Shown here: positions 1 to 64,000 of the stretch, in pieces
Position numbering within the stretch: position 1 is the first letter of the stretch
Layout: every line of letters begins with the position of its first letter
From: Rhizobium sp. PP-CC-3A-592
GTDB taxonomy: Bacteria > Pseudomonadota > Alphaproteobacteria > Rhizobiales > Rhizobiaceae
Assembly (NCBI RefSeq): GCF_003217095.1
Contig: NZ_QJSR01000001.1
Coordinates: 1 to 64,000, forward strand
Length of the DNA stretch: 64,000 nt
Reading direction: 5' to 3'
Notes under the pieces: model-generated
Database searches by the model: none
What the model was told of the DNA's origin: nothing
What the model saw: the letters and a program-made list of their open reading frames with translations, nothing else
Made by a program: the position numbers and the translations under genes

Positions 1-237
1 AAGGACCAGCGGGTGACGCATGCGGCGATCACCGAGAACAAGCGGTTGGGTGATGTTCTGGCCTATATCAAGGAGCGCCAGGAGCAGCAGGACAAGCCGG
101 TCGTCAAGAGCAACAGCGACAAAAACGGTTACGTGCGACGCGCTCGCGGCCCGGGACGTCGGAAGGATTTCATGGACGATCCGGCGGTGATTGCGCGGCG
201 TGGGAAGGCGCTGTCGCGGCAGCAAACTGCCGAGTGA
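1..237 (+). CDS. C-terminal part of an unknown protein (cut by the window edge)
   Basis: The reading frame is open from the first base and ends at a TGA at 235-237, so the gene begins outside the window. The visible 78 residues are charged, with an amphipathic stretch (NKRLGDVLAYIKERQEQQ) followed by a basic segment (VRRARGPGRRKDF) that could touch nucleic acid. An internal GTG at 13 could serve as a start, but no Shine-Dalgarno sequence can be judged there because the upstream DNA is missing. I do not recognise the family. A function should not be assigned from this fragment. Confidence 0.55.
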   Translation, partial: KDQRVTHAAITENKRLGDVLAYIKERQEQQDKPVVKSNSDKNGYVRRARGPGRRKDFMDDPAVIARRGKALSRQQTAE

Positions 238-614
238 AGAGGCGATTGGATCGTCTCAAAGCTAAAGCCGAAGGGTGTATCTATCACCCGCCCCGATCTG
301 ATCTTGCAGTTGCGATCAGCCGCTCAGATCGGGGCTGACCGGTGTGCCGTACGGCGACCTCTCGGACATTTCTGCTTTGCAAACAGGCGGACATTCCAAC
401 TCCCCCGCCACAATCTGTGTAGCCGGGTGGGTTCAAGGATGAAGTGCGACATGCCAGTCTTCAGCTCGTGCATCTCCATCCTCGACTCGTGCATCTATAG
501 CCCCTTACCTCTTTACCTCCCAGCGCAGCACTGATCGACGCGGCGTCACGGCTCTTCCCATCAGGCATATTCGGCGTAAGCTCAGGTCTACGGCTTCGGT
601 TGATGGAGATGGTG
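238..614. other. Intergenic stretch with one inverted repeat
   Basis: There is no convincing gene here. Open frames on both strands lack ribosome-binding sites and protein-like composition. The only structure seen is the inverted repeat at 291-334, annotated separately. The promoter of the DUF4864 gene should lie in the right half, but I could not pick it out. Confidence 0.5.
291..334. repeat. 11-bp inverted repeat with 22-nt spacer
   Basis: CCCCGATCTGA at 291-301 is exactly repeated in inverted form at 324-334. Inside it a second dyad, CTGATC (298-303) with GATCAG (314-319), competes for the same bases, so two alternative hairpins are possible. No T-run follows on either side, so it is not a classic intrinsic terminator. 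It could terminate the preceding gene by another route or be a protein-binding site. Confidence 0.6.
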
Positions 615-1034
615 ATGGCGCGTGTGATGTTGGGCATTGGATTCGTGATGGCCTTGGTGATGTCGTCACCGGGACATGCCGCCGAACCGGTGGATACCGC
701 AAGGTCCATTATCGGGCAGCAGATCGAGGCGTTCCTGAATGACGATGCGACGGCGGCGTATTCGTTTGCGTCGCCTCAGATCAAAGGGCTGTTTCCGAGC
801 CAGGACCTGTTTTTCGGGATGGTGAAGCGCGGATACGGGCCTGTGTATCGGCCCGGGAATTTCGCCTTTGGCCGGAGCAAGGTCGATGGCTCGACGGTCG
901 TGCAGGAAGTCCTGATCTCCGGGCCGGATGGCAAGGACTGGACGGCGCTTTACTCCCTGACGCTGCAGCCCGACGGGACATACAAGATCAACGGCGTGCA
1001 GATGCTGCAACAAACGCCGGGACCTGAAATCTAA
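615..1034 (+). CDS. DUF4864 domain-containing exported protein
   Basis: About 139 residues. An N-terminal hydrophobic segment ending in a signal-peptidase-like site (SSPGHAAEP) predicts export to the periplasm. The body matches the DUF4864 family as I recall it: IEAFLNDDATAAYSFASP, then MVKRGYGPVYRP. Its biochemical role is unknown. Several in-frame start codons are possible (TTG 600, ATG 603, 609, 615). I chose 615 because GGAG at 605-608 lies six bases before it. The gene appears to stand alone, with the methyltransferase gene starting 65 bases after its stop. Family call fairly sure, start less so. Confidence 0.75.
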   Translation: MARVMLGIGFVMALVMSSPGHAAEPVDTARSIIGQQIEAFLNDDATAAYSFASPQIKGLFPSQDLFFGMVKRGYGPVYRPGNFAFGRSKVDGSTVVQEVLISGPDGKDWTALYSLTLQPDGTYKINGVQMLQQTPGPEI

Positions 1035-1099
1035 AGTGGTAGATGTCATTGACCATGGGCGCACGCATTGGTTAGGTTTGCCTTTAAGGGGGACCGACG

Positions 1100-2290
1100 A
1101 TGCCACTGTCTTTGCAAAAAGTCTGCGATATCCATGACTTCTTCGAGCCGGAGATCGACGCCATCATTCGGCGCGATCTTCGCTCCGTGCCGTTCGGCTC
1201 GCGTCGGGCGTGGGAATTCGCCATGATCTTCCGGGCTCTTGCGGCCAAGGGCAAGCTGCAGGGCAGCGCGCACGGGCTCGCGATGGGTGCCGGAACGGAA
1301 AAGCTGATCTATGCGATCGTTCCCCGCGTCGCCAAGACGGTCGTTACCGATCTCTATCTGCCCGATTCCGGCTGGATCGGCGTTCGCACGGAGAGCCCAC
1401 GCGACCTCATTCGCAAGAAGGCGCCTTGGCCCGTCGATTTCGACAAGGTCGATGCGATGGCGATGGATATGCGCGACCTCAAATTCCCTGACGAGAGTTT
1501 CGACTTCTGCTGGTCGACGGGGTCTTTCGAACATATCGGGCATGACGAGGATTTCCTGCAGCACTTCCGGGAGGTCGAGCGCGTGCTGAAACCCGGCGGC
1601 GTCTATGCCTTCACGACGGCTGTCACGTTCGGCGGCGTCACCGAGCGCATCCCGCACAACTACTACTTCGACCCCAACCATCTGGTCGATCTGATCCACG
1701 CCTCGCCGCTTCATGCCGAACCGGTCTTCGACTGCTACGTTCAGGATCACCTGCTCAATCGCCCTCACCCCGAGCGCTATCAGAGCTATGGCTTTGCCGC
1801 CGGCAACCAGATCTCCAAGCCGATCGTGTCCTTCCGCCGCGGCGTGACGCTGACGGCGAATGTGATGGTGCTGACAAAAGCTCCCGAGAGCGCAAAGGTT
1901 CGGCCCCGCGTCGAGGGCCTCGAGCGATCGCGTGCACGCCTGACCGATCAGGCCAACCACCTCATTCGCGAAACCTGGGCTCGCCCGCAATATCTGGAGA
2001 CCACGATCACGGGGCGAACGCTCAAGGTTCAGCCCCAGGTTTTCGCCGATGGCCACGCCGAGTTTGACGTGATCGTCCCGCAAGGGGCGCCAGCCAGGTA
2101 CAAATGGGTCGTCAAGCGCAGACCCGTCACCTCGGTCTACACTTGGGAAACGCATGGAAAAGGCGACGTGACCGCACAGACAGGCACGTTCCGCTTCCCG
2201 ACGCGTCGCGATTCTCTCTATTCGGTGAAGCTGGAGGCTGTCGGAGACGGCAGTCTCGACCGCGTCGTCATCCGCGCCAAGGCTGCGTAG
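1100..2290 (+). CDS. Class I SAM-dependent methyltransferase
   Basis: A protein of 396 residues. The middle has the methyltransferase 11 pattern: an acidic strand end (AMDMRDLKFPDESFDFCWS, about residues 120-138), then EHIGHDEDFLQHFREVERVL and the post-motif LKPGGVYAFTT. The C-terminal 120 residues look like a separate beta-rich domain of unknown role. The substrate cannot be inferred; in this family small metabolites, lipids, sugars and glycans are all possible. AGGGGG seven bases before the ATG supports the start. The gene converges on tgt with a small dyad between them. Confidence 0.75.
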   Translation: MPLSLQKVCDIHDFFEPEIDAIIRRDLRSVPFGSRRAWEFAMIFRALAAKGKLQGSAHGLAMGAGTEKLIYAIVPRVAKTVVTDLYLPDSGWIGVRTESPRDLIRKKAPWPVDFDKVDAMAMDMRDLKFPDESFDFCWSTGSFEHIGHDEDFLQHFREVERVLKPGGVYAFTTAVTFGGVTERIPHNYYFDPNHLVDLIHASPLHAEPVFDCYVQDHLLNRPHPERYQSYGFAAGNQISKPIVSFRRGVTLTANVMVLTKAPESAKVRPRVEGLERSRARLTDQANHLIRETWARPQYLETTITGRTLKVQPQVFADGHAEFDVIVPQGAPARYKWVVKRRPVTSVYTWETHGKGDVTAQTGTFRFPTRRDSLYSVKLEAVGDGSLDRVVIRAKAA

Positions 2291-2335
2291 GTCTCTGAGC
2301 AACGGGTGGCTACCGCCAGGCGGTTCACGCAACAG

Positions 2336-2363
2336 TCTGACCGCTCGGCGACACGCGGTCAGA
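2336..2363. terminator. Dyad between convergent genes
   Basis: TCTGACCGC at 2336-2344 pairs perfectly with GCGGTCAGA at 2355-2363. It lies between the convergent methyltransferase and tgt genes, where a shared terminator would be expected. It lacks a T-run on either strand, so the terminator reading is an inference from position. Confidence 0.45.
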
Positions 2364-2387
2364 TCTCATTGCGTGGGAGAACCTCGG

Positions 2388-3518
2388 TCACAGCGGAGCG
2401 AGGTCACCCCTCGCCCATTCTTCCTGGGTCTCCGCCATGAAGTCGGCGTAGCGACCGTCCTCGATCGCCTTGCGGATACCTGCCATGAGGTCCTGGTAGT
2501 AGGAGAGGTTGTTCCACGTCAGGAGCATGCCACCGAGCGACTCGTTTGCCCGGACGAGATGATGGAGATAGGCGCGGGAATAGTCGCGTGCCGCGGGGCA
2601 TGTGGATTGTTCGTCCAGCGGGCGCATGTCCTCGGCGTGACGGGCGTTGCGCAGGTTGACGCGTCCGCGGCGTGTGAAGGCCAGGCCGTGGCGGCCGGAG
2701 CGGGTCGGCATGACGCAGTCGAACATGTCGATACCGCGGGCGACCGATTTCAGGATGTCGTCCGGCGTTCCCACGCCCATCAGGTAGCGCGGCTTTTCGA
2801 AAGGCAGTTCCGGGCAGGTCGTGTCCAGCATATCGAGCATCACGGCCTGCGGCTCGCCGACGGCAAGGCCGCCGACCGCGTAGCCCTTGAGATCGAGGCC
2901 CGCCAGCGCCTGGGCGGATTTGACACGCAGCGCTGGGTTGTCGCCACCCTGCACGATGCCGAACATGGCCTTACCCGGCTGGCTGCCGAACGCGGTCTTG
3001 CAGCGCTCTGCCCAGCGCAGCGACATCTCCATCGCACGCTCGATTTCGTGCGGCTCGGCGGGCAGGCGAATGCATTCGTCGAGCTGCATCTGAATATCGC
3101 TGTCGAGCAGCCCCTGGATCTCGATGGAACGCTCCGGCGACATGTGGTGCAGGGCGCCATCGACATGGCTCTTGAAGGTCACGCCCTGCTCGTCCAGCTT
3201 GCGCAGGCCGGAGAGCGACATGACCTGGAAGCCGCCGCTATCGGTGAGGATCGGCCCCTGCCAGCGGATGAGGTCGTGCAGGCCGCCAAGGCGCGCAACG
3301 CGCTCCGGGCCGGGGCGCAGCATCAGGTGGTACGTGTTGCCGAGGATGATATCGGCGCCAAGGTCCTTCACCTGGTCGAGATACATCGCCTTGACCGTAC
3401 CGACCGTTCCCACGGGCATGAAGGCCGGCGTGCGGATCGTACCGCGCGGCATGGAAACAGCACCGCGCCGCGCCTTGCCATCTGTGGCGGTCAGGTTGAA
3501 CTGGAAAGTCTCTGTCAT
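2388..3518 (-). CDS. tgt: Queuine/preQ1 tRNA-ribosyltransferase
   Basis: Exchanges guanine 34 of GUN-anticodon tRNAs for preQ1 in queuosine synthesis. The 376-residue protein has the family marks [13 protein letters not shown] (catalytic aspartate), [11 protein letters not shown] and MPTRSGRHG (nucleophile region). In Zymomonas Tgt the zinc site is three cysteines (pattern CxCxxC) and a histidine; here the equivalent segment reads [18 protein letters not shown], so only Cys307 remains of the three. The ATG at 3518 overlaps the queA stop by four bases (ATGA), so the two are translationally coupled. Queuosine pathway membership is firm; whether the enzyme still binds zinc is open. Confidence 0.95.
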
Positions 3519-4594
3519 GGTTCGTTCCGGAAAAGCAGGCTGGCATCGCCATAGGAGTAGAAGCGGTAACCGTCCGCAATGGCGTTGGTGTAGGCGTCGC
3601 GCATGGTGTCGAGGCCTGAAAAGGCGGAAACGAGCATGAACAGCGTCGATTTCGGCAGATGAAAATTTGTCATCAGAATATCGACGGCGCGGAACTGGTA
3701 GCCGGGCGTGATGAAGATGCCGGTCGGTCCCGACCAAGGCTCTATGCGCCCGTCGTCTCTCGCGGCGCTTTCGATCAGGCGCAGCGAAGTGGTGCCGACG
3801 CAGACGATGCGCCCGCCCCTCGCCCGCACGGCGTTCAGCCGCTCGGCAACCTCGGCCGAGACATGGCCGATCTCCTGGTGCATCTTGTGGTCGTCGGTAT
3901 CATCCGCCTTCACGGGCAGAAATGTCCCGGCGCCGACATGCAGCGTCACGAAATGCCGCTCGACGCCACGGGCATCCAGTGCGGCAAAGAGACGATCGGT
4001 GAAATGCAGACCGGCGGTGGGCGCGGCAACCGCACCTTCCTCCCGCGCATAGAGCGTCTGGTAATCCTGCCGGTCCTGCGCGTCTTCCGGCCGCTTGGAG
4101 GCGATATAAGGTGGCAGCGGGATGTGGCCGACGGTCGCGATGGCTTCATCGAGCGCGGGGCCGGAGAGATCGAAAACCAGCGTAACCTCGCCGCCTTCCG
4201 TCTTCGCCTCGACGGTCGCATCCAGCGTGCCAAGCAGACAAGCCTCGCCGCCATGGCCGAAACGAATGCGATCGCCGGGCTTGATACGCTTTCCGGGTCT
4301 CGCGAATGCCTTCCACCGGTCGGGTGCGATGCGCATGTGGAGCGTGGTCGAGACGGCCTGCTCGGTCGCACCTTCTCTCAGACGAACGCCTTCGAGTTGC
4401 GCGGGAATGACCTTGGTGTCGTTGAAGACAAGCGCATCGCCCGGCTGCAGCAGAGACGGAAGATCGATGACGCTGCGGTGTTCGAGCGGGCTGCCCGGGC
4501 GCACGATGAGCATGCGGGCGCTATCGCGCGGGCTGGCGGGCCGCAGGGCAATGTTGTCGTCGGGGAGATCGAAGTCGAAGAGATCGACGCGCAT
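3515..4594 (-). CDS. queA: S-adenosylmethionine:tRNA ribosyltransferase-isomerase
   Basis: Uses SAM to turn preQ1 in tRNA into epoxyqueuosine, the step after Tgt. The 359-residue length is normal. Diagnostic stretches are [14 protein letters not shown] at the start, [35 protein letters not shown] and [14 protein letters not shown]. The C-terminus (FLPKST-type region, here [18 protein letters not shown]) is complete. It lies directly upstream of tgt with a 4-bp overlap, forming a queA-tgt operon. ppiB ends 78 bases upstream behind a strong terminator, so the operon probably has its own promoter. Confidence 0.95.
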
Positions 4595-4604
4595 GAATGA
4601 GCAT

Positions 4605-4659
4605 TTCTAAAAACGGATAAGGCCCGCCCGATGGCCTGAGCGGCGATCGGGCGGGCCTT
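4605..4659 (-). terminator. Intrinsic terminator after ppiB
   Basis: A 14-bp perfect stem (4619-4632 with 4646-4659, GGCCCGCCCGAT core) is followed on the minus strand by TATCCGTTTTTAG. It sits just downstream of the ppiB stop and before queA on the same strand, so it should separate the two transcription units. Confidence 0.8.
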
Positions 4660-4672
4660 GCCATAGCCTGAA

Positions 4673-5182
4673 TCAGGCGTTGGCGGCAATCTTCATCGAA
4701 ACGATGCTGTCGGGATCCTTGACCGGCTCGCCGCGCTTGATGTTGTCGATGTTGTCCATGCCTTCGATGACCTGGCCCCAGACCGTGTACTGCTTGTTCA
4801 GCCACGGGCTGTCGGTGAAGCAGATGAAGAACTGCGAGTTGGCCGAGTTCGGCATCTGGCTGCGGGCCATGGAGCACGTGCCACGCACATGGCTGGTGGC
4901 CGAGAATTCAGCCTTGAGGTCGGGCTTGGACGAGCCGCCCATGCCGGCACGGGCCGGGTTAAAGTCCTTGCCGCCCTGCTTGCCGAACTGCACGTCGCCG
5001 GTCTGCGCCATGAAGTCGTCGATGACGCGGTGGAACACGACGCCGTCATAGGCGCCTTCCGCGACCAGTTCCTTGATGCGGGCGACGTGGCCCGGCGCCA
5101 GATCGGGCTTCAGCTCGATCACGACCTGACCCTTGGTCGTTTCCATGATGATCGTGTTTTCCGGATCCTTGATCTCGGCCAT
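4673..5182 (-). CDS. ppiB: Cytosolic cyclophilin-type peptidyl-prolyl isomerase
   Basis: Catalyses cis-trans isomerisation at proline during protein folding. The 169-residue protein has the cyclophilin core: VVFHRVIDDFMAQTGD with the catalytic arginine, AEFSATSHVRGTCSMAR and NSQFFICFTDSPWLN. No signal peptide is present, so it should act in the cytosol, in contrast to the next gene. A TTG 15 bases upstream is open, but it overlaps the GGAG Shine-Dalgarno sequence, which sits correctly for the ATG at 5182. The gene follows ppiA by 27 bases, suggesting co-transcription. Confidence 0.92.
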   Translation of the reverse strand: MAEIKDPENTIIMETTKGQVVIELKPDLAPGHVARIKELVAEGAYDGVVFHRVIDDFMAQTGDVQFGKQGGKDFNPARAGMGGSSKPDLKAEFSATSHVRGTCSMARSQMPNSANSQFFICFTDSPWLNKQYTVWGQVIEGMDNIDNIKRGEPVKDPDSIVSMKIAANA

Positions 5183-5209
5183 GCTCTTCTCCTTCAAAGA
5201 AGTGTGGTG

Positions 5210-5776
5210 TTATTTGCCGACCTTGACGCTGATCATGCGGTCGGGATTGGTGACGGAGCCGCTGTCGCCCTCGCCTTTCTTGATCTTGTCGACATTTTCC
5301 ATGCCGGACACGACCTGGCCGACGACGGTGTACTGGCCGTTGAGGAACGAGCCTTCGTCGAACATGATGAAGAACTGCGAATTTGCGGAGTCCGGGCTCT
5401 GCGAGCGGGCCATGCCGACGGTTCCGCGCTTGAACGGGGTCTTGGAGAACTCGGCCGGCAGATCGGCCTTCGAGGAGCCGCCCATGCCAGCACGACCGGC
5501 TTCGAAGTTCTTCTCGAGGTTGCCGTATTGAACGTCGCCCGTCTGGGCCATGAAGCCGGGGATGACGCGGTGGAAAGCGACGTTGTCGTAGGCGCCCTCT
5601 GCGGCCAGTTCCTTGATCCGCGCGACATGCTTCGGCGCGATCTCGGGAAGCAGTTCGATGACGACGGGGCCGCTTTTCAGCGTGATCGTCAGAAGGTCCT
5701 TGGCTTGGGCGACGGCTGCGCCGGTGAGCACCGCCAGGGATACTGCGCCTGCTAGGGCAAGCTTGAAGAAGGTCAT
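5210..5776 (-). CDS. ppiA: Periplasmic cyclophilin-type peptidyl-prolyl isomerase
   Basis: A second cyclophilin of 188 residues with a clear N-terminal signal peptide (hydrophobic run then AVAQA-KDL), so it should fold exported proteins in the periplasm. Core motifs FHRVIPGFMAQTGDVQYG, KRGTVGMARSQSPDSANS and QFFIMFDEGSFLNGQYT are intact. It is clearly related to the downstream ppiB, consistent with an old tandem duplication followed by retargeting. The ATG at 5776 gives the best signal peptide; a longer frame upstream has no such logic. Confidence 0.92.
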   Translation of the reverse strand: MTFFKLALAGAVSLAVLTGAAVAQAKDLLTITLKSGPVVIELLPEIAPKHVARIKELAAEGAYDNVAFHRVIPGFMAQTGDVQYGNLEKNFEAGRAGMGGSSKADLPAEFSKTPFKRGTVGMARSQSPDSANSQFFIMFDEGSFLNGQYTVVGQVVSGMENVDKIKKGEGDSGSVTNPDRMISVKVGK

Positions 5777-5843
5777 GATGGCTCCGTGTTTCGTCTGCGG
5801 ATTTGCGTGTGGCCGTGTCGATATAGCGCCCGAAGTACCGACG

Positions 5844-6341
5844 TCAGCGCTGCGCCTTGCGAATTGCAAGCGCCTGGACCACCACCTTCGGCACGAACGG
5901 GCCGACATCGCCGCCCATGGCGGCGATCTGACGGACCAATGTGGCCGTTATGGGCCGCGAGGCCGTTGCGGCGGGAATGAAAAGGGTCTGGATGTCGGGG
6001 GCCATTTCGCGGTTCATACCGGCCATCTGCATCTCATAGTCGAGATCCGTGCCGTCGCGCAGCCCGCGAATGAGGAGCGAGGCGCCGTGACGTCGGGCCG
6101 CGTTCACGACGAGATCGTCGAAGGACACCACCGAGACATCGGCGCTTCGCTCGGGCAACGCCTCGCCGATCGCGTGGCGGATCAGGGTGGCGCGCTCGTC
6201 GAAGGAGAAGAGCGGTGTCTTGCCGGGATGGACGCCGATGGCGACAATCAGGCTCTGCGCCGCGTTGAGCGACTGGGCGAGGATATCGAGATGTCCGTTC
6301 GTGATCGGATCGAAGGAGCCGGGGTAGAAAGCTGTCGTCAT
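5844..6341 (-). CDS. coaD: Phosphopantetheine adenylyltransferase
   Basis: Transfers AMP from ATP to 4'-phosphopantetheine, the fourth step of coenzyme A synthesis. The 165 residues match the usual size. The N-terminal nucleotidyltransferase motif is [14 protein letters not shown] (TxGH type), followed by [18 protein letters not shown], and near the C-terminus the substrate loop [16 protein letters not shown]. It lies 67 bases upstream of ppiA on the same strand, so coaD-ppiA-ppiB may be one operon. Confidence 0.95.
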
Positions 6342-6521
6342 CGCACCGTGTTCCGTTTGGGCAGTCTTGTGTCACGCCCGGCAGGGCGGCGCAAGATGCG
6401 CGGCCTGTTCCCCGGAAGCCATTCCGCTCGCTCGAAGACAGTACACACAAGAATAGTCTCACAAGGTCTCTGGAACTTTTTTCCGTGATGCCTCGTTGAA
6501 GGTGCAGAAAGGATGACGGCC

Positions 6522-6644
6522 ATGGGATTGATGCTGTTTTCGATGTTGATGTTTTTCACGATGATCTTTGCGACTGTGCATGCACTTCGCTCGGAAGTCG
6601 CTTCGAAGCCAAAGCCCGCCCGCCGGTTCGTCGTCACCAGATAA
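6522..6644 (+). CDS. Tiny predicted membrane protein (40 aa)
   Basis: An ATG at 6522 preceded by AAAGGA at suitable distance opens a 40-codon frame ending in TAA. The protein has one hydrophobic helix rich in methionine and phenylalanine (MGLMLFSMLMFFTMIFATVH), then a short basic tail ending RRFVVTR, the inside-positive pattern of a single-pass membrane protein. An in-frame ATG at 6513 is a weaker alternative. It is followed 11 bases later by a second tiny membrane-protein frame with its own ribosome-binding site. No family recognised. Confidence 0.6.
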   Translation: MGLMLFSMLMFFTMIFATVHALRSEVASKPKPARRFVVTR

Positions 6645-6655
6645 GGAAACGCGAC

Positions 6656-6796
6656 ATGGCCGTTATCATGATGATCGTGTCGGCAGTGATTAGTATCGTG
6701 TTCCTGTTCGACTTTACGAAGACCATTCTTCAGCTCAAGCGAGACCGCGAGGCTATCCGTGCCTCCCGCCGCCACAGCGAAGGGTTTTCGATCTAA
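6656..6796 (+). CDS. Tiny predicted membrane protein (46 aa)
   Basis: The ATG at 6656 is preceded by AAGGA at 6643-6647, eight bases away, overlapping the end of the previous small gene. The 46 residues form one hydrophobic helix (MAVIMMIVSAVISIVFLFDF) followed by a charged amphipathic tail (KRDREAIRASRRH). The pair looks like a two-gene operon ended by the strong hairpin at 6841-6876. I do not recognise the family. The paired Shine-Dalgarno sites and matched topology argue that both are real. Confidence 0.6.
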   Translation: MAVIMMIVSAVISIVFLFDFTKTILQLKRDREAIRASRRHSEGFSI

Positions 6797-6840
6797 CATC
6801 CCCATCTATCCCAACGCGACCTCCAGCGCTGCGGGATACA

Positions 6841-6876
6841 AAAAAGCCGGACGGTCCCCTGCCCGTCCGGCTTTTC
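6841..6876. terminator. Bidirectional intrinsic terminator
   Basis: A-tract, then GCCGGACGG (6846-6854), a short loop, CCGTCCGGC (6863-6871) and TTTT. It works on both strands, serving the tiny membrane genes (+) and gyrA (-) that converge here. Confidence 0.88.
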
Positions 6877-6918
6877 CTATTCTTGCTTTCCGTTCCGGTG
6901 TCTGCTCAACCGGAGACT

Positions 6919-9744
<2,826 letters not shown>

Positions 9745-9781
9745 TTTGGGTCACGATCGTTGGTCAGAATCAGAGGGCTAC

Positions 9782-9810
9782 ATATAATCCATACAGCGCC
9801 CTTGCGCTAA
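9782..9810 (-). promoter_or_regulatory. Candidate gyrA promoter
   Basis: On the minus strand TTAGCG (9810-9805) and TTATAT (9787-9782) are 17 bases apart, upstream of the gyrA start at 9744. The -35 part is weak. A dyad CCCTTGCGC/GCGCAGGGG (9799-9822) followed by TTTT on the plus strand overlaps the -35, so the region may be controlled or structured. Not verified. Confidence 0.35.
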
Positions 9811-9964
9811 TTTGCGCAGGGGGTTTTGAACAGTCTTATGCCTTTCTGGCAGCAAAAGGGCGGCTTTCCAAGGTAAACTTGCAGCCTGTGCCCCCTGCCC
9901 CTTTACCCGAAACGTCGCTTGAGCCTAACTGGCCGCTCGCGCGAAACGGGCCCTGGAGAGCGGC

Positions 9965-10600
9965 ATGACCGATACCGACCTTCTCATCAACGCGTTGACC
10001 ACGATCCTCGTGACCATCGACCCGCCGGGCCTCGCGCCGATCTTTCTCAGCCTGACAGCCGGAATGAGCCGGAGCGAACGCAAGCAGGTGGCCTGGCGCG
10101 GCAGCCTCATCGCGTTCTGCATCCTCTCGGTCTTCGCGCTTTTTGGCGACAGCATTCTCGGGCTGCTCGGCATTTCCATGGGCGCGTTCCGCATCGCCGG
10201 CGGTCTTCTGTTGTTCTGGATCGCCTTCGAGATGATCTTCGAGAAGCGCAACGAGCGGAAGGAGAAGACCGGGGAAACGGCAACCCTCAGGGATCACATC
10301 GAGAATATCGCGGTCTTTCCGCTCGCCTTGCCGCTTATCGCGGGACCGGGCGCGATTTCGGCCACGATCCTGCTCGCCGGCTCCTATCCCGGCACCGTCG
10401 GGCGTCTCCAGCTAATCCTCGTCATCGCGGCGTGTGTGGCAATCCTGTTTGCAGCGCTCGTGATTGCCGAGCGCGTCGATCGATTTCTCGGGCAAACCGG
10501 GCGCGCGATTCTCACGCGCCTTCTCGGCGTCATCCTCGCCGCGCTGGCCGCCCAGTTCGTCGTGGATGGTGTAACCTCCGCATTCGCGCTGAAGGTTTGA
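9965..10600 (+). CDS. MarC family integral membrane protein
   Basis: A 211-residue protein with about six hydrophobic helices and the MarC/UPF0056 signatures: VTIDPPGLAPIFLSLTAGMS in the first helices, IAGGLLLFWIAFEMIF, and FPLALPLIAGPGAISATILL in the second half, which mirrors the first. MarC proteins were once linked to multidrug resistance, but their transport substrate is not settled. The gene diverges from gyrA. GGAGAG just before the ATG is a good ribosome-binding site. Confidence 0.85.
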   Translation: MTDTDLLINALTTILVTIDPPGLAPIFLSLTAGMSRSERKQVAWRGSLIAFCILSVFALFGDSILGLLGISMGAFRIAGGLLLFWIAFEMIFEKRNERKEKTGETATLRDHIENIAVFPLALPLIAGPGAISATILLAGSYPGTVGRLQLILVIAACVAILFAALVIAERVDRFLGQTGRAILTRLLGVILAALAAQFVVDGVTSAFALKV

Positions 10601-10636
10601 TATCTCCGGCAGGCAGCGTACCCACGGTCGGAAACG

Positions 10637-10855
10637 CTACTGGTAGAAGAAGCAGACGCAGTCGGCCTTCGCCGCATCCTCGGCAGCCCAGACGCGGGCC
10701 GCAAGGCGGCTCGCCTCGCCGCTATCGCCCAGGCGCAGCCCCAGAAGCGACGTTGCCGCCAGCTTGGCGTTGACGGCATCGATCTCCACCATCTTGCCGA
10801 CCTGATGGACGCCGTCGCGCGGTGTCCAGGTGAAAAATTGAACATTGTAATGCAT
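10637..10855 (-). CDS. Small unknown protein (72 aa)
   Basis: A 72-residue soluble protein beginning MHYNVQFFTWTP, with a strand-like start, a helical middle rich in alanine and leucine, and a C-terminus ending CVCFFYQ with two cysteines. GGGAGG seven bases before the ATG at 10855 decides the start; longer upstream extensions lack such a site. It converges on the marC-like gene. I do not recognise the family. Confidence 0.6.
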   Translation of the reverse strand: MHYNVQFFTWTPRDGVHQVGKMVEIDAVNAKLAATSLLGLRLGDSGEASRLAARVWAAEDAAKADCVCFFYQ

Positions 10856-11044
10856 GGCGTTCCTCCCGCTCATACCGACGCGGTCGCTCCTTAACGGACC
10901 GCTTGAAGACCATACCACAAAATTGCGCAAATCCATATGGCTTAGGAGCTTGCATGCCCTTGGCGGAACTTACCGGTCTCCTGCCCGTTGCACCTGTCAA
11001 GAATACGAGGGGCGCATCGTCGCTCCGGACCCAAGGAGACGGAT

Positions 11045-11398
11045 ATGGCGAAAATTTTGGACGAACGCGGCGACGTGCGCTCGACGCAGGAACTGAACAA
11101 AAAGGTTACCGTCAGCCCGACGGAAGCGCGCCAGGGTGGCGCCGGCCGTCCGGTTTTGATGGTCCTGATCGGCGGCCTTTTTCTGGCACTGATCGCGTGG
11201 GGTGCGGCAGAAATGTTCGGCGAGAGCACGGACAATGATGCGGCGACCGATCGTCAGCAGACGGAGTCCACTCAGAACGGTCAGGCGACACCGGCCAATC
11301 AGGGCACGATCGACAACACGCCGGCGAATGGCGAGCAGATGCAGCCGGCACCTGCCGACCGCGATCCTACCCCGCAGACGGGTACGACAAACGGGTAA
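11045..11398 (+). CDS. Single-pass membrane protein with disordered tail (117 aa)
   Basis: The ATG at 11045 follows AAGGAGA, a strong Shine-Dalgarno sequence. About 38 cytoplasmic residues precede one transmembrane helix (PVLMVLIGGLFLALIAWGAA), and the rest is a low-complexity tail rich in Asn, Gln, Thr, Asp and Pro that should be disordered outside the membrane. A clear terminator follows. No function can be assigned. Confidence 0.7.
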   Translation: MAKILDERGDVRSTQELNKKVTVSPTEARQGGAGRPVLMVLIGGLFLALIAWGAAEMFGESTDNDAATDRQQTESTQNGQATPANQGTIDNTPANGEQMQPAPADRDPTPQTGTTNG

Positions 11399-11417
11399 AC
11401 TGCTTTCGAAGAATGAG

Positions 11418-11445
11418 AAAAGGCCGGGTCAAACCGGCCTTTTTC
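11418..11445 (+). terminator. Intrinsic terminator
   Basis: AAAGGCCGG (11419-11427), six-base loop, CCGGCCTTT (11434-11442) continuing into TTTTT. It ends the 117-residue membrane-protein gene and could also serve the convergent gene at 11453. Confidence 0.88.
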
Positions 11446-11452
11446 ATATGCA

Positions 11453-11803
11453 CTAAACGCGAGCGGCCTTCGCGGCGGCTTTCGCCTGCTTCCGGCGGCC
11501 CCACCAGACGGCCATGCGGCGGCGCTTGCGGCGGATGTAGGCGGAATCATGCGACAGCACGACGAGACCGAGGGGCACCATCCAGAATCCGAGAATCGGC
11601 AGGAAGCCGAGGATGCCGCAGACGACCAGCAGACAGCCGAGGAGGACACGAAGCCACTTCTGGCGGGGTAACGGCATATGCCACGAACCGATCGACAGCT
11701 GTGGGCCATGCGTGCGCGGCGGAGCCGTCTTCGTGTTCGTACCAGCACCATTCTCTCGGGTGCTGCCCGACGGGCGTCCGACTGCGTCAACCTCGTTCAT
11801 CAT
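11453..11803 (-). CDS. Small membrane protein with basic C-terminus (116 aa)
   Basis: The C-terminal 80 residues contain two adjacent hydrophobic helices (VLLGCLLVVCGILGFLPILG and MVPLGLVVLS), then a very basic tail (YIRRKRRRMAVWWGRR) that should face the cytoplasm. This layout resembles small PGPGW-like membrane proteins of proteobacteria, though I am not certain of the family. The first 35 residues are polar and low in complexity. The start at 11803 is a choice among several; an ATG inside the frame closer to the helices is possible. Confidence 0.6.
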   Translation of the reverse strand: MMNEVDAVGRPSGSTRENGAGTNTKTAPPRTHGPQLSIGSWHMPLPRQKWLRVLLGCLLVVCGILGFLPILGFWMVPLGLVVLSHDSAYIRRKRRRMAVWWGRRKQAKAAAKAARV

Positions 11804-11895
11804 CGTCCAATCCGGCCTTATCCACTCAGAACGACCCCTGTCGCCCATGTCCGCCCTGAGGTGTGCTTCGCATCCGAGTTTGTCCACAGCGAGAC

Positions 11896-11916
11896 GCGCT
11901 TTTTTGAAAAAAGCGC
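11896..11916. repeat. Perfect 10-bp hairpin with A/T arms
   Basis: GCGCTTTTTT, one G, then AAAAAAGCGC: a perfect 21-base dyad lying between the small membrane gene (-) and the tRNA-Asn promoter (+). It abuts the -35 of that promoter. It could be a protein-binding site or a bidirectional barrier; it lacks a separate T-run. Confidence 0.6.
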
Positions 11917-11944
11917 TTGGCAAATCGAAAAAGCACCCGTATTA
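11916..11944 (+). promoter_or_regulatory. tRNA-Asn promoter
   Basis: CTTGGC (11916-11921), 17-base spacer, GTATTA (11939-11944). The -35 begins CTTG as do the other tRNA promoters in this window, and the spacing to the tRNA (start 11972) fits transcription starting near 11951. Confidence 0.6.
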
Positions 11945-11971
11945 GCAGCCTCACTTCTGCAGCGCAGATGT

Positions 11972-12046
11972 TCCCTGGTAGCTCAGCGGTAGAGCATTCG
12001 ACTGTTAATCGACAGGTCGCCGGTTCGAATCCGGCCCGGGGAGCCA
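11972..12046 (+). tRNA. tRNA-Asn (GTT)
   Basis: A 75-base cloverleaf. The acceptor TCCCTGG pairs with CCGGGGA, the anticodon loop carries GTT within CGACTGTTAATCG, the T-loop is GGTTCGAATCC and CCA is encoded. Confidence 0.97.
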
Positions 12047-12182
12047 TTTTCTCACTTGAGATCATGGCACGTGGCTTAGGTCACACGACTACCGCACCAT
12101 CCTTCATACTGTTCCGTTTCTCCGTCCAGGCCGGAACATTTGTCTTTACCTTGTGTTTTCCGGTCATCACGGAGAGTAAATC

Positions 12183-12365
12183 ATGGGTAACAGCGACCAT
12201 AACGGCACGTCCGAGCAGAAACGTCCGACCGATGTCAATCCGACGGCAGATGACTCCGCCGTGGATGAAAAAGATTCTATTGCTCCGACATTCGTCAAAC
12301 CTGCAGACGAGAAGGACGTCAGCGAACGGCCAGTGGTCAATCCCGTGACAGGCGGAGCTTTTTAG
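12183..12365 (+). CDS. Small polar unknown protein (60 aa)
   Basis: A 60-residue protein almost without hydrophobic residues, rich in Asp, Glu, Lys, Asn and Pro, so probably disordered. GGAGAG before the ATG supports translation. It ends two bases before the lipoprotein gene, suggesting a two-gene operon. No family recognised. Confidence 0.55.
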   Translation: MGNSDHNGTSEQKRPTDVNPTADDSAVDEKDSIAPTFVKPADEKDVSERPVVNPVTGGAF

Positions 12366-12367
12366 GG

Positions 12368-12655
12368 ATGCGGCCGATGGTGAAATTCGGGACACTGGTG
12401 ATTGTCGGTGGTTTGGCCCTTACGGCATGCACACCGTACGAAGTGCAACCTATTCCCGGCAGCATCACCTACGGGGGACATCAGCCACGAACGAAGCTGA
12501 CGAAGTCGCCGATTGGCAGTACGTTCACCAACCAAATTACTGATGAATACGGCTGTATGGCGATGGAGACCTACCGTATTGAACCGGACAGATCATTGAA
12601 ACTCCTTCGCCGTTCACGCTTGGCCTCTTCTGGCGGATTCGGCTTTTCCTGCTGA
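12368..12655 (+). CDS. Small lipoprotein (95 aa)
   Basis: The N-terminus has a short basic start, a hydrophobic stretch and the lipobox LTAC at about residue 21, predicting lipid attachment and an envelope location. The mature part is about 75 residues with a Cys-containing middle (DEYGCMAMETYRIE) and a C-terminal cysteine. An internal ATG at 12377 is an alternative start. Its gene follows the small polar protein by two bases. Function unknown. Confidence 0.65.
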   Translation: MRPMVKFGTLVIVGGLALTACTPYEVQPIPGSITYGGHQPRTKLTKSPIGSTFTNQITDEYGCMAMETYRIEPDRSLKLLRRSRLASSGGFGFSC

Positions 12656-12722
12656 GAGTTAAGCATGCCCACCGGGTCCGTGGCGGCTCGGTCGCGGCAT
12701 TCATATGTTTTTGAAACCTTCT

Positions 12723-12750
12723 TGATCCACACCCCGTCCTTGATCGTAAG
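12723..12750 (+). promoter_or_regulatory. ECF11 (RpoE/ChrR-type) promoter of the phrB operon
   Basis: TGATCC (12723-12728), exactly 18 bases, TAAG (12747-12750), placed 27 bases before the phrB start codon. This is the -35/-10 pattern described for the singlet-oxygen sigma factor RpoE of Rhodobacter sphaeroides. The same ten bases with the same spacing stand upstream of chrR at 21467-21494 on the other strand. Seen directly; the sigma assignment is from family knowledge. Confidence 0.75.
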
Positions 12751-12777
12751 ACCGGCAAAGGGAACAGACGGATCAAG

Positions 12778-14229
12778 ATGGACGACGTGCATCAACGGGA
12801 CCAGAGCCCGATCATTGTATGGTTTCGCAAGGACCTTCGGACGGACGATAACCGTGCGCTGGCATCTGCTTCCGAAACAGGCCGTCCGGTCCTTCCGCTT
12901 TACATTCGTGAAGACAATTCCGAGACCGGTCCCCTCGGCGAAGCGCAGGCCTGGTGGCTGCACCATTCGCTGACCGCGCTTTCCGCGCAGATCGAGACCT
13001 GCGGTTCACGCCTCATTCTGATGAGTGGTGAAGCAGAGGCGGTTCTCCGGCAGGTCATCAAGGACACCGGCGCCTCCGCTGTCTTCTGGAACCGTCGATA
13101 TGATCCTGCCGGCATGAAGATCGATACGAAGCTGAAAGAGGTCCTCTCTAAAGATGGGCTGGAGACGGCGAGCTTTGCCGGAGCGCTCATGCATGAGCCG
13201 TCTCGCGTGAAGACAAAGACCGGCGGTCCTTACCGGGTCTACACACCGTTCTGGCGTGCCATAGAGGCCAGTGGCGAGCCGCCCGAGCCCGTGGACGCTC
13301 CGGAAAAATTGCCAGCGCCGAAGACGTTCCCGCGGTCGGAGACGCTCAAGGACTGGGGCCTGTTGCCGAAGCTCGAATGGGCTGCGGATTTTTCGCGGCG
13401 CTGGGAGCCGGGCGAAGCCTCCGCCCGGGAAAAGCTCAATGATTTCACAGACGGCACAATCGACGGATATCGCGAGTCGCGCGAGCGAACCTGGGAAGCG
13501 GGAACGTCGTGTCTCTCGCCGCATCTGGCCATGGGCGAGATTTCTCCGGCCCGTATCTGGCACGCGACGCGCGGCCTGTCGAAGGCCGACTCGGCGGACG
13601 TGATCACGTTCCGCAAGGAGCTGGTTTGGCGGGAGTTCGCCTATCATCTCCTGTTCCACAATCCTGACATGCCGACCGAGAGCCTGAACCGGAAATACGA
13701 CAAGCTCGGCTGGACGAATGGCGACGACGATTTCGATCGTTGGAAGACGGGCTTGACGGGTTTTCCGATCGTTGACGCCGGCATGCGCGAACTCTGGCGC
13801 TTCGGGACGATGCACAATCGTGTCCGCATGATCGTCGGGTCATTTCTGGTGAAGGATCTGCTGATCGACTGGCGGCGGGGCGAGCGCTGGTTCCGCGACA
13901 CGCTTGTGGATGCCGACCCTGCGAGCAATGCCATGAACTGGCAATGGGTTGCCGGTTGCGGCGCCGATGCCTCGCCCTTCTTCCGTGTCTTCAACCCGAT
14001 CACGCAGGGCGAAAAGTTCGATACCGACGGGCTGTACGTCCGTGAGCACGTGCCGGAACTTGCCGACATGCCGAGCGACTGGATCCATCATCCGTTCGAC
14101 GCACCGTCCACCGTCCTCACCAAGGCCGGTGTAACGCTGGGCGAAACCTACCCCAAACCGATCGTCGACCACGCCAAGGCGCGGGATCGCGCGCTTGCCG
14201 CCTACCGCAACATCAAGGATGCCGCATGA
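12778..14229 (+). CDS. phrB: Deoxyribodipyrimidine photolyase
   Basis: Uses blue light and reduced FAD to split cyclobutane pyrimidine dimers in DNA. The 483 residues hold an N-terminal alpha/beta antenna-binding domain (IIVWFRKDLRTDDNRAL at residues 12-28) and a helical FAD domain from about residue 200 (SCLSPHLAMGEISPARIW), ending in the strongly conserved NAMNWQWVAGCGADASPFF and RVFNPITQGEKFD. It fits the CPD photolyase classes; a cryptochrome-like role cannot be excluded from sequence. It is the first gene of a seven-gene operon and its promoter matches the RpoE/ChrR consensus. The next gene overlaps its stop by four bases. Confidence 0.93.
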   Translation: MDDVHQRDQSPIIVWFRKDLRTDDNRALASASETGRPVLPLYIREDNSETGPLGEAQAWWLHHSLTALSAQIETCGSRLILMSGEAEAVLRQVIKDTGASAVFWNRRYDPAGMKIDTKLKEVLSKDGLETASFAGALMHEPSRVKTKTGGPYRVYTPFWRAIEASGEPPEPVDAPEKLPAPKTFPRSETLKDWGLLPKLEWAADFSRRWEPGEASAREKLNDFTDGTIDGYRESRERTWEAGTSCLSPHLAMGEISPARIWHATRGLSKADSADVITFRKELVWREFAYHLLFHNPDMPTESLNRKYDKLGWTNGDDDFDRWKTGLTGFPIVDAGMRELWRFGTMHNRVRMIVGSFLVKDLLIDWRRGERWFRDTLVDADPASNAMNWQWVAGCGADASPFFRVFNPITQGEKFDTDGLYVREHVPELADMPSDWIHHPFDAPSTVLTKAGVTLGETYPKPIVDHAKARDRALAAYRNIKDAA

Positions 14230-15566
14230 CCTCCACTCTCTCCGCCGGCATCCCTTCCACGAACGGCCGACTCTCGATCGCCGTTGTCGGCTCGGGCATT
14301 TCCGGCAGTTCGGCGGCCTGGGCCCTGCGCGACGTTCACGACGTGACACTGTATGAGAAGGCCGAGCGGGCTGGCGGGCATACGGCGACGGTCGAGGTCG
14401 ATTACGACGGGCAGCGGATTTCGGTCGATACGGGTTTCATCGTCTACAACGAGCCGAACTATCCGAACCTGAAAGCGCTTTTTGCCGAACTCGACGTCGA
14501 GACGCTACCGAGCAGCATGAGCTTTGCTCTGTCGCTCGACCATGGCGCGCTCGAATGGCGCGGCGGGCCTTTCACGGGTCTCTTCGCGCAGAAGCGGAAC
14601 ATGCTGCGTCCGTCCTTCCTCCTGATGTTGCGCGAGATCCTGCGCTTCAACAAGATCTGCCTCGTCGATCGCGATGCTGGCCGGCTTTCGGAAATGTCGA
14701 TCGGGGACTATCTCGACTGGCGCCGTTTCTCGCCCGGCTTCACCAACAACTACCTGCTGCCGATGGCGGCCGCGATCTGGTCGGCGCCTGCCGCCAAGAT
14801 GCTGGAGTTTCCGGCCGATCACTTCATCCAGTTCTTCGACAATCACCGCCTCGTCTACGCGACGCCCCATCCGTGGCGCACGGTGGCAGGTGGTAGCCGG
14901 GTCTATCTCGACAAGCTGCTGGGACCCCTCGGCAACCGGCTGAAGCTGAACTGCGGAATCCGCTCCATCCGCCGAGACGGTCGAAAGGTGCACGTGACGC
15001 AAGACGATGGCACGGTGCGGGTCTACGACAAGATCATCATCGCGTCTCATTCGGATCAGGCTCTCGCCATGCTAGCGGACACTACGCCGCAGGAGCGCGC
15101 CGTGCTGGAAGCCGTGCCTTACAAGCCGAATCGCGTTGTTCTACACCGGGATGTGGCCCTGATGCCGAAGCGGCAGAAGGTCTGGGCGTCGTGGAACTAC
15201 CTTCGCTCGACACGCCCGGGCTCAGACAGCCAGGTGGCGGTGACCTATTGGATGAACAGCCTGCAAGCGATCGACCCTGCCTGCCCGCTGTTCGTCACAT
15301 TGAACCCCGAACGCGAGCCCGATCCACGTCTGGTCTTTGCCGAGTACACCTACGACCATCCGCAGTTCGATGCCCGCTCCATCGACGCGCAGCGACGCCT
15401 GAAGACCATCCAGGGCAATAACAATACGTTCTTTGCCGGTGCGTGGACGGGTTACGGCTTCCATGAAGATGGCTTGTCGTCTGGCTTGGCAGCGGCGGAA
15501 ACGCTTGGCGGCATCATACCGTGGCGGCTTGCTCCGGCCGCGATCTTCGCCGAAGCTGCGGAATGA
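14226..15566 (+). CDS. FAD-dependent amine-oxidase-like protein
   Basis: A flavoprotein of 446 residues with an N-terminal Rossmann dinucleotide motif (VVGSGISGSSAAWAL, about residues 20-34), an acidic residue ending the second strand (LYEKAERAGGHTATVEVD), and a C-terminal FAD closing motif (FFAGAWTGYGFHEDGLSSG). It belongs to the NAD(P)-binding/amine-oxidase-like family that is regularly found next to DUF1365 and a cyclopropane-fatty-acid-synthase-like enzyme. In R. sphaeroides a protein of this kind belongs to the RpoE regulon and relatives act on fatty acyl chains; a role in lipid oxidation here is inference. Coupled to phrB and to DUF1365 by 4-bp overlaps. Confidence 0.85.
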   Translation: MTSTLSAGIPSTNGRLSIAVVGSGISGSSAAWALRDVHDVTLYEKAERAGGHTATVEVDYDGQRISVDTGFIVYNEPNYPNLKALFAELDVETLPSSMSFALSLDHGALEWRGGPFTGLFAQKRNMLRPSFLLMLREILRFNKICLVDRDAGRLSEMSIGDYLDWRRFSPGFTNNYLLPMAAAIWSAPAAKMLEFPADHFIQFFDNHRLVYATPHPWRTVAGGSRVYLDKLLGPLGNRLKLNCGIRSIRRDGRKVHVTQDDGTVRVYDKIIIASHSDQALAMLADTTPQERAVLEAVPYKPNRVVLHRDVALMPKRQKVWASWNYLRSTRPGSDSQVAVTYWMNSLQAIDPACPLFVTLNPEREPDPRLVFAEYTYDHPQFDARSIDAQRRLKTIQGNNNTFFAGAWTGYGFHEDGLSSGLAAAETLGGIIPWRLAPAAIFAEAAE

Positions 15567-16462
15567 CCGATACGCCTCCCAATGTAGGACGCCTGCATGC
15601 ACCGCCGTCGGAGCCGGCGTTGCTTTATGCCGGCGACGTCATGCACCAGCGCGTGAAGCCGCTCGGGCACAGGTTTTCCTACAGCGTCTTTTCGCTGATG
15701 GTGGATCTCGACCGACTTGATGCAGCAGACGCGCAAAGCCGTGTGTTTTCCGTCGATCGCTTCAATGTCCTGTCGTTCCACCAGAGCGACCATTCCGGAC
15801 GCACGGACATTTCGCTGCGCGCCTATGTCGATGGCCTGCTTGCCGATGCTGGTGTTTCTGCGCCTGCGGCTCGGATCCTCCTTGTCTGCTATCCGCGCAT
15901 TCTCGGCTGGGTCTTTAATCCCCTCGCCGTCTACTACGCCTATGACACGTCCGATGCGCTGGTGGCGCTGGTTTACGAGGTGCGCAATACGTTCGGCGAG
16001 CGGCATAGCTATGTCTGCCCGATCTCATCCGGGCAAGTGAGCGATGCCGGTGTTCGGCAGGAATGCGACAAGATCTTCCATGTGTCGCCCTTCATGCCCA
16101 TGGCCATGCGCTACCGGTTTCGCATGGTCCCGCCAGGCAAGGATATCCGCTGGCGGATTCTGGAGACGGATGCCGAGGGACCTGTGCTTTCGGCAACCTT
16201 CTCCGGCCATGCGCAACCGCTGACGACGAGCACTATTCTGCGTCTCGTCGGCCGTATTCCCCACCTTACTTTGAAGATCGTGGCCGGCATTCATTGGGAG
16301 GCGGCGAAGCTGTGGTGGAGGGGAGCGCGATATATCTCCCGGCCCACACCACCCGCCCCGACCAGCGTCTGGACCGATGACCGCCGCCGTGACGAGCCGG
16401 CACCGCGCCGACTGTCGCCACAACCCACCTCCCACCGAGAGACTTGCAGCCCGGCCGAATAA
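15563..16462 (+). CDS. DUF1365 domain-containing protein
   Basis: A 299-residue protein starting at an ATG that overlaps the preceding stop. Family marks are LYAGDVMHQRVKPLGHRFSY near the start, LLVCYPRILGWVFNPLAVYY in the middle, and KIFHVSPFMPMAMRYRFR. DUF1365 proteins have no settled activity but almost always sit beside the FAD protein and CFA-synthase-like gene seen here, which points to work on the same lipid substrate. The C-terminal 45 residues are proline/arginine rich and probably disordered. Confidence 0.87.
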   Translation: MTDTPPNVGRLHAPPSEPALLYAGDVMHQRVKPLGHRFSYSVFSLMVDLDRLDAADAQSRVFSVDRFNVLSFHQSDHSGRTDISLRAYVDGLLADAGVSAPAARILLVCYPRILGWVFNPLAVYYAYDTSDALVALVYEVRNTFGERHSYVCPISSGQVSDAGVRQECDKIFHVSPFMPMAMRYRFRMVPPGKDIRWRILETDAEGPVLSATFSGHAQPLTTSTILRLVGRIPHLTLKIVAGIHWEAAKLWWRGARYISRPTPPAPTSVWTDDRRRDEPAPRRLSPQPTSHRETCSPAE

Positions 16463-16504
16463 GGCTATTTTGTGTAAGTCCGATGTTTGCCGAAAGGTTG
16501 TGCG

Positions 16505-17758
16505 ATGCGTTCAGCTGAAACATGGCGCGATGAGAAGTCGCCCGCAGAGCGTCTGTCCAAGGACAATATTTCTCGTTTCATCAAAGGTTTGCCGGCGAAA
16601 GCTCAGATGGTGCTTCGCGGCCTCGTCAATATGGAGGCAGGCTGCCTGCAACTGACGCTGCCCGATGGCCGGACCTTCGTCATCAAGGGCCGGGCGCAGG
16701 GCCCCGAGGCAGCCGTGACGTTGCACAATTGGAACCTGCCCCAGCGTGCGCTGACCAACGGAACCATCGGCGTGGCCGAAAGCTACATGGATGGCGACTG
16801 GGACAGCCCTGATGTCGGGGCATTCCTCGAGCTCTTCCTCGTCAATGCGGAGATGGGTCGTCACTTCCCGAACGGGGCTCGCGGCATTTTGCGCTTCGTC
16901 GAGAAAATGCGTCACTGGATGAACGCCAACACGAAGGCAGGCTCCAAGCGCAACATCTCCGCCCATTACGACCTTGGCAACACGTTCTATGCGCAATGGC
17001 TCGACCCGTCGATGACCTACTCCTCGGCGCTCTACGCCACGGGCGCCAACGACCTTCAGTCGGCCCAGCGGGCGAAATACAAGGCGCTGGCGGATGCCGC
17101 GGGTATCAGGCCGGCCGACCATGTGCTCGAAATCGGCTGCGGCTGGGGTGGCTTTGCGGAATATGCGGCCGGCGAAATCGGATGCCGCGTGACGGGCCTG
17201 ACGATCAGCCGCGAGCAGCTCGATTTCGCCCGCGCCCGGATGGAAAAGGCCGGCCTCTCCGACAAGGTCGACATCAAGTTCCAGGACTACCGCGACGAGG
17301 CGGGAACCTATGACAAGGTTGTCTCCATCGAGATGTTCGAGGCCGTCGGCGAAAAGTATTGGCCGACCTATTTCTCGCAGGTCCGCCGCTGCCTGAAGCC
17401 CGGCGGTCGCGCCGGCTTTCAGATCATCACCATCAAGCCGGAATCCTATCGCGAGTATCGTGCCAATCCGGACTTCATCCAAAAATATGTCTTCCCCGGC
17501 GGCATGTTGCCGACACGCGAGCATCTGGTTTCGCTCGGTTCCAAGGTCGGACTGAAAATGGTCGGGGATCTCGGCTTCGGCCTCGACTATGCTCGAACGC
17601 TCGCCGAATGGCGGGAGCGCTTCTGGTCGGTCTGGCCGAAGATCGAGCCGCTGGGCTTCGATATCCGCTTCAAGCGGCTCTGGGAGTTCTATCTGTTCTA
17701 TTGCGAAGCCGGGTTCCGCGCGAAGAATATCGACGTCCGACAGGTCGTCTATGAATGA
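16505..17758 (+). CDS. cfa: Cyclopropane-fatty-acyl-phospholipid synthase-like methyltransferase
   Basis: Transfers a methyl(ene) group from SAM to unsaturated acyl chains in membrane phospholipids. The 417-residue protein has the CFA synthase order: an N-terminal lipid-binding region, TYSSALY, the SAM site LEIGCGWGGFAEYAA near residue 208, and SIEMFEAVGEKYWPTYF. AAAGG eight bases before the ATG at 16505 favours this start over a TTG at 16487. Proteins of this group include both true cyclopropane synthases and the methylases of furan fatty acid synthesis, and the sequence alone does not decide between them. The MFS gene starts inside its last codons (8-bp overlap). Confidence 0.88.
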   Translation: MRSAETWRDEKSPAERLSKDNISRFIKGLPAKAQMVLRGLVNMEAGCLQLTLPDGRTFVIKGRAQGPEAAVTLHNWNLPQRALTNGTIGVAESYMDGDWDSPDVGAFLELFLVNAEMGRHFPNGARGILRFVEKMRHWMNANTKAGSKRNISAHYDLGNTFYAQWLDPSMTYSSALYATGANDLQSAQRAKYKALADAAGIRPADHVLEIGCGWGGFAEYAAGEIGCRVTGLTISREQLDFARARMEKAGLSDKVDIKFQDYRDEAGTYDKVVSIEMFEAVGEKYWPTYFSQVRRCLKPGGRAGFQIITIKPESYREYRANPDFIQKYVFPGGMLPTREHLVSLGSKVGLKMVGDLGFGLDYARTLAEWRERFWSVWPKIEPLGFDIRFKRLWEFYLFYCEAGFRAKNIDVRQVVYE

Positions 17759-19112
17759 TCTCCCGGACGGGACGCGCGAATCCGCCCGTCTTTCGGATGC
17801 GAAGCTCCCGGTACGCGTCCTCCTCGCCTACGCCCTGCCCGCCGCACCGCTGGCAGCGCTCGGCCTTCCCCTCTACTCGCTCGTGCCGACCTATTACACC
17901 GAGACGCTCAGTGTGCCGATCGCGACGGCCGGTTGGGTGATCCTGTTGATCCGCCTGTTCGACGCGATCTCGGACCCGCTGGTGGGTTATGCTGCCGACC
18001 GCATGGATCCCGCTTTCGGCCGCCGCCGGCTGCTGTTCCTGATGTCGCTTCCGGTCGCGGCCCTCGCCGCCGTCATGCTCTACTGGCCGGCAGAGACGGC
18101 GGGTGCCGGATGGTTCGGGTTCTGGGGATGCGTCGTGTCGCTCGGCTTCACCATGGCCATGGTGCCCTATTCCGCCTGGGGCGCGGAGCTCGTTGGCGAC
18201 TATCATGGTCGAACCCGGCTCTCCGCCTTCCGCGAGACCTTCACGCTGATCGGCACGCTGATCGCCATCGTCCTGCCTTTTGCCATCGGCTTCGAGCAGA
18301 AAGGACTTTCCGGTCTGGCGGTGCTCGGCATCGTCGTCGGCCTCGGCCTGCTCATCCTCGGCGGGCTGACCGTCCGTATGGTGCCCGAACCTGAGAACCG
18401 CACGCAGGAGCGGCTGTCACTGCCGGATGCGCTGCGCTTTCTTGCGAGCAACAAACCGTTTCTGCGGCTGGTCCTTGCCTACTTCCTCAATGGGCTTGCA
18501 AACGGCATTCCGGCGACGCTGTTTCTCTACTTCGTCTCCGCGCGGCTTGGCCTGCCGGAGATGCGCGGGCCGCTGCTGTTTCTCTACTTCCTCTGCGCCA
18601 TCGGCGGTGTGCCGCTTGCCAGTGTCTGTGCCGCCCGCTTCGGCAAGCACCGCGCCTGGTCGGTCGCCATGCTCGGCGCCTGTGCCGTTTTCCTGCTGGC
18701 ACCGCTCCTGCCGCCGGGTAGCCTTTACGGCTTCGGCGCCATCTGCGTCGTCACGGGCATTCTCCTCGGGTTCGATCTGGCGCTCCCGCCATCCATCCAG
18801 GCCGATGTCATCGATGCGGATACGGCCGTCTCCGGCGAGCAGAGGGGCGGCTTCTACTTCGCGGCCTGGGGGCTGGCGACGAAGCTGTCGCTGGCGATCG
18901 GCGCCGGGCTGGTCTTTCCGATCCTGTCTGCGGCCGGGTTCGACCCCGCGGCAGGCGCCGATAACAGCGCCGATGCGCTGTTCGCGCTCGCCGCGCTCTA
19001 TGCCTGGGTGCCGGTCGCGTTGAAACTCTGCGCCATCGCGCTGATGTGGACATTTCCGCTGGACGAACGCATGCAGCGTCAGCTACGCGAGGCGATCGCA
19101 CCGACCGCCTGA
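17751..19112 (+). CDS. MFS transporter of the cation-sugar symporter (GPH) type
   Basis: A polytopic protein of 453 residues with about twelve hydrophobic helices. The loop motifs RLFDAISDPLVGYAADR and GRRRLLFLMSLP are those of the melibiose-permease-like glycoside-pentoside-hexuronide family. Because it sits in a lipid/photolyase operon, its substrate is probably not a sugar; members of this family adjoin the same genes in other proteobacteria. The ATG at 17751 overlaps the cfa stop by 8 bases; a second frame opening at 17755 is not protein-like. Export or import cannot be decided. Confidence 0.85.
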   Translation: MNDLPDGTRESARLSDAKLPVRVLLAYALPAAPLAALGLPLYSLVPTYYTETLSVPIATAGWVILLIRLFDAISDPLVGYAADRMDPAFGRRRLLFLMSLPVAALAAVMLYWPAETAGAGWFGFWGCVVSLGFTMAMVPYSAWGAELVGDYHGRTRLSAFRETFTLIGTLIAIVLPFAIGFEQKGLSGLAVLGIVVGLGLLILGGLTVRMVPEPENRTQERLSLPDALRFLASNKPFLRLVLAYFLNGLANGIPATLFLYFVSARLGLPEMRGPLLFLYFLCAIGGVPLASVCAARFGKHRAWSVAMLGACAVFLLAPLLPPGSLYGFGAICVVTGILLGFDLALPPSIQADVIDADTAVSGEQRGGFYFAAWGLATKLSLAIGAGLVFPILSAAGFDPAAGADNSADALFALAALYAWVPVALKLCAIALMWTFPLDERMQRQLREAIAPTA

Positions 19113-19118
19113 GAGATC

Positions 19119-19523
19119 ATGACACACGAACCGTCCCTGCCCGCCGGTCCGCGCCAAGACCGCCGGCTTGCCTGGCTCTTCCTTGCGCTCGCCATCGTCA
19201 TCGAGGTGATCGGCCTCACCGTCATGAAAGCCGCCAGCGTTTCCGGTGGAATGGGCGGTTACATCGTGATGTATGTGGCGATCGCGCTTTCCTATGTCTG
19301 TCTGGCGAAGGCCGTGCGAACCCTGCCGGTCGGCGTCGCCTATGCCATCTGGGAAGGGTCGGGCATTGCGCTGATCACGCTTGTGTCAGTGTTCTTCTTC
19401 CACCACGACCTCAGCCTTCGGGAGTTCATCGGGCTCGCCATGGCCGTTCTCGGCATCATCCTCGTCAATGCGGGCGAGGACCATGGAACCGCGCCTGCGG
19501 AGGCCACCGATGAGCCTGCCTGA
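19119..19523 (+). CDS. mdtJ: SMR exporter subunit, MdtJ-like
   Basis: Four-helix small multidrug resistance protein of 134 residues with a 16-residue polar N-terminal extension. The proton/substrate-coupling glutamate of the first helix is present (Glu29 in LALAIVIEVIGLTVMK). The segments ASVSGGMGGYIVMYVAIALS and GVAYAIWEGSGIALIT resemble E. coli MdtJ, which with MdtI exports spermidine. It starts six bases after the MFS gene and overlaps mdtI by 14 bases, so the two subunits are likely made together as a heteromer. The substrate is inferred only. Confidence 0.82.
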   Translation: MTHEPSLPAGPRQDRRLAWLFLALAIVIEVIGLTVMKAASVSGGMGGYIVMYVAIALSYVCLAKAVRTLPVGVAYAIWEGSGIALITLVSVFFFHHDLSLREFIGLAMAVLGIILVNAGEDHGTAPAEATDEPA

Positions 19524-19836
19524 GCTGCCCTTCATCCTCGCCGTCCTCGCGGGCCTGTTCGATGTCGCCGCAAACCTTGCCTCCAGCAAATCCGAAGGCT
19601 TCTCCCGCAAGGGCTGGGGTTTTCTGTCGATCCTGCTGGTGCTCGTGGCCTTCGCGCTTCTGGCGGAAGCCGTGCGCGGCATGGATCTGGCCGTTGCCTA
19701 CGGTATTCTCGGCGCGACCGGAATTTTCGGAACGGCTATCAGCGCGCGGTTGCTGTTCAAGCAGAAATTGAAGCCGATCGGCTGGGTCGGGCTGGCGCTC
19801 GTGTTCGGCGCCGTGCTCGTGCTTCACACGGCCTGA
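19510..19836 (+). CDS. mdtI: SMR exporter subunit, MdtI-like
   Basis: The partner SMR subunit, 108 residues and four helices. SEGFSRKGWGFLSILLVLVA and RGMDLAVAYGILGATGIFGT match the MdtI type. The usual first-helix glutamate is replaced by Asp18 (LAGLFDVAANLASSKS). This may be tolerated because the partner keeps its glutamate. It begins inside the last codons of mdtJ, and its 3' end overlaps the convergent dehydrogenase gene by 13 bases. Confidence 0.8.
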   Translation: MSLPELPFILAVLAGLFDVAANLASSKSEGFSRKGWGFLSILLVLVAFALLAEAVRGMDLAVAYGILGATGIFGTAISARLLFKQKLKPIGWVGLALVFGAVLVLHTA

Positions 19837-20663
19837 GGCTCTTCCGGCTTACCGCCTGGCAGCCGCGCCTTGACAGACGGCCGCTTCTTCCAGCCCGTTG
19901 CAGCATTGATGAGTGGGAAATACAGCCAATAGGGCAGGATGTTGATGAACTTCAGGACATAGGTGAAGCGCTTCGGAAAGGTGATCTCGAAGCCCGAGCC
20001 CTGAAGTCCCGCAACGATCGCGCCTGCCGCCTCTTCCGGCGAGACCAGTGCCGGCATGGGGAAGGCGTTTTCCTTGGTTGCCGGCGTATCCACGAAGCCC
20101 GGATTGACCACCTGAATGCGGATGCCCTGCTTGTCCAGATCGAACTTGAGACTTTCCGCCATATTGATCAGGGCGGCTTTCGTCGCACCATAAGCTCCGC
20201 TCGTCGGCAGACCGCCATAGCCGGTGACGGAGGAGACGACGGCGATCTGTCCCTGCCCGCGCGCCTTCATGTGGCGGATCGCGGGCAGCAGGCAATTCAC
20301 CACGCCGTTCAGGTTGACCGAAAAGGTCTCCTGAAAGTCTTCGAGATGCAGATCCTCGCCATGGACCGGCTTGAAGACACCGGCATTGAGCGCCACCAGC
20401 GCCAGCGTGCCGTGATCATATTCGATCGAAGCGATCACCCGTTCCATGTCTTCAGGATCGGTCACGTCGCCATCGAGCACGATGATGCGACCGGGACCCG
20501 TCGCCTCGCGCTGCAGGGCCACCAGCTTGTCATGGCTGCGCGCGGTAACCACCACGCCGAAGCCTTCGGCCACCAGCTTCAGGGCCAGCGCCCGACCGAT
20601 GCCCGAACTGGCACCCGTGACCCAGGCAAGACCATGTTCCGGGCGTGCGATGAAAGACGACAT
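19824..20663 (-). CDS. Short-chain dehydrogenase/reductase
   Basis: A classical SDR of 279 residues. The NAD(P) motif is TGASSGIGRALALKL (about residues 17-31) and the catalytic set is Ser (VVSSVTGYGG) with Tyr and Lys in SGAYGATKAALINMAESL. The C-terminus carries a hydrophobic segment (VLKFINILPYWLYFPLINAA), which suggests membrane association and a lipid-like substrate. GGGAG upstream of the ATG at 20663 decides the start over longer forms. It lies 99 bases downstream of chrR on the same strand and is probably co-transcribed; an SDR is also part of the RpoE regulon cluster in R. sphaeroides. Confidence 0.88.
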   Translation of the reverse strand: MSSFIARPEHGLAWVTGASSGIGRALALKLVAEGFGVVVTARSHDKLVALQREATGPGRIIVLDGDVTDPEDMERVIASIEYDHGTLALVALNAGVFKPVHGEDLHLEDFQETFSVNLNGVVNCLLPAIRHMKARGQGQIAVVSSVTGYGGLPTSGAYGATKAALINMAESLKFDLDKQGIRIQVVNPGFVDTPATKENAFPMPALVSPEEAAGAIVAGLQGSGFEITFPKRFTYVLKFINILPYWLYFPLINAATGWKKRPSVKARLPGGKPEEPQAV

Positions 20664-20762
20664 GTTCCGTTTCTCCCAGGCGCGCAATATGCCTGTTTCC
20701 AGTGATCTGGTGATGAAGTAGAGCGGCGGCGATATCCGGAAAGACGCGTTCCTTGCGGCGTT

Positions 20763-21413
20763 TCAGCCGATCAGGTCGCCAAGGCGACGGCTGAGAGAAC
20801 CACGCAATTTGACCGGTGCATCGGTCACCGCGAAAACGATACAGTGTTCGCCGCCCTCGGCGATGGGACGATGGTCCAAACTGTCGTCGGCAACCGAGAT
20901 GTCCCCCCGACCAAAGCGGCCCCTGACATCGCTGAACGCGCCGTGCAGCACCAGCGACAGCTCGAAACCCTCATGCGTATGCTCTGGAATGGCCCGGCCC
21001 GGCCGGATGCGATAGAACGAGACATCGCAGCCGTCGATCTTGCCCAGCGCATATTCTTTCAACCCGGGAAGCTTCCAGCGCCAAGGTACATCGTGCCTGT
21101 CAAAGCCGGCAAACGCCCGCAACACGCCTGGCCATGCCTCGTGATCAGCATCATGGGGCCTTGGCGCTGTGGCGAGCGATAAAGGAGAGCTGGAAAGGAT
21201 GGCAGCGATGCTGCTTTCGGGATCGGATAGGGGTGAAGGTTCGAGCGTTTCGACAAGATCTCCGGCCACTGCCTCGAATGCCGCGACCGTTTGCCGATTG
21301 ACAGATTGCAGTTCGAGATGCGCCGCAACGAGAACGCGGGCAGGCTCTGGCAGAATGCCAGCCGCGTAATGCGCCATCAGCGCATCGACCGTATCGAGTT
21401 CACTCGTCGTCAT
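20763..21413 (-). CDS. chrR: ChrR-family anti-sigma/cupin protein with a degenerate zinc site
   Basis: Resembles ChrR, which holds sigma factor RpoE inactive until singlet oxygen appears. The 216 residues have an N-terminal anti-sigma-like part (VDALMAHYAAGILPEP, then VAAHLELQSVNRQTV) and a C-terminal cupin (about 105-205) with a likely metal set, EHTHEGFELSLVLHG and DSLDHRP. Of the four zinc ligands of R. sphaeroides ChrR (His6, His31, Cys35, Cys38) only the second is kept, as His32; Asp7, Gln36 and Asn39 take the other places. No sigma factor gene adjoins it. Its own promoter has the RpoE-type pattern. Sigma binding in this variant is unproven. Confidence 0.8.
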   Translation of the reverse strand: MTTSELDTVDALMAHYAAGILPEPARVLVAAHLELQSVNRQTVAAFEAVAGDLVETLEPSPLSDPESSIAAILSSSPLSLATAPRPHDADHEAWPGVLRAFAGFDRHDVPWRWKLPGLKEYALGKIDGCDVSFYRIRPGRAIPEHTHEGFELSLVLHGAFSDVRGRFGRGDISVADDSLDHRPIAEGGEHCIVFAVTDAPVKLRGSLSRRLGDLIG

Positions 21414-21718
21414 CACACTCTGTCCACTGCCCCCTCCCGAGGGCCTCCCTTAGACGATAATGATTTCTTACGATCCTGTCTTCGCCATGGATCACCGAAT
21501 TGTGCTTTGTGCACTTCAAGACGAATATTGCGCCGGAGCGCCGCGCCGCAAAACCGTTTTCCTTGCGGCCGGCTCTTTGCAGCGGCAAAAGAAGCGAAGA
21601 CCATCCCGCGGAATTCGGCCGCGTTCTCTGCCGGCCTTGCCGCCGCCTCGCGTCCGGCTATGTTGCGCTGAAGCCCGCCAACGCTTCCATTGCGATTCTC
21701 CTTCAAGAGGTCCCACAC
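21414..21718. other. Divergent control region between chrR and cysK
   Basis: No gene is supported here; frames that run through lack ribosome-binding sites. It holds the RpoE-type promoter of chrR on the minus strand (21467-21494) and, on the plus strand, a weak sigma-70-like pair CTTGCC (21636-21641) and CTATGT (21658-21663), spacer 16, that could drive cysK. Confidence 0.55.
21467..21494 (-). promoter_or_regulatory. ECF11 (RpoE/ChrR-type) promoter of chrR
   Basis: On the minus strand TGATCC (21494-21489), exactly 18 bases, TAAG (21470-21467), about 54 bases before the chrR start codon. It is identical in both boxes and spacing to the phrB promoter at 12723-12750. The pattern matches the RpoE consensus of R. 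sphaeroides, where rpoE-chrR is itself a target. Confidence 0.75.
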
Positions 21719-22762
21719 ATGCCCGCACTGAATTCCGTTCTCGACGCCATCGGCAACACGCCTCTCATCCGCTTAAAGGCGGCGTCGGATGCGACCGGCT
21801 GCACGATTCTCGGAAAGGCCGAGTTTCTCAATCCCGGGCAGTCGGTCAAGGACCGCGCGGCGCTCTCGATCATTCGCGAAGCGGAGCGTCAGGGCACGCT
21901 GCGCCCGGGCGGCGTCATCGTCGAGGGAACGGCGGGCAATACGGGAATCGGTCTTGCCCTGGTCGCGCAGGCGCTCGGCTATCGCACCGTCATCGTCATC
22001 CCGGAAACGCAGAGCCAGGAAAAGAAGGACGCGCTGAAGCTGCTGGGGGCAGAGCTCGTCGAGGTTCCCGCCGTTCCCTACCGCAATCCGAACAATTACG
22101 TGAAGCTCTCCGGCCGCCTCGCCGAGCAGCTGGCGCGGACCGAGCCGAATGGCGCGATCTGGGCCAACCAGTTCGACAACACGGCCAACCGGGCAGCGCA
22201 TATCGAGACGACAGCGCCGGAAATCTGGCGCGACACCGACGGCAAGGTCGATGGCTTCATCTGCGCGGTCGGCTCCGGCGGAACGCTTGCCGGCGTCGCG
22301 GAGGGCCTGCGCGGATTCAATCCGGATATCAAGATCGGACTGGCGGACCCGGAAGGGGCCGCCCTTTTCAGCTACTACACCGAGGGCGAGTTCTCGGCGC
22401 CGGGCAGTTCGATCACCGAAGGCATCGGTCAGGGCCGTATCACGGCGAACCTCGAAGGGTTCACGCCGGACTATTCCTACCGCATCCCCGACACAGAAGC
22501 GGTTCCGCTGGTGTTCGACCTCATCGAAAAGGAAGGCCTTTGCCTCGGTGGTTCGTCCGGCATCAACATCGCCGGCGCGATTCGGATGGCGCGGGATCTT
22601 GGACCGGGACATACGATCGTGACGATCCTCTGCGACTATGGCAATCGCTACCAGTCGAAGCTGTTCAATCCGGATTTCCTGAAGTCTAAGGGCCTGCCGG
22701 TTCCAGACTTCCTGACCCGGCACAGCAAGATCGATGTTCCCTACGAAGCTGCAAGCGCCTGA
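21719..22762 (+). CDS. cysK: Cysteine synthase (O-acetylserine sulfhydrylase)
   Basis: PLP enzyme making cysteine from O-acetylserine and sulfide, 347 residues. The PLP lysine lies in NPGQSVKDRAALS, the substrate loop is EGTAGNTGIG, and the phosphate-binding loop is AVGSGGTLAG. The C-terminal extension (from about residue 310) is longer than in E. coli CysK, as often seen in alphaproteobacteria. A cystathionine-beta-synthase-like activity is a less likely alternative. The ATG at 21719 matches the family's start; the upstream open frame is not protein-like. alaX begins 4 bases after its stop and sseA follows, making a sulfur/cysteine-related operon. Confidence 0.9.
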   Translation: MPALNSVLDAIGNTPLIRLKAASDATGCTILGKAEFLNPGQSVKDRAALSIIREAERQGTLRPGGVIVEGTAGNTGIGLALVAQALGYRTVIVIPETQSQEKKDALKLLGAELVEVPAVPYRNPNNYVKLSGRLAEQLARTEPNGAIWANQFDNTANRAAHIETTAPEIWRDTDGKVDGFICAVGSGGTLAGVAEGLRGFNPDIKIGLADPEGAALFSYYTEGEFSAPGSSITEGIGQGRITANLEGFTPDYSYRIPDTEAVPLVFDLIEKEGLCLGGSSGINIAGAIRMARDLGPGHTIVTILCDYGNRYQSKLFNPDFLKSKGLPVPDFLTRHSKIDVPYEAASA

Positions 22763-22766
22763 CGTC

Positions 22767-23522
22767 ATGACAGTGTCCACCACGCAAAAAACCGAAGCCC
22801 TGTTTCGAGACGACTTCTATCTCTCGACCTGCGAGGGACGGGTGATCGACGTTCTCGAAGACGGCGGCATCGTGCTCGATCGCACCCCCTTCTATGCAAC
22901 ATCCGGCGGGCAGCCCGGCGATCTGGGTTTTCTGGAACGTTCCGACGGCAGCCGGATCGAGATTACCACCACACGGACGGGTGCGACCAAGGACGTGATC
23001 GTGCATGTGCCCAGCGAAGGGCAGGCACGGCTGGAGGTCGGCGAAGACATCGTGACGCATATCGACTGGCCGCGCCGCTACAAGCTGATGCGGATGCATA
23101 CGGCCTGCCATCTCCTCTCGGTCGTCTGCCCCTACCCGATCACAGGTGCAGCGGTGGGCGAGGACGAGAGCCGGGTCGATTTCGATATGAGCGAGACGAT
23201 CGACAAAGACGCGGTGACCGCAAAGATGATGGCGCTCGTTCGCGAAAATCATCCGATCACGCTGCGATGGATTACGGATGACGAGCTTCTTGCCAATCCC
23301 GACATCGTCAAGTCGAAGAACGTCCGCCCGCCTGTCGGTCTCGGCCGCGTAAGCCTCGTCTGCATCGGCGAGGACGCCGCCATCGACAGCCAGCCCTGCG
23401 GTGGCACGCATGTGTCCGAGACGCAGGAGGTCGGCGACATCCACATCGCGAAGATCGAGAAGAAGGGCAAGGAGAACCGGCGCTTCCGCATCCGTTTCGG
23501 CCCTCCAGAGACCGCCGCCTGA
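22767..23522 (+). CDS. alaX: AlaX-type alanyl-tRNA editing protein
   Basis: A free-standing editing domain that removes serine or glycine wrongly loaded on tRNA-Ala. The 251-residue protein has the AlaRS editing metal ligands: HTACH (HxxxH) in RMHTACHLLSVV and the cysteine and histidine of QPCGGTHVSET, plus FYATSGGQPGDLG at the start. It lies directly after cysK, an enzyme that uses a serine derivative. The ATG at 22767 was chosen because it directly precedes the conserved start; the frame extends into cysK. Confidence 0.9.
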   Translation: MTVSTTQKTEALFRDDFYLSTCEGRVIDVLEDGGIVLDRTPFYATSGGQPGDLGFLERSDGSRIEITTTRTGATKDVIVHVPSEGQARLEVGEDIVTHIDWPRRYKLMRMHTACHLLSVVCPYPITGAAVGEDESRVDFDMSETIDKDAVTAKMMALVRENHPITLRWITDDELLANPDIVKSKNVRPPVGLGRVSLVCIGEDAAIDSQPCGGTHVSETQEVGDIHIAKIEKKGKENRRFRIRFGPPETAA

Positions 23523-23559
23523 ACCCCTCCATCCCTGAACCGAGAACGGATTTGCCAGT

Positions 23560-24414
23560 ATGCGTGAAGACAAAAGCCCCTTCGTCGTCAGCGGCGACTG
23601 GCTACAGGAGCGTCTCGGCGGCGCTACCCTGCGGATCGTCGATGCCTCCTGGTACCTGCCGGCGCACAAGCGCGACCCGAAAGCGGAATACGCAGCCGGT
23701 CATATTCCGGGAGCGATCTTCTTCGACCACGATGCGCTGTCAGACGCGACGAGCGGGCTGCCGCACACCCTGCCGGCACCGGAGTCTTTCGACGTATCCG
23801 TCGGCGCCTTGGGCATAGCCGATACGGACACGATCGTCGTCTATGACGGTCCCGGTTTCTTCTCCGCTCCCCGCGCTTGGTGGATGTTCCGCGTGATGGG
23901 CGCAAAAGAGGTGTACGTGCTCGACGGTGGGCTCGATGGCTGGAAAAGCGAAGGCCAGCCTGTGACGACCGAGACGTCCCCTATCTCTCCGGCCGTGTTC
24001 AACTCGACCTTCGATGCGCGCGCGGTGACGTCGTTTACAGAGATGACGGAGATCGTTGGCGAGGGTAGCCGACAGATCGCGGATGCCCGCAGCCTTGGCC
24101 GGTTTTCGGGCGAGGAAGCCGAGCCCCGCGCCGGCATGCGCTCTGGCCATATGCCGGGCGCCCGCAATCTGCCGGCCGGTGGCTTTGCAGCCAATGGCCA
24201 CTTCAAGTCCCTGCCGGAGTTGCAGAAACTCGTTGCTGACGCCGGAATCGATCTCGACAAGCCTGTGGTGACCAGCTGCGGCTCCGGCATCACGGCGGCG
24301 ATCATCACGCTGGCGCTGCAATCCCTTGGACATACCGATAATACGCTCTACGATGGTTCCTGGTCGGAATGGGGGAGTCGCGCTGATACCGCGATTGCAA
24401 CCGGTAACCCTTAG
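23560..24414 (+). CDS. sseA: 3-mercaptopyruvate sulfurtransferase
   Basis: Moves sulfur from 3-mercaptopyruvate to acceptors such as cyanide or thiols. It has two rhodanese domains, about residues 10-140 and 165-280. The active-site loop is CGSGITA, the form typical of mercaptopyruvate sulfurtransferase rather than thiosulfate sulfurtransferase. RIVDASWYLPAHKRD and AAGHIPGAIFFDHDALSD mark the first domain. It follows alaX by 37 bases in the same direction. Confidence 0.93.
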   Translation: MREDKSPFVVSGDWLQERLGGATLRIVDASWYLPAHKRDPKAEYAAGHIPGAIFFDHDALSDATSGLPHTLPAPESFDVSVGALGIADTDTIVVYDGPGFFSAPRAWWMFRVMGAKEVYVLDGGLDGWKSEGQPVTTETSPISPAVFNSTFDARAVTSFTEMTEIVGEGSRQIADARSLGRFSGEEAEPRAGMRSGHMPGARNLPAGGFAANGHFKSLPELQKLVADAGIDLDKPVVTSCGSGITAAIITLALQSLGHTDNTLYDGSWSEWGSRADTAIATGNP

Positions 24415-24434
24415 ACGGGAAGAGTGGAACACGC

Positions 24435-25061
24435 ATGGAATTGGTAGACGCAGTCGCAGCAAATGGGACGGAAACCAACGCACCGGTGGATGCCGGGATC
24501 ACTCTCGTGCCGGGACAGCCGGCCACGATCCACATCACCGAGCTGGAAATGACGGCAGCGCCGAAGCAGAGCCTGCCGTTTCCGGTCAACATCCAGACGG
24601 CGCTGATGCGGGTGGTGGATATCCCGCCGGCCTATTACCGGTTCCTCTATCTGCAGGTCGGCCGCCGCTGGCATTGGGTCGATCGCCTGCGTCTTGACGA
24701 CGAGGCGCTGACTGCGGTTCTGCACGACAAACGCAATTGCGTGACCGTGCTCTATGTCAACGGCGCCCCGGCCGGCTTCTTCGAAGTCCTGCATGTGGAT
24801 GACGACACTGTCGAGTTGACGCATTTCGGTCTCTTCGAGCGTGCTCTCGGCCTCGGCCTTGGCAAGTGGTTCCTGTTGCAGGCGCTCTATGGCTGTTGGA
24901 GCTATGGCCCGAAGGTGGTCAAGGTCCAGACGAACAATCTCGACCACCCTCGCGCCATTCAGCTCTACCAGCGATTCGGCTTCTCCCCCGTCGCGACGCG
25001 GGAGGGCGAACTCGTGCCCCTGACCGAAGACGAAATGCTCGATCTCGTTCGGAAGCTCTGA
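24435..25061 (+). CDS. GNAT family N-acetyltransferase
   Basis: A 208-residue protein. The acetyl-CoA fold is visible from about residue 100: a beta strand region (TVLYVNGAPAGFFEVLHVD), LTHFGLFERALGLGLGKWFL with the pyrophosphate-binding pattern, and VKVQTNNLDHPRAIQLYQRFGF, the usual C-terminal GNAT segment. The first 40 residues are a variable extension. The substrate is unknown. It starts 20 bases after sseA and is probably in the same transcript. Confidence 0.85.
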   Translation: MELVDAVAANGTETNAPVDAGITLVPGQPATIHITELEMTAAPKQSLPFPVNIQTALMRVVDIPPAYYRFLYLQVGRRWHWVDRLRLDDEALTAVLHDKRNCVTVLYVNGAPAGFFEVLHVDDDTVELTHFGLFERALGLGLGKWFLLQALYGCWSYGPKVVKVQTNNLDHPRAIQLYQRFGFSPVATREGELVPLTEDEMLDLVRKL

Positions 25062-25137
25062 CGGCAAACCGTCCGGAAACGGGTGTCGGCAGTGCGTCTG
25101 TCTCGTCACGATCCTTGCAACCAGCAAGGAGACCATC

Positions 25138-25611
25138 ATGACGAAGATCCGCTTTACCGCCATGCCGACCGACGATGCGATGCATATCTGGAACGGCGGT
25201 GCCGACGCTTACGGCCTCACGCCGGAAGGTTTCATATCGGATGGTGACGGCAACCCGTGCCGGCATTGCCTTGAACATATCGCACGCGACGAGCCTGCCC
25301 TGCTCTTTGCCTACCGCGCCTTTCCAACGCCGCAGGCCTTTGCGGAGACAGGGCCGATCTTCCTGCATGCCGCGCCGTGCGCGCGCTCTGCCGCGGAGGA
25401 ATGCCTGCCGCCGATCTTGAGTAGTCCGGATTATATCGTGAGAGGCTATGACCACGCCGATCGGATCGTCTACGGGTCAGGCGCAGTGACGCCGACGACC
25501 GACATCATCGACCGAGCGTCGCACATTCTGGAGCGGCCGGAGATCGCCTATGTGCATGTGCGCTCGTCGCGCAACAATTGCTATCACTGCCGGATAGACC
25601 GCGCGGCCTGA
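25138..25611 (+). CDS. DUF1203 domain-containing protein
   Basis: A 157-residue soluble protein. The family pattern is clear: PCRHCLEHIARDEPALLFAYRAF, then AETGPIFLHAAPCAR, and near the end a YVHVRSSRNNCYHC segment. Two CxxC-like or paired cysteines (PCRHC and NCYHC) at opposite ends could bind a metal together. Function unknown. AAGGAG before the ATG supports the start. Convergent with the HlyU-like gene, four bases apart. Confidence 0.85.
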   Translation: MTKIRFTAMPTDDAMHIWNGGADAYGLTPEGFISDGDGNPCRHCLEHIARDEPALLFAYRAFPTPQAFAETGPIFLHAAPCARSAAEECLPPILSSPDYIVRGYDHADRIVYGSGAVTPTTDIIDRASHILERPEIAYVHVRSSRNNCYHCRIDRAA

Positions 25612-25615
25612 CGGA

Positions 25616-25930
25616 TCAGACCTGGCGGGCGGCAGCGCCGTCCGAGAACAGCGAGGGGCCGTTTTCGTCGATGATCTGGTGCGCCTTGCGTAGGGCCGCA
25701 GACGAGGCTTCGTCCATTGAGGAGAACATGTCGGCACGGATGAAGCTGCGCGACAGTTTTTGGCCGCCCACATCCTTCTCGATGACGCCGGACAGCCTGT
25801 ACTGGCTGCCCTCCTTCATCGGCGTCGCCCGGATCAGGCAATCGCCATAGGCTTCGGTCGAGCCGGAGGCGGCTTCAGGAGCGGTGTCGGACGAGGAGCG
25901 GCCGAAGAGACGGGAGAAAAACGATGCCAT
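25616..25930 (-). CDS. HlyU family protein
   Basis: A 104-residue protein. It begins MASFFSRLFGR, continues with a variable linker and then the HlyU core: RATPMKEGSQYRLSGVIEKD, SRSFIRADMFSSMDEASSAA and KAHQIIDENGPSLF. HlyU was described as a haemolysin regulator in Vibrio with a winged-helix fold, but the short rhizobial members have no established target. It lies 48 bases downstream of no same-strand gene other than ilvA's side; ilvA ends beyond its start on the same strand. Confidence 0.8.
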   Translation of the reverse strand: MASFFSRLFGRSSSDTAPEAASGSTEAYGDCLIRATPMKEGSQYRLSGVIEKDVGGQKLSRSFIRADMFSSMDEASSAALRKAHQIIDENGPSLFSDGAAARQV

Positions 25931-25978
25931 GCAAAAGATTTAGCCTCCTCTCCCGTCGTTGTCAAAGTCCGTGAACCA

Positions 25979-27232
25979 TCAGATGACGAGGTTCGACAGG
26001 ATATCGTTGTCGGTGATGTCCTGATATTTGAGGCCTGCGGCATCGAAGGCCATCGTCAGCCTTGGGAAGTTTTCCGGCCGCTTGGTTTCGATACCGATGA
26101 GGATCGAGCCGAAGTTGCGGGCAGACTTCTTCAGATATTCGAAGCGGGCAATATCGTCCTCTTCACCGAGCAGGCCGAGAAAATCTTTCAGCGCGCCAGG
26201 CCGCTGCGCCATGCGCAGAATGTAGTATTTCTTCAGCCCGAGATGCCGCATCGCCCGTTCCTTGACGTCGGGCAGGCGCTCGAAGTCGAAATTGCCGCCG
26301 GAGACGACGGCCACGATGGTCTTGCCCGCAAGCTGAGCCGCGTCCAGTTCGGCAAGCGCGGTGATGGCCAGAGCGCCTGCCGGCTCCAGCACGACACCCT
26401 CCAGATTGAGCATCTCGGTGATGGTCACGCAGATCGCATTTTCGGGCAGAAGAAGCGTCTGGCTTGCTGAGAAGTGCTTCAGGCGCTCGAAGTTCAGGTC
26501 GCCGATGCGGCCGACAGCCGCGCCGTCAACGAAGTTATCGACCTGCTCCAGCGTCACCACGGCGCCCGTTTCCAGGCTGCGCTTGAGGCTCGGCGCGCCT
26601 TCCGGCTCGCAGAAGACGAAGCCGTTCGGATCGACTTTGCCGGCGAAATAGCCGGTCATGCCGGCGGAAAGGCCGCCACCGCCGACCGGCATGATCACCA
26701 TGTCGGGCACGACGCCTTCGGGCAATTGAGTCGCCACTTCCGCGGCGACGGTCGCCTGCCCCTCGATGATATCGGCATGGTCGAAGGGCGGCACCATCAT
26801 GCCGCCGGTCGCGTCCACATGATCTCGCGCCGCCTTGTAGCACTGGTCGAAAATGTCGCCGACGAGCTTGATGGTGATGAACGGCCCGCCGAACATGCGC
26901 GTTTTGTCGATCTTCTGCTGCGGTGTCGTCACGGGCATGAACACGATGCCTTCGACGCCGAAATGGCGGCAGACGAACGCGAAGCCCTGGGCGTGATTGC
27001 CGGCGGATGCGCAGACGAAGATCCGGTCCCGCACACCGGCCGCAATGGCCTTGCGGAAGAAATTGAACGCACCGCGGATCTTGTAGGAGCGGACGGGCGA
27101 GAGATCCTCGCGCTTGAGGTAGATCTTCGCGCCGTATCGGGCGCTCAGGTGATCGTTCAGCTGCAAGGGCGTTTCGGGAAAGAGATCGCGCAGCGCCAGC
27201 GCCGCCGTGTCCACATCCTGCGTGAAGCTCAT
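25979..27232 (-). CDS. ilvA: Threonine ammonia-lyase (threonine dehydratase)
   Basis: PLP enzyme turning threonine into 2-oxobutyrate, the entry to isoleucine synthesis. The 417 residues comprise the fold II catalytic domain (PLP lysine in SYKIRGAFNFF, serine-rich loop CASAGNHAQGFAF, glycine loop PVGGGGLSAG) and a C-terminal ACT-like part (about 340-417: YYILRMAQRPGALKDFL) that senses effectors. It is the shorter single-ACT form. ATG 27232 is chosen over the adjacent ATG at 27235 because of spacing from AAGGAC. The HlyU-like gene follows on the same strand after 48 bases. Confidence 0.92.
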   Translation of the reverse strand: MSFTQDVDTAALALRDLFPETPLQLNDHLSARYGAKIYLKREDLSPVRSYKIRGAFNFFRKAIAAGVRDRIFVCASAGNHAQGFAFVCRHFGVEGIVFMPVTTPQQKIDKTRMFGGPFITIKLVGDIFDQCYKAARDHVDATGGMMVPPFDHADIIEGQATVAAEVATQLPEGVVPDMVIMPVGGGGLSAGMTGYFAGKVDPNGFVFCEPEGAPSLKRSLETGAVVTLEQVDNFVDGAAVGRIGDLNFERLKHFSASQTLLLPENAICVTITEMLNLEGVVLEPAGALAITALAELDAAQLAGKTIVAVVSGGNFDFERLPDVKERAMRHLGLKKYYILRMAQRPGALKDFLGLLGEEDDIARFEYLKKSARNFGSILIGIETKRPENFPRLTMAFDAAGLKYQDITDNDILSNLVI

Positions 27233-27463
27233 CATTCTGTCCTTGCTGTTCCCGGCGCACTCGCGATGGAATCCCGCCCGACGACACCCGTCTCTGTGAA
27301 GGATGCTATGCCACAGACCGCTTGCGGATGCCATGCGGCGGAAAGGTCGCTCGACGAGGCTTGACTCGTTCCGGCAAATTGCGAAACTTCGTGCGAGGTC
27401 AGGCGGTTATGCCGGGCGGGATCGGTTGGATGATGCCGCTGAAGCTTTGGGAGAGTGGGGGAA

Positions 27464-28066
27464 ATGCAGTCGATTTTCAAAACGGCGCGAGTGTTCGGTC
27501 TTGCGGCATTGGTTCTGGGCATCCTGCCCGTCGGCGGCGCTCTTGCCGGCCCGTTGGTGGAGGCCGCAACCCGTGCCGAGCAGATGGCCGTCTCCGGCGA
27601 TGTTGCGGGTGCCCGCGCTGCCATCCGGAATGCCGTCAGCGACTTCTCGGCCGGCCTGCCTTTCGCCGTGGGCACGGCAACCTTCGTGGCGAGCGACCCC
27701 TCCGGCTTCGGCATGTTCGAGCCGCGCCCCAGCAGCGTCTTCAAGCCGGGCGAAAAGATCGTGGCCTATATCGAACCCATGGGGCTGACCTGGAAGCCGG
27801 CGCAAGTGCCCGACAAGATGGAGACACGCTTCACGGTCGATTTCGACCTGCTGGATGCCGGCGGCACCGTTCTCGGCAGCCAGAAGGCCTTCGGAAACTT
27901 CACCTTCACCGGCGTCAGCAAGAATGCGGAAATCTTCGCGACCCTGACGCTGGATGTCAGCGAAGCACCCGTCGGCAGCTACGTGCTGCGCTATCACCTT
28001 GATGACACGAATTCCGGAAGGACGGCGGCGGTCGATCTGCCCTTCTCGATCGCGGTCGCGCCTTGA
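27464..28066 (+). CDS. Exported unknown protein (200 aa)
   Basis: Has a signal peptide (hydrophobic run to GGALAGPLV) and a mature part that looks like one beta-rich domain (FKPGEKIVAYIEPMGLTWKP, then ETRFTVDFDLLDAGGTVLGS) ending in a conserved-looking strand, VGSYVLRYHLDDTNSG. This resembles small periplasmic beta-sandwich proteins of unknown role. GGGGGA before the ATG at 27464 decides the start. The HAD hydrolase gene begins at a TTG overlapping its stop. Confidence 0.65.
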   Translation: MQSIFKTARVFGLAALVLGILPVGGALAGPLVEAATRAEQMAVSGDVAGARAAIRNAVSDFSAGLPFAVGTATFVASDPSGFGMFEPRPSSVFKPGEKIVAYIEPMGLTWKPAQVPDKMETRFTVDFDLLDAGGTVLGSQKAFGNFTFTGVSKNAEIFATLTLDVSEAPVGSYVLRYHLDDTNSGRTAAVDLPFSIAVAP

Positions 28067-28791
28067 CGATCGTGGCAAGCTCGTCGCTGTCGGATACCGG
28101 CCCGCTGCTGGTCGGGTTCGATGCGGACGACACTCTTTGGCAAAACGAGCAGTTCTACCGCCTGACCGAGGAGGCTTTCGCCGCTCTGCTTGCCGATCAC
28201 TGCGAGGCCGCCCATCTGTCGGAACGCCTGCTGGCGGCAGAGCGGCGCAATCTCGCGCTCTACGGCTTCGGCATCAAGGGCTTTACCCTGTCGATGATCG
28301 AGACGGCGCTTGAACTTACCGGCGGCGAACTGCCCGGGCATGTCGTCGGCCGTATTCTGGAGATCGGGCGCGAAATGCTGCGCCACCCAGTGGACCTCTT
28401 ACCGTCGGCGCGCCAAACGCTGGAAGTGCTCGCCGGCCGGTACAGGCTGGTCCTCATAACAAAGGGCGACCTGTTCGATCAGGAGCGCAAGCTCGCCGCA
28501 TCCGGCCTCGGGCCATTTTTCGACGGCATCGAGATCGTCAGTGACAAGACGGAAGGCATCTACAGGGGCATCTTTGCCCGGCACGGCACGGAGCCCGGCC
28601 GCTGCGTCATGATCGGAAACTCGCTGAAATCCGATATCCTGCCGGTTCTTGGCGCCGGCGCATCCGCCATCTTCATTCCGCACGACCTGACATGGATCCA
28701 CGAACATGCGGAGACGCCCGACGGCGATCCGCGGTTCTTCCAGGCGGCGGATCTCTCCGCCGTGCCCGGAATTCTCGCGACCATGGGCTAA
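28063..28791 (+). CDS. HAD family hydrolase
   Basis: A 242-residue hydrolase of the haloacid dehalogenase superfamily. Motif I is GFDADDTLW (nucleophile Asp), motif II is LVLITKGD, motif III lysine near VSDKTEGIYRG and motif IV MIGNSLKSDILPVLGAG. It probably acts on a phosphorylated small molecule. The start is a TTG overlapping the preceding TGA (TTGA), which implies translational coupling; a GTG at 28072 is the alternative. Confidence 0.85.
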   Translation: MTIVASSSLSDTGPLLVGFDADDTLWQNEQFYRLTEEAFAALLADHCEAAHLSERLLAAERRNLALYGFGIKGFTLSMIETALELTGGELPGHVVGRILEIGREMLRHPVDLLPSARQTLEVLAGRYRLVLITKGDLFDQERKLAASGLGPFFDGIEIVSDKTEGIYRGIFARHGTEPGRCVMIGNSLKSDILPVLGAGASAIFIPHDLTWIHEHAETPDGDPRFFQAADLSAVPGILATMG

Positions 28792-28851
28792 GCATTTCCA
28801 GGCGAAGCGTCTTCGCTTCGCCGTCGGACAATGCGGTCGTAACGGAGAGCT

Positions 28852-29604
28852 CTACGTCCGCCGGCTCGCCGCGATGCCGTCCAGCATGGCCCTCACATCG
28901 GCTTCCGCTGCGACCAGAATAGCCGCGTCTCGGGCGCGGATGACGAGTTCCGTCGAGAAGGACGTTCCGTCGAACTTCGGATAGGAGCCGATGCTCGTTT
29001 CCGGATGCGCCTTCTGGACCTCGCCCAGGGGGCCGCCGATATCGCCCTCGCCGAACGGCGACTGGACGGAGCGGGAGAGCACCGTGGCCCCGGTCTTCAG
29101 GGTTGGCAGGACAGCTTCGAGCATCGCCTGGAACACCTGCGGTACGCCGGCCATGACATGGACATTGCCGATGACGAAGCCCGGAGCCATGGAGACGGCA
29201 TTCGGGATATGGGTCGAGCCGTTCGGCATGCGCGCCATGCGACGGCGCGCTTCGGTAAATTCCATGTTGCGGCGAGCATACATGTCGCCCAGCAGCGTCA
29301 TAGCTTCGGGATCGTGGATGCACTCGACGCCGAAGGCGCGAGACACGGCATCGGCCGTGATGTCGTCGTGGGTCGGGCCGATGCCGCCGGATGTGAAGAC
29401 GTAATCGTAATGGCCGCGAAGGCCGTTCAGCGCGGCAACGATCGCCTCCTCGTCATCGGCGACGATTCGCACCTCCTTCAGGTCTATGCCGGAGATCGTC
29501 AGGAGATCGGCGAGATGGCCGATGTTCTTGTCCTTGGTCCGGCCGGAAAGAAGCTCGTCGCCGATGGCCAGCATGGCGGCGGTTACAATCGTGTCCGTGG
29601 TCAT
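28852..29604 (-). CDS. CinA-like competence/damage-inducible protein A (MoaB/Mog domain)
   Basis: A 250-residue protein of one molybdopterin-binding fold: MLAIGDELLSGRTKDKN near the start, VFTSGGIGPTHDDITADAVS in the middle, and MAPGFVIGNVHVMAGVP. It lacks the C-terminal nicotinamide-nucleotide deamidase domain of full-length CinA, as is usual for this shorter form. Relatives split ADP-ribose, but that activity is not proven for short members. AAGGAC upstream selects ATG 29604. It is divergent from wrbA across a dyad-rich 153-bp region. Confidence 0.85.
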   Translation of the reverse strand: MTTDTIVTAAMLAIGDELLSGRTKDKNIGHLADLLTISGIDLKEVRIVADDEEAIVAALNGLRGHYDYVFTSGGIGPTHDDITADAVSRAFGVECIHDPEAMTLLGDMYARRNMEFTEARRRMARMPNGSTHIPNAVSMAPGFVIGNVHVMAGVPQVFQAMLEAVLPTLKTGATVLSRSVQSPFGEGDIGGPLGEVQKAHPETSIGSYPKFDGTSFSTELVIRARDAAILVAAEADVRAMLDGIAASRRT

Positions 29605-29626
29605 CGTGCATGTCCTTGTCAAAACG

Positions 29627-29651
29627 TGCATCGTTCATCCCGAACGATGCA
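29627..29651. repeat. Perfect 10-bp operator-like dyad
   Basis: TGCATCGTTC at 29627-29636, five bases, GAACGATGCA at 29642-29651. It lies 23 bases before the CinA-like start and 107 before wrbA, where a shared regulator could sit. The arms are too AT-rich and lack a T-run for a terminator. Confidence 0.6.
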
Positions 29652-29666
29652 TTGTCAATATTAGTG

Positions 29667-29677
29667 AACAGTCTGTT
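29667..29677. repeat. Short dyad AACAG-T-CTGTT upstream of wrbA
   Basis: AACAG and CTGTT pair around a central T, within a slightly longer near-palindrome. It lies 80 bases before the wrbA start. Candidate regulator site; unproven. Confidence 0.4.
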
Positions 29678-29757
29678 ATCCCAAGCGTTTCTGACAGCGC
29701 CCGCTCGACGTGGTAAAGCGGCACTACGCAATGACGCCCATCCTTGAGGAGATCACG

Positions 29758-30357
29758 ATGGCAAAAGTTCTGGTTCTCTACTACTCGGCCTATGGTCACA
29801 TCGAAGCCATGGCCTATGCGGTCGCAGAAGGCGCGAAGGCAGAAGGCGCCGACGTCGTCGTGAAGCGCGTGCCGGAACTTGTTCCCGATGATGTCGCCAA
29901 GGCATCGCACTACAAGATGGATCAGGCTGCACCGATTGCAACGGCGGCGGAACTGGCCGATTACGACGCGATCATCTTCGGCTGCGGCACCCGTTACGGC
30001 GGCTTCGCCTCGCAGATGCGCAACTTCATCGATCAGACCGGCGGCCTGTGGTTCTCCGGCGCGCTGGTCGGCAAGGTCGGCTCGGCCTTTACCTCCTCGG
30101 CCACGCAGCATGGCGGCCAGGAATCGACGCTCCTCTCCTTCATCCCGACCCTTCTGCATCACGGCATGGTCGTCGTCGGCCTGCCCTATGCCTTCCAGGG
30201 CCAGATGGGCCTTGAGGAAATCAACGGCGGCACGCCTTATGGCGCCTCCACGATCACCGGCGGCGACGGCTCGCGCATGCCCTCCGAGGTCGAACTTGAA
30301 GGTGCGCGCTTCCAGGGCGCTCACGTCGCCAAGATCGCGGCCAAGCTGACCGCCTGA
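29758..30357 (+). CDS. wrbA: NAD(P)H:quinone oxidoreductase WrbA
   Basis: FMN-dependent two-electron quinone reductase that avoids semiquinone formation. The 199 residues show the flavodoxin-like phosphate loop [39 protein letters not shown], and [18 protein letters not shown], which are specific to WrbA. GAGGAG before the ATG at 29758 fixes the start. A strong terminator follows. The divergent promoter region with dyads suggests redox or quinone control. Confidence 0.95.
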
Positions 30358-30382
30358 TCGAACACCTCCCAAGGCCCATGCG

Positions 30383-30420
30383 AAGGCCGTCCGCAGTTTC
30401 CTGCGGGCGGCCTTTTGTGT
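30383..30420 (+). terminator. Intrinsic terminator after wrbA
   Basis: AAGGCCGTCCGCAG (30383-30396), loop TTTC, CTGCGGGCGGCCTT (30401-30414) and a T-rich run. Confidence 0.88.
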
Positions 30421-30481
30421 TTTTGTCCGAAATCGGAATACCGATGATCGGGCTTGCGCGACTCTGAGGGATCGCAGACGT

Positions 30482-31003
30482 ATGACGCATCCGCATCGCC
30501 TTTCCGGGACCGTCATGACATCCACCGCGCCCATCGACAATCCGCGTCCTCTCGTCTTCCTCGCCGCCTTTGCGACCGGCGGATTGCTGACGCTGATGGT
30601 GCATTTCAACGGCGAACTCGCCCGCTACGGCAACCCGCTCTTTTCCTCCTGGACGGCGCATGGCACTGGCACGGTCGCCGCCCTCGTCTTTCTCGGCCTT
30701 CTCTACCGGCGCGGCCGCGTGAAACCGGTGGGGCAGCCCCCGGCGCCGATATGGGCCTATCTCGGTGGCATCTCCGGCGCTGCAACGGTCATGCTGACCT
30801 CCACCGCCGTGAACTCGCCGCTGGCCCTTGCCGGTACGCTGGCGCTCGGCCTGTCGGGACAGGCGATCTTCAGCCTCGCTGCGGACCACTGGGGTCTGTT
30901 CGGGCTGGCGAAGCGGCGGTTGACGGTCCGTAATCTCGCGGCCCTCGCACTCATTCTGGCGGGAAGCGCGCTCATCATCCTCGAAGGTCGGAGTGCCACA
31001 TGA
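30482..31003 (+). CDS. DMT family (DUF606/YdcZ-like) membrane protein, first of a pair
   Basis: A 173-residue protein with about five hydrophobic helices. The DUF606 type is seen in LTLMVHFNGELARYGNPLFSS and WAYLGGISGAATVMLTSTAV. The first 25 residues are polar; an ATG at 30515 is an alternative start. The next gene starts at an ATGA overlap and encodes a related half, so the two probably assemble as a pair, mirroring the two halves of larger drug/metabolite transporters. Substrate unknown. Confidence 0.75.
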   Translation: MTHPHRLSGTVMTSTAPIDNPRPLVFLAAFATGGLLTLMVHFNGELARYGNPLFSSWTAHGTGTVAALVFLGLLYRRGRVKPVGQPPAPIWAYLGGISGAATVMLTSTAVNSPLALAGTLALGLSGQAIFSLAADHWGLFGLAKRRLTVRNLAALALILAGSALIILEGRSAT

Positions 31004-31428
31004 TCGTCGCGATCCTTCTTGCCTGCTCGGCCGGCGTCCTCATCGGCATCAGCCGCCAGATCAACGGGCGGCTGAGCCTGTCGACCTCTCCGCTGATCGC
31101 TTCCTTCTGGAACCACATCGTCGGACTTGTTTTCCTAACCGTTCTCGGCCTCCTTCTCGGCGACCTTCTGCCGGCCGGTGCCGCAAAGGTGCCGTGGTAC
31201 GACTATCTCGGCGGGCCGATCGGCGTCGTCTTCGTCGCTGCGGGAAGCTGGGTCATCGCCCGGATCGGCGCTGTCAACACGGCGCTGATGATGATCGGCG
31301 GGCAGATGGTGTCGGGCGTCGTCCTCGACCTCGCTCTGTCGGTCCCGACGGCTCTCGGGCCGACGGCGCTTGGCGTCGTCCTGGTGCTGGCCGGCATCGC
31401 GCTGTCGCAGGGCAAGCGACGGGCGTAA
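31000..31428 (+). CDS. DMT family (DUF606/YdcZ-like) membrane protein, second of a pair
   Basis: A 142-residue, mostly hydrophobic protein with the same fold as its neighbour (GVLIGISRQINGRLSLSTSP, VAAGSWVIARIGAVNTALMM). Its ATG overlaps the preceding stop by four bases, so translation is coupled. Convergent with the phosphoesterase gene. Confidence 0.75.
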   Translation: MIVAILLACSAGVLIGISRQINGRLSLSTSPLIASFWNHIVGLVFLTVLGLLLGDLLPAGAAKVPWYDYLGGPIGVVFVAAGSWVIARIGAVNTALMMIGGQMVSGVVLDLALSVPTALGPTALGVVLVLAGIALSQGKRRA

Positions 31429-31440
31429 GGGATGCGTCCG

Positions 31441-32559
31441 CTACTTATCCGCAAGGCTTTTCGAAAAGGCGGTCGTAAACGTCACGCCGCCCTGATCGTC
31501 TGACGCTTCCCCGAGGACCACGTCCATGGCCGTATCCGTCACTCTGATGACCGCGAAGCCACCCTTGAAAGCAGCCTTCGGCTTGAAGACATCGATGCCG
31601 CCAGCCTTGTAGGCCATCGGCGTATCGTGCTCATGCCCGTGGAAGATACCGATGACGTTGTATCCCTTGAGCGTTTCCAGAAGTGCGGCACGTTCGGCCT
31701 CGCTCCACCAGTGCGGGTCGCCCGTTCCCTGATCGTCGAAGGTCTCGTGACCGGCATCCCAGCGCTCGATGGAGAACGTGTCCCATCCGTAATGCTGGAA
31801 CAGCACGACCGGACGCCCGTCCGCCGCGGCTGTCGCCAGATCCTTCTTCAACCAATCGAGCCCGCTGACGGCACCCTTCCGGTCGTCGCCGCCGAAGCGC
31901 TGGAGCTGCACGAGATGCAGCCGTCCCCAGTTCCAGGAGTAGTTGTCCGAATCCACATCGTAGTTGTCGGCGGGAATGGATGGCGTAAAGAAGACGCTCG
32001 GGCGATGGTTGACCTCGACGTAGTCGCGAAGCTCCCGCCGGTACCAGTCCGGATGGCTCGGCGGGCCATCCTGATCGAGATCGTGATTTCCCAGTCCGAC
32101 ATAGACCGGCATATGCACATGCTGCGCGTCCATGCCCTGCGCATAGCGCTGGCTGAACTGGCGCAGCTGCCACCCCTCGCCCGGCATCGCCACCTGCCCG
32201 CCGCCATCGTCGGTAATGTCTCCGCCCATGACGAGACCGGCGGGCTCGCCGAGCAGCCGGCCAGCGCCGGCAAGCCCGCTCGACGTTCCCGCGACCGTCG
32301 CAGGCCAGACCTGCATGGGAAGAGCGTTCAACGCCCAGATATGCCGCAGCAGCGCCGCATCCGTCTTGCCCTCTTGCTCGCAATCCGGCGACAGGCCTTC
32401 CGCCATGCGGCAGGCATGGACATCGGTGGCGAAGACGAAGGTCACATCCGTGGGTGCCTGCTGCGCCAGCGCCGGAGAGGAAACAAACAGGATCAGCGCC
32501 AAGGTGATACAAGGCAAACCGATCTGCCCGCCAAAACCATCTCCGCCGGAATACCGCAT
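31441..32559 (-). CDS. Exported metallophosphoesterase
   Basis: A 372-residue calcineurin-like phosphoesterase with a signal peptide (SSPALAQQAP). Metal-binding motifs appear in order: FATDVHACR (DxH), GGDITDDG (GD), GLGNHDLDQDG (GNHD), FQHYGWDTF and IFHGHEHDTP (GHxH). Acts outside the cytoplasm on an unknown phosphoester. GGAGG eight bases before ATG 32559 favours it over ATG 32565. Confidence 0.85.
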   Translation of the reverse strand: MRYSGGDGFGGQIGLPCITLALILFVSSPALAQQAPTDVTFVFATDVHACRMAEGLSPDCEQEGKTDAALLRHIWALNALPMQVWPATVAGTSSGLAGAGRLLGEPAGLVMGGDITDDGGGQVAMPGEGWQLRQFSQRYAQGMDAQHVHMPVYVGLGNHDLDQDGPPSHPDWYRRELRDYVEVNHRPSVFFTPSIPADNYDVDSDNYSWNWGRLHLVQLQRFGGDDRKGAVSGLDWLKKDLATAAADGRPVVLFQHYGWDTFSIERWDAGHETFDDQGTGDPHWWSEAERAALLETLKGYNVIGIFHGHEHDTPMAYKAGGIDVFKPKAAFKGGFAVIRVTDTAMDVVLGEASDDQGGVTFTTAFSKSLADK

Positions 32560-32724
32560 CGTCATCCCCTCCCCAGCCTTTCGCCATGCGCTGTGAAGCC
32601 ATTGCTAGCATGAACCTTTACCGGTGCAAAAGCTGGAGGTCTTGTCGCACGGGAACGATCGCCGCCCGTTGCCCGTTACCCCGGCAGGCACGAACCGCCT
32701 CAACAGCAAGATAGGGAGACAAGC

Positions 32725-32970
32725 ATGGTCAAGGTCGTTTACGAGATCGTCGAGCACGACGGCGGATGGGCCTACAAGGTCGGAGACGTCTTCTCGGAAA
32801 GCTTTCCGACGCATGAGCATGCCTTGCGCGCTGCAAAGGCTGCGGCCGCCGAGCAGCAGGTCGGCGGATCGGACGAAGAGATCAGCTTTCAGGACGCCTC
32901 CGGCGAGTGGCATGATGAACATGCCAGCGGAGGAGATCGCCCGGAAGCCGTCGTCGAGGATAAAGGATGA
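32725..32970 (+). CDS. DUF2188 domain-containing protein (81 aa)
   Basis: An 81-residue protein. The core VVYEIVEHDGGWAYKVGDVF followed by FPTHEHALRAAKAAA is the DUF2188 pattern, a small beta-beta-alpha unit of unknown function. The C-terminus is acidic and likely disordered. AGGGAG precedes the ATG. Confidence 0.8.
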   Translation: MVKVVYEIVEHDGGWAYKVGDVFSESFPTHEHALRAAKAAAAEQQVGGSDEEISFQDASGEWHDEHASGGDRPEAVVEDKG

Positions 32971-32987
32971 CGTCGAAAAGAATGGCG

Positions 32988-33010
32988 CCTCTCTCCGTAC
33001 CGGAGAGAGG
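32988..33010. repeat. Perfect 10-bp stem, 3-nt loop
   Basis: CCTCTCTCCG, TAC, CGGAGAGAGG, 18 bases after the DUF2188 stop. It may be its terminator, although no T-run follows. Confidence 0.55.
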
Positions 33011-33025
33011 CTAAAGGAATGGGTC

Positions 33026-33175
33026 ATGAAAATGGTCGATGTGCGGATCGACAGTCTCTCTATCGCCCATGGGTTGCCTCCTTGCAACGAGAAGCTGTTA
33101 TTAAGCTTTACGGGAACGGTTAATCCCGGGGATCCCCGGCTTGACGAACTCCTCCGGTTATCGGAAAGACTGTAG
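33026..33175 (+). CDS. Possible small protein (49 aa)
   Basis: ATG 33026 is preceded by AAGGA seven bases away. The 49 codons end in TAG at 33173-33175, five bases before tRNA-Leu. The protein has a strand-rich start ([19 protein letters not shown]) and a short helical end. No family known. The tRNA promoter must overlap it, which counts against it being a conserved gene. Confidence 0.3.
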
Positions 33176-33180
33176 CCACT

Positions 33181-33265
33181 GCGGACGTGGCGAAATTGGT
33201 AGACGCAAGAGACTTAAAATCTCTCGAGGAGACTTGTACGGGTTCGACCCCCGTCGTCCGCACCA
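33181..33265 (+). tRNA. tRNA-Leu (TAA)
   Basis: An 85-base type II tRNA. Acceptor GCGGACG pairs with CGTCCGC, the anticodon loop has TAA within AGACTTAAAATCT, a long variable arm follows and CCA is encoded. Confidence 0.97.
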
Positions 33266-33368
33266 GTCTTTGCCGTGGGTGAACGTCATCCCCTTCTTGA
33301 AAATGTTCGGGCTTTGCCGCAAAACCGCTCTTTGCGTCAGATACGCCCAGACACGCTCGGAGCCCGCC

Positions 33369-33866
33369 ATGTCCCTTCCTGAAAAAGCCTTTCCCGTTTC
33401 CTGGGACCAGTTCCACCGCGATGCGCGCGCGCTTGCCTGGCGCCTGGCGGATCAGGGAGTGGAATGGAAGGCGATCGTCTGCATCACGCGCGGTGGACTG
33501 GTACCGGCAGCGATCATTTCGCGGGAACTGAACATTCGGATGATCGAGACGGTCTGCGTCGCGTCCTATCATGACTATTCGTCTCAAGGGCAGATGGAGG
33601 TCATCAAGGCGATCTCCGAGGAGATCCGTGCCGATGGCGGCGAGCGCGTGCTGATCGTCGACGATCTCACGGACACCGGCAAGACCGCCGCCATCGTGCG
33701 GGCCATGCTGCCGAAGGCGCATTTTGCAGCCGTCTATGCCAAGCCGAAGGGTCGTCCGCAGGTCGATACCTTCGTGACCGAGGTCAGCCAGGATACATGG
33801 ATCTATTTCCCATGGGACATGGGCTTTTCTTATCAGGAGCCGATTGCCAAGGGATCGCGCGGGTAA
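33369..33866 (+). CDS. gpt: Xanthine(-guanine) phosphoribosyltransferase
   Basis: Purine salvage enzyme of 165 residues. The PRPP-binding motif is [15 protein letters not shown], with [19 protein letters not shown] before it and [14 protein letters not shown] at the end, as in Gpt. ATG 33369 is chosen because it begins the conserved domain; the frame extends upstream over the tRNA and is not coding there. A terminator follows. Confidence 0.92.
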
Positions 33867-33904
33867 ACAAACGCCGGTAACAGGCTTGCGGCTTGCTGGT
33901 ATCG

Positions 33905-33950
33905 GCGGGGCCCGGGGGTGGTGCGTCCACCCTCGGCGCCCCGCTTTTCG
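33905..33950 (+). terminator. Terminator after gpt
   Basis: A long GC-rich stem (GCGGGGCCCGGGGGTGG pairing with CCACCCTCGGCGCCCCGC, with mismatches) followed by TTTTCG. Confidence 0.8.
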
Positions 33951-34115
33951 TTAACGCTGCGCCTGGCAAAGCGTGGCTTTTATGACACCACGTTGACCGA
34001 GACGGGTGATCTCAACAAGTTTTTGTCCACAAGTTTTCATGGAACGAACGGCCCAATCGGTAAGTGCCGACCACAAGTGACTGATTTCCTTAGGTCACTC
34101 AGTTTCTTCCTATTT

Positions 34116-34131
34116 CCACAAGATATAGTCG
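34116..34131. promoter_or_regulatory. Candidate NrdR box 1
   Basis: CCACAAGATATAGTCG matches about 12 of 16 positions of the NrdR consensus (ACACWATATATWGTGT type). NrdR represses ribonucleotide reductase genes. It is about 390 bases before nrdJ, and boxes normally come in close pairs, so this is tentative. Confidence 0.35.
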
Positions 34132-34390
34132 GCAGTGGACGACAAGACGCAAGCCCTTGACGGTGCCACCGGACTCGCGGTTAATCATAATCGAGACTGG
34201 CATGAGGCCAGACGACGGCCCAGGCGGCGGCTTGCCCCGGACTGCGCCATCATCCTGAACTTGTTGGAGATCCTGCCTTCACGGCGGGAACGCGTGTTGA
34301 AAAATGAGCTGTCAAAACAAAATCACGCTTGCGGGACCAGCAAACAGCTCGATAATTTTATCTACAGCTGGTAGATTGAGAGCCTAGAGA

Positions 34391-34406
34391 ACACCACATA
34401 TCGGAT
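34391..34406. promoter_or_regulatory. Candidate NrdR box 2
   Basis: ACACCACATATCGGAT matches about 11 of 16 positions of the same consensus, 112 bases before nrdJ. It is distant from box 1, so pairing is doubtful. Confidence 0.25.
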
Positions 34407-34517
34407 TCCATGAGTGGCATCCATCGAAACGCACCACCGACCGGCAATGTCGCGGCTCGGAAGGACTTTTGCGTGCCTGAAAAGCGCATGCCACGGACAG
34501 AATAAGGATCGGGACAG

Positions 34518-37500
34518 ATGCAGATCGAACGTCGCTTTACCAAGGCGGGCCAATCGGCCTATGCAGACATCGCATTCCGCAAGGCGGTGAGCGAGATCAA
34601 GAACCCGGACGGTTCCATCGTCTTCCGGCTTGCCGATATCGACGTGCCCACCCAGTTCAGCCAGGTCGCAGCCGACATTCTGGCTCAGAAGTATTTCCGC
34701 AAGGCCGGCGTTCCCGCGCGCTTGAAGAAGGTCGAGGAGAACTCGGTTCCCTCGTGGCTGTGGCGTTCGGTGGCCGACGAGGCTGCCCTGAAGGACCTCC
34801 CGAAAGACGAGCAATACGGCTCGGAAACCGATGCCCGGCAGGTCTTCGATCGCCTTGCCGGAACTTGGACCTATTGGGGCTGGAAGGGCAACTACTTCGC
34901 CTCCGAAGAAGCTGCCCTCGCCTTCCGCGACGAGCTCGCCTACATGCTGGCGACGCAGCGCGTGGCACCGAACTCGCCGCAGTGGTTCAACACCGGCCTG
35001 CATTGGGCCTATGGCATCGACGGCCCCGGCCAGGGCCATTTCTACGTCGATCCCTTCACGGGCAAGCTCGTCAAGTCGAAGTCGTCCTACGAGCATCCGC
35101 AGCCGCATGCCTGCTTCATCCAGTCGGTCGGTGACGATCTCGTCAACGAAGGTGGCATCATGGACCTGTGGGTGCGCGAAGCGCGCCTCTTCAAGTACGG
35201 TTCCGGCACCGGCTCCAACTTCTCCTACCTGCGCGGCGAAGGCGAAAAGCTCTCGGGTGGCGGCAAGTCCTCCGGCCTGATGAGCTTCCTCAAGATCGGC
35301 GACCGCGCGGCTGGCGCCATCAAGTCGGGCGGCACCACGCGCCGCGCCGCCAAGATGGTCGTCGTCGACATCGACCATCCCGATATCGAAGACTACATCA
35401 ACTGGAAGGTGAAGGAGGAGCAGAAGGTCGCAGCGCTCGTCACCGGTTCCAAGATCGTCGCTCAGCACCTCAAGGCCATCATGAAGGCCTGCGTGAACTG
35501 CGAGGGTCCGGATGGCGCCTGCTACGACCCGAACGAGAACCCTGCCCTGAAGCGCGAAATCAAGGCTGCCAAGAAGAACCAGGTTCCGGAAAGCTACATT
35601 CAGCGCGTCATCCAGTTTGCCCGTCAGGGCTACAAGGATATCGACTTCAAGACCTATGACACGGACTGGGATTCGGAAGCCTACCTCACGGTCTCCGGCC
35701 AGAACTCCAACAACTCCGTTTCGCTGCGCGACGACTTCCTCAAGGCCGTCGAGGCCGACGGCGACTGGAACCTGACCGCCCGCAAGGACGGCCGCGTCAT
35801 GAAGACGCTGAAGGCGCGCGACCTGTGGGAAAGCATCTCCTACGCCGCCTGGGCATCGGCCGATCCGGGCCTGCACTTCAACACGACCATGAACGACTGG
35901 CACACCTGCCCGGCCGCCGGCTCCATTCGTGCATCCAACCCGTGCTCGGAATACATGTTCCTGGACGACACGGCCTGCAACCTTGCCTCGCTCAACCTGT
36001 TGCAGTTCAAGGACCAGACCACCAAGAACATCGACATCGCCGACTACGAACATGCCGTCCGCCTCTGGACGATCGTGCTCGAAATCTCGGTGATGATGGC
36101 GCAGTTCCCGTCGAAGGAAATTGCAGAGCGCTCCTACGAATACCGCACGCTCGGGCTCGGCTATGCCAATATCGGCGGCCTGCTGATGTCGTCCGGCATT
36201 CCTTATGACAGCAAGGAAGGCCGCGCGATCGCCGGTGCCCTCACCGCCGTCATGACGGGCGTCTCCTATGCGACCTCGGCCGAAATCGCCGCCAAGCTCG
36301 GTCCGTTCCCCGGCTTCAAGCCGAACCGCGACAACATGCTGCGCGTCATCCGCAACCATGCCCGCGCCGCCCGTGGCGAAGCGAACGGCTATGAAGGCCT
36401 GTCGGTTGCGCCCGTGCCGCTGGTTCATTCCGAGTGCCCGGACCAGACGCTGATCACGCATGCCGTCGCCGCCTGGGAGAAGGCTCTGTCGCTCGGCGAG
36501 CAGCATGGCTACCGCAATGCCCAGGTTTCCGTCATCGCGCCGACCGGCACGATCGGTCTCGTCATGGATTGCGACACCACCGGCATCGAGCCCGATTTCG
36601 CGCTGGTGAAGTTCAAGAAGCTTGCCGGCGGCGGCTACTTCAAGATCATCAACCGTGCCGTTCCCGAGGCCCTGCGCACGCTCGGCTATTCGGAAAGCCA
36701 GATCGCCGAGATCGAGGCCTATGCCGTCGGTCACGGCAACATCAACCAGGCGCCGGCCGTCAACCCCGGCTCGCTGCGGGCCAAGGGCTTCACGGACGAC
36801 AAGATCGAGGCGATCAACGGCGCGACGAAGGCAGCCTTCGACATCAAGTTCGTGTTCAACCAGTGGACGCTCGGCGTCGATTTCCTGAAGAACACGCTGA
36901 AGGTCAGCGACGAGCAACTCGCCGACATCAGCTTCAACCTGCTGGAGCACATTGGCTTCTCCCGCAAGGAGATCGAAGCGGCGAACGTGCATGTCTGCGG
37001 CGCGATGACGCTGGAAGGCGCACCGTTCCTGAAGGACGAGCACCTGCCGGTGTTCGACTGCGCCAACCCCTGCGGCAAGATCGGCAAGCGCTACCTCTCG
37101 GTCGATAGCCACATCCGCATGATGGCGGCGGCTCAGCCGTTCATCTCCGGGGCGATCTCCAAGACGATCAACATGCCGAACGAGGCGACCGTCGAGGACT
37201 GCAAGAACGCCTACATGCTGTCCTGGAAGCTCGCGCTGAAGGCCAACGCCCTCTACCGCGACGGCTCCAAGCTCTCGCAGCCGCTGAACGCCTCGCTGAT
37301 CGAGGACGAAGAGGACGAGGACGCTCTGGAAACGCTGATCCAGCAGCCGGTGGCGGCACAGGCCGTGACGGTCACGGAAAAGATCATCGAGCGCGTGATC
37401 GAGCGGATCACCCGCGAGCGCGAAAAGCTGCCGAACCGCCGTCAGGGTTATACCCAGAAAGCGATCGTCGGCGGACACAAGGTCTATCTGCGCACCGGCG

Positions 37501-38342
37501 AATTTGGCGACGGCCGGATCGGCGAGATCTTCATCGACATGCACAAGGAAGGTGCTGCCTTCCGTGCGATGATGAACAACTTCGCCATCTCCATCTCGCT
37601 GGGTCTGCAGTACGGCGTGCCGCTCGAGGAGTTCGTGGAGGCCTTCACCTTTACGAAGTTCGAGCCGGCCGGCATGGTTCAAGGCAACGACGCGATCAAG
37701 AACGCGACGTCGATCCTCGACTACGTGTTCCGCGAACTTGCCGTCTCCTATCTCGGCCGTCACGATCTTGCGCATGTCGATACGTCCGACTTCGGCAACA
37801 CGGCACTCGGCAAGGGCATTCAGGAAGGCAAGACCAACCTGCTCTCGACGGGCTGGACACGCGGCCACAAGCCGACGCTCGTCTCCGGTGCAACGACCGG
37901 TGCCGGCATCGACCGTGCAAACAGCGAGCCCAAGGGATCGGCAACAACGGCCCCTGCCCGCAGCGCGTCGCCAAGTGGCACAGTGACCCCGTTTGCAGGC
38001 TCCGCCGCCCGCAAGCTGGAGCCGGCAACGTCGATCTCCACGTCGGAAGTCGTCGCCTTCAAGCGCGACTACGAGGAACGGATCGCCGAAATCATCGAGG
38101 AGGTCACAACCGAAGTCGCCGAGCCGCCACGCGACGTCACCGCTCTCTTCTCCGACAAGGCCGCCGCGGAAGCTGCCGCTGCGAAGTCGGATGCCAAGAA
38201 GCGCGAAACCGAACGCCGCATGCGCTCGATCGCACAGGGCTATACCGGCAATATGTGCTCGGAATGCCAGAACTTCACGATGGTGCGCAACGGCACCTGC
38301 GAGAAGTGCGACACCTGCGGCGCGACCAGCGGCTGCAGCTGA
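34518..38342 (+). CDS. nrdJ: Vitamin B12-dependent (class II) ribonucleoside-diphosphate reductase
   Basis: Reduces ribonucleotides to deoxyribonucleotides with adenosylcobalamin, with or without oxygen. The 1274 residues are normal for the long NrdJ. Visible motifs are [53 protein letters not shown] (active-site region with conserved Cys) and [21 protein letters not shown] low-complexity linker lies at about residues 1130-1180 and the C-terminus is a four-cysteine ribbon (MCSECQNF and CEKCDTCG) that re-reduces the active site. A paired terminator follows. The ATG at 34518 is preceded by AAGGATCGGGAC. Confidence 0.96.
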
Positions 38343-38392
38343 GCATACCGGGCCGTTAGACGGCCCGGTCCGGTGAACACCGCGAAACAGGT

Positions 38393-38425
38393 AACCCGCC
38401 GATGGCAGCACCGGCGGGTTTTTTC
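38393..38425 (+). terminator. Intrinsic terminator after nrdJ
   Basis: AACCCGCCG (38393-38401) pairs with CGGCGGGTT (38412-38420), then TTTTT. A second GC hairpin (CCGGGCCGT/ACGGCCCGG, 38347-38369) lies just before it. Confidence 0.85.
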
Positions 38426-38515
38426 CGTTGCGGCGGTTGGCTGTTTCCAGCCGATCGACTTGGGAACAGGCGAGGCCGGTGAGGGTTTCGTCAGGACCGA
38501 ACGACGGAGCGACTC

Positions 38516-38830
38516 TTGACCACCTCCTATCCTCATACGCCGGATGGTCGATATTTCGTGGTCCGGGGCCGTCTGTGGCGGACGAGCAATCCCGACCTTG
38601 CCGAGGACGATCGCGCCAGGCTGGTGTCGGAGCTCATGTCTGCACGAAGGGCGGTTCGCGATGCGGGCGAGGATCGCGCAGCGATGGTTGAGGCGCGGCG
38701 TCGGGTCGAGGCGGCGAAGGTGGCGCTGGGTGAACGGGGCCCCGCCTGGTGGACAGATGGCGCGCCCGATTATAATCGCCATCTCGTTAAAAACACGCCG
38801 TACGCAGCCTGGTTCTCTGACTTGAAATAA
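38516..38830 (+). CDS. Small unknown protein with TTG start (104 aa)
   Basis: A 104-residue polar protein. It begins with a short beta-like unit (TSYPHTPDGRYFVVRGRLWR), a long charged helix (LVSELMSARRAVRDAGEDRA), and ends HLVKNTPYAAWFSDLK. The start is TTG 38516, chosen because CGGAG lies seven bases upstream and no ATG is better placed. Seen in this group as an uncharacterised protein; no function known to me. Confidence 0.65.
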   Translation: MTTSYPHTPDGRYFVVRGRLWRTSNPDLAEDDRARLVSELMSARRAVRDAGEDRAAMVEARRRVEAAKVALGERGPAWWTDGAPDYNRHLVKNTPYAAWFSDLK

Positions 38831-39043
38831 ATGCGGAGTACACCCATAGGCAGCGCTATCGGACGGTTCTGTGGCGTCGTCGGTTTCCAGCGGAAAGCCT
38901 CAGGGTGCAATCTTGCAAGAAACCCTAGAATTGGTGTTTTTACCTCTAAACGTTCACGAAGTTTTAGAGCGCGCGGCTCATGACTGGTCCAAAGCATGGA
39001 TCGCGGCGGCTGGCGTCTGCGCATGCGCGATCTTGGAGATCAC

Positions 39044-40864
39044 ATGTCGAGCCTGACAATTTCTCGCTTGCTGGTGGTGTTCGGAGTCGTCGTCACGAGC
39101 GGTCTCGTTGCCTCTATCGGATTGCAGACGATGACCCTGCAGGAATTGAAGGTCGGTGGACCCGTCTATACGGGGATCGCCAATGGCAAGGATCTCGTGG
39201 CCGACATTCTCCCGCCCCCGCTCTACGCTTTGGAAGCCTACATGCTGGCGAATGAGACCATGGCGCACCCCGAACGCGCCGGTTCCAACCTCGAAAAGAT
39301 GAAGGCGCTCCGCGCAGATTTCGACGCACGCAAGGCGTTCTGGGTTAAGGCGGATCTCGACAAGACGCTTCGGGCCGGCCTGGCCGATCAGGTCGTTGCC
39401 AGTGGCGAGGCGTTCTGGTCGATGGCCACGGTTTTCGAAGAGGCCAAGGTTCGCGGGGAAACGGCAGACCTCCAACCCGTCATGGACGCCTTCTATCTTC
39501 ATGACGCAAAGGTTCGTGATCTGGCAAAGATGGCGACCGCAACCCTTGAAGCGGCCGTGGCGAAGGCCGACAGCGCCGGAACCGAATATACGATGATCGG
39601 CGCGCTCAGCAGCGCTGCATCCGTCCTTCTCTTTCTCGCCGGCCTCTGGTTCGTCCGGCGTCGGGCCATCACGCCGCTCGTCGAGATCGGCAGCGCCATG
39701 AACGTGCTTTCCGGCGGCGACTACACGGCAAAGGTTCCGTTTGCCAAGCGCACGGACGAGATCGGCGCCATGGCGCGCGCCCTCACCGTCTTCCGTGCGG
39801 GTGCGATCGAGCGCCAGCAGATGCGCGCGGCCGCCGAACAGGATCGGTCCCTGTCGGAAGCCCAGCGTCTCGAACAGCAGCGCCATCGCGAGCGGGAAGC
39901 CGAGGAGCTGCGCACCGTCGTGGAAACGCTGGGTGCCGGTCTCGGGCGGCTTGCCGATTGCAATATTCGCAGCCCGCTCGACCAGCCTTTCGCTGACCGC
40001 TTCGAGCCGCTTCGCCTCGATTTCAATCAGTCGCTCGCAACCTTCCAGCTGACGCTCGAGCAGGTTCTCGGCAAGACATCCGAGCTCTCCGGCAATGCGA
40101 GCGAGATGTACCAGGCGGCAGACGAGCTTTCCAAGCGTACCGAGCAGCAGGCGGCAGCGCTGGAACAGACATCCGCGGCCCTCGACGAAGTCACCGCCAC
40201 CGTCAAATCCTCGGCCGACCGTGCTGCGGAAACGCGCAGCCTCGTCGGCGCCGCCAATCAAAGCGCGACATCCTCCGGCCAGATCGTGCGGGATGCGGTC
40301 GAGGCGATGCGGCGCATCGATGCGTCGTCGAACCAGATCGGACAGATCATCCATGTGATCGACGAGATCGCTTTCCAGACCAACCTGCTCGCCCTCAACG
40401 CCGGGGTCGAGGCGGCGCGCGCGGGGGATGCCGGCCGGGGATTTGCCGTCGTCGCACAGGAGGTTCGCGAACTCGCACAACGTTCCGCCGCCGCCGCCAA
40501 GGATATCAATGCGCTGATCCGAACATCATCGGGCGATGTCTCCGACGGCGTGCGACTGGTCGACCAGACGGGTCGCGCGCTCGCCGAGATTGCACGATAT
40601 GTGATGGAGATCGACTCCAAGGTCGAAGCGATCACGACAGGCTCGAAAGAGCAGTCCGTGGGACTGCTGGAGATCAGCACAGCCGTGAACGCGATCGACC
40701 AGATGACCCAGAAGAACGCGGCCATGGTCGAGGAGACCACGGCCATCAGCAGCAACCTCGCCTCGGATGCGACGGCGCTGTCGGCGATCGTCAACCGGTT
40801 TCAGCTCAATCCCGGCAGACAGGGCGCAGCACCGGCGGTCGCCAGGCGGCATCGGGCCGCGTAG
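39044..40864 (+). CDS. Methyl-accepting chemotaxis protein
   Basis: A membrane chemoreceptor of 606 residues: first helix at about 6-27, periplasmic sensor to about 180, second helix at about 183-203 (ALSSAASVLLFLAGLWFV), HAMP to about 255 (RRAITPLVEIGSAMNVLSGG), then a coiled-coil signalling domain. The CheA/CheW-binding tip is EIAFQTNLLALNAGVEAARAG, followed by FAVVAQEVRELAQRSA. No C-terminal CheR tether pentapeptide is seen. GGAG six bases before ATG 39044 sets the start. Ligand unknown. Convergent with the EamA gene. Confidence 0.93.
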   Translation: MSSLTISRLLVVFGVVVTSGLVASIGLQTMTLQELKVGGPVYTGIANGKDLVADILPPPLYALEAYMLANETMAHPERAGSNLEKMKALRADFDARKAFWVKADLDKTLRAGLADQVVASGEAFWSMATVFEEAKVRGETADLQPVMDAFYLHDAKVRDLAKMATATLEAAVAKADSAGTEYTMIGALSSAASVLLFLAGLWFVRRRAITPLVEIGSAMNVLSGGDYTAKVPFAKRTDEIGAMARALTVFRAGAIERQQMRAAAEQDRSLSEAQRLEQQRHREREAEELRTVVETLGAGLGRLADCNIRSPLDQPFADRFEPLRLDFNQSLATFQLTLEQVLGKTSELSGNASEMYQAADELSKRTEQQAAALEQTSAALDEVTATVKSSADRAAETRSLVGAANQSATSSGQIVRDAVEAMRRIDASSNQIGQIIHVIDEIAFQTNLLALNAGVEAARAGDAGRGFAVVAQEVRELAQRSAAAAKDINALIRTSSGDVSDGVRLVDQTGRALAEIARYVMEIDSKVEAITTGSKEQSVGLLEISTAVNAIDQMTQKNAAMVEETTAISSNLASDATALSAIVNRFQLNPGRQGAAPAVARRHRAA

Positions 40865-40871
40865 GCCGCTT

Positions 40872-41735
40872 TCAGCGCCCGAACCGGCGCGCGCCGAAGA
40901 CACACAGGATGACGCAGACGGTGATGCCCAGCATCCCCGCCGTTACCGGCTCGTGCAGAAGGGCCGCCGCCAGTGCCAGCGCGAAAAAGGGTTGCAGCAA
41001 CTGGAGTTGGCCGACGGCGGCGATGTCGCCTTGGGAGAGCCCGCGATACCAGAAAATGAACCCGATCAGCATGCTGAACAACGAGACATAGGCAAGCCCG
41101 AAGAGGGCCGGCGGCTCGATGCCGGCGAAGCTTGCGGGCATGGTAAACAAGGCCAGACCAAGCATCGGCGGGAGCGAGAGAACGAGCGCCCAGGAAATGA
41201 CCTGCCAGCCGCCGAGCGTTCGCGACAACTTTCCGCCTTCGGCATAGCCAAGGCCGCAGACGATGATCGCCACAACCATCAGGAGGTCGCCGAGCGGGGA
41301 CGCGCTGAGCCCTTGCACCAGCGCATAGCCGGCAACAAGCGTGCTTCCAAGGAGAGAGAAGATCCAGAAGGCGGGCTTCGGCCGTTCGCCACCCCGGATG
41401 ACGCCGAAAACGGCGGTCGCCAGCGGCAGAAGCCCGATGAAGACGATCGAGTGCGCGGATGTAACATGCTGCAGCGCCAGCGCGGTCAAAAGGGGGAAAC
41501 CGACGACGACGCCCAGTGCGACGATCACCAGGGAGGCGACGTCTCGCAGTGTCGGCCTTTTCTGGCGCAGCAGCAACAGGAGCCCGAGGGCCAGCAGGCC
41601 CGCGATCGCCGCACGGGCGACCGTGAGGAAGACGGGATCGAACTGCATCACGGCGAGGCGTGTGGCAGGCAGCGATCCGCTGAAGATCAACACGCCGATC
41701 ATCCCATTCAGCCAGCCGGCCGTTCCCCGATCCAT
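40872..41735 (-). CDS. EamA family (DMT) transporter
   Basis: A 287-residue protein of about ten helices with two EamA repeats (GVLIFSGSLPATRLAVMQF at the start, FSMLIGFIFWYRGLSQGDIA in the second half). Likely a metabolite exporter. AAGGAG seven bases before ATG 41735 decides against the longer frame to 41789. It is divergent from a MocR-type regulator, which often controls the neighbouring transporter. Confidence 0.85.
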   Translation of the reverse strand: MDRGTAGWLNGMIGVLIFSGSLPATRLAVMQFDPVFLTVARAAIAGLLALGLLLLLRQKRPTLRDVASLVIVALGVVVGFPLLTALALQHVTSAHSIVFIGLLPLATAVFGVIRGGERPKPAFWIFSLLGSTLVAGYALVQGLSASPLGDLLMVVAIIVCGLGYAEGGKLSRTLGGWQVISWALVLSLPPMLGLALFTMPASFAGIEPPALFGLAYVSLFSMLIGFIFWYRGLSQGDIAAVGQLQLLQPFFALALAAALLHEPVTAGMLGITVCVILCVFGARRFGR

Positions 41736-41877
41736 CACGCACTCCTTCGACAAACCTGCCCTGTTCGACACGCCCGTCCCGTTCGACAAGACGATCCTTA
41801 TTGACCGGCTTGCGCGGCAGTGCCAGAAACGGTTCCGTACAGTTCGTCAAAACTGTTGTGGTAAATGAGCATTACAG

Positions 41878-43305
41878 ATGGATCATATTGCACCTTCTCC
41901 GAGCCGCACGACGATGGTGATGGAGACGATCCGTCTGCGGATCGCCAGCCGTGCGCTGTTGCCGGGCGCGAAGCTGCCGTCGATCCGCAAGCTTGCGGCG
42001 GCCCTGAAGGTCTCAACATCCACCGTGGTGGAGGCCTATGAGCGACTGGTCGGGGATGGCACGATCCAGTCGAGACCGGGCTCGGGCTTCTATGTGACGC
42101 ATCATGCGAGCGCGACCGCGATCCCCTTTTCGGTTGCCGATGCCGGGCCAAAGCGTGATCGGGCCATCGATCCCTTCTGGGTGTCCCGCCAATCGCTGGA
42201 GGCCGATGCGGAGGATGCAAAGCCCGGATGCGGCTGGCTGCCGCCGAGCTGGTTGCCGGAGGACGGGGTGCGGCGCGCGCTGCGCACCTTGTCGCGCGCC
42301 AAAAGCCCTGTGCTTGAGGAGTACGGCTCTCCCCTCGGCCTCGCGCCCCTTCGTCAGCTCATCGGCCGGCGCATGGGCGAACGCGGCATCGAGGCCTCAC
42401 CGGACCAGATCCTGCTGGCGGAATCCGGCACGCAGGCGATCGACCTTCTCTGCCGCCTGCTGCTGGAGCCCGGGGATGCCGTGCTGGTGGACGATCCCTG
42501 CTACTTCAATTTCCACGCGCTGTTGCGCGCGCATCGCGCACAGATCGTCGGCGTTCCCTACACCCCGACCGGCCCGGATATCGACGCCTTCACGAAAGCG
42601 GTCGCGGATCACCGGCCCCGGCTCTACATTACCAATTCCGCCATCCACAATCCGACCGGCGCGATCCTCTCACCGGTTACCGCACATCGGGTCCTGAAGA
42701 TCGCCGAGCAAGGCAACGTCGTCATCATAGAAGATGACATCTTGGCCGATTTCGAGCGCAGCCCTGCCCCGCGGCTGGCAGCCTTCGACGGGCTCGATCT
42801 TGTCATTCACATCGGCAGCTTTTCGAAGACGCTGTCCGCCTCGGGACGCTGCGGCTTCATCGCCGCAAAGCCCGAATGGATCGACAGCCTGACCGATCTG
42901 AAGATCGCGACGACCTTCGGCGGCGGTCGCATGACGGCCGAGCTTGTCTACGGCGTCCTTAGCGACGGCAGCTACCGAAAGCACCTGGAGACGCTGCGCC
43001 AGCGGCTGGCGACCGCGATGCAGACCGTCTCGACCCGGCTCCAGAACCTCGGCGTCACCCCGTGGCTCGACCCACAGGCGGGCATGTTCCTCTGGTGCCG
43101 GCTTCCGGAGGACAGGGATGCCGCCGACGTGGCGCGCAGCGCCCTGCAGCGCGGTCTCGTCCTTGCGCCCGGCAACGCCTTCAGCCTCTCGCAGAGCGCG
43201 ACGACCTTCATGCGCTTCAACGTTTCGCAAATGCAGGAGCCGAAGGTTTTCGACGTCCTGCGCGATGTTCTGAAAGCGCCTCAAGGCCGGAGAGATAGCC
43301 TCTGA
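41878..43305 (+). CDS. MocR/PdxR-type GntR regulator with aminotransferase domain
   Basis: A 475-residue transcription factor. Residues about 10-80 form a GntR winged helix (LPSIRKLAAALKVSTSTVVE, IQSRPGSGFYV) and the rest is a class I aminotransferase fold with PLP lysine in IGSFSKTLSASGRCGF. In PdxR and GabR the domain senses PLP-linked ligands rather than catalysing transamination. Divergent position suggests it regulates the EamA exporter. Target ligand unknown. Confidence 0.88.
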   Translation: MDHIAPSPSRTTMVMETIRLRIASRALLPGAKLPSIRKLAAALKVSTSTVVEAYERLVGDGTIQSRPGSGFYVTHHASATAIPFSVADAGPKRDRAIDPFWVSRQSLEADAEDAKPGCGWLPPSWLPEDGVRRALRTLSRAKSPVLEEYGSPLGLAPLRQLIGRRMGERGIEASPDQILLAESGTQAIDLLCRLLLEPGDAVLVDDPCYFNFHALLRAHRAQIVGVPYTPTGPDIDAFTKAVADHRPRLYITNSAIHNPTGAILSPVTAHRVLKIAEQGNVVIIEDDILADFERSPAPRLAAFDGLDLVIHIGSFSKTLSASGRCGFIAAKPEWIDSLTDLKIATTFGGGRMTAELVYGVLSDGSYRKHLETLRQRLATAMQTVSTRLQNLGVTPWLDPQAGMFLWCRLPEDRDAADVARSALQRGLVLAPGNAFSLSQSATTFMRFNVSQMQEPKVFDVLRDVLKAPQGRRDSL

Positions 43306-43335
43306 GCCATCATCTCTGGCGTGTCGCGCCCGGGA

Positions 43336-44430
43336 TCACTTCCAGCTCGTGTAATCGCCGGCCGTGCATCCGAACGGTGCGCGCTGATCGCCGAAGCGCT
43401 TCTTCAGCTGGTCGCAGCCCCATTCGTTGACCGGTGCCGGCATCATATTGTTGATGTCCATGCCCGGCGACTGGAACTGCGTGTCCGAGGCAAGAACGTA
43501 CCAGAGCCAGAAACCGACGACGCCGACCACGATGAGAAGCAGTACGCCGAGGACGATCTGCAGCCGCTTCCAGATCGACACCGTCTTTCGCGGGGTTTCC
43601 ACGAGCAGAGGTCGACCGTCGTGCTCGTCGGCCGGTCTCTCGAAAGGCAGAAGGGCCTCTGCGCGCTCCGCATCCGTCAGCTCGATCCGCTTCAGGCGAT
43701 CGTCGAGCAGCACGGGAAGAGCCGTGTTTCCGTGCCGGACGGCAAGAGCAACGGGCTTGGTCCCGCTCGCTCCGACGATCAGTGGCTCCTCGCCGTTCCG
43801 CATCCGCGTATAGGCCGAGCGCTTGGTCTTGTCGTCCGCGATCGTGTCGTTATAGGTGATCGAGAGGATGTTGCGCTTGCGATCGAACGCGGCGATTTCC
43901 ACCGGCACCGGAACCAGCATGGCGGGATGCCGCAACTGCCGGCGAACGCGCCAGATCCGCAGGCTGAGGAAGATCATCCCAATGCCCAGACCTCCGAGGA
44001 AGAGAACGAAGAGCGTCAGCGTGATGATGCGGTTCCAGAGCTTGTCGAGGCCGAGGCTCATCGTTGCCAGTTCCGGATGATCGCCCGAGATGACGAGGCC
44101 CGTCTCGTAGTCCCCGACATGGAAATCGACGAACATGATCTCGACGTCCGACGCGTAGTCCTTGCCGCCATAGCTGTAGACGAGGCGGGCCTCGCAATCG
44201 GTGAAGATGGCCTTGCGGGTCGTGCAGCGCCCGTTCTGGACGTCGCCATCCTCGATCAGCACCGGATTCTGGCTGATGGTGAAATCCCGCAGCACGCCCG
44301 GCCCTTCCCAGACGAGCAAAAAGACGCACAGCGCCAGAATGATCGGCGTTGACCAGTAATAGGCCCGCGGTGTGGAAATGACATCGGGCGCCAGTCTCAA
44401 CGGACGGCGGGGAAGCGAGAGTTCGGGCAA
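43336..44430 (-). CDS. Unknown membrane protein (364 aa)
   Basis: Has about three hydrophobic segments: IILALCVFLLVWEGP (25-43), LTLFVLFLGGLGIGMIFLSL (137-157) and IVLGVLLLIVVGVVGFWLWY (about 300-320). The region between the first two has a conserved-looking beta part with cysteine pairs (GRCTTRKAIFTDCEARLVYSY). The C-terminal 45 residues (NEWGCDQLKKRFGDQRAPFGC) look like an exported tail. I do not recognise the family; rhizobial homologs are expected from the composition. Confidence 0.65.
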   Translation of the reverse strand: MPELSLPRRPLRLAPDVISTPRAYYWSTPIILALCVFLLVWEGPGVLRDFTISQNPVLIEDGDVQNGRCTTRKAIFTDCEARLVYSYGGKDYASDVEIMFVDFHVGDYETGLVISGDHPELATMSLGLDKLWNRIITLTLFVLFLGGLGIGMIFLSLRIWRVRRQLRHPAMLVPVPVEIAAFDRKRNILSITYNDTIADDKTKRSAYTRMRNGEEPLIVGASGTKPVALAVRHGNTALPVLLDDRLKRIELTDAERAEALLPFERPADEHDGRPLLVETPRKTVSIWKRLQIVLGVLLLIVVGVVGFWLWYVLASDTQFQSPGMDINNMMPAPVNEWGCDQLKKRFGDQRAPFGCTAGDYTSWK

Positions 44431-44563
44431 ATCGAGACCTTTCCTTGTGCGTCGCTTTCAGCGTCCATGGCACAGACGAACCGTGCGGGGAAGCCGTAGT
44501 TTTTCACTTACGCACACCTGTGTCGCTCTTTGCCGACATCGGTATCCCCTGACGGATAAAGAG

Positions 44564-44644
44564 ATGAGACTGGAAGATTTACCGCCATGGCGCTACATCG
44601 CCGGGGAAATCGTGCGCTTGCTGATGCTGGCGCCTGCTGAATGA
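44564..44644 (+). CDS. Possible 26-residue leader peptide
   Basis: ATG 44564 opens a 26-codon frame ending 9 bases before the kinase start. It has an AAGAG-like upstream site and an amphipathic helix (PPWRYIAGEIVRLLMLAPA). It could be a coupled leader or chance. Confidence 0.25.
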   Translation: MRLEDLPPWRYIAGEIVRLLMLAPAE

Positions 44645-44653
44645 GGACCCTTG

Positions 44654-46114
44654 ATGTTTCCTGCCAATCCCGACTGCGGGAACCTGTTCGATGAGATGGA
44701 CTGGTCACGGACACCGCTCGGGGCGCGGGAGGACTGGAGCGTCGAGCTGAAAACGCTGACCAACGTCATGCTCGGCTCGCTCCAACCGATGCTGATCGTC
44801 TGGGGGCCACAGCAGATCACGCTTTACAATGACGGCTATGCCGCCATGTGCGGGCACCGGCATCCTGCCGCCTTCGGACGGTCGTTCCGCGCATTGTGGC
44901 ACGACATCTGGGACGCCGTTGAACCCATCATCACCGATGCCTATGAGGGGCGCGGCACGTCGATGGACGACATCGAGTTCACCATGCACCGCAACGGCTA
45001 TCCGGAAGAGACGCACTTCGCCTTTTCCTACACGCCGGTGCGGGACCCCTGGGGCACGGTGCTCGGCATGTTCTGCGCCTGTACGGAAATCACCACGCAG
45101 GTCTTGGTACGCCGTGCGGAGCGGACGCAGCGGGAGCGTTTCCGGCAGGTGTTCGAACTCAGCCCCGGCGGCATCGCGATGCTCGTGGGTCCGAACCATG
45201 TCTTCGATTATGCGAACGAGGACTATTACACGATGATCGGCGTCGGCCGGGATATCATCGGAAAGACCGTGGCGGACGCCGTGAGCGAGGTCGTGCGCCA
45301 GGGGTTCATCGACATTCTCGACAACGTCTACCGAACCGGCGAGAGCTTTATCGCGCGCGATCTGCCGATCCAGCTCAATCGGGGCCCGGATGGCGAGATG
45401 CAGCGTCGGCTGATCGACCTCGTCTACCAGCCGATGCGGCAGGAGGACGGCGCGATCAACGGCATCCTCGTTCAGGCCCGCGATGTGACGGACCTCCGGG
45501 CGGAGGAGGCCAGCCGGGAGCTTCTCTCCCACGAACTCGGGCACAGGCTGAAGAACCAGCTCGCCATGGTCCAGGCGATCGCCTCGCAGACCCTTCGCAA
45601 TGCGCCCGATATCGCCTCGGCACGCCAGCGGCTCTCCGAGCGGCTCGCCGTGCTCAGCGCCGCGCATGATACGATTCTCGAAGGCGGGCGCGGAACATCG
45701 ACGGTGCGCCAGCTCGTCCAGCAAATGACGGATCTGCACGACGACCCCGCCGCGCCGCGCTTTGCGACGTCGGGCCCCAACCTCAAGATCGGCTCCCGCC
45801 CCTCGCTCTCTCTGTCGCTGATCCTGCATGAACTCGCGACGAATGCGGTGAAGCATGGTGCGCTCTCGGTACCGACGGGCAGCGTCGATCTACGCTGGCG
45901 CGTGGTGCTGCCGGAGGCCGACCGCTTCGAGATGATCTGGAGGGAACGGGGCGGCCCAACCGTCGCGGAGCCGCTCGTCAAAGGCTCAGGCTCCCGACTG
46001 ATTTCAGCGGGCTTGAACGGCACGTCCGACGGGCATGTGGAGATGATCTACGCGCCGGACGGCCTGCGCTGCATCGTAACCGCCGACCTCGAGAGCTTCC
46101 AGAAAGAACATTGA
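44654..46114 (+). CDS. HWE-family sensor histidine kinase
   Basis: A 486-residue soluble kinase with no membrane segments. It has two PAS-like domains (about 20-145 and 155-285) and the HWE kinase core: ELLSHELGHRLKNQLAMVQA with the phospho-acceptor histidine near residue 296, LHELATNAVKHGALS (N box) and MIWRERGGP (WxE). HWE kinases are typical of rhizobia and often sense light, redox or stress. AGGA eight bases before ATG 44654 selects it over the TTG. The response regulator gene overlaps its stop by one base, making a complete two-component pair. Confidence 0.9.
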   Translation: MFPANPDCGNLFDEMDWSRTPLGAREDWSVELKTLTNVMLGSLQPMLIVWGPQQITLYNDGYAAMCGHRHPAAFGRSFRALWHDIWDAVEPIITDAYEGRGTSMDDIEFTMHRNGYPEETHFAFSYTPVRDPWGTVLGMFCACTEITTQVLVRRAERTQRERFRQVFELSPGGIAMLVGPNHVFDYANEDYYTMIGVGRDIIGKTVADAVSEVVRQGFIDILDNVYRTGESFIARDLPIQLNRGPDGEMQRRLIDLVYQPMRQEDGAINGILVQARDVTDLRAEEASRELLSHELGHRLKNQLAMVQAIASQTLRNAPDIASARQRLSERLAVLSAAHDTILEGGRGTSTVRQLVQQMTDLHDDPAAPRFATSGPNLKIGSRPSLSLSLILHELATNAVKHGALSVPTGSVDLRWRVVLPEADRFEMIWRERGGPTVAEPLVKGSGSRLISAGLNGTSDGHVEMIYAPDGLRCIVTADLESFQKEH

Positions 46115-46503
46115 TGCCCGATCATCCGCGCTCCCCTCCCGTCCTCGTCGTCGAAGACGACGGCCTGATCCGGATGGATCTTGCCGATCTCCTCTCCGAC
46201 ATGGGTCTTGCCGTCATCGAGGCCGGAAATGCGGATCAGGCGCTGAAGGTCATGGACACCCTCCCCGCGATCTCCGCGCTGCTCACCGACATCGACATGC
46301 CCGGCTCGATGAACGGCATCGAGCTGGCGCATCTCACCGCAACCCGCCACCCCACCTGTCCTCTCGTCATCATCTCCGGCCGCTACAACCCGGCCGACGG
46401 CACGCTGCCCAATGGCGCGGTCTTCCTGTCGAAGCCGATTTCGGAGCCGATGTTGAAGCGCACGCTGGCAGCGATGAAGCTGATGACGGGGGATTGTGAG
46501 TAG
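46114..46503 (+). CDS. Single-domain response regulator
   Basis: A CheY-like receiver of 129 residues with no output domain. Acidic pocket Asp15-Asp16 (VVEDDG), phospho-acceptor Asp59 (LLTDIDMP), Ser in VIISGR and Lys in FLSKPIS are all present. Starting on the last base of the kinase gene, it should be phosphorylated by it and pass the signal by protein-protein contact. Confidence 0.9.
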   Translation: MPDHPRSPPVLVVEDDGLIRMDLADLLSDMGLAVIEAGNADQALKVMDTLPAISALLTDIDMPGSMNGIELAHLTATRHPTCPLVIISGRYNPADGTLPNGAVFLSKPISEPMLKRTLAAMKLMTGDCE

Positions 46504-46615
46504 TCTCCCGCCGCTTCAACCTGGTCGCGACAGCGTCACTTTTCCCGCGATACCGTATCGCGGGTAACGGAACGCGCCATCGTCGTGATAATTCGAAGGC
46601 CGTCCGCCTTTCGCC

Positions 46616-46644
46616 CTTGCGGCCCTGCCATCGAGCGTGTATTG
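46616..46644 (+). promoter_or_regulatory. tRNA-Pro promoter
   Basis: CTTGCG (46616-46621), 17 bases, GTATTG (46639-46644), just before the tRNA at 46659. Confidence 0.55.
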
Positions 46645-46658
46645 CCCACCCATCGGCA

Positions 46659-46735
<77 letters not shown>

Positions 46736-46933
46736 TTTTCCCCCTTATAAAATTGTATCGCCTCGAATGTGAGGGCCTCTTCGTCCGCAGCATGGCTGCT
46801 GGTCGATTTGGACCACGCTACGGACGGAAAATTCGGTCGAGCTTGCATCAAGGTCATTCCGTTTTCAGCATTTGTGCGTTATGCCACAGGAAAGCCGGCT
46901 GAGCCGGCAATTGCCATGCTTGGAGTTTGAGGA

Positions 46934-47239
46934 ATGTCCGCCAAGATTTATCGTCCCGCCAAGACCGCGATGCAGTCGGGCAAGGCCAAGACCAATCTCT
47001 GGGTGCTCGAATTCGATCAGGAGACGCCCCGCACGATCGATCCGATGATGGGCTATACCAGCTCGGCCGACACCCGCCAGCAAGTCAAGCTCACCTTTGA
47101 AAGCGCAGAAGCCGCCGTCGCCTACGCCGAGCGTAACGGCATCGAATATCGCGTCATCGCACCGAAGGACCCGACCCGGAAGAATGTCTCCTACAGCGAC
47201 AACTTCCGCTACAGCCGCATGCAGCCCTGGACGCACTGA
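46934..47239 (+). CDS. ETC complex I subunit (NDUFS4/NDUFAQ-like)
   Basis: A 101-residue accessory subunit of NADH:quinone oxidoreductase found in alphaproteobacteria and mitochondria. It has the conserved KIYRPAKTAMQSGKAKT start, a middle MGYTSSADTRQQVKLTFES and the C-terminal NVSYSDNFRYSRMQPWTH. It is encoded apart from the main nuo operon, as is usual. GAGG precedes the ATG. Confidence 0.9.
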   Translation: MSAKIYRPAKTAMQSGKAKTNLWVLEFDQETPRTIDPMMGYTSSADTRQQVKLTFESAEAAVAYAERNGIEYRVIAPKDPTRKNVSYSDNFRYSRMQPWTH

Positions 47240-47270
47240 CACCACCCGCGCCGCTGACAGCAGCGCCATC

Positions 47271-47347
<77 letters not shown>

Positions 47348-47489
47348 CATTTTTCAAAGAGAATTCTAAGGTCTGATACGCCGCATTCTCATATGCTGTG
47401 GAAGCGTGCGTTGCTTTACAAGTAGGCCGTCAAGCGATTCGGATCTGTCTCTCAACATGCGCTGAGAAACCCTCGATAAGCTCTACCCA

Positions 47490-47978
47490 TCAGTCCGGCT
47501 TGGCCGCCGGAAGCTGCGATGGCAGTTCTACGCGAGCGCCGGGGGTGATCGATAGGGTTTTTGCCACGCCTGCGTTCAGTTCGACGACATAGGCGACGGG
47601 GACGCGGGAGTCGATAATGGATTCGGAGTGCGGGACGGCGTTTTCATGGATGGTTTCCACCTTGCCGTCTTTCGAAACGAACAGCATGTCCAGTGGAAGA
47701 AACGTGTTCTTCATCCACATCATCACCTGACGCGTCTGGCCGAAGTCGAAGAACATGCCGTGATCGGCTGGCATTTCGCGGCGGAACATCAGGCCCTGGG
47801 CGCGCTGGTTGCTGTCGAGCGCGAGCTCCACGGTGAAGGTATGCGTCTTGCCGTCGGTCGTGGCGATCCTCAGCGGCGCCTTTTCGAACGTTAGGTCCGC
47901 GGCATAGGAAGGCGCTGCCGACAGCAGCATACCGACCACGAGAATGGTGCGGCGTGCAGCTTGGCGCAGACTCAGCAT
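47490..47978 (-). CDS. Exported DUF192 protein
   Basis: A 162-residue protein with a signal peptide (AAPSYAADL). The DUF192 core is GLMFRREMPADHGMFFDFGQ, then MWMKNTFLPLDMLFVSKDG and VPVAYVVELNAGVAKTLSI. The role of DUF192 is not firmly known. It lies 10 bases downstream of the cold-shock protein gene on the same strand, so the two are probably co-transcribed. Confidence 0.88.
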   Translation of the reverse strand: MLSLRQAARRTILVVGMLLSAAPSYAADLTFEKAPLRIATTDGKTHTFTVELALDSNQRAQGLMFRREMPADHGMFFDFGQTRQVMMWMKNTFLPLDMLFVSKDGKVETIHENAVPHSESIIDSRVPVAYVVELNAGVAKTLSITPGARVELPSQLPAAKPD

Positions 47979-47988
47979 CTGACGACCG

Positions 47989-48567
47989 TCAATGCGCGCG
48001 GCCGGCGGGTGCGGGCACGTCGGGGTGGATTTCCGCGGCCATCAGGCCCTTGTCGCCATCGCCGAAACGCACGAGCACGGTCTGGCCGGGGCGCAACTCG
48101 GTGAGGCCGAAGCGGCGCAGGGTTTCCATGTGGATGAAGATGTCCTCGGTGCCGTCGCCACGCGTCAGGAAGCCAAAGCCCTTGGTGCGGTTGAACCACT
48201 TCACGAGCACGCGCTCGAGGCCGCTGGTGGGCGTCACCTGAACGTGGGTCTTGACGGGCGGCAGTTGCGAGGGGTGGATCGCGGTCGATTGATCCATCGA
48301 GAGAATGCGGAAGGCCTGGTATCCCCGGTCGCGCTTCTGGATCAGCGCGACGATGCGCGCACCCTCCAGAACCGTCTGGTAGCCATCGCGGCGCAGGCAG
48401 GTCACATGCAGAAGAACGTCCTGCATGCCATTATCCGGAATGATGAATCCGAAGCCCTTGGCGACGTCGAACCACTTGATAACACCGGTGATCTCGATCA
48501 GATCGAGCGCGTCACCGCCGAAATCTTCATCTGGTGCGACATCTTTCGCCGAAATCCTGTCCACCAT
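47989..48567 (-). CDS. Double cold-shock domain protein
   Basis: A 192-residue RNA/DNA-binding protein with two cold-shock domains. The first (about 25-92) has VIKWFDVAKGFGFIIPD and DVLLHV; the second (about 117-185) has LVKWFNRTKGFGFLTRGDG and DIFIHM. Both RNP1 (KGFGF) and RNP2 (DIFxH-like) are present; the first domain's RNP2 is the weaker (DVLLH). Two-domain forms are common in rhizobia and likely act as RNA chaperones. In an apparent operon with the DUF192 gene. Confidence 0.93.
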   Translation of the reverse strand: MVDRISAKDVAPDEDFGGDALDLIEITGVIKWFDVAKGFGFIIPDNGMQDVLLHVTCLRRDGYQTVLEGARIVALIQKRDRGYQAFRILSMDQSTAIHPSQLPPVKTHVQVTPTSGLERVLVKWFNRTKGFGFLTRGDGTEDIFIHMETLRRFGLTELRPGQTVLVRFGDGDKGLMAAEIHPDVPAPAGRAH

Positions 48568-48763
48568 TATATGCCAGCCCCTCGAATACGCATCACGATT
48601 GCTGCGGTTAACTGATTCTTGAGCATCAGAATAACATCGTCCCGCCGCTTATGGGCAAGCCCTAAGGACGAAATTTGCCGCTTTCGGTAAGCTATGACTC
48701 AAGCCTTGTGTCTAGCTGGCGCAGCGCTAGATAGGAGGGACAACAACAGGAGAGAGGGCTTTC

Positions 48764-49204
48764 ATGCGCTATCTGCACACCATGGTTCGGGTCAAGGACC
48801 TTGATCAGGCACTGCATTTTTACGGCACACTGTTCGGACTGCAAGAGGTGCGCCGCACGGAAAACGAAAAAGGGCGCTTTACGCTGGTCTTCCTCGCCGC
48901 GCCCGGCGACGTTGATCACGCGCAGTCGCGGCTGTCCCCATGCCTTGAACTGACCTACAACTGGGACACGGAGGACTATACGGGCGGTCGCAATTTCGGC
49001 CATCTCGCCTATGAGGTCGATGATATCTATGCCATCTGCCAGAAGCTGATGGATGCCGGCGTGACCATCAACCGTCCACCCCGCGACGGCAACATGGCCT
49101 TCGTCCGCTCCCCGGACGGCATCTCCATCGAGATTCTGCAGAAGGGCGAGCCGCTCGCGCCGCAGGAGCCGTGGTCGTCCATGGAAAACACCGGCGCGTG
49201 GTGA
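48764..49204 (+). CDS. gloA: Lactoylglutathione lyase (glyoxalase I)
   Basis: Detoxifies methylglyoxal with glutathione. The 146-residue protein has the four metal ligands in two beta-alpha-beta units: His5 (RYLHTMVRV), Glu (LELTYNW), His ([10 protein letters not shown]) and Glu (SIEILQK). AGGAGAGAG before the ATG is strong. Confidence 0.95.
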
Positions 49205-49375
49205 TCGCTTCCGCGTAACCGCTGCATGTTGAACCACCCTGCGACGAGGGTCCCTTGCCGCAGGGTCATGGCGCAAGCTCCACGCAACGGGGCTGGCGCA
49301 TAGCTCTCCCTTAAGATCTGCCCGGACATATGGTTTTCGGGCATCGGCCATGATGGCGCGGCCCTGCCCCTTGCG

Positions 49376-50584
49376 ATGGATCGGGGTCGTCGCTCGGGAG
49401 ATGCAGCGTTGCGATACGGCCCTTCGTCCAAACCCTTTCTCGCAAGCGTCGGCTGTGCAGTCTTCGCTGCGGTGCTTTTGACGGGCTGCGTAACGGGCAA
49501 GCCGGTTACGGATCAGTTGGTCGAGGGTGTCGTTGCACCCGACGTCGGCGAAACGGATGTGCCGGTCGTCGCGTCGGGCCCGGTTTCCGCCACCTCTCAG
49601 ACTGAGCAAGCCTCAAGCCGTCCTGCCGCTGCGCAGCAGACTGCACAGCCGCAGGCGCCTGCACAGCCGGGTGCCATCGTCATGCAGGGAACGGGGTTGC
49701 AAGCAACGTCGAGCAGCATCTTTTCCGTCGGCGGCACGGCGGGTGCCTCGCCCGTCTCCGGCGGCGGGTCATCGCCCGCGAGCCTTTTCCGCGCGGCCCC
49801 ACAGGGTCAGGCAATGCCACCCGTATCCCCCCAACCATTGCCGCTTCAGTCCACGGATGCCGGGTATCAGGTTCAGGGCGCGGCAGCGCCTGCATCAACA
49901 AAAAACGAGATGCCGGCCGAGGCTGCGCTGGCGAGCCTGAGGCCCGCGGCGGTACCGCCGGCGGTTGACGCAACGCGGGCGTCGTCGTCCCTGATCGGGC
50001 TGTTCGGCAAGTCCCAGGGGGGCGCTGACATGAGTGCATCCGGCAAGCCGGCTAACAACAAGACGGTCCCAGGCATGGCGCCGCAGCAGGTGGCGGCGCT
50101 CAGCTATACCGCCCTGCCCGGCATCCGCGCGCGTTCGATGTTCGCGACGGTGGACGATACGGCCGAGAATCACGACGACAACAGCCCCAAGGTCCAGATG
50201 GCCTCGCTCTCCGGTCTCGCCCGGCTGGCGCCCAGCGGCCTTCTCCTACAGACGGAAACGGTGGAGACCGGCTGCTTCAAACCGCAGCTGTTGAACATCC
50301 TGAAGTCGGTGGAGCGGCATTTCGGCAAGAAGGTGCTCGTCACGTCCGGTCGGCGCAGCCTCAGCCACAACATCAAGGTGGGCGGTCGGCCGCAGTCGCG
50401 GCACCTGACCTGCGAGGCAGCTGATATCCAGGTGGCGGGCGTCAGCAAGTGGGATGTCGCGACCTTCCTGCGCGCGTCCGAAGGGCGCGGCGGCGTGGGC
50501 ACGTATTGCCACACCCAGTCCGTCCATATCGACATCGGACCGCGACGCGACTGGAACTGGGCCTGCGGCCCGCGGGATGCGTAA
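49376..50584 (+). CDS. Lipoprotein with a C-terminal M15-type (YcbK-like) peptidase domain
   Basis: A 402-residue envelope protein. A lipobox (VLLTGC) at about residue 38 follows a hydrophobic segment. About 200 residues of Ser/Ala/Gln/Pro-rich low-complexity linker precede the C-terminal domain (about 285-400: ILKSVERHFGKKVLVTSG, SRHLTCEAADIQV, SVHIDIGPRRDWNWACG). The retained histidines and aspartate fit the metal site of M15/YcbK peptidases that trim peptidoglycan. The long linker would let it cross the periplasm. Start is uncertain because no strong ribosome-binding site precedes ATG 49376. Confidence 0.8.
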   Translation: MDRGRRSGDAALRYGPSSKPFLASVGCAVFAAVLLTGCVTGKPVTDQLVEGVVAPDVGETDVPVVASGPVSATSQTEQASSRPAAAQQTAQPQAPAQPGAIVMQGTGLQATSSSIFSVGGTAGASPVSGGGSSPASLFRAAPQGQAMPPVSPQPLPLQSTDAGYQVQGAAAPASTKNEMPAEAALASLRPAAVPPAVDATRASSSLIGLFGKSQGGADMSASGKPANNKTVPGMAPQQVAALSYTALPGIRARSMFATVDDTAENHDDNSPKVQMASLSGLARLAPSGLLLQTETVETGCFKPQLLNILKSVERHFGKKVLVTSGRRSLSHNIKVGGRPQSRHLTCEAADIQVAGVSKWDVATFLRASEGRGGVGTYCHTQSVHIDIGPRRDWNWACGPRDA

Positions 50585-50668
50585 GCGGCTGATTTGACGC
50601 TGCTTTTTCGCACGCTTGCTATCGTCGTCCACAGCCATGATATTTTTACGACAAAATGACATTTGCGG

Positions 50669-50697
50669 CTTGCGGTCCCCAAAACCGCTGACTATAA
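50669..50697 (+). promoter_or_regulatory. Promoter of tRNA-Glu copy 1
   Basis: CTTGCG (50669-50674), 17 bases, CTATAA (50692-50697). The tRNA begins 22 bases later. Confidence 0.7.
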
Positions 50698-50718
50698 GAC
50701 GCCCACCGCAAAGCGACT

Positions 50719-50793
50719 GCGCCCTTCGTCTATCGGTTAGGACACCAGATTTTCATTCTGGGAAGAGGGGTTCGACTCCCCTAGGGCGTACCA
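50719..50793 (+). tRNA. tRNA-Glu (TTC), copy 1
   Basis: A 75-base cloverleaf: acceptor GCGCCCT/AGGGCGT, anticodon TTC in CCAGATTTTCATTCTGG, encoded CCA. Identical to copy 2. Confidence 0.97.
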
Positions 50794-50924
50794 CTTTGCG
50801 GTTAAAACCTCTCCCCCTTTCCTCTTGATTGCAAGCTTTAGCGCTACTGCGCATCGCGTTGGTATTGCGTGAGAAATACGCCTGAGCGCAGGTCACGAAA
50901 TTCTTGACTTGCCGCGTTTTTCCT

Positions 50925-50953
50925 CTTGCCTCCGGGTGATCCTCAGCCTATAA
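50925..50953 (+). promoter_or_regulatory. Promoter of tRNA-Glu copy 2
   Basis: CTTGCC (50925-50930), 17 bases, CTATAA (50948-50953). It matches the copy 1 promoter in box sequence and spacing although the bases between differ, so the two genes are separately transcribed. Confidence 0.7.
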
Positions 50954-50970
50954 GCCGGCCACCAGCGAAT

Positions 50971-51045
50971 GCGCCCTTCGTCTATCGGTTAGGACACCAG
51001 ATTTTCATTCTGGGAAGAGGGGTTCGACTCCCCTAGGGCGTACCA
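50971..51045 (+). tRNA. tRNA-Glu (TTC), copy 2
   Basis: Base-for-base identical to copy 1, 252 bases downstream, with encoded CCA. Confidence 0.97.
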
Positions 51046-51208
51046 CCTGGCTTTCCCCCATATTTATGATCGACGCGATGACTGTGCTGCGGACGTGTCT
51101 GATGCGTTATCCTGGCATGTCGTTATGCGATATCGCGGCTTCCCGAGAGGCTGGATCGATCACTCCACCTTGAGCGTCACCGAGATCGTCCGGATGTCTC
51201 TGGTCTGC

Positions 51209-53011
51209 CTACAAGGCGCGTGCAGCATCGAGAATGCGCAGCTGGACCCGGCGTGTACCTTGCCAGATATCGGCCGAGAGGCTTCCAGCGAGATGGATGG
51301 TCATTCCCCGTGAGGCAAGAAGAAAGTCACCCAGAGGCGTCTGGAAAGCGCGGAAGGCAATGGCGTCGAGACGGGCGCCATCTTGCCCCTCGAGCGTTAC
51401 CTTCACGTGGTCCGTTCCGATCTGCCGTACGTCGCGGACCCTGTGTGCGGGAATGGCGAAGATCGGCTGCGGATGGCCGGAGCCGTAGGGGCCGGCCTGC
51501 TCCAGCCGGTCGATCAGCTCGATGGTCGCGCCGGAGGCCGCAAGCGCACCATCGATCTTCACGGTTTCCGCGGCCACGAGATCGTGAACCGTGCGGGCAG
51601 CGCGCTCCTCGAGGAAGTGGCGCAGACGCCCGAGATTGGCGCGCTCGACGGTCAGGCCCGCTGCCATGGCGTGGCCGCCGCCCTTGACGAGAAGCCCCTC
51701 CTCGACCGCCGCACGAACGACCTTGCCGATATCGAAACCGGCAATCGAGCGGCCGGAACCGGTTCCACGGCCATTGAGGTCGAAGGAAATGGCGAAGGCA
51801 GGGCGGCGGAAGCTTTCCTTGAGGCGGGCCGCGAGCAGGCCGACGATGCCGGGATGCCAGTTTTCCCGCGCCGTGACGATCACGGAGGCACCGTCGCCAT
51901 TGCCGTATTCCGCCAGCGCCTCGGCCTGGGCTTCCATCAGCATCACCTGCTCGATTGCCTGGCGTTCGCGGTTCAGTTCGTCAAGGCGGGCGGCAATGGC
52001 GTCGGCCTCGTTGCTGTCGTCCAGCGTCAGGAGACGGCTGCCGAGAGCCGCATCGCCGATGCGACCGCCGGCATTGATGCGCGGTCCCACGAGAAACCCG
52101 AAATGGTAGGGCGTGACGGGACCGCTGAGGCCAGCTTTGCGGAAGAGCGCGGCAAGACCGGGGTTCTTCATATGGCGCGCGGCGATCAGCCCCTTGACGA
52201 CATAGGCCCGGTTCAGACCCTTCAGAGGCACCACGTCGCAGACGGTCGCGAGTGCTACGATATCGAGGTGGGACAGGAGATCGAAACTGCCGGCGCGGAG
52301 ATCGCCCCGCTCGCGCAGGACACGGAGCAGGTTGACGAGCACCAGCATGACCACGCCGGCCGCGCAGAGATGCCCCTGCCCCGACAGATCGTCTTCCCGG
52401 TTGGGGTTCACCAGCGCCACCGTCGGCGGGAGTTCACCGGAGACCTGATGGTGGTCGATGACGACGACGTCGATGCCGCGCGTCCGCGCGCGTTGCAATG
52501 ATTCATGGCTGGTCGAGCCGCAATCGACCGTGACGATCAGGCCGGCACCGTTGTCGATCAGCTTGTCGATGGCGCCTGGGTTTGGGCCGTATCCTTCGAA
52601 GATCCGGTCCGGAATGTAGATTTCCGCCGTCACGCCGAAATGGGTGAGCAGGCGATAGAGGATGGCGGATGACGCTGCGCCATCGACATCGTAGTCGCCG
52701 AAGATGGCGACGCGCTCTTGCCGTGCGATTGCATCGGCGATGCGGACCGCCGCCTTGCGGCAGTCGGTGAGCTTGTCGGGGTCCGGCATCAGGCTGCGAA
52801 TGGTGGGATCGAGGAAGGCGATCGCATCTTCCTGCTGGACGCCACGACCGGCGAGGACACGCGAAATCAGATCGGGAAGCCCGTGGACCTGGCTGATCGC
52901 CAAGGCGCGGTTCTGGCCCGCCTGATCCAGCCGCGACACCCACCTCTGCCCTGTGACGGAGGTCTCGACGCCAAGAAAGGCCCGCGGAACCGGGTCCGGA
53001 AGCTCGCTCAT
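51209..53011 (-). CDS. recJ: Single-stranded-DNA-specific exonuclease RecJ
   Basis: 5'-3' exonuclease of recombination and mismatch repair, 600 residues. The DHH phosphoesterase motifs are IFGDYDVDGAASSAILY, VTVDCGSTSHE and VVVIDHHQVSGE; the DHHA1 domain follows with KGGGHAMAAGLTVE. The C-terminal OB-like part is present. It lies 63 bases downstream of hom on the same strand. In several rhizobial and Brucella genomes, as I remember, glpX stands between hom and recJ; here it does not. Confidence 0.94.
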   Translation of the reverse strand: MSELPDPVPRAFLGVETSVTGQRWVSRLDQAGQNRALAISQVHGLPDLISRVLAGRGVQQEDAIAFLDPTIRSLMPDPDKLTDCRKAAVRIADAIARQERVAIFGDYDVDGAASSAILYRLLTHFGVTAEIYIPDRIFEGYGPNPGAIDKLIDNGAGLIVTVDCGSTSHESLQRARTRGIDVVVIDHHQVSGELPPTVALVNPNREDDLSGQGHLCAAGVVMLVLVNLLRVLRERGDLRAGSFDLLSHLDIVALATVCDVVPLKGLNRAYVVKGLIAARHMKNPGLAALFRKAGLSGPVTPYHFGFLVGPRINAGGRIGDAALGSRLLTLDDSNEADAIAARLDELNRERQAIEQVMLMEAQAEALAEYGNGDGASVIVTARENWHPGIVGLLAARLKESFRRPAFAISFDLNGRGTGSGRSIAGFDIGKVVRAAVEEGLLVKGGGHAMAAGLTVERANLGRLRHFLEERAARTVHDLVAAETVKIDGALAASGATIELIDRLEQAGPYGSGHPQPIFAIPAHRVRDVRQIGTDHVKVTLEGQDGARLDAIAFRAFQTPLGDFLLASRGMTIHLAGSLSADIWQGTRRVQLRILDAARAL

Positions 53012-53074
53012 GGGCGCGCGTCCCCGTCTGACAAGGAGCGCGCGGCCGACATTGCGGACGAGACAGCGCCGATC

Positions 53075-54400
53075 TCAGTAATCCTTCGGACGCTCGATGC
53101 GGATGACCTGCGGTTCGCCGACGAGATAGCCCTCGCCCTTGATGGCCGCCACCGCATCGCGAACCGAATGCTCGGCCGTCGCATGCGTGACGAGAATGAT
53201 CGTCTGCGGTTTGCCGGTTTCCTGCGTGTGCTTGGAATGCTGCATGATCGACTCGAGCGAGATGCCGTTCTCGGCCATGCGGGATGCGACACTGGCAAAG
53301 ACGCCGGCGCGGTCGATGACCTTCAGCCGGATGAAATAGCCGCCTTCATGGCTCTGGATCTGCGCGCGCGTGTAGGGGATGAGCGCCGCGACCGGGCGGC
53401 CGAAGGCCGGAACGTGCTGGGCGCCGGGGCGGCTCTTGGCGATGTCGGCGATATCGCCAAGCACGGCCGAGGCCGTCGCGTTGCCGCCGGCACCGGGACC
53501 GACCATCAGAAGCTCGCCGAGGATATCCGACTCGATCGCCACCGCATTGGTAACCCCATCGACCTGGGCGATGACGGAATCGAACGGCACCATGGTCGGG
53601 TGCACCCGCTGCTCAATGCCGCCGCTGTCGGTGCGCTGGGCGACGCCGAGAAGCTTGATCCGGTAGCCGAGATCGGACGCCGCCTGGATGTCCTCGATCG
53701 AGATATTGGTGATGCCTTCGAGGTAGATATCGTCAGCCGCGATGGCGGTGCCGAAGGCAAGGCTGGTAAGGATCGCCAGCTTGTGAGCCGTATCGTTGCC
53801 CTCGATGTCGAAGGCCGGGTCGGCTTCGGCATAGCCGAGGCGCTGCGCTTCCTTGAGGCACGCCTCGAAGCTCAGGCCTTCCTTCTCCATCTTGGTCAGG
53901 ATGTAATTGCAGGTCCCGTTCATGATGCCGTAGACGCGGGCAATCGTGTTGCCGGTCATCGACTCGCGCAGCGCCTTGATGACGGGAATACCGCCGGCGA
54001 CGGCAGCCTCGTAGTTCAGAAGCGCGCCATGCTTCTCGGCAATGCCGGCAAGCTCGATGCCGTGGCTCGCGAGCAGTGCCTTGTTGGCGGTCACGACATG
54101 GATGCCGCGGGCGAGCGCTGTCTTGACGGCGGAGTAAGCCGGATCGCCCGCGCCGCCCATGAGCTCGACGAACACGTCCATCTCAGCTTCTGCAGCGAGC
54201 GCTCCCGCGTCTGCGAACCAGATGTCATCGGCAAGCGCGATGCCGCGATCCTTGGCGCGATCGCGCGCTGTGACCGCGACGACCTCGATCGGGCGGCCGC
54301 AGGTCGTGGCAAGCGAGTCACGGCGTTCGGTGAGGATGCGGACCAGAGAGGCGCCCACGGTGCCCAAGCCCGCAATGCCGATTCTCAGCGCGTCTGCCAT
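53075..54400 (-). CDS. hom: Homoserine dehydrogenase
   Basis: NAD(P)H enzyme making homoserine for threonine and methionine. The 441 residues have the Rossmann motif GIAGLGTVGASLVRIL, the catalytic region NGTCNYILTKM and AEADPAFDIEGNDTAHKLAI, and a C-terminal ACT domain (from about 350: IRLKVIDRAGVFASVAS) for feedback control. ATG 54400 suits AGGG at nine bases; two earlier in-frame ATGs are too close. It follows the aminotransferase gene on the same strand. Confidence 0.94.
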   Translation of the reverse strand: MADALRIGIAGLGTVGASLVRILTERRDSLATTCGRPIEVVAVTARDRAKDRGIALADDIWFADAGALAAEAEMDVFVELMGGAGDPAYSAVKTALARGIHVVTANKALLASHGIELAGIAEKHGALLNYEAAVAGGIPVIKALRESMTGNTIARVYGIMNGTCNYILTKMEKEGLSFEACLKEAQRLGYAEADPAFDIEGNDTAHKLAILTSLAFGTAIAADDIYLEGITNISIEDIQAASDLGYRIKLLGVAQRTDSGGIEQRVHPTMVPFDSVIAQVDGVTNAVAIESDILGELLMVGPGAGGNATASAVLGDIADIAKSRPGAQHVPAFGRPVAALIPYTRAQIQSHEGGYFIRLKVIDRAGVFASVASRMAENGISLESIMQHSKHTQETGKPQTIILVTHATAEHSVRDAVAAIKGEGYLVGEPQVIRIERPKDY

Positions 54401-54486
54401 ACTCATCATCCCTACTGTCTGAAAATTGTCCCGCCGACGCTGCGGCGGGAAGATGTGTCTTCGATTGTCAGTCGTGTCGCGAACGC

Positions 54487-55704
54487 CTAGCGACGGGCGT
54501 TGAGCGAAATCACGTTGTGCAGCGTGTCGTCGGCGGTGGACAGGAACTTCTTCAGGTTCCGTGCCGCCTGGCGGATGCGGTGCTCGTTTTCAACCAGCGC
54601 GATGCGGACGTAGTCGTCGCCCATCTCACCGAAGCCGATGCCGGGGGCGACCGCGATGTCGGCCTTCTCGACGAGCAGCTTGGAGAATTCGAGCGACCCG
54701 AGATGCCGGAATTTCTCCGGGATCTTGGCCCATGCAAACATCGTCGCTTCCGGCGGCGGCACCTCGAAGCCGGCCTTGCCGAAGCTCTCGACCAGCACGT
54801 CGCGGCGGCGCTTGTAGACGGCGCGAACTTCGGAGATATCGGAGCCGTCACCGTTCAACGCGTGCGTGGCTGCAACCTGGATCGGCGTGAAGGCGCCGTA
54901 GTCGAGATAGGACTTCACCCGCGTCAGCGCCGAGATCAGGCGCTCGTTGCCGACCGCGAAACCGATGCGCCAGCCGGGCATCGAGAAGGTCTTCGACATG
55001 GAGGTGAACTCGACGGTGCAATCCATCGCGCCGGGAACTTCCAGAACGGACGGCGGCGGCGTGTCGCCGAAGTAGATCTCGGAATAGGCGAGGTCCGACA
55101 GGATGACGATGTCGTTGCGCTTGGCGAAGGCGACGACTTCCTTGTAGAAATCGAGCGTCGCGACATGCGCCGTCGGGTTCGACGGATAGTTGATGATCAG
55201 CGCGATCGGCTTGGGGATCGAATGCTTGATCGCCCGTTCCAGCGGCGGGAAGAACGTATCGTCCGGTTCCACCGAGATGGAGCGGATGACGCCGCCGGTC
55301 ATCAGGAAGCCGAAGGCGTGGATCGGGTAGGTCGGATTCGGGCAAAGCACGACGTCGCCGGGCGCCGTGATGGCCTGCGCCATGTTGGCGAAGCCTTCCT
55401 TGGAGCCGAGCGTGGCCACAACCTGGGTGTCGGGATTGAGCTTCACGCCGAAACGACGGGCGTAATAGGCGGCCTGCGCCCGGCGAAGACCGGGAATACC
55501 CTTGGACGAGGAATAGCGATGGGTGCGCGGATCGCGCACGACCTCGCAGAGCTTGTCGACAATGGCCTGGGGTGTCGGAAGGTCGGGATTGCCCATGCCG
55601 AGGTCGATAATGTCGGCGCCGCCCGCTCGCGCGCTCGCCTTCAGGCGATTGACCTGTTCGAAGACGTAGGGCGGCAGACGCCGGACTTTATGAAACTCTT
55701 CCAT
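54487..55704 (-). CDS. Alanine/aspartate-type aminotransferase (AlaC-like)
   Basis: Fold-type I PLP aminotransferase of 405 residues. Seen are GMGNPDLPTPQAIVDKL, YSSSKGIPGLRRAQAAYY, the NYPSNPTA region and the PLP lysine in TSMSKTFSMPGWRIGFA. This subgroup includes AlaC and LL-diaminopimelate-type enzymes; the rhizobial neighbour of hom is usually annotated as an alanine or aspartate aminotransferase. ATG 55704 begins the conserved domain. The gene lies 86 bases upstream of hom. Confidence 0.88.
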   Translation of the reverse strand: MEEFHKVRRLPPYVFEQVNRLKASARAGGADIIDLGMGNPDLPTPQAIVDKLCEVVRDPRTHRYSSSKGIPGLRRAQAAYYARRFGVKLNPDTQVVATLGSKEGFANMAQAITAPGDVVLCPNPTYPIHAFGFLMTGGVIRSISVEPDDTFFPPLERAIKHSIPKPIALIINYPSNPTAHVATLDFYKEVVAFAKRNDIVILSDLAYSEIYFGDTPPPSVLEVPGAMDCTVEFTSMSKTFSMPGWRIGFAVGNERLISALTRVKSYLDYGAFTPIQVAATHALNGDGSDISEVRAVYKRRRDVLVESFGKAGFEVPPPEATMFAWAKIPEKFRHLGSLEFSKLLVEKADIAVAPGIGFGEMGDDYVRIALVENEHRIRQAARNLKKFLSTADDTLHNVISLNARR

Positions 55705-56016
55705 CTCTCTGACCTTGTCCAGAACGCCTGCATCCGGCCGGACGCGCGTGAGGGCGTTCACTTTGATGTAATGTAAACAGCGTATCGGCAAAATGATGAC
55801 GCGTTCTTCTGCAGTATGCCCGTCGCACCCTTTCCGAAGCTGGCGTTTTCGACCGCACACCGGAAACGCTACGACAGGCGGGGGATCTGCAACATGGCAG
55901 GACGTGCCCTACCGCCTGCAACGCTGCAGCACGACCGGAAACGCCTCATGAAAAGGCCTGATCCACCCCTCGGTCGACGTTCTGGCTTTGCGTCCAAACG
56001 GCTCGAAAGGCAAGCC
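55705..56016. other. Intergenic stretch, no gene seen
   Basis: A region of 312 bp between the aminotransferase start and the lipoprotein stop. Open frames here lack ribosome-binding sites. AT-rich DNA at about 55760-55790 (TGTAATGTAAACA) is where the aminotransferase promoter probably lies. Confidence 0.45.
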
Positions 56017-56367
56017 TTAATTGCGAATCTCGTTGAGCGTGTCGGCACCGTGATGCTCCGCAAGCGCGTTCAGTTCGGCAAGACGGCGGCGGTATTCGGC
56101 CTCCGAGATCGCGCCTGACGCCCGGCGTGCCGAGAGCGCGCTCAGCCGCGTCGAAACGCTCGTGGCCTCCTCGTTCGTCATTTGCGGCGCAGCGGCGGAG
56201 AGCTTGCCCTCGATGCGCGGATAGACATCCGTCGGCACCGGGCGCGCCATCGTGGAGGTATAGGCCGGCGTACGATCGGCCTCAGGGGTCGTGCAGCCGA
56301 CGGCAGTGGCGCAGAGCGCGCTGATCGCCGCAGTGCGCAGCATCGAATGTCCCGACAGCAATTTCAT
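56017..56367 (-). CDS. Lipoprotein with SHOCT-like C-terminus (116 aa)
   Basis: A signal peptide ending in a lipobox-like site (ATAVGC, Cys about residue 25) predicts a lipoprotein of about 92 mature residues. The C-terminal segment RRASGAISEAEYRRRLAELN resembles SHOCT (short C-terminal) oligomerisation motifs. It is divergent from phaC. Function unknown. Confidence 0.7.
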   Translation of the reverse strand: MKLLSGHSMLRTAAISALCATAVGCTTPEADRTPAYTSTMARPVPTDVYPRIEGKLSAAAPQMTNEEATSVSTRLSALSARRASGAISEAEYRRRLAELNALAEHHGADTLNEIRN

Positions 56368-56513
56368 GATAGCCCTCTAAAACTTAGATCGTCCGGTGGT
56401 TGCCGATGTGCGTGGCGCTTCCCTGCCCCGCATGGCAACATCCGCTGGCACTTGTAGTGATATTCCGGCAGAATGTAAAAAGCCAAAACAAAGAGATATG
56501 GCGGGAGGATCTG

Positions 56514-58364
56514 GTGGGAGACGATAAGACGACCGGCAACGGCGGACGCGCTTTTCCAGGCTTCGATCCGAAAGCCGTCGAAGCTTATCTGATCAAGGAT
56601 CCTGAGGCCCTGACCGTCAACCTGGCCCGCTCGCTGGAGCATGTCGGCAAGGCCGCGTCCGCCTGGCTTGCGCCGCGCGAAAGCGGCGAGAAGGTCGATA
56701 CGATCGCCGATCCGATGACGGATCTGGTGAAGACCCTCTCCAAGGTTTCCGAATACTGGATGTCGGATCCGCGCCGGTCGTTCGAGGCGCAGACGCATCT
56801 GATGACCAGCATGATGGGCATGTGGACGCGCAGCCTGCAGAAGGTCAGCGGCCTCGACATACCGCCAAGCGAGACGCCGGCAGCCGAGCCACTGCGCGAC
56901 AAGCGCTTCGCCGACCCCGACTGGGTCGCCAACCCCTTCTTCGACATGCTGCGGCAGGCCTATCTCGTCCTCTCCGACTGGGCGGAGAAGATGGTGACGC
57001 AGACGGACGGGCTGGATGAGCATACGCGCCACAAGGCCGCGTTCTATGTGCGGCAGGTCACGGAGGCCCTCTCCCCATCCAACTTCATCGCGACCAATCC
57101 GCAGCTCTACCGCGAGACGGTCGCCGCCAATGGCGCCAATCTCGTCAATGGCATGCGGATGCTGGCCGAGGACATTCTCTCCGGCAAGGGCGATCTGCGC
57201 CTGCGCCAGAGCGACACGAGCAAGTTTGCAATCGGCGAGAACATCGCGCTGACGCCGGGCAAAGTGCTGGCGCAAAGCGACGTCTGTCAGGTCATTCAGT
57301 ACGATGCGATGACGGAAACGGTGCTGAAGCGCCCTCTCCTCATCTGCCCGCCCTGGATCAACAAATTCTACGTTCTCGACCTTAATCCGCAGAAGTCCTT
57401 CATAAAATGGGCCGTGGACCAGGGCCACACGGTCTTCGTCATCTCCTGGGTGAACCCCGACGAGCGCCACGCGGCCAAGGACTGGGAATCCTATGCGCGC
57501 GAGGGCATCGGGTTCGCCCTCGACACAGTCAAGCAGGCGACCGGCGAAGACGAGGTCAACGCGGTGGGCTACTGCGTCGGCGGCACGCTGCTCGCGGCGA
57601 CGCTCGCGCTGCATGCGCAGGAAGGCGACCGGCGCGTCCGGTCCGCAACACTCTTCACGACACAGGTCGATTTCACCCATGCCGGCGATCTGAAGGTGTT
57701 CGTCGATGAGGACCAGATCTCGCAGATCGAAAAGCGCATGAGCGAGAAAGGTTATCTCGAAGGGTCGAGCATGGCGCTTGCCTTCAACATGCTGCGCGCT
57801 TCCGAACTGATCTGGCCCTATTTCGTCAACAACTACCTGAAGGGCGTCGAGCCCTCGGCCTTCGACCTTCTCTACTGGAACGCCGATTCGACCCGCATGC
57901 CGGCGGCGAACCACTCGTTCTACCTGCGCAATTGCTACCTCGAGAACAAGCTCAGCCGCGGCGAGATGGTGCTGGCGGGCAAGACGCTGTCGCTGAAGGA
58001 CGTGACGATACCCGTCTACAACCTCGCGACGCGGGAAGATCATATCGCGCCGGCGAAATCCGTCTTTCTCGGCAGCAGCGCCTTCGGCGGCGAGGTCACC
58101 TATGTCCTGTCCGGTTCCGGCCATATCGCCGGCGTGGTCAATCCGCCGGACAAGCGGAAGTACCAGTTCTGGACGGGCGGCCCGCCGGTCGGCGAGCTGG
58201 AAGACTGGATTGCGAGCGCCAAGGAAACATCAGGCTCGTGGTGGCCGAACTGGCATGACTGGGTGGCCTCGCTCGATGGCGAGCGGGTTCCTGCCCGACG
58301 AACGGGCGGCTCGATGAACTCGATCGAGGAAGCTCCAGGCTCCTATGTCCGGGTTCGCGCCTGA
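56514..58364 (+). CDS. phaC: Class I polyhydroxyalkanoate synthase
   Basis: Polymerises hydroxyacyl-CoA into storage polyester. The 616-residue protein has the lipase-like box GYCVGGTLLA with the catalytic cysteine, Asp in ATREDHIAP and His in GSGHIAGVVNPP. The N-terminal PhaC_N domain spans about 60-240. The start is a GTG at 56514 because GGGAGG lies six bases before it; the open frame upstream from a TTG at 56400 is poor. It stands alone. Confidence 0.93.
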   Translation: MGDDKTTGNGGRAFPGFDPKAVEAYLIKDPEALTVNLARSLEHVGKAASAWLAPRESGEKVDTIADPMTDLVKTLSKVSEYWMSDPRRSFEAQTHLMTSMMGMWTRSLQKVSGLDIPPSETPAAEPLRDKRFADPDWVANPFFDMLRQAYLVLSDWAEKMVTQTDGLDEHTRHKAAFYVRQVTEALSPSNFIATNPQLYRETVAANGANLVNGMRMLAEDILSGKGDLRLRQSDTSKFAIGENIALTPGKVLAQSDVCQVIQYDAMTETVLKRPLLICPPWINKFYVLDLNPQKSFIKWAVDQGHTVFVISWVNPDERHAAKDWESYAREGIGFALDTVKQATGEDEVNAVGYCVGGTLLAATLALHAQEGDRRVRSATLFTTQVDFTHAGDLKVFVDEDQISQIEKRMSEKGYLEGSSMALAFNMLRASELIWPYFVNNYLKGVEPSAFDLLYWNADSTRMPAANHSFYLRNCYLENKLSRGEMVLAGKTLSLKDVTIPVYNLATREDHIAPAKSVFLGSSAFGGEVTYVLSGSGHIAGVVNPPDKRKYQFWTGGPPVGELEDWIASAKETSGSWWPNWHDWVASLDGERVPARRTGGSMNSIEEAPGSYVRVRA

Positions 58365-58581
58365 GCGAACGGCCGGTGCCCGAAGGCGGGCCAAATATTT
58401 CCAAGACTTCGACCGTTTGGACGTTGGTTTTGTGATCGCCTTCATTGCCGACATCCGTCCTTGCCTCTAGCATAGGCTTGAGGTCGGCCTAACGGTCGAC
58501 ATGCATCCCCAAGGGCATCACCCAGGCGGGATCTCCAGAACCGCAGAAGACGCAAGACAGGCAAGCAGGAAGAGTCGGGCT

Positions 58582-59412
58582 ATGGTCAACTACATCGAAG
58601 CGGCGGCCGCGCCCACGCGAAACACCGGCGTCATCCGACTGCACACGGCAGAGGATTTCGAGGGCATGCGTCGGGCCTGCCTTATCACCGCGCGCTGTCT
58701 CGATGCGCTGGTCGATATCGTCAAGCCGGGCGTCACCACGGATGCGATCGACCGGTTCGTGTTCGACTTCGGCATGGAGAACGGCGTTCTCCCCGCGACG
58801 CTGAACTATCGCGGCTACACCAAATCGTCCTGCACCTCGATCAACCATGTCGTCTGCCACGGCATTCCCAACGACAAGCCGCTGCGCGAAGGCGACGTCG
58901 TCAATATCGACGTGACCTATGTGGTGGACGGCTGGCATGGCGATTCGAGCCGGATGTATCCGGTCGGAGAGATCAAGCGCGCGGCACAGCGGTTGCTGGA
59001 GGTGACGCATGAGTGCCTGATGCGCGGCATCGCCGCGGTGAAGCCCGGCGCCCGCATCGGCGCGATCGGCGAGGCCATCCAGACCTTTGCAGAAGCCGAA
59101 CGCTGCTCCGTGGTGCGGGATTTTTGCGGCCACGGCGTCGGGCGGCTGTTTCATGATGCGCCGAACATTCTGCATTACGGCCGGGCCAGCGACGGGCCGG
59201 AAATGCGTGAAGGCATGATCTTCACCATCGAGCCGATGATCAATCTCGGCCGGCCGCATGTGAAGGTACTGGCGGATGGCTGGACGGCGGTCACGCGCGA
59301 CCGGTCGCTTTCGGCCCAATACGAACATGCCGTCGGCGTCACCGCCGATGGCTGCGAGATCTTCACGCTCTCGCCCGCCGGTCTCGACCGACCCGGCCTA
59401 CCGGCGGCGTGA
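58582..59412 (+). CDS. map: Type I methionine aminopeptidase
   Basis: Removes N-terminal methionine from new proteins. The 276-residue enzyme has the five metal ligands: two Asp in [18 protein letters not shown], His in [11 protein letters not shown], Glu in FTIEPMIN and Glu in [27 protein letters not shown] is also typical. An in-frame ATG at 58501 would add 27 poorly conserved residues; 58582 is preferred. radC starts at its stop. Confidence 0.93.
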
Positions 59413-60230
59413 TGGGCACAAAACCTCCCTTCGATCTCGACGGCGACGCGCAGGAGCCTGCGGACGAGCGCGGCTTCTTCGCCGACCAGCCGGCGCGCCC
59501 CGCGTCACCGTCGAGACAGGGACGGTTTGCGCCGAAGCCGCCTGTGAAAGATGCCGACGAGGCGCACTATCACGGACATCGCGACAGGCTGAGAAGCCGT
59601 TACCGCGACAATGGCGACACGGCGCTTGCCGATTACGAACTCCTCGAACTTCTCTTGTTCCGCCTCATCCCGCGCCGCGATACCAAGCCGATCGCCAAGG
59701 CGCTTCTCGACCGGTTCGGCACCCTCTCCGGGGTCCTTGGTGCGCCGCCGGCGCTGCTGCAGGAGGTCAAGGGCATCGGAGAGGCCGTAGCCCTCGACCT
59801 GAAGCTCGTCTCGACCATTGCCCACCGCATGTTGAAAAGCGAGTTGCGGGGCAAGAAGGTGCTCTCCTCGTGGTCGCAGGTGATCGAATATTGCCACGCC
59901 GCCATGGCCAACGAGACGCGCGAGCAGTTCCGAATCCTGTTCCTCGACAAGCGCAATGCCCTGATTGCCGACGAAGTCCAGCAGACAGGCACCATCGACC
60001 ATACGCCCGTCTATCCGCGCGAGGTCGTCAAGCGGGCGCTGGAACTTTCGGCGACCGCCGTCATCCTCGTGCACAACCACCCCTCGGGCGATCCGACGCC
60101 GTCGCGGGCGGATATCGACATGACGAAGACCATCATCGATACGGCAAAGCCGCTCGGCGTCATGGTCCACGACCACATCATCATCGGCCGCGACGGTCAT
60201 GCGAGCCTCCGGGGACTGCGCCTCATCTAG
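59412..60230 (+). CDS. radC: RadC family JAMM-domain protein
   Basis: A 272-residue protein with a DNA-binding helix-hairpin-helix-like middle ([15 protein letters not shown]) and a C-terminal JAMM metal site, [14 protein letters not shown]. RadC was named for DNA repair, but its role is now doubtful. The first 60 residues are a polar extension. Its ATG overlaps the map stop by one base; a GTG three bases earlier is possible. Confidence 0.9.
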
Positions 60231-60395
60231 AGACTTTCCTGCCCGCGGCCCCTCAGGCTCGCGCAGGGCTTGCCACCCTGTCGGTTTCTCGCCATTTTGC
60301 GTCGTTCATACAGTCTCCATGATTGACCTATAGGGCATTGACGCGCGACATTTGCCGCAACGCACAACGATTCATCATCCTATCGGAAACATTCC

Positions 60396-61805
60396 ATGAT
60401 GCAGTATGACCTCATCGTCGTCGGCAGCGGCCCCGCCGGCCGTCGCGCCGCCATCCAGGCCGCCAAGCTCGGCAAGAAAGTGGTGGTGATCGAGCAGGGC
60501 AAACGCGTCGGCGGCGTTTCCGTGCACACCGGCACCATTCCCTCGAAGACGATGCGCGAGACGGCGCTGAACCTCTCCGGCTGGCGCGAACGTGGCTTCT
60601 ACGGGCGCGCCTATCGCGTCAAGGAACAGATCAGCGCCGAGGACCTGCGCCGCCGCCTGATCATCACCCTCGACCACGAGGTCGAGGTTCTGGAGCACCA
60701 GTTCGCCCGCAACCGCGTGCAGCATATCCGCGGACGCGCGAGCTTCGTCGATGTCAACACCATGCAGATCGTCAAGGAAGACGGCGAGGTGGTGCAGATC
60801 ACCGGCACGAGCATCCTGCTTGCCGTCGGCACGAAGCCGTTCCGCCCCGACTATATTCCCTTCGACGGCAAGACCGTGCTGGACAGTGACGAGCTTCTCG
60901 ACATCGAGGAACTCCCGCGCTCCATGGCCGTCATCGGCGCCGGCGTCATCGGCATCGAATATGCGACGATCTTCAGTGCGCTCGATACGGCCGTGACGAT
61001 CATCGACCCGAAATCGACCATGCTCGACTTCATCGATAAGGAAATCGTCGAGGATTTCACCTATCAACTGCGCGACCGCAACATGAAGCTGCATCTCGGC
61101 CAGAAGGCCGACAAGGTGGAGCGGCTGCCGGATGGCAAATGCCAGATCACCCTCGACAGCGGCCGCGTCATCCTCTGCGAGATGGTGCTGTTTGCAGCCG
61201 GGCGCATGGGTGCGACCGAATCGCTCAACCTAGCGGCCGCCGGCCTGCAGGCCGATACGCGCGGACGGCTCAGCGTCAACCCCGAGACGTTCCAGACCTC
61301 CGTGCCCAACATCTACGCCGCCGGCGACGTCATCGGTTTCCCGAGCCTTGCCTCGACCTCCATGGAACAGGGCCGGATCGCGGCACGCGTGGCCGTCGGC
61401 GCGATCGCGAAGGAGCCGCCGAAGTTCTTCCCCTACGGCATCTACGCCGTCCCCGAGATCTCGACCTGCGGCCTGACCGAGGAAGAGGTCAAGACCCGTG
61501 GCATTCCCTATGAATGCGGCATCGCGCGCTTCCGCGAGACCTCGCGCGGGCACATCATGGGCCTTGATTCGGGCCTTCTGAAACTGATCTTCTCGCTCAA
61601 GACACGCCGCCTTCTCGGCATCCACATCGTCGGCGAAGGGGCGACCGAACTCGTCCATATCGGCCAGGCCGTCCTCAACCTCAAAGGCACGGTGGAATAC
61701 TTCGTCGAGAACACCTTCAACTACCCGACGCTCGCCGAAGCCTACAAGATCGCCGGTCTCGACGCCTGGAACCGCATGGGCGACCTGAAGGGCAGCACGC
61801 CCTGA
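60396..61805 (+). CDS. sthA: Soluble pyridine nucleotide transhydrogenase
   Basis: FAD enzyme balancing NADH and NADPH, 469 residues. FAD site VVGSGPAGRRAAIQAAKLG, NAD site IGAGVIGIEYATIFSALDT, and C-terminal dimer domain are present. The redox-active Cys pair of lipoamide dehydrogenase is absent: the equivalent is VSVHTGTIPSKTMRE, as in SthA. The ATG at 60396 or 60399 begins it. The stop is followed by two palindromic repeats. Confidence 0.92.
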   Translation: MMQYDLIVVGSGPAGRRAAIQAAKLGKKVVVIEQGKRVGGVSVHTGTIPSKTMRETALNLSGWRERGFYGRAYRVKEQISAEDLRRRLIITLDHEVEVLEHQFARNRVQHIRGRASFVDVNTMQIVKEDGEVVQITGTSILLAVGTKPFRPDYIPFDGKTVLDSDELLDIEELPRSMAVIGAGVIGIEYATIFSALDTAVTIIDPKSTMLDFIDKEIVEDFTYQLRDRNMKLHLGQKADKVERLPDGKCQITLDSGRVILCEMVLFAAGRMGATESLNLAAAGLQADTRGRLSVNPETFQTSVPNIYAAGDVIGFPSLASTSMEQGRIAARVAVGAIAKEPPKFFPYGIYAVPEISTCGLTEEEVKTRGIPYECGIARFRETSRGHIMGLDSGLLKLIFSLKTRRLLGIHIVGEGATELVHIGQAVLNLKGTVEYFVENTFNYPTLAEAYKIAGLDAWNRMGDLKGSTP

Positions 61806-61865
61806 GAATGGGTGAAGCACCGGCCGCAGACGAAGAGCGAAGAACCCCTAATCCCGCTGCCGCGA

Positions 61866-61891
61866 CCTTCTCCCCGCGCGCGGGGAGAAGG
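61866..61891. repeat. REP-like palindrome 1 (26 bp, perfect)
   Basis: CCTTCTCCCCGCG followed by its exact reverse complement. It shares the CTCCCCGC core with the second palindrome 98 bases away. Repeats of this kind (CTCCCCG...CGGGGAG) are scattered in Rhizobiales genomes. Confidence 0.8.
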
Positions 61892-61963
61892 GACCTCAAG
61901 TTAGCATTCGTCGCCTGTAGCTGCCTGCTTAATCTCGGAAAGATACGAAAGCGCAACCGCGTC

Positions 61964-61989
61964 CCCTCTCCCCGCATGCGGGGAGAGGG
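61964..61989. repeat. REP-like palindrome 2 (26 bp, perfect)
   Basis: CCCTCTCCCCGCA followed by its exact reverse complement, then CTAGGGTGAGGGGC, a flank I associate with such rhizobial elements. Confidence 0.8.
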
Positions 61990-62063
61990 CTAGGGTGAGG
62001 GGCAGCCGCACATGAGCGGGGCCGAATTCCGCGTCGCAAGCCAACGCTTACCGCCGCAAACAA

Positions 62064-62094
62064 AAAACCCCGCCGGCGAAACCGGCGGGGTTTT
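62064..62094. terminator. Bidirectional terminator between sthA and tig
   Basis: AAAACCCCGCCGG, loop CGAAA, CCGGCGGGGTTTT: a perfect 13-bp stem with A and T tracts. Confidence 0.9.
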
Positions 62095-62116
62095 CAATAT
62101 CCGGACTGCGTGCCGA

Positions 62117-63604
62117 TTACTCGGCGGCGCTGTCGTCCGTGGCCTTCTTCTTGGAAGCGGCCTTCTTCTTCGGTGCGGCGGCTTCGGCGGTTTCCTCGCC
62201 TTCGGCAGCGTCGGCCTTGGCGGCCGACTTCTTCTTGCCAGACGTCTTGGCCGGCTTGTCGTTGCCGTCCTCGTCATCTGCCATCAGTTCTTCCTTGCTG
62301 ACCGTCTTGTCGGTCACGCTGACCTCGGAAAGGAGATGATCGACGACCTTTTCTTCGAACAGCGGGGCGCGCAGAGAAGCGGCAGCACCCGGGGTCTTCT
62401 GGAAGTAGTCGATGATCTGCTTTTCCTGGCCGGGGAACTGGCGAAGCTGGTCGAACAGCGAACGCTGCATTTCTTCGTCGGTGACGGTGACGCCGGCCTT
62501 TTCGCCGATTTCCGAGAGAACGAGGCCGAGACGAACGCGGCGTTCCGCAAGCTTGCGGTATTCGACGCGGGCTTCTTCTTCCGTCGTTTCTTCATCGGCA
62601 AAGGTCTTGCCGGCCTGTTCCAGATCGGTGTTGATCTGGCGCCAGATGTTTTCGAACTCGGCATCGACGAGACGCTGCGGGGTGTCGAACTGGTACATTT
62701 CGTCCAGCTGGTCGAGCATCTGACGCTTGACCTTCTGGCGCGTCATCGAGCCGTACTGGCTTTCGATCTGACCGCGGACGATTTCCTTCAGCTTGTCAGC
62801 CGATTCGACGCCGAGCTTGGTGGCCAGTTCGTCGTTGATCTCGACAGCGCCGGGGGCGGCAACCGACTTGACCTTGATGTCGAAGGTGGCTTCCTTGCCG
62901 GCGAGGTTCGCAGCCGGATATTCTGCCGGAAACGTGACATTGATCGTCTTTTCGTCGCCGGTGGAAGCACCGACCAGCTGCTCTTCGAAGCCGGGGATGA
63001 AGCGGTTGGAGCCGAGAACCAGCTCCGCGTCTTCGTCTTTGCCGCCGTCGAAGGCTTCGCCGTCGACCTTGCCGAGGTAGTCGATCGTGACGCGGTCGCC
63101 ATTCTCGGCTGCACCGGTCTTATCTTCGAAGGTGCGCGCGCTTTCAGCGATGCGCATGATCTGCTCGGTAACTTCGTCTTCGGCGATATCGACCACTTCG
63201 CGCGTGATCTTGATGCCGCTGACGTCCTTCAGTTCAATGGCCGGGATGACTTCATAGGCGAGCGTGAATTCGAAATCAGCTTCGGCGCTCAGGATCTTTT
63301 CGGCTTCCGCCTCGTCCTCGGTCATCGCCACTTCCGGCTGGGTCGCAGACTTTTCGCCGCGCTCCGACAGGATCTCGGTAGGCTTGTCGCGGACCAATTC
63401 GTTGACGAGTTCGGCCATGATCGACTTGCCGTACATCTTTTTGAGATGTGCAACCGGTACCTTGCCCGGACGGAAGCCGTTGATCTTGACCTTGTCCTTG
63501 GCATCGGCGAGGCGCTCGTTCATGCGCGCCTGCATGTCCTTTGCCGGGATGACGACCTTGAGTTCGCGCTTCAGCCCATCCGCGAGCGTTTCGATAACCT
63601 GCAT
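62117..63604 (-). CDS. tig: Trigger factor
   Basis: Ribosome-bound chaperone with prolyl isomerase activity, 495 residues. The ribosome-binding signature is [20 protein letters not shown] (about 41-60), the FKBP domain lies at about 160-250 ([20 protein letters not shown]) and the helical substrate domain follows. The C-terminal 50 residues are a Lys/Ala/Glu-rich tail ([15 protein letters not shown]), typical of alphaproteobacterial Tig. Ends at a strong terminator. Confidence 0.96.
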
Positions 63605-63756
63605 GTTCCAACCTTCATTTCACGTTGACAGGGCTCTGCCGTTGAATGCTTCAGGCGAGCCGATCCGGGTGCCGGGAGTGGCTTTACGCAAATCGAACGC
63701 CATTTTGCAAGCAAAACAGCGTTGCCGCCGGATCTATACCGACCCATTCGTCTATC

Positions 63757-63841
<85 letters not shown>

Positions 63842-64000
63842 GTTCAGAAGCGGCTGCCTGGTCTCTACGGATGGGCGGGAGATACACTATTCCTGCCGCA
63901 ACCGGGTCCAGGCCTTCCCGAGCGCGGCGTCTCTATAACACCCGTTCCCTGGGGATCAAAGGGAAAATGCGGTTTTTCCGGCGATCGCGCGCAGGGATGT
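63842..64000. other. Right end of window, nothing identified
   Basis: The last 159 bases hold the upstream region of tRNA-Leu on the minus strand; no gene, repeat or clear promoter was recognised. Confidence 0.4.

Follow-up and report, generated by a model that had tools for sequence, protein, structure and literature searches.

A candidate split RpoE-ChrR circuit without a ChrR zinc finger in Rhizobiaceae

In a 64,000-nucleotide stretch of the Rhizobium sp. PP-CC-3A-592 genome (the window), two matching promoter sites enclose two convergent rows of genes, one headed by a photolyase gene (phr) and the other by a gene for a ChrR-family protein. This arrangement raises the question of which sigma factor reads the two sites, and what holds that sigma factor in check.

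Two matching sites and the genes behind them

The sites lie at positions 12723-12750 on the plus strand (boxes at 12723-12728 and 12745-12750) and 21467-21494 on the minus strand, and both read TGATCC-N16-CGTAAG. The first ends 27 bases before the phr ATG at 12778, the second 53 bases before the chrR ATG at 21413. A preliminary description had placed both sites at exactly these coordinates, 27-54 bases from start codons, and had considered the pattern rare by chance. Our counts agree, as TGATCC-N18-TAAG has two exact matches in the window against a mean of 0.01 in 100 dinucleotide shuffles, none of which contained two. Both sites almost certainly serve as promoters for an RpoE/ECF11-type sigma factor. 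A search for sigma-70-like promoters across 12300-22000 found none, against 1.7 expected, and an Rfam search of 12000-22000 returned no match.

The plus-strand row comprises phr, a probable furan-fatty-acid set, an MFS gene and SMR genes, while the minus-strand row comprises chrR and an SDR gene; each row is probably a single transcript. The phr product (12778-14229) belongs to the DNA photolyase/cryptochrome family (PF00875, PF03441). Its stop codon is overlapped by a ufaD-like gene for an FAD-dependent oxidoreductase or desaturase (14226-15566; PF01593, PF13450), which also weakly matches phytoene-desaturase and protoporphyrinogen-oxidase models; UfaD itself is described as FAD-binding and desaturase-like (PMC7380195). 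The ATG of a ufaO-like gene (15563-16462) overlaps the ufaD-like stop in turn, and its product is a DUF1365 protein (PF07103, E = 5e-80), a domain reported in UfaO homologs in the same paper. These are followed by a ufaM/cfa-like gene for a SAM-dependent fatty-acyl methyltransferase (16505-17758; PF02353, E = 3e-80), for which an alternative TTG start at 16487 is possible, and by an MFS_2/GPH-type transporter gene (17751-19112; PF13347, TIGR00792 below its cut-off). The row ends with two SMR transporter genes (both PF00893), one MdtJ-like (19119-19523) and one MdtI-like (19510-19836, its start picked by eye inside an ORF at 19381-19836), named after their best NCBIfam matches, each below the cut-off.

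On the minus strand, chrR (20763-21413) is followed by the gene of an SDR oxidoreductase (19824-20663; PF00106), which at its 3' end shares 13 bases with the convergent SMR gene. A divergent cysK-like gene (21719-22762, plus strand; NF007989 above cut-off) bounds the locus and is a conserved-synteny marker outside the circuit. Among the ten window genes searched for at 80 named loci, SDR was the nearest on its side of chrR in 79 and the cysK-like gene on the other side in all 80.

Photolyase is an RpoE target in Rhodobacter sphaeroides. The preliminary description had called phr and chrR classic RpoE targets, and this stands for the photolyase, whose family, like those of the ufaD/ufaO/ufaM-like genes, occurs in the R. 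sphaeroides regulon. Photolyase and furan-lipid genes behind target promoters with a shared motif, a mark of ECF11 membership, are present here. The claim does not carry over as simply to chrR, which is unlinked and has lost zinc ligands.

A stand-alone sigma gene that accompanies chrR

The regulon first proposed calls for an ECF11 sigma gene in this genome, and an RpoE-like sigma gene is indeed present (sigma-B; G000:C4:194238-194807, minus strand). Its best PDB match is R. sphaeroides RpoE (E = 1e-41, next 1e-16), and its ECF11 label denotes similarity to RpoE only. Sigma-B and chrR lie on different contigs, and no sigma gene adjoins chrR. We distinguish two arrangements: type A, the canonical adjacent rpoE-chrR, and type B, an unlinked stand-alone sigma (sigma-B) with a ChrR lacking the zinc motif (ChrR-B). 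Identity to R. sphaeroides RpoE is 41-52% for 30 type-B sigmas and 41-49% for 31 type-A sigmas.

Sigma-B and chrR-B occur together throughout the family. Of 199 family genomes, 42 hold sigma-B and the same 42 hold chrR-B (24 genera), which at a sigma cut of 185 bits means 42/42 against 0/157. One genome, 88% complete, carries a similar stand-alone sigma at 173 bits, and a full-length ChrR was not detected in it. Re-searching with a type-B ChrR profile found nothing full-length in that genome or in 34 genomes lacking sigma-B; in genome G131 the same search recovered the known canonical, adjacent ChrR. Fisher figures were not taken as probabilities because the relatives are not independent.

Despite this co-occurrence, the two genes are never linked. 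They lie on different contigs in 37 of the 42 genomes and 1.1-2.7 Mb apart on one contig in the other five, whereas type-A rpoE-chrR pairs are 12-33 bases apart in 49/49. The single rpoE-chrR operon by which ECF11 membership is recognized is thus found in none of the 42. A degraded rpoE beside chrR was considered and rejected: no sigma match was found in the window stretch, in the 39 type-B stretches taken from the window and the family genomes, or around chrR at the 80 named loci, where the search reached as far as 9 kb to either side.

The divergence of chrR-B follows that of sigma-B beyond background, with a partial correlation of 0.60 given cysK and DUF1232 (26 genomes, permutation p = 0.0005), although partial Mantel tests can overstate coevolution. 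Sigma-B showed partial correlations of 0.30 with cysK and 0.38 with DUF1232, and chrR-B did not track its neighbour cysK (0.05).

The sigma gene also appears to lack a promoter of its own kind, unlike the autoregulated sigma gene expected in an ECF11 system. No exact TGATCC-N15..17-CGTA was found within 300 bases upstream of sigma-B in any of the 30 loci examined of the 42, compared with 29 of 31 type-A loci in which the TGATCC-CGTA motif precedes the rpoE-chrR pair. A hidden anti-sigma gene adjoining sigma-B was likewise sought by eye in 11 loci with inspected downstream ORFs, and no anti-sigma-like ORF was seen. Downstream of sigma-B, ten of these 11 have a convergent DUF1232-like gene and one (L107) has other ORFs; a DUF1232 relative is present in 28 of 30 sigma-B loci.

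Conservation of the motif

We then asked how far the motif extends. The genome-wide scan proposed earlier gave four exact TGATCC-N18-TAAG sites in 5.12 Mb, including both window sites. Judged by eye, the remaining pair look spurious: the first starts at a phosphatase-like gene's stop codon, past which a convergent gene follows, and the second falls between two LysR-like genes; CGTA is missing from both. TAAG is mostly the form of this genus, and we rejected it as a general -10 element because the bases following CGTA vary among 73 exact chrR promoters. The pattern first described is exact twice in the window, but the -10 core that relatives share is CGTA; the comparative motif is TGATCC-N16-CGTA, and the final AG is local.

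This motif also has four sites in the genome, the two in the window and two on contig C1. Of the latter, C1:642107-642132 (minus strand) precedes a small gene by 76 bases, with a response-regulator gene next in line, and C1:964891-964916 (plus strand) precedes another small gene by 34 bases. The small gene ahead of the response-regulator gene had no Pfam match, and a PepSY-like identity was dropped for it. In both genus mates (G094 and G169), each of the four sites has a counterpart with a closely similar spacer.

The site is conserved at the same gene starts. Upstream of type-B chrR, exact TGATCC-N15/N16-CGTA is found in 39 of 42 family genomes, and an exact site is found in 74 of 80 named relatives; none of 2000 shuffled upstream regions scored ten of ten. 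In the 52 named relatives where phr was the outermost gene found, 46 have an exact site upstream of it and the other six match nine of ten letters. The site before phr depends on the presence of sigma-B, since it was exact in none of 18 relatives with neither sigma-B (E 1e-25) nor a full-length ChrR.

The two sites could in principle be chance matches or promoters of another sigma factor, as the genome has 11 Sigma70_r2 matches. In keeping with this, the number of exact TGATCC-N16-CGTA sites per genome is no guide to sigma-B: it is 2-15 where sigma-B is present (42 genomes) and 0-19 in 46 others (12 of which have a canonical rpoE-chrR pair), and no genome-wide enrichment that might serve as proof of a regulon is visible between these sets. 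The support therefore comes from position and conservation rather than copy number. Given the shuffle expectation in the window, the retention of the site before chrR and phr and its absence before phr where sigma-B is missing, we find chance or another sigma factor scarcely credible.

A ChrR-family protein without zinc ligands

ChrR-B scores 146.1 bits against TIGR02451 (cut-off 124.5) and matches PDB 2z2s_B (E = 1e-33). It is the only full-length ChrR of the genome; a second TIGR02451 match, at C8:97004, was rejected as another ChrR since only the cupin part is covered. The predicted fold is a four-helix domain plus a cupin, with the ChrR of 2q1z/2z2s as best match. An anti-sigma-type N-terminal domain joined to a cupin domain is what is expected of the ChrR-family protein in an ECF11 system, and in ChrR-B the helical part remains conserved and has a high-confidence prediction.

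This domain has nevertheless lost three of its four zinc ligands, His6, Cys35 and Cys38. In place of the zinc-binding anti-sigma motif H-x3-C-x2-C, ChrR-B of the window reads H-L-E-L-Q-S-V-N, and both HxxxCxxC and a histidine at residue 6 are absent from type-B proteins in 42/42 family genomes and 80/80 named relatives. A histidine near the N-terminus at another position occurs in 7/42 and 37/80 of them, respectively, which makes some other metal site conceivable. Type-A ChrR proteins, in contrast, keep Cys35 in 30/31 and Cys38 in 29/31. The cupin metal ligands His141, His143, Glu147 and His177 are retained in 40/40 family proteins and 80/80 named relatives, while Cys189 is mostly absent.

These features bear on whether the locus is a classic, fully canonical RpoE-ChrR singlet-oxygen circuit. 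It resembles the R. sphaeroides system in its promoter core, its similar targets, its RpoE-like sigma and a ChrR above the family cut-off with the fold and cupin ligands kept. Type-A loci, too, have a homologous sigma and ChrR and the same promoter motif; a ufaD-like gene is divergent from rpoE in 28/31 of them, and no cysK match was found in the stretches fetched. The canonical reading is already contradicted, however, by the operon structure and the zinc motif, and sigma-B lacks an exact site of its own in the 30 loci examined. We therefore consider it very improbable.

We instead favour, as the probable explanation, a split, zinc-finger-free variant of RpoE-ChrR. Sigma-B would transcribe both operons, phr-ufaD-ufaO-ufaM-MFS-SMR-SMR and chrR-SDR, and ChrR-B is most likely its cognate, unlinked anti-sigma factor. 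Having lost three zinc ligands, ChrR-B should hold sigma-B by helix packing and read stress through its cupin. Stress, presumably singlet oxygen or lipid or organic peroxides, would free sigma-B, induce repair genes, furan-lipid genes and the inhibitor itself, and so switch the response off. With the sigma's promoter on chrR and not on the sigma gene, the feedback in this circuit would be purely negative.

Each half of this arrangement has precedents. Zinc-free class I anti-sigma domains, RseA and RskA among them, have been described (PMC7406223). Like RseA and RskA, ChrR-B would have a helical anti-sigma domain that can do without a zinc motif; unlike them, it carries this domain on a ChrR-family cupin protein whose type-A relatives keep the motif. 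For Sinorhizobium meliloti RpoE2, the anti-sigma gene rsiA1 is reported as unlinked, with a second inhibitor, RsiA2, encoded in the RpoE2 operon (PMC8103513). The candidate anti-sigma gene chrR-B resembles rsiA1 in lying away from its sigma gene, and differs in that here the only full-length ChrR gene sits apart from the sigma gene, a situation shared by all 42 type-B genomes.

The main alternative is that ChrR-B no longer acts as an anti-sigma factor and is just a member of the regulon, for instance a cupin that binds or processes oxidised lipid, with sigma-B controlled by transcription, proteolysis or an unrecognised anti-sigma factor. Inhibition by R. sphaeroides ChrR is reported to need the zinc of its anti-sigma domain (PMC6852236), so the loss of zinc ligands in every type-B protein could mean loss of function, and the fully kept cupin ligands and the lack of a sigma gene near chrR-B fit this as well. 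Against it stand the conserved N-terminal domain, the strict co-occurrence and shared divergence with sigma-B, and the 11 sigma loci in which no anti-sigma-like ORF was recognised by eye. We regard this alternative as unlikely, though it deserves more weight than the canonical one, and retain the split circuit, in which ChrR-B probably binds and inhibits sigma-B without zinc.

In the open-licence literature, beyond which the surveys of Dufour 2008 and Casas-Pastor 2021 fall, we found no mention of a ChrR that is unlinked or lacks the zinc finger. Sensing of singlet oxygen by the ChrR zinc finger is described as 'under debate' (PMC6432622) and the precise role of the anti-sigma zinc in the response as 'unknown' (PMC6852236). 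A large natural family that keeps cupin, fold and promoter without the finger is a ready-made test of its sensing role. We rate as evenly balanced the broader proposal that in a wide Rhizobiaceae lineage the ChrR anti-sigma factor works without a zinc finger and senses singlet oxygen or lipid peroxides wholly in the cupin, the operon having split so that sigma control of the inhibitor alone gives a negative-feedback pulse where there was a self-amplifying operon; the finger proposed as singlet-oxygen sensor would then be dispensable. How sigma factors without a neighbouring anti-sigma gene are controlled has been raised as a question (PMC8103513), and sigma-B offers a concrete case, its candidate inhibitor being recognisable from co-occurrence and from the sigma's promoter ahead of the inhibitor gene. 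That a photolyase and furan-lipid-type gene set is conserved in many Rhizobiaceae points to a shared response to light or lipid stress among bacteria that are mostly not photosynthetic.

A ChrR protein and a sigma gene apart

The ChrR-family protein encoded at 20763..21413 (-) scored 146.1 bits against TIGR02451 (cut-off 124.5) and was the sole full-length match to that model in the genome. Its closest named relatives came from Ferranicluibacter rubi (95%) and Rhizobiales isolate AFS017967 (91%), followed by Rhizobium sp. NFR03 (89%) and Rhizobium sp. Leaf371 (83%), which places the window organism near these within the Rhizobiaceae. When aligned to R. sphaeroides ChrR, the protein has H-L-E-L-Q-S-V-N in place of the zinc motif H-x3-C-x2-C and a residue other than His at position 6, and it keeps all of the cupin ligands His141, His143, Glu147 and His177. 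In an AlphaFold2 model (mean pLDDT 86.2, pTM 0.79), four helices and then one more short helix precede the cupin, and a helix forms the C-terminus. The structures that the model matched best were 2q1z and 2z2s, in their ChrR chains.

No sigma gene adjoins this chrR. The singlet-oxygen regulon proposed in the preliminary description depended on an ECF11-type sigma gene somewhere in the genome, and an RpoE-like protein was indeed found on another contig, at C4:194238-194807 (-). It is one of 11 Sigma70_r2 matches in the genome, and its best PDB match was R. sphaeroides RpoE (E 1e-41; next PDB protein 1e-16). The gene stands alone and is followed by a convergent DUF1232 gene.

Linked and split forms in Rhizobiaceae

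We scored 199 family genomes for full-length ChrR and sigma matches, which fell into two forms. In the canonical type A (49 genomes), 12-33 bases separate the sigma and ChrR genes. Type B (42 genomes) combines a lower-scoring ChrR with a sigma nearer to that of the window organism (at least 185 bits to it), and the 42 genomes are identical for both genes. Here the two genes were on different contigs in 37 genomes and on one contig at a distance of 1.1-2.7 Mb in five. The first sigma match below the threshold (173 bits) was in G053, an 88% complete genome without a detectable full-length ChrR, which if counted would be one exception to this co-occurrence. This similar stand-alone sigma (G053:C2:218741-219277) lies near a DUF1232-like ORF. 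We conclude that the RpoE-ChrR system exists in a second, conserved form, the type-B arrangement. Two genera (g59 and g105) had the canonical form in one sampled genome and the split form in another; therefore, the unlinked pair seems to be gained or lost as a whole.

The zinc ligands were scored in both forms. In type A, Cys35 was present in 30/31 and Cys38 in 29/31 proteins (the 30 best-scoring loci plus G008, out of 49). The linked pair of G008 includes a ChrR lacking both cysteines, representing either an independent finger loss or an intermediate. In type B, HxxxCxxC was missing and residue 6 was not His in 42/42 family genomes and 80/80 named relatives (the best 80 of 102), two counts that are not independent because the samples partly overlap. 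A His elsewhere within the eight residues preceding residue 9 occurred in 7/42 and 37/80 of these proteins. The cupin ligands and Cys187 were retained throughout (40/40 family, 80/80 named), and Cys189 in 7/40 and 3/80. The best reading is a split, zinc-finger-free form of the known RpoE-ChrR circuit, of which we found no prior description in the literature searched, where coverage of key surveys was incomplete.

In quick trees, type-B ChrRs formed one clade (support 0.94, n=40), as did type-B sigmas (support 0.83, 30 fetched of 42). No separate clade of type-A sigmas was seen in the sigma tree, where R. sphaeroides RpoE sits beside the type-B sigmas. Across 26 of the 42 genomes, type-B ChrR and sigma divergence remained correlated after removing that of cysK, the chrR neighbour, and DUF1232, the sigma neighbour (partial r 0.60, permutation p 0.0005). 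The partial correlation of ChrR was 0.05 with cysK and -0.20 with DUF1232; for the sigma, 0.30 with cysK and 0.38 with DUF1232 remains.

Promoter sites and their conservation

The R. sphaeroides consensus is TGATCC-N18-TAAG, and the photolyase of that organism is a target of the system. Two exact matches to this motif, noticed before phr and chrR in the preliminary description, are present in the 64 kb window, where shuffles give 0.01. They lie at 12723-12750 (+), 27 bases upstream of the photolyase-family ATG, and at 21494-21467 (-), 53 bases upstream of the ChrR-family ATG, which agrees with the 27-54 bases first reported. Between them run two convergent gene rows, with gene starts checked, whose 3' ends share 13 bases. 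In the + row, phr is followed by genes for an FAD oxidoreductase, a protein with DUF1365, a methyltransferase of the CFA type, an MFS transporter and a pair of SMR proteins; the - row contains chrR and an SDR gene. The SMR genes are an overlapping MdtJ-like and MdtI-like pair (19119-19836) ending the photolyase row; among 40 loci, an SMR match was seen, apart from the window, only in the two genus mates and G175. Upstream of the locus is a tRNA-Asn (gtt) at 11972-12046, crossed by a spurious ORF.

Exact TGATCC-N16-CGTA preceded type-B chrR in 37/40 plus 2/2 further family loci and in 74/80 named relatives, including one N15 site per set. The remaining upstream regions matched 8-9 of 10 letters; 2000 shuffled regions gave none at 10 of 10 and 34 at 9. 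The bases following CGTA vary among the 73 exact N16 chrR sites, so TAAG is a local form: the motif as first proposed is exact at both window sites, but its TAAG end is not conserved. In 52 of the 80 named loci, phr was the outermost convergent-row gene detected, preceded by the exact motif in 46 and by 9 of 10 letters in six. Another gene of the row was outermost in the fetched stretch in 19 (best site at most 8 of 10), some of which may lack phr and others end early, and no convergent-row gene was detected in nine.

The motif lies upstream of the sigma gene in 29/31 type-A loci; the exact motif was found before the type-B sigma gene in 0/30. Since the two forms have one common promoter motif in the family, cross-talk is expected in G103 and G175, the two genomes carrying both. 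Among the 34 genomes that lack both this sigma and a full-length ChrR, 18 had the photolyase, and the exact motif preceded it in none of these (best 7-8 of 10).

A proposed circuit and further candidate targets

The stand-alone sigma would most likely be held by type-B ChrR, which we infer to bind it through a zinc-free helical bundle and to sense its signal via the cupin. Zinc-independent anti-sigma domains are known from RseA and RskA (PMC7406223). For R. sphaeroides ChrR, the cupin is required for the response and the finger for inhibition (PMC6852236, PMC6432622). Once released, the sigma would switch on the photolyase, the furan-lipid genes and its own inhibitor, leaving out its own gene. 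The furan-fatty-acid enzymes of R. sphaeroides are given in PMC7380195 as the FAD-binding desaturase UfaD, the DUF1365 protein UfaO and the SAM-dependent methylase UfaM. Because their families match, the three lipid genes of the window look like a complete ufaD-ufaO-ufaM set, judged by family and not by alignment to the named proteins.

Exact-motif counts were not enriched in type-B genomes versus other genomes; therefore, either the regulon has few members or weaker sites escaped the exact-motif search. In the window genome, exact TGATCC-N16-CGTA occurs at four sites, before phr, chrR and two small genes. The third (C1:642107-642132, -) lies 76 bases upstream of a small gene, after which comes a response-regulator gene, and the fourth (C1:964891-964916, +) lies 34 bases upstream of a small gene for a 127-residue protein. 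Neither small protein had a Pfam match, and both look exported by eye. For each of the four, two genus mates have a listed site whose spacer is similar, and since this includes the third, the regulon may extend to a two-component system.
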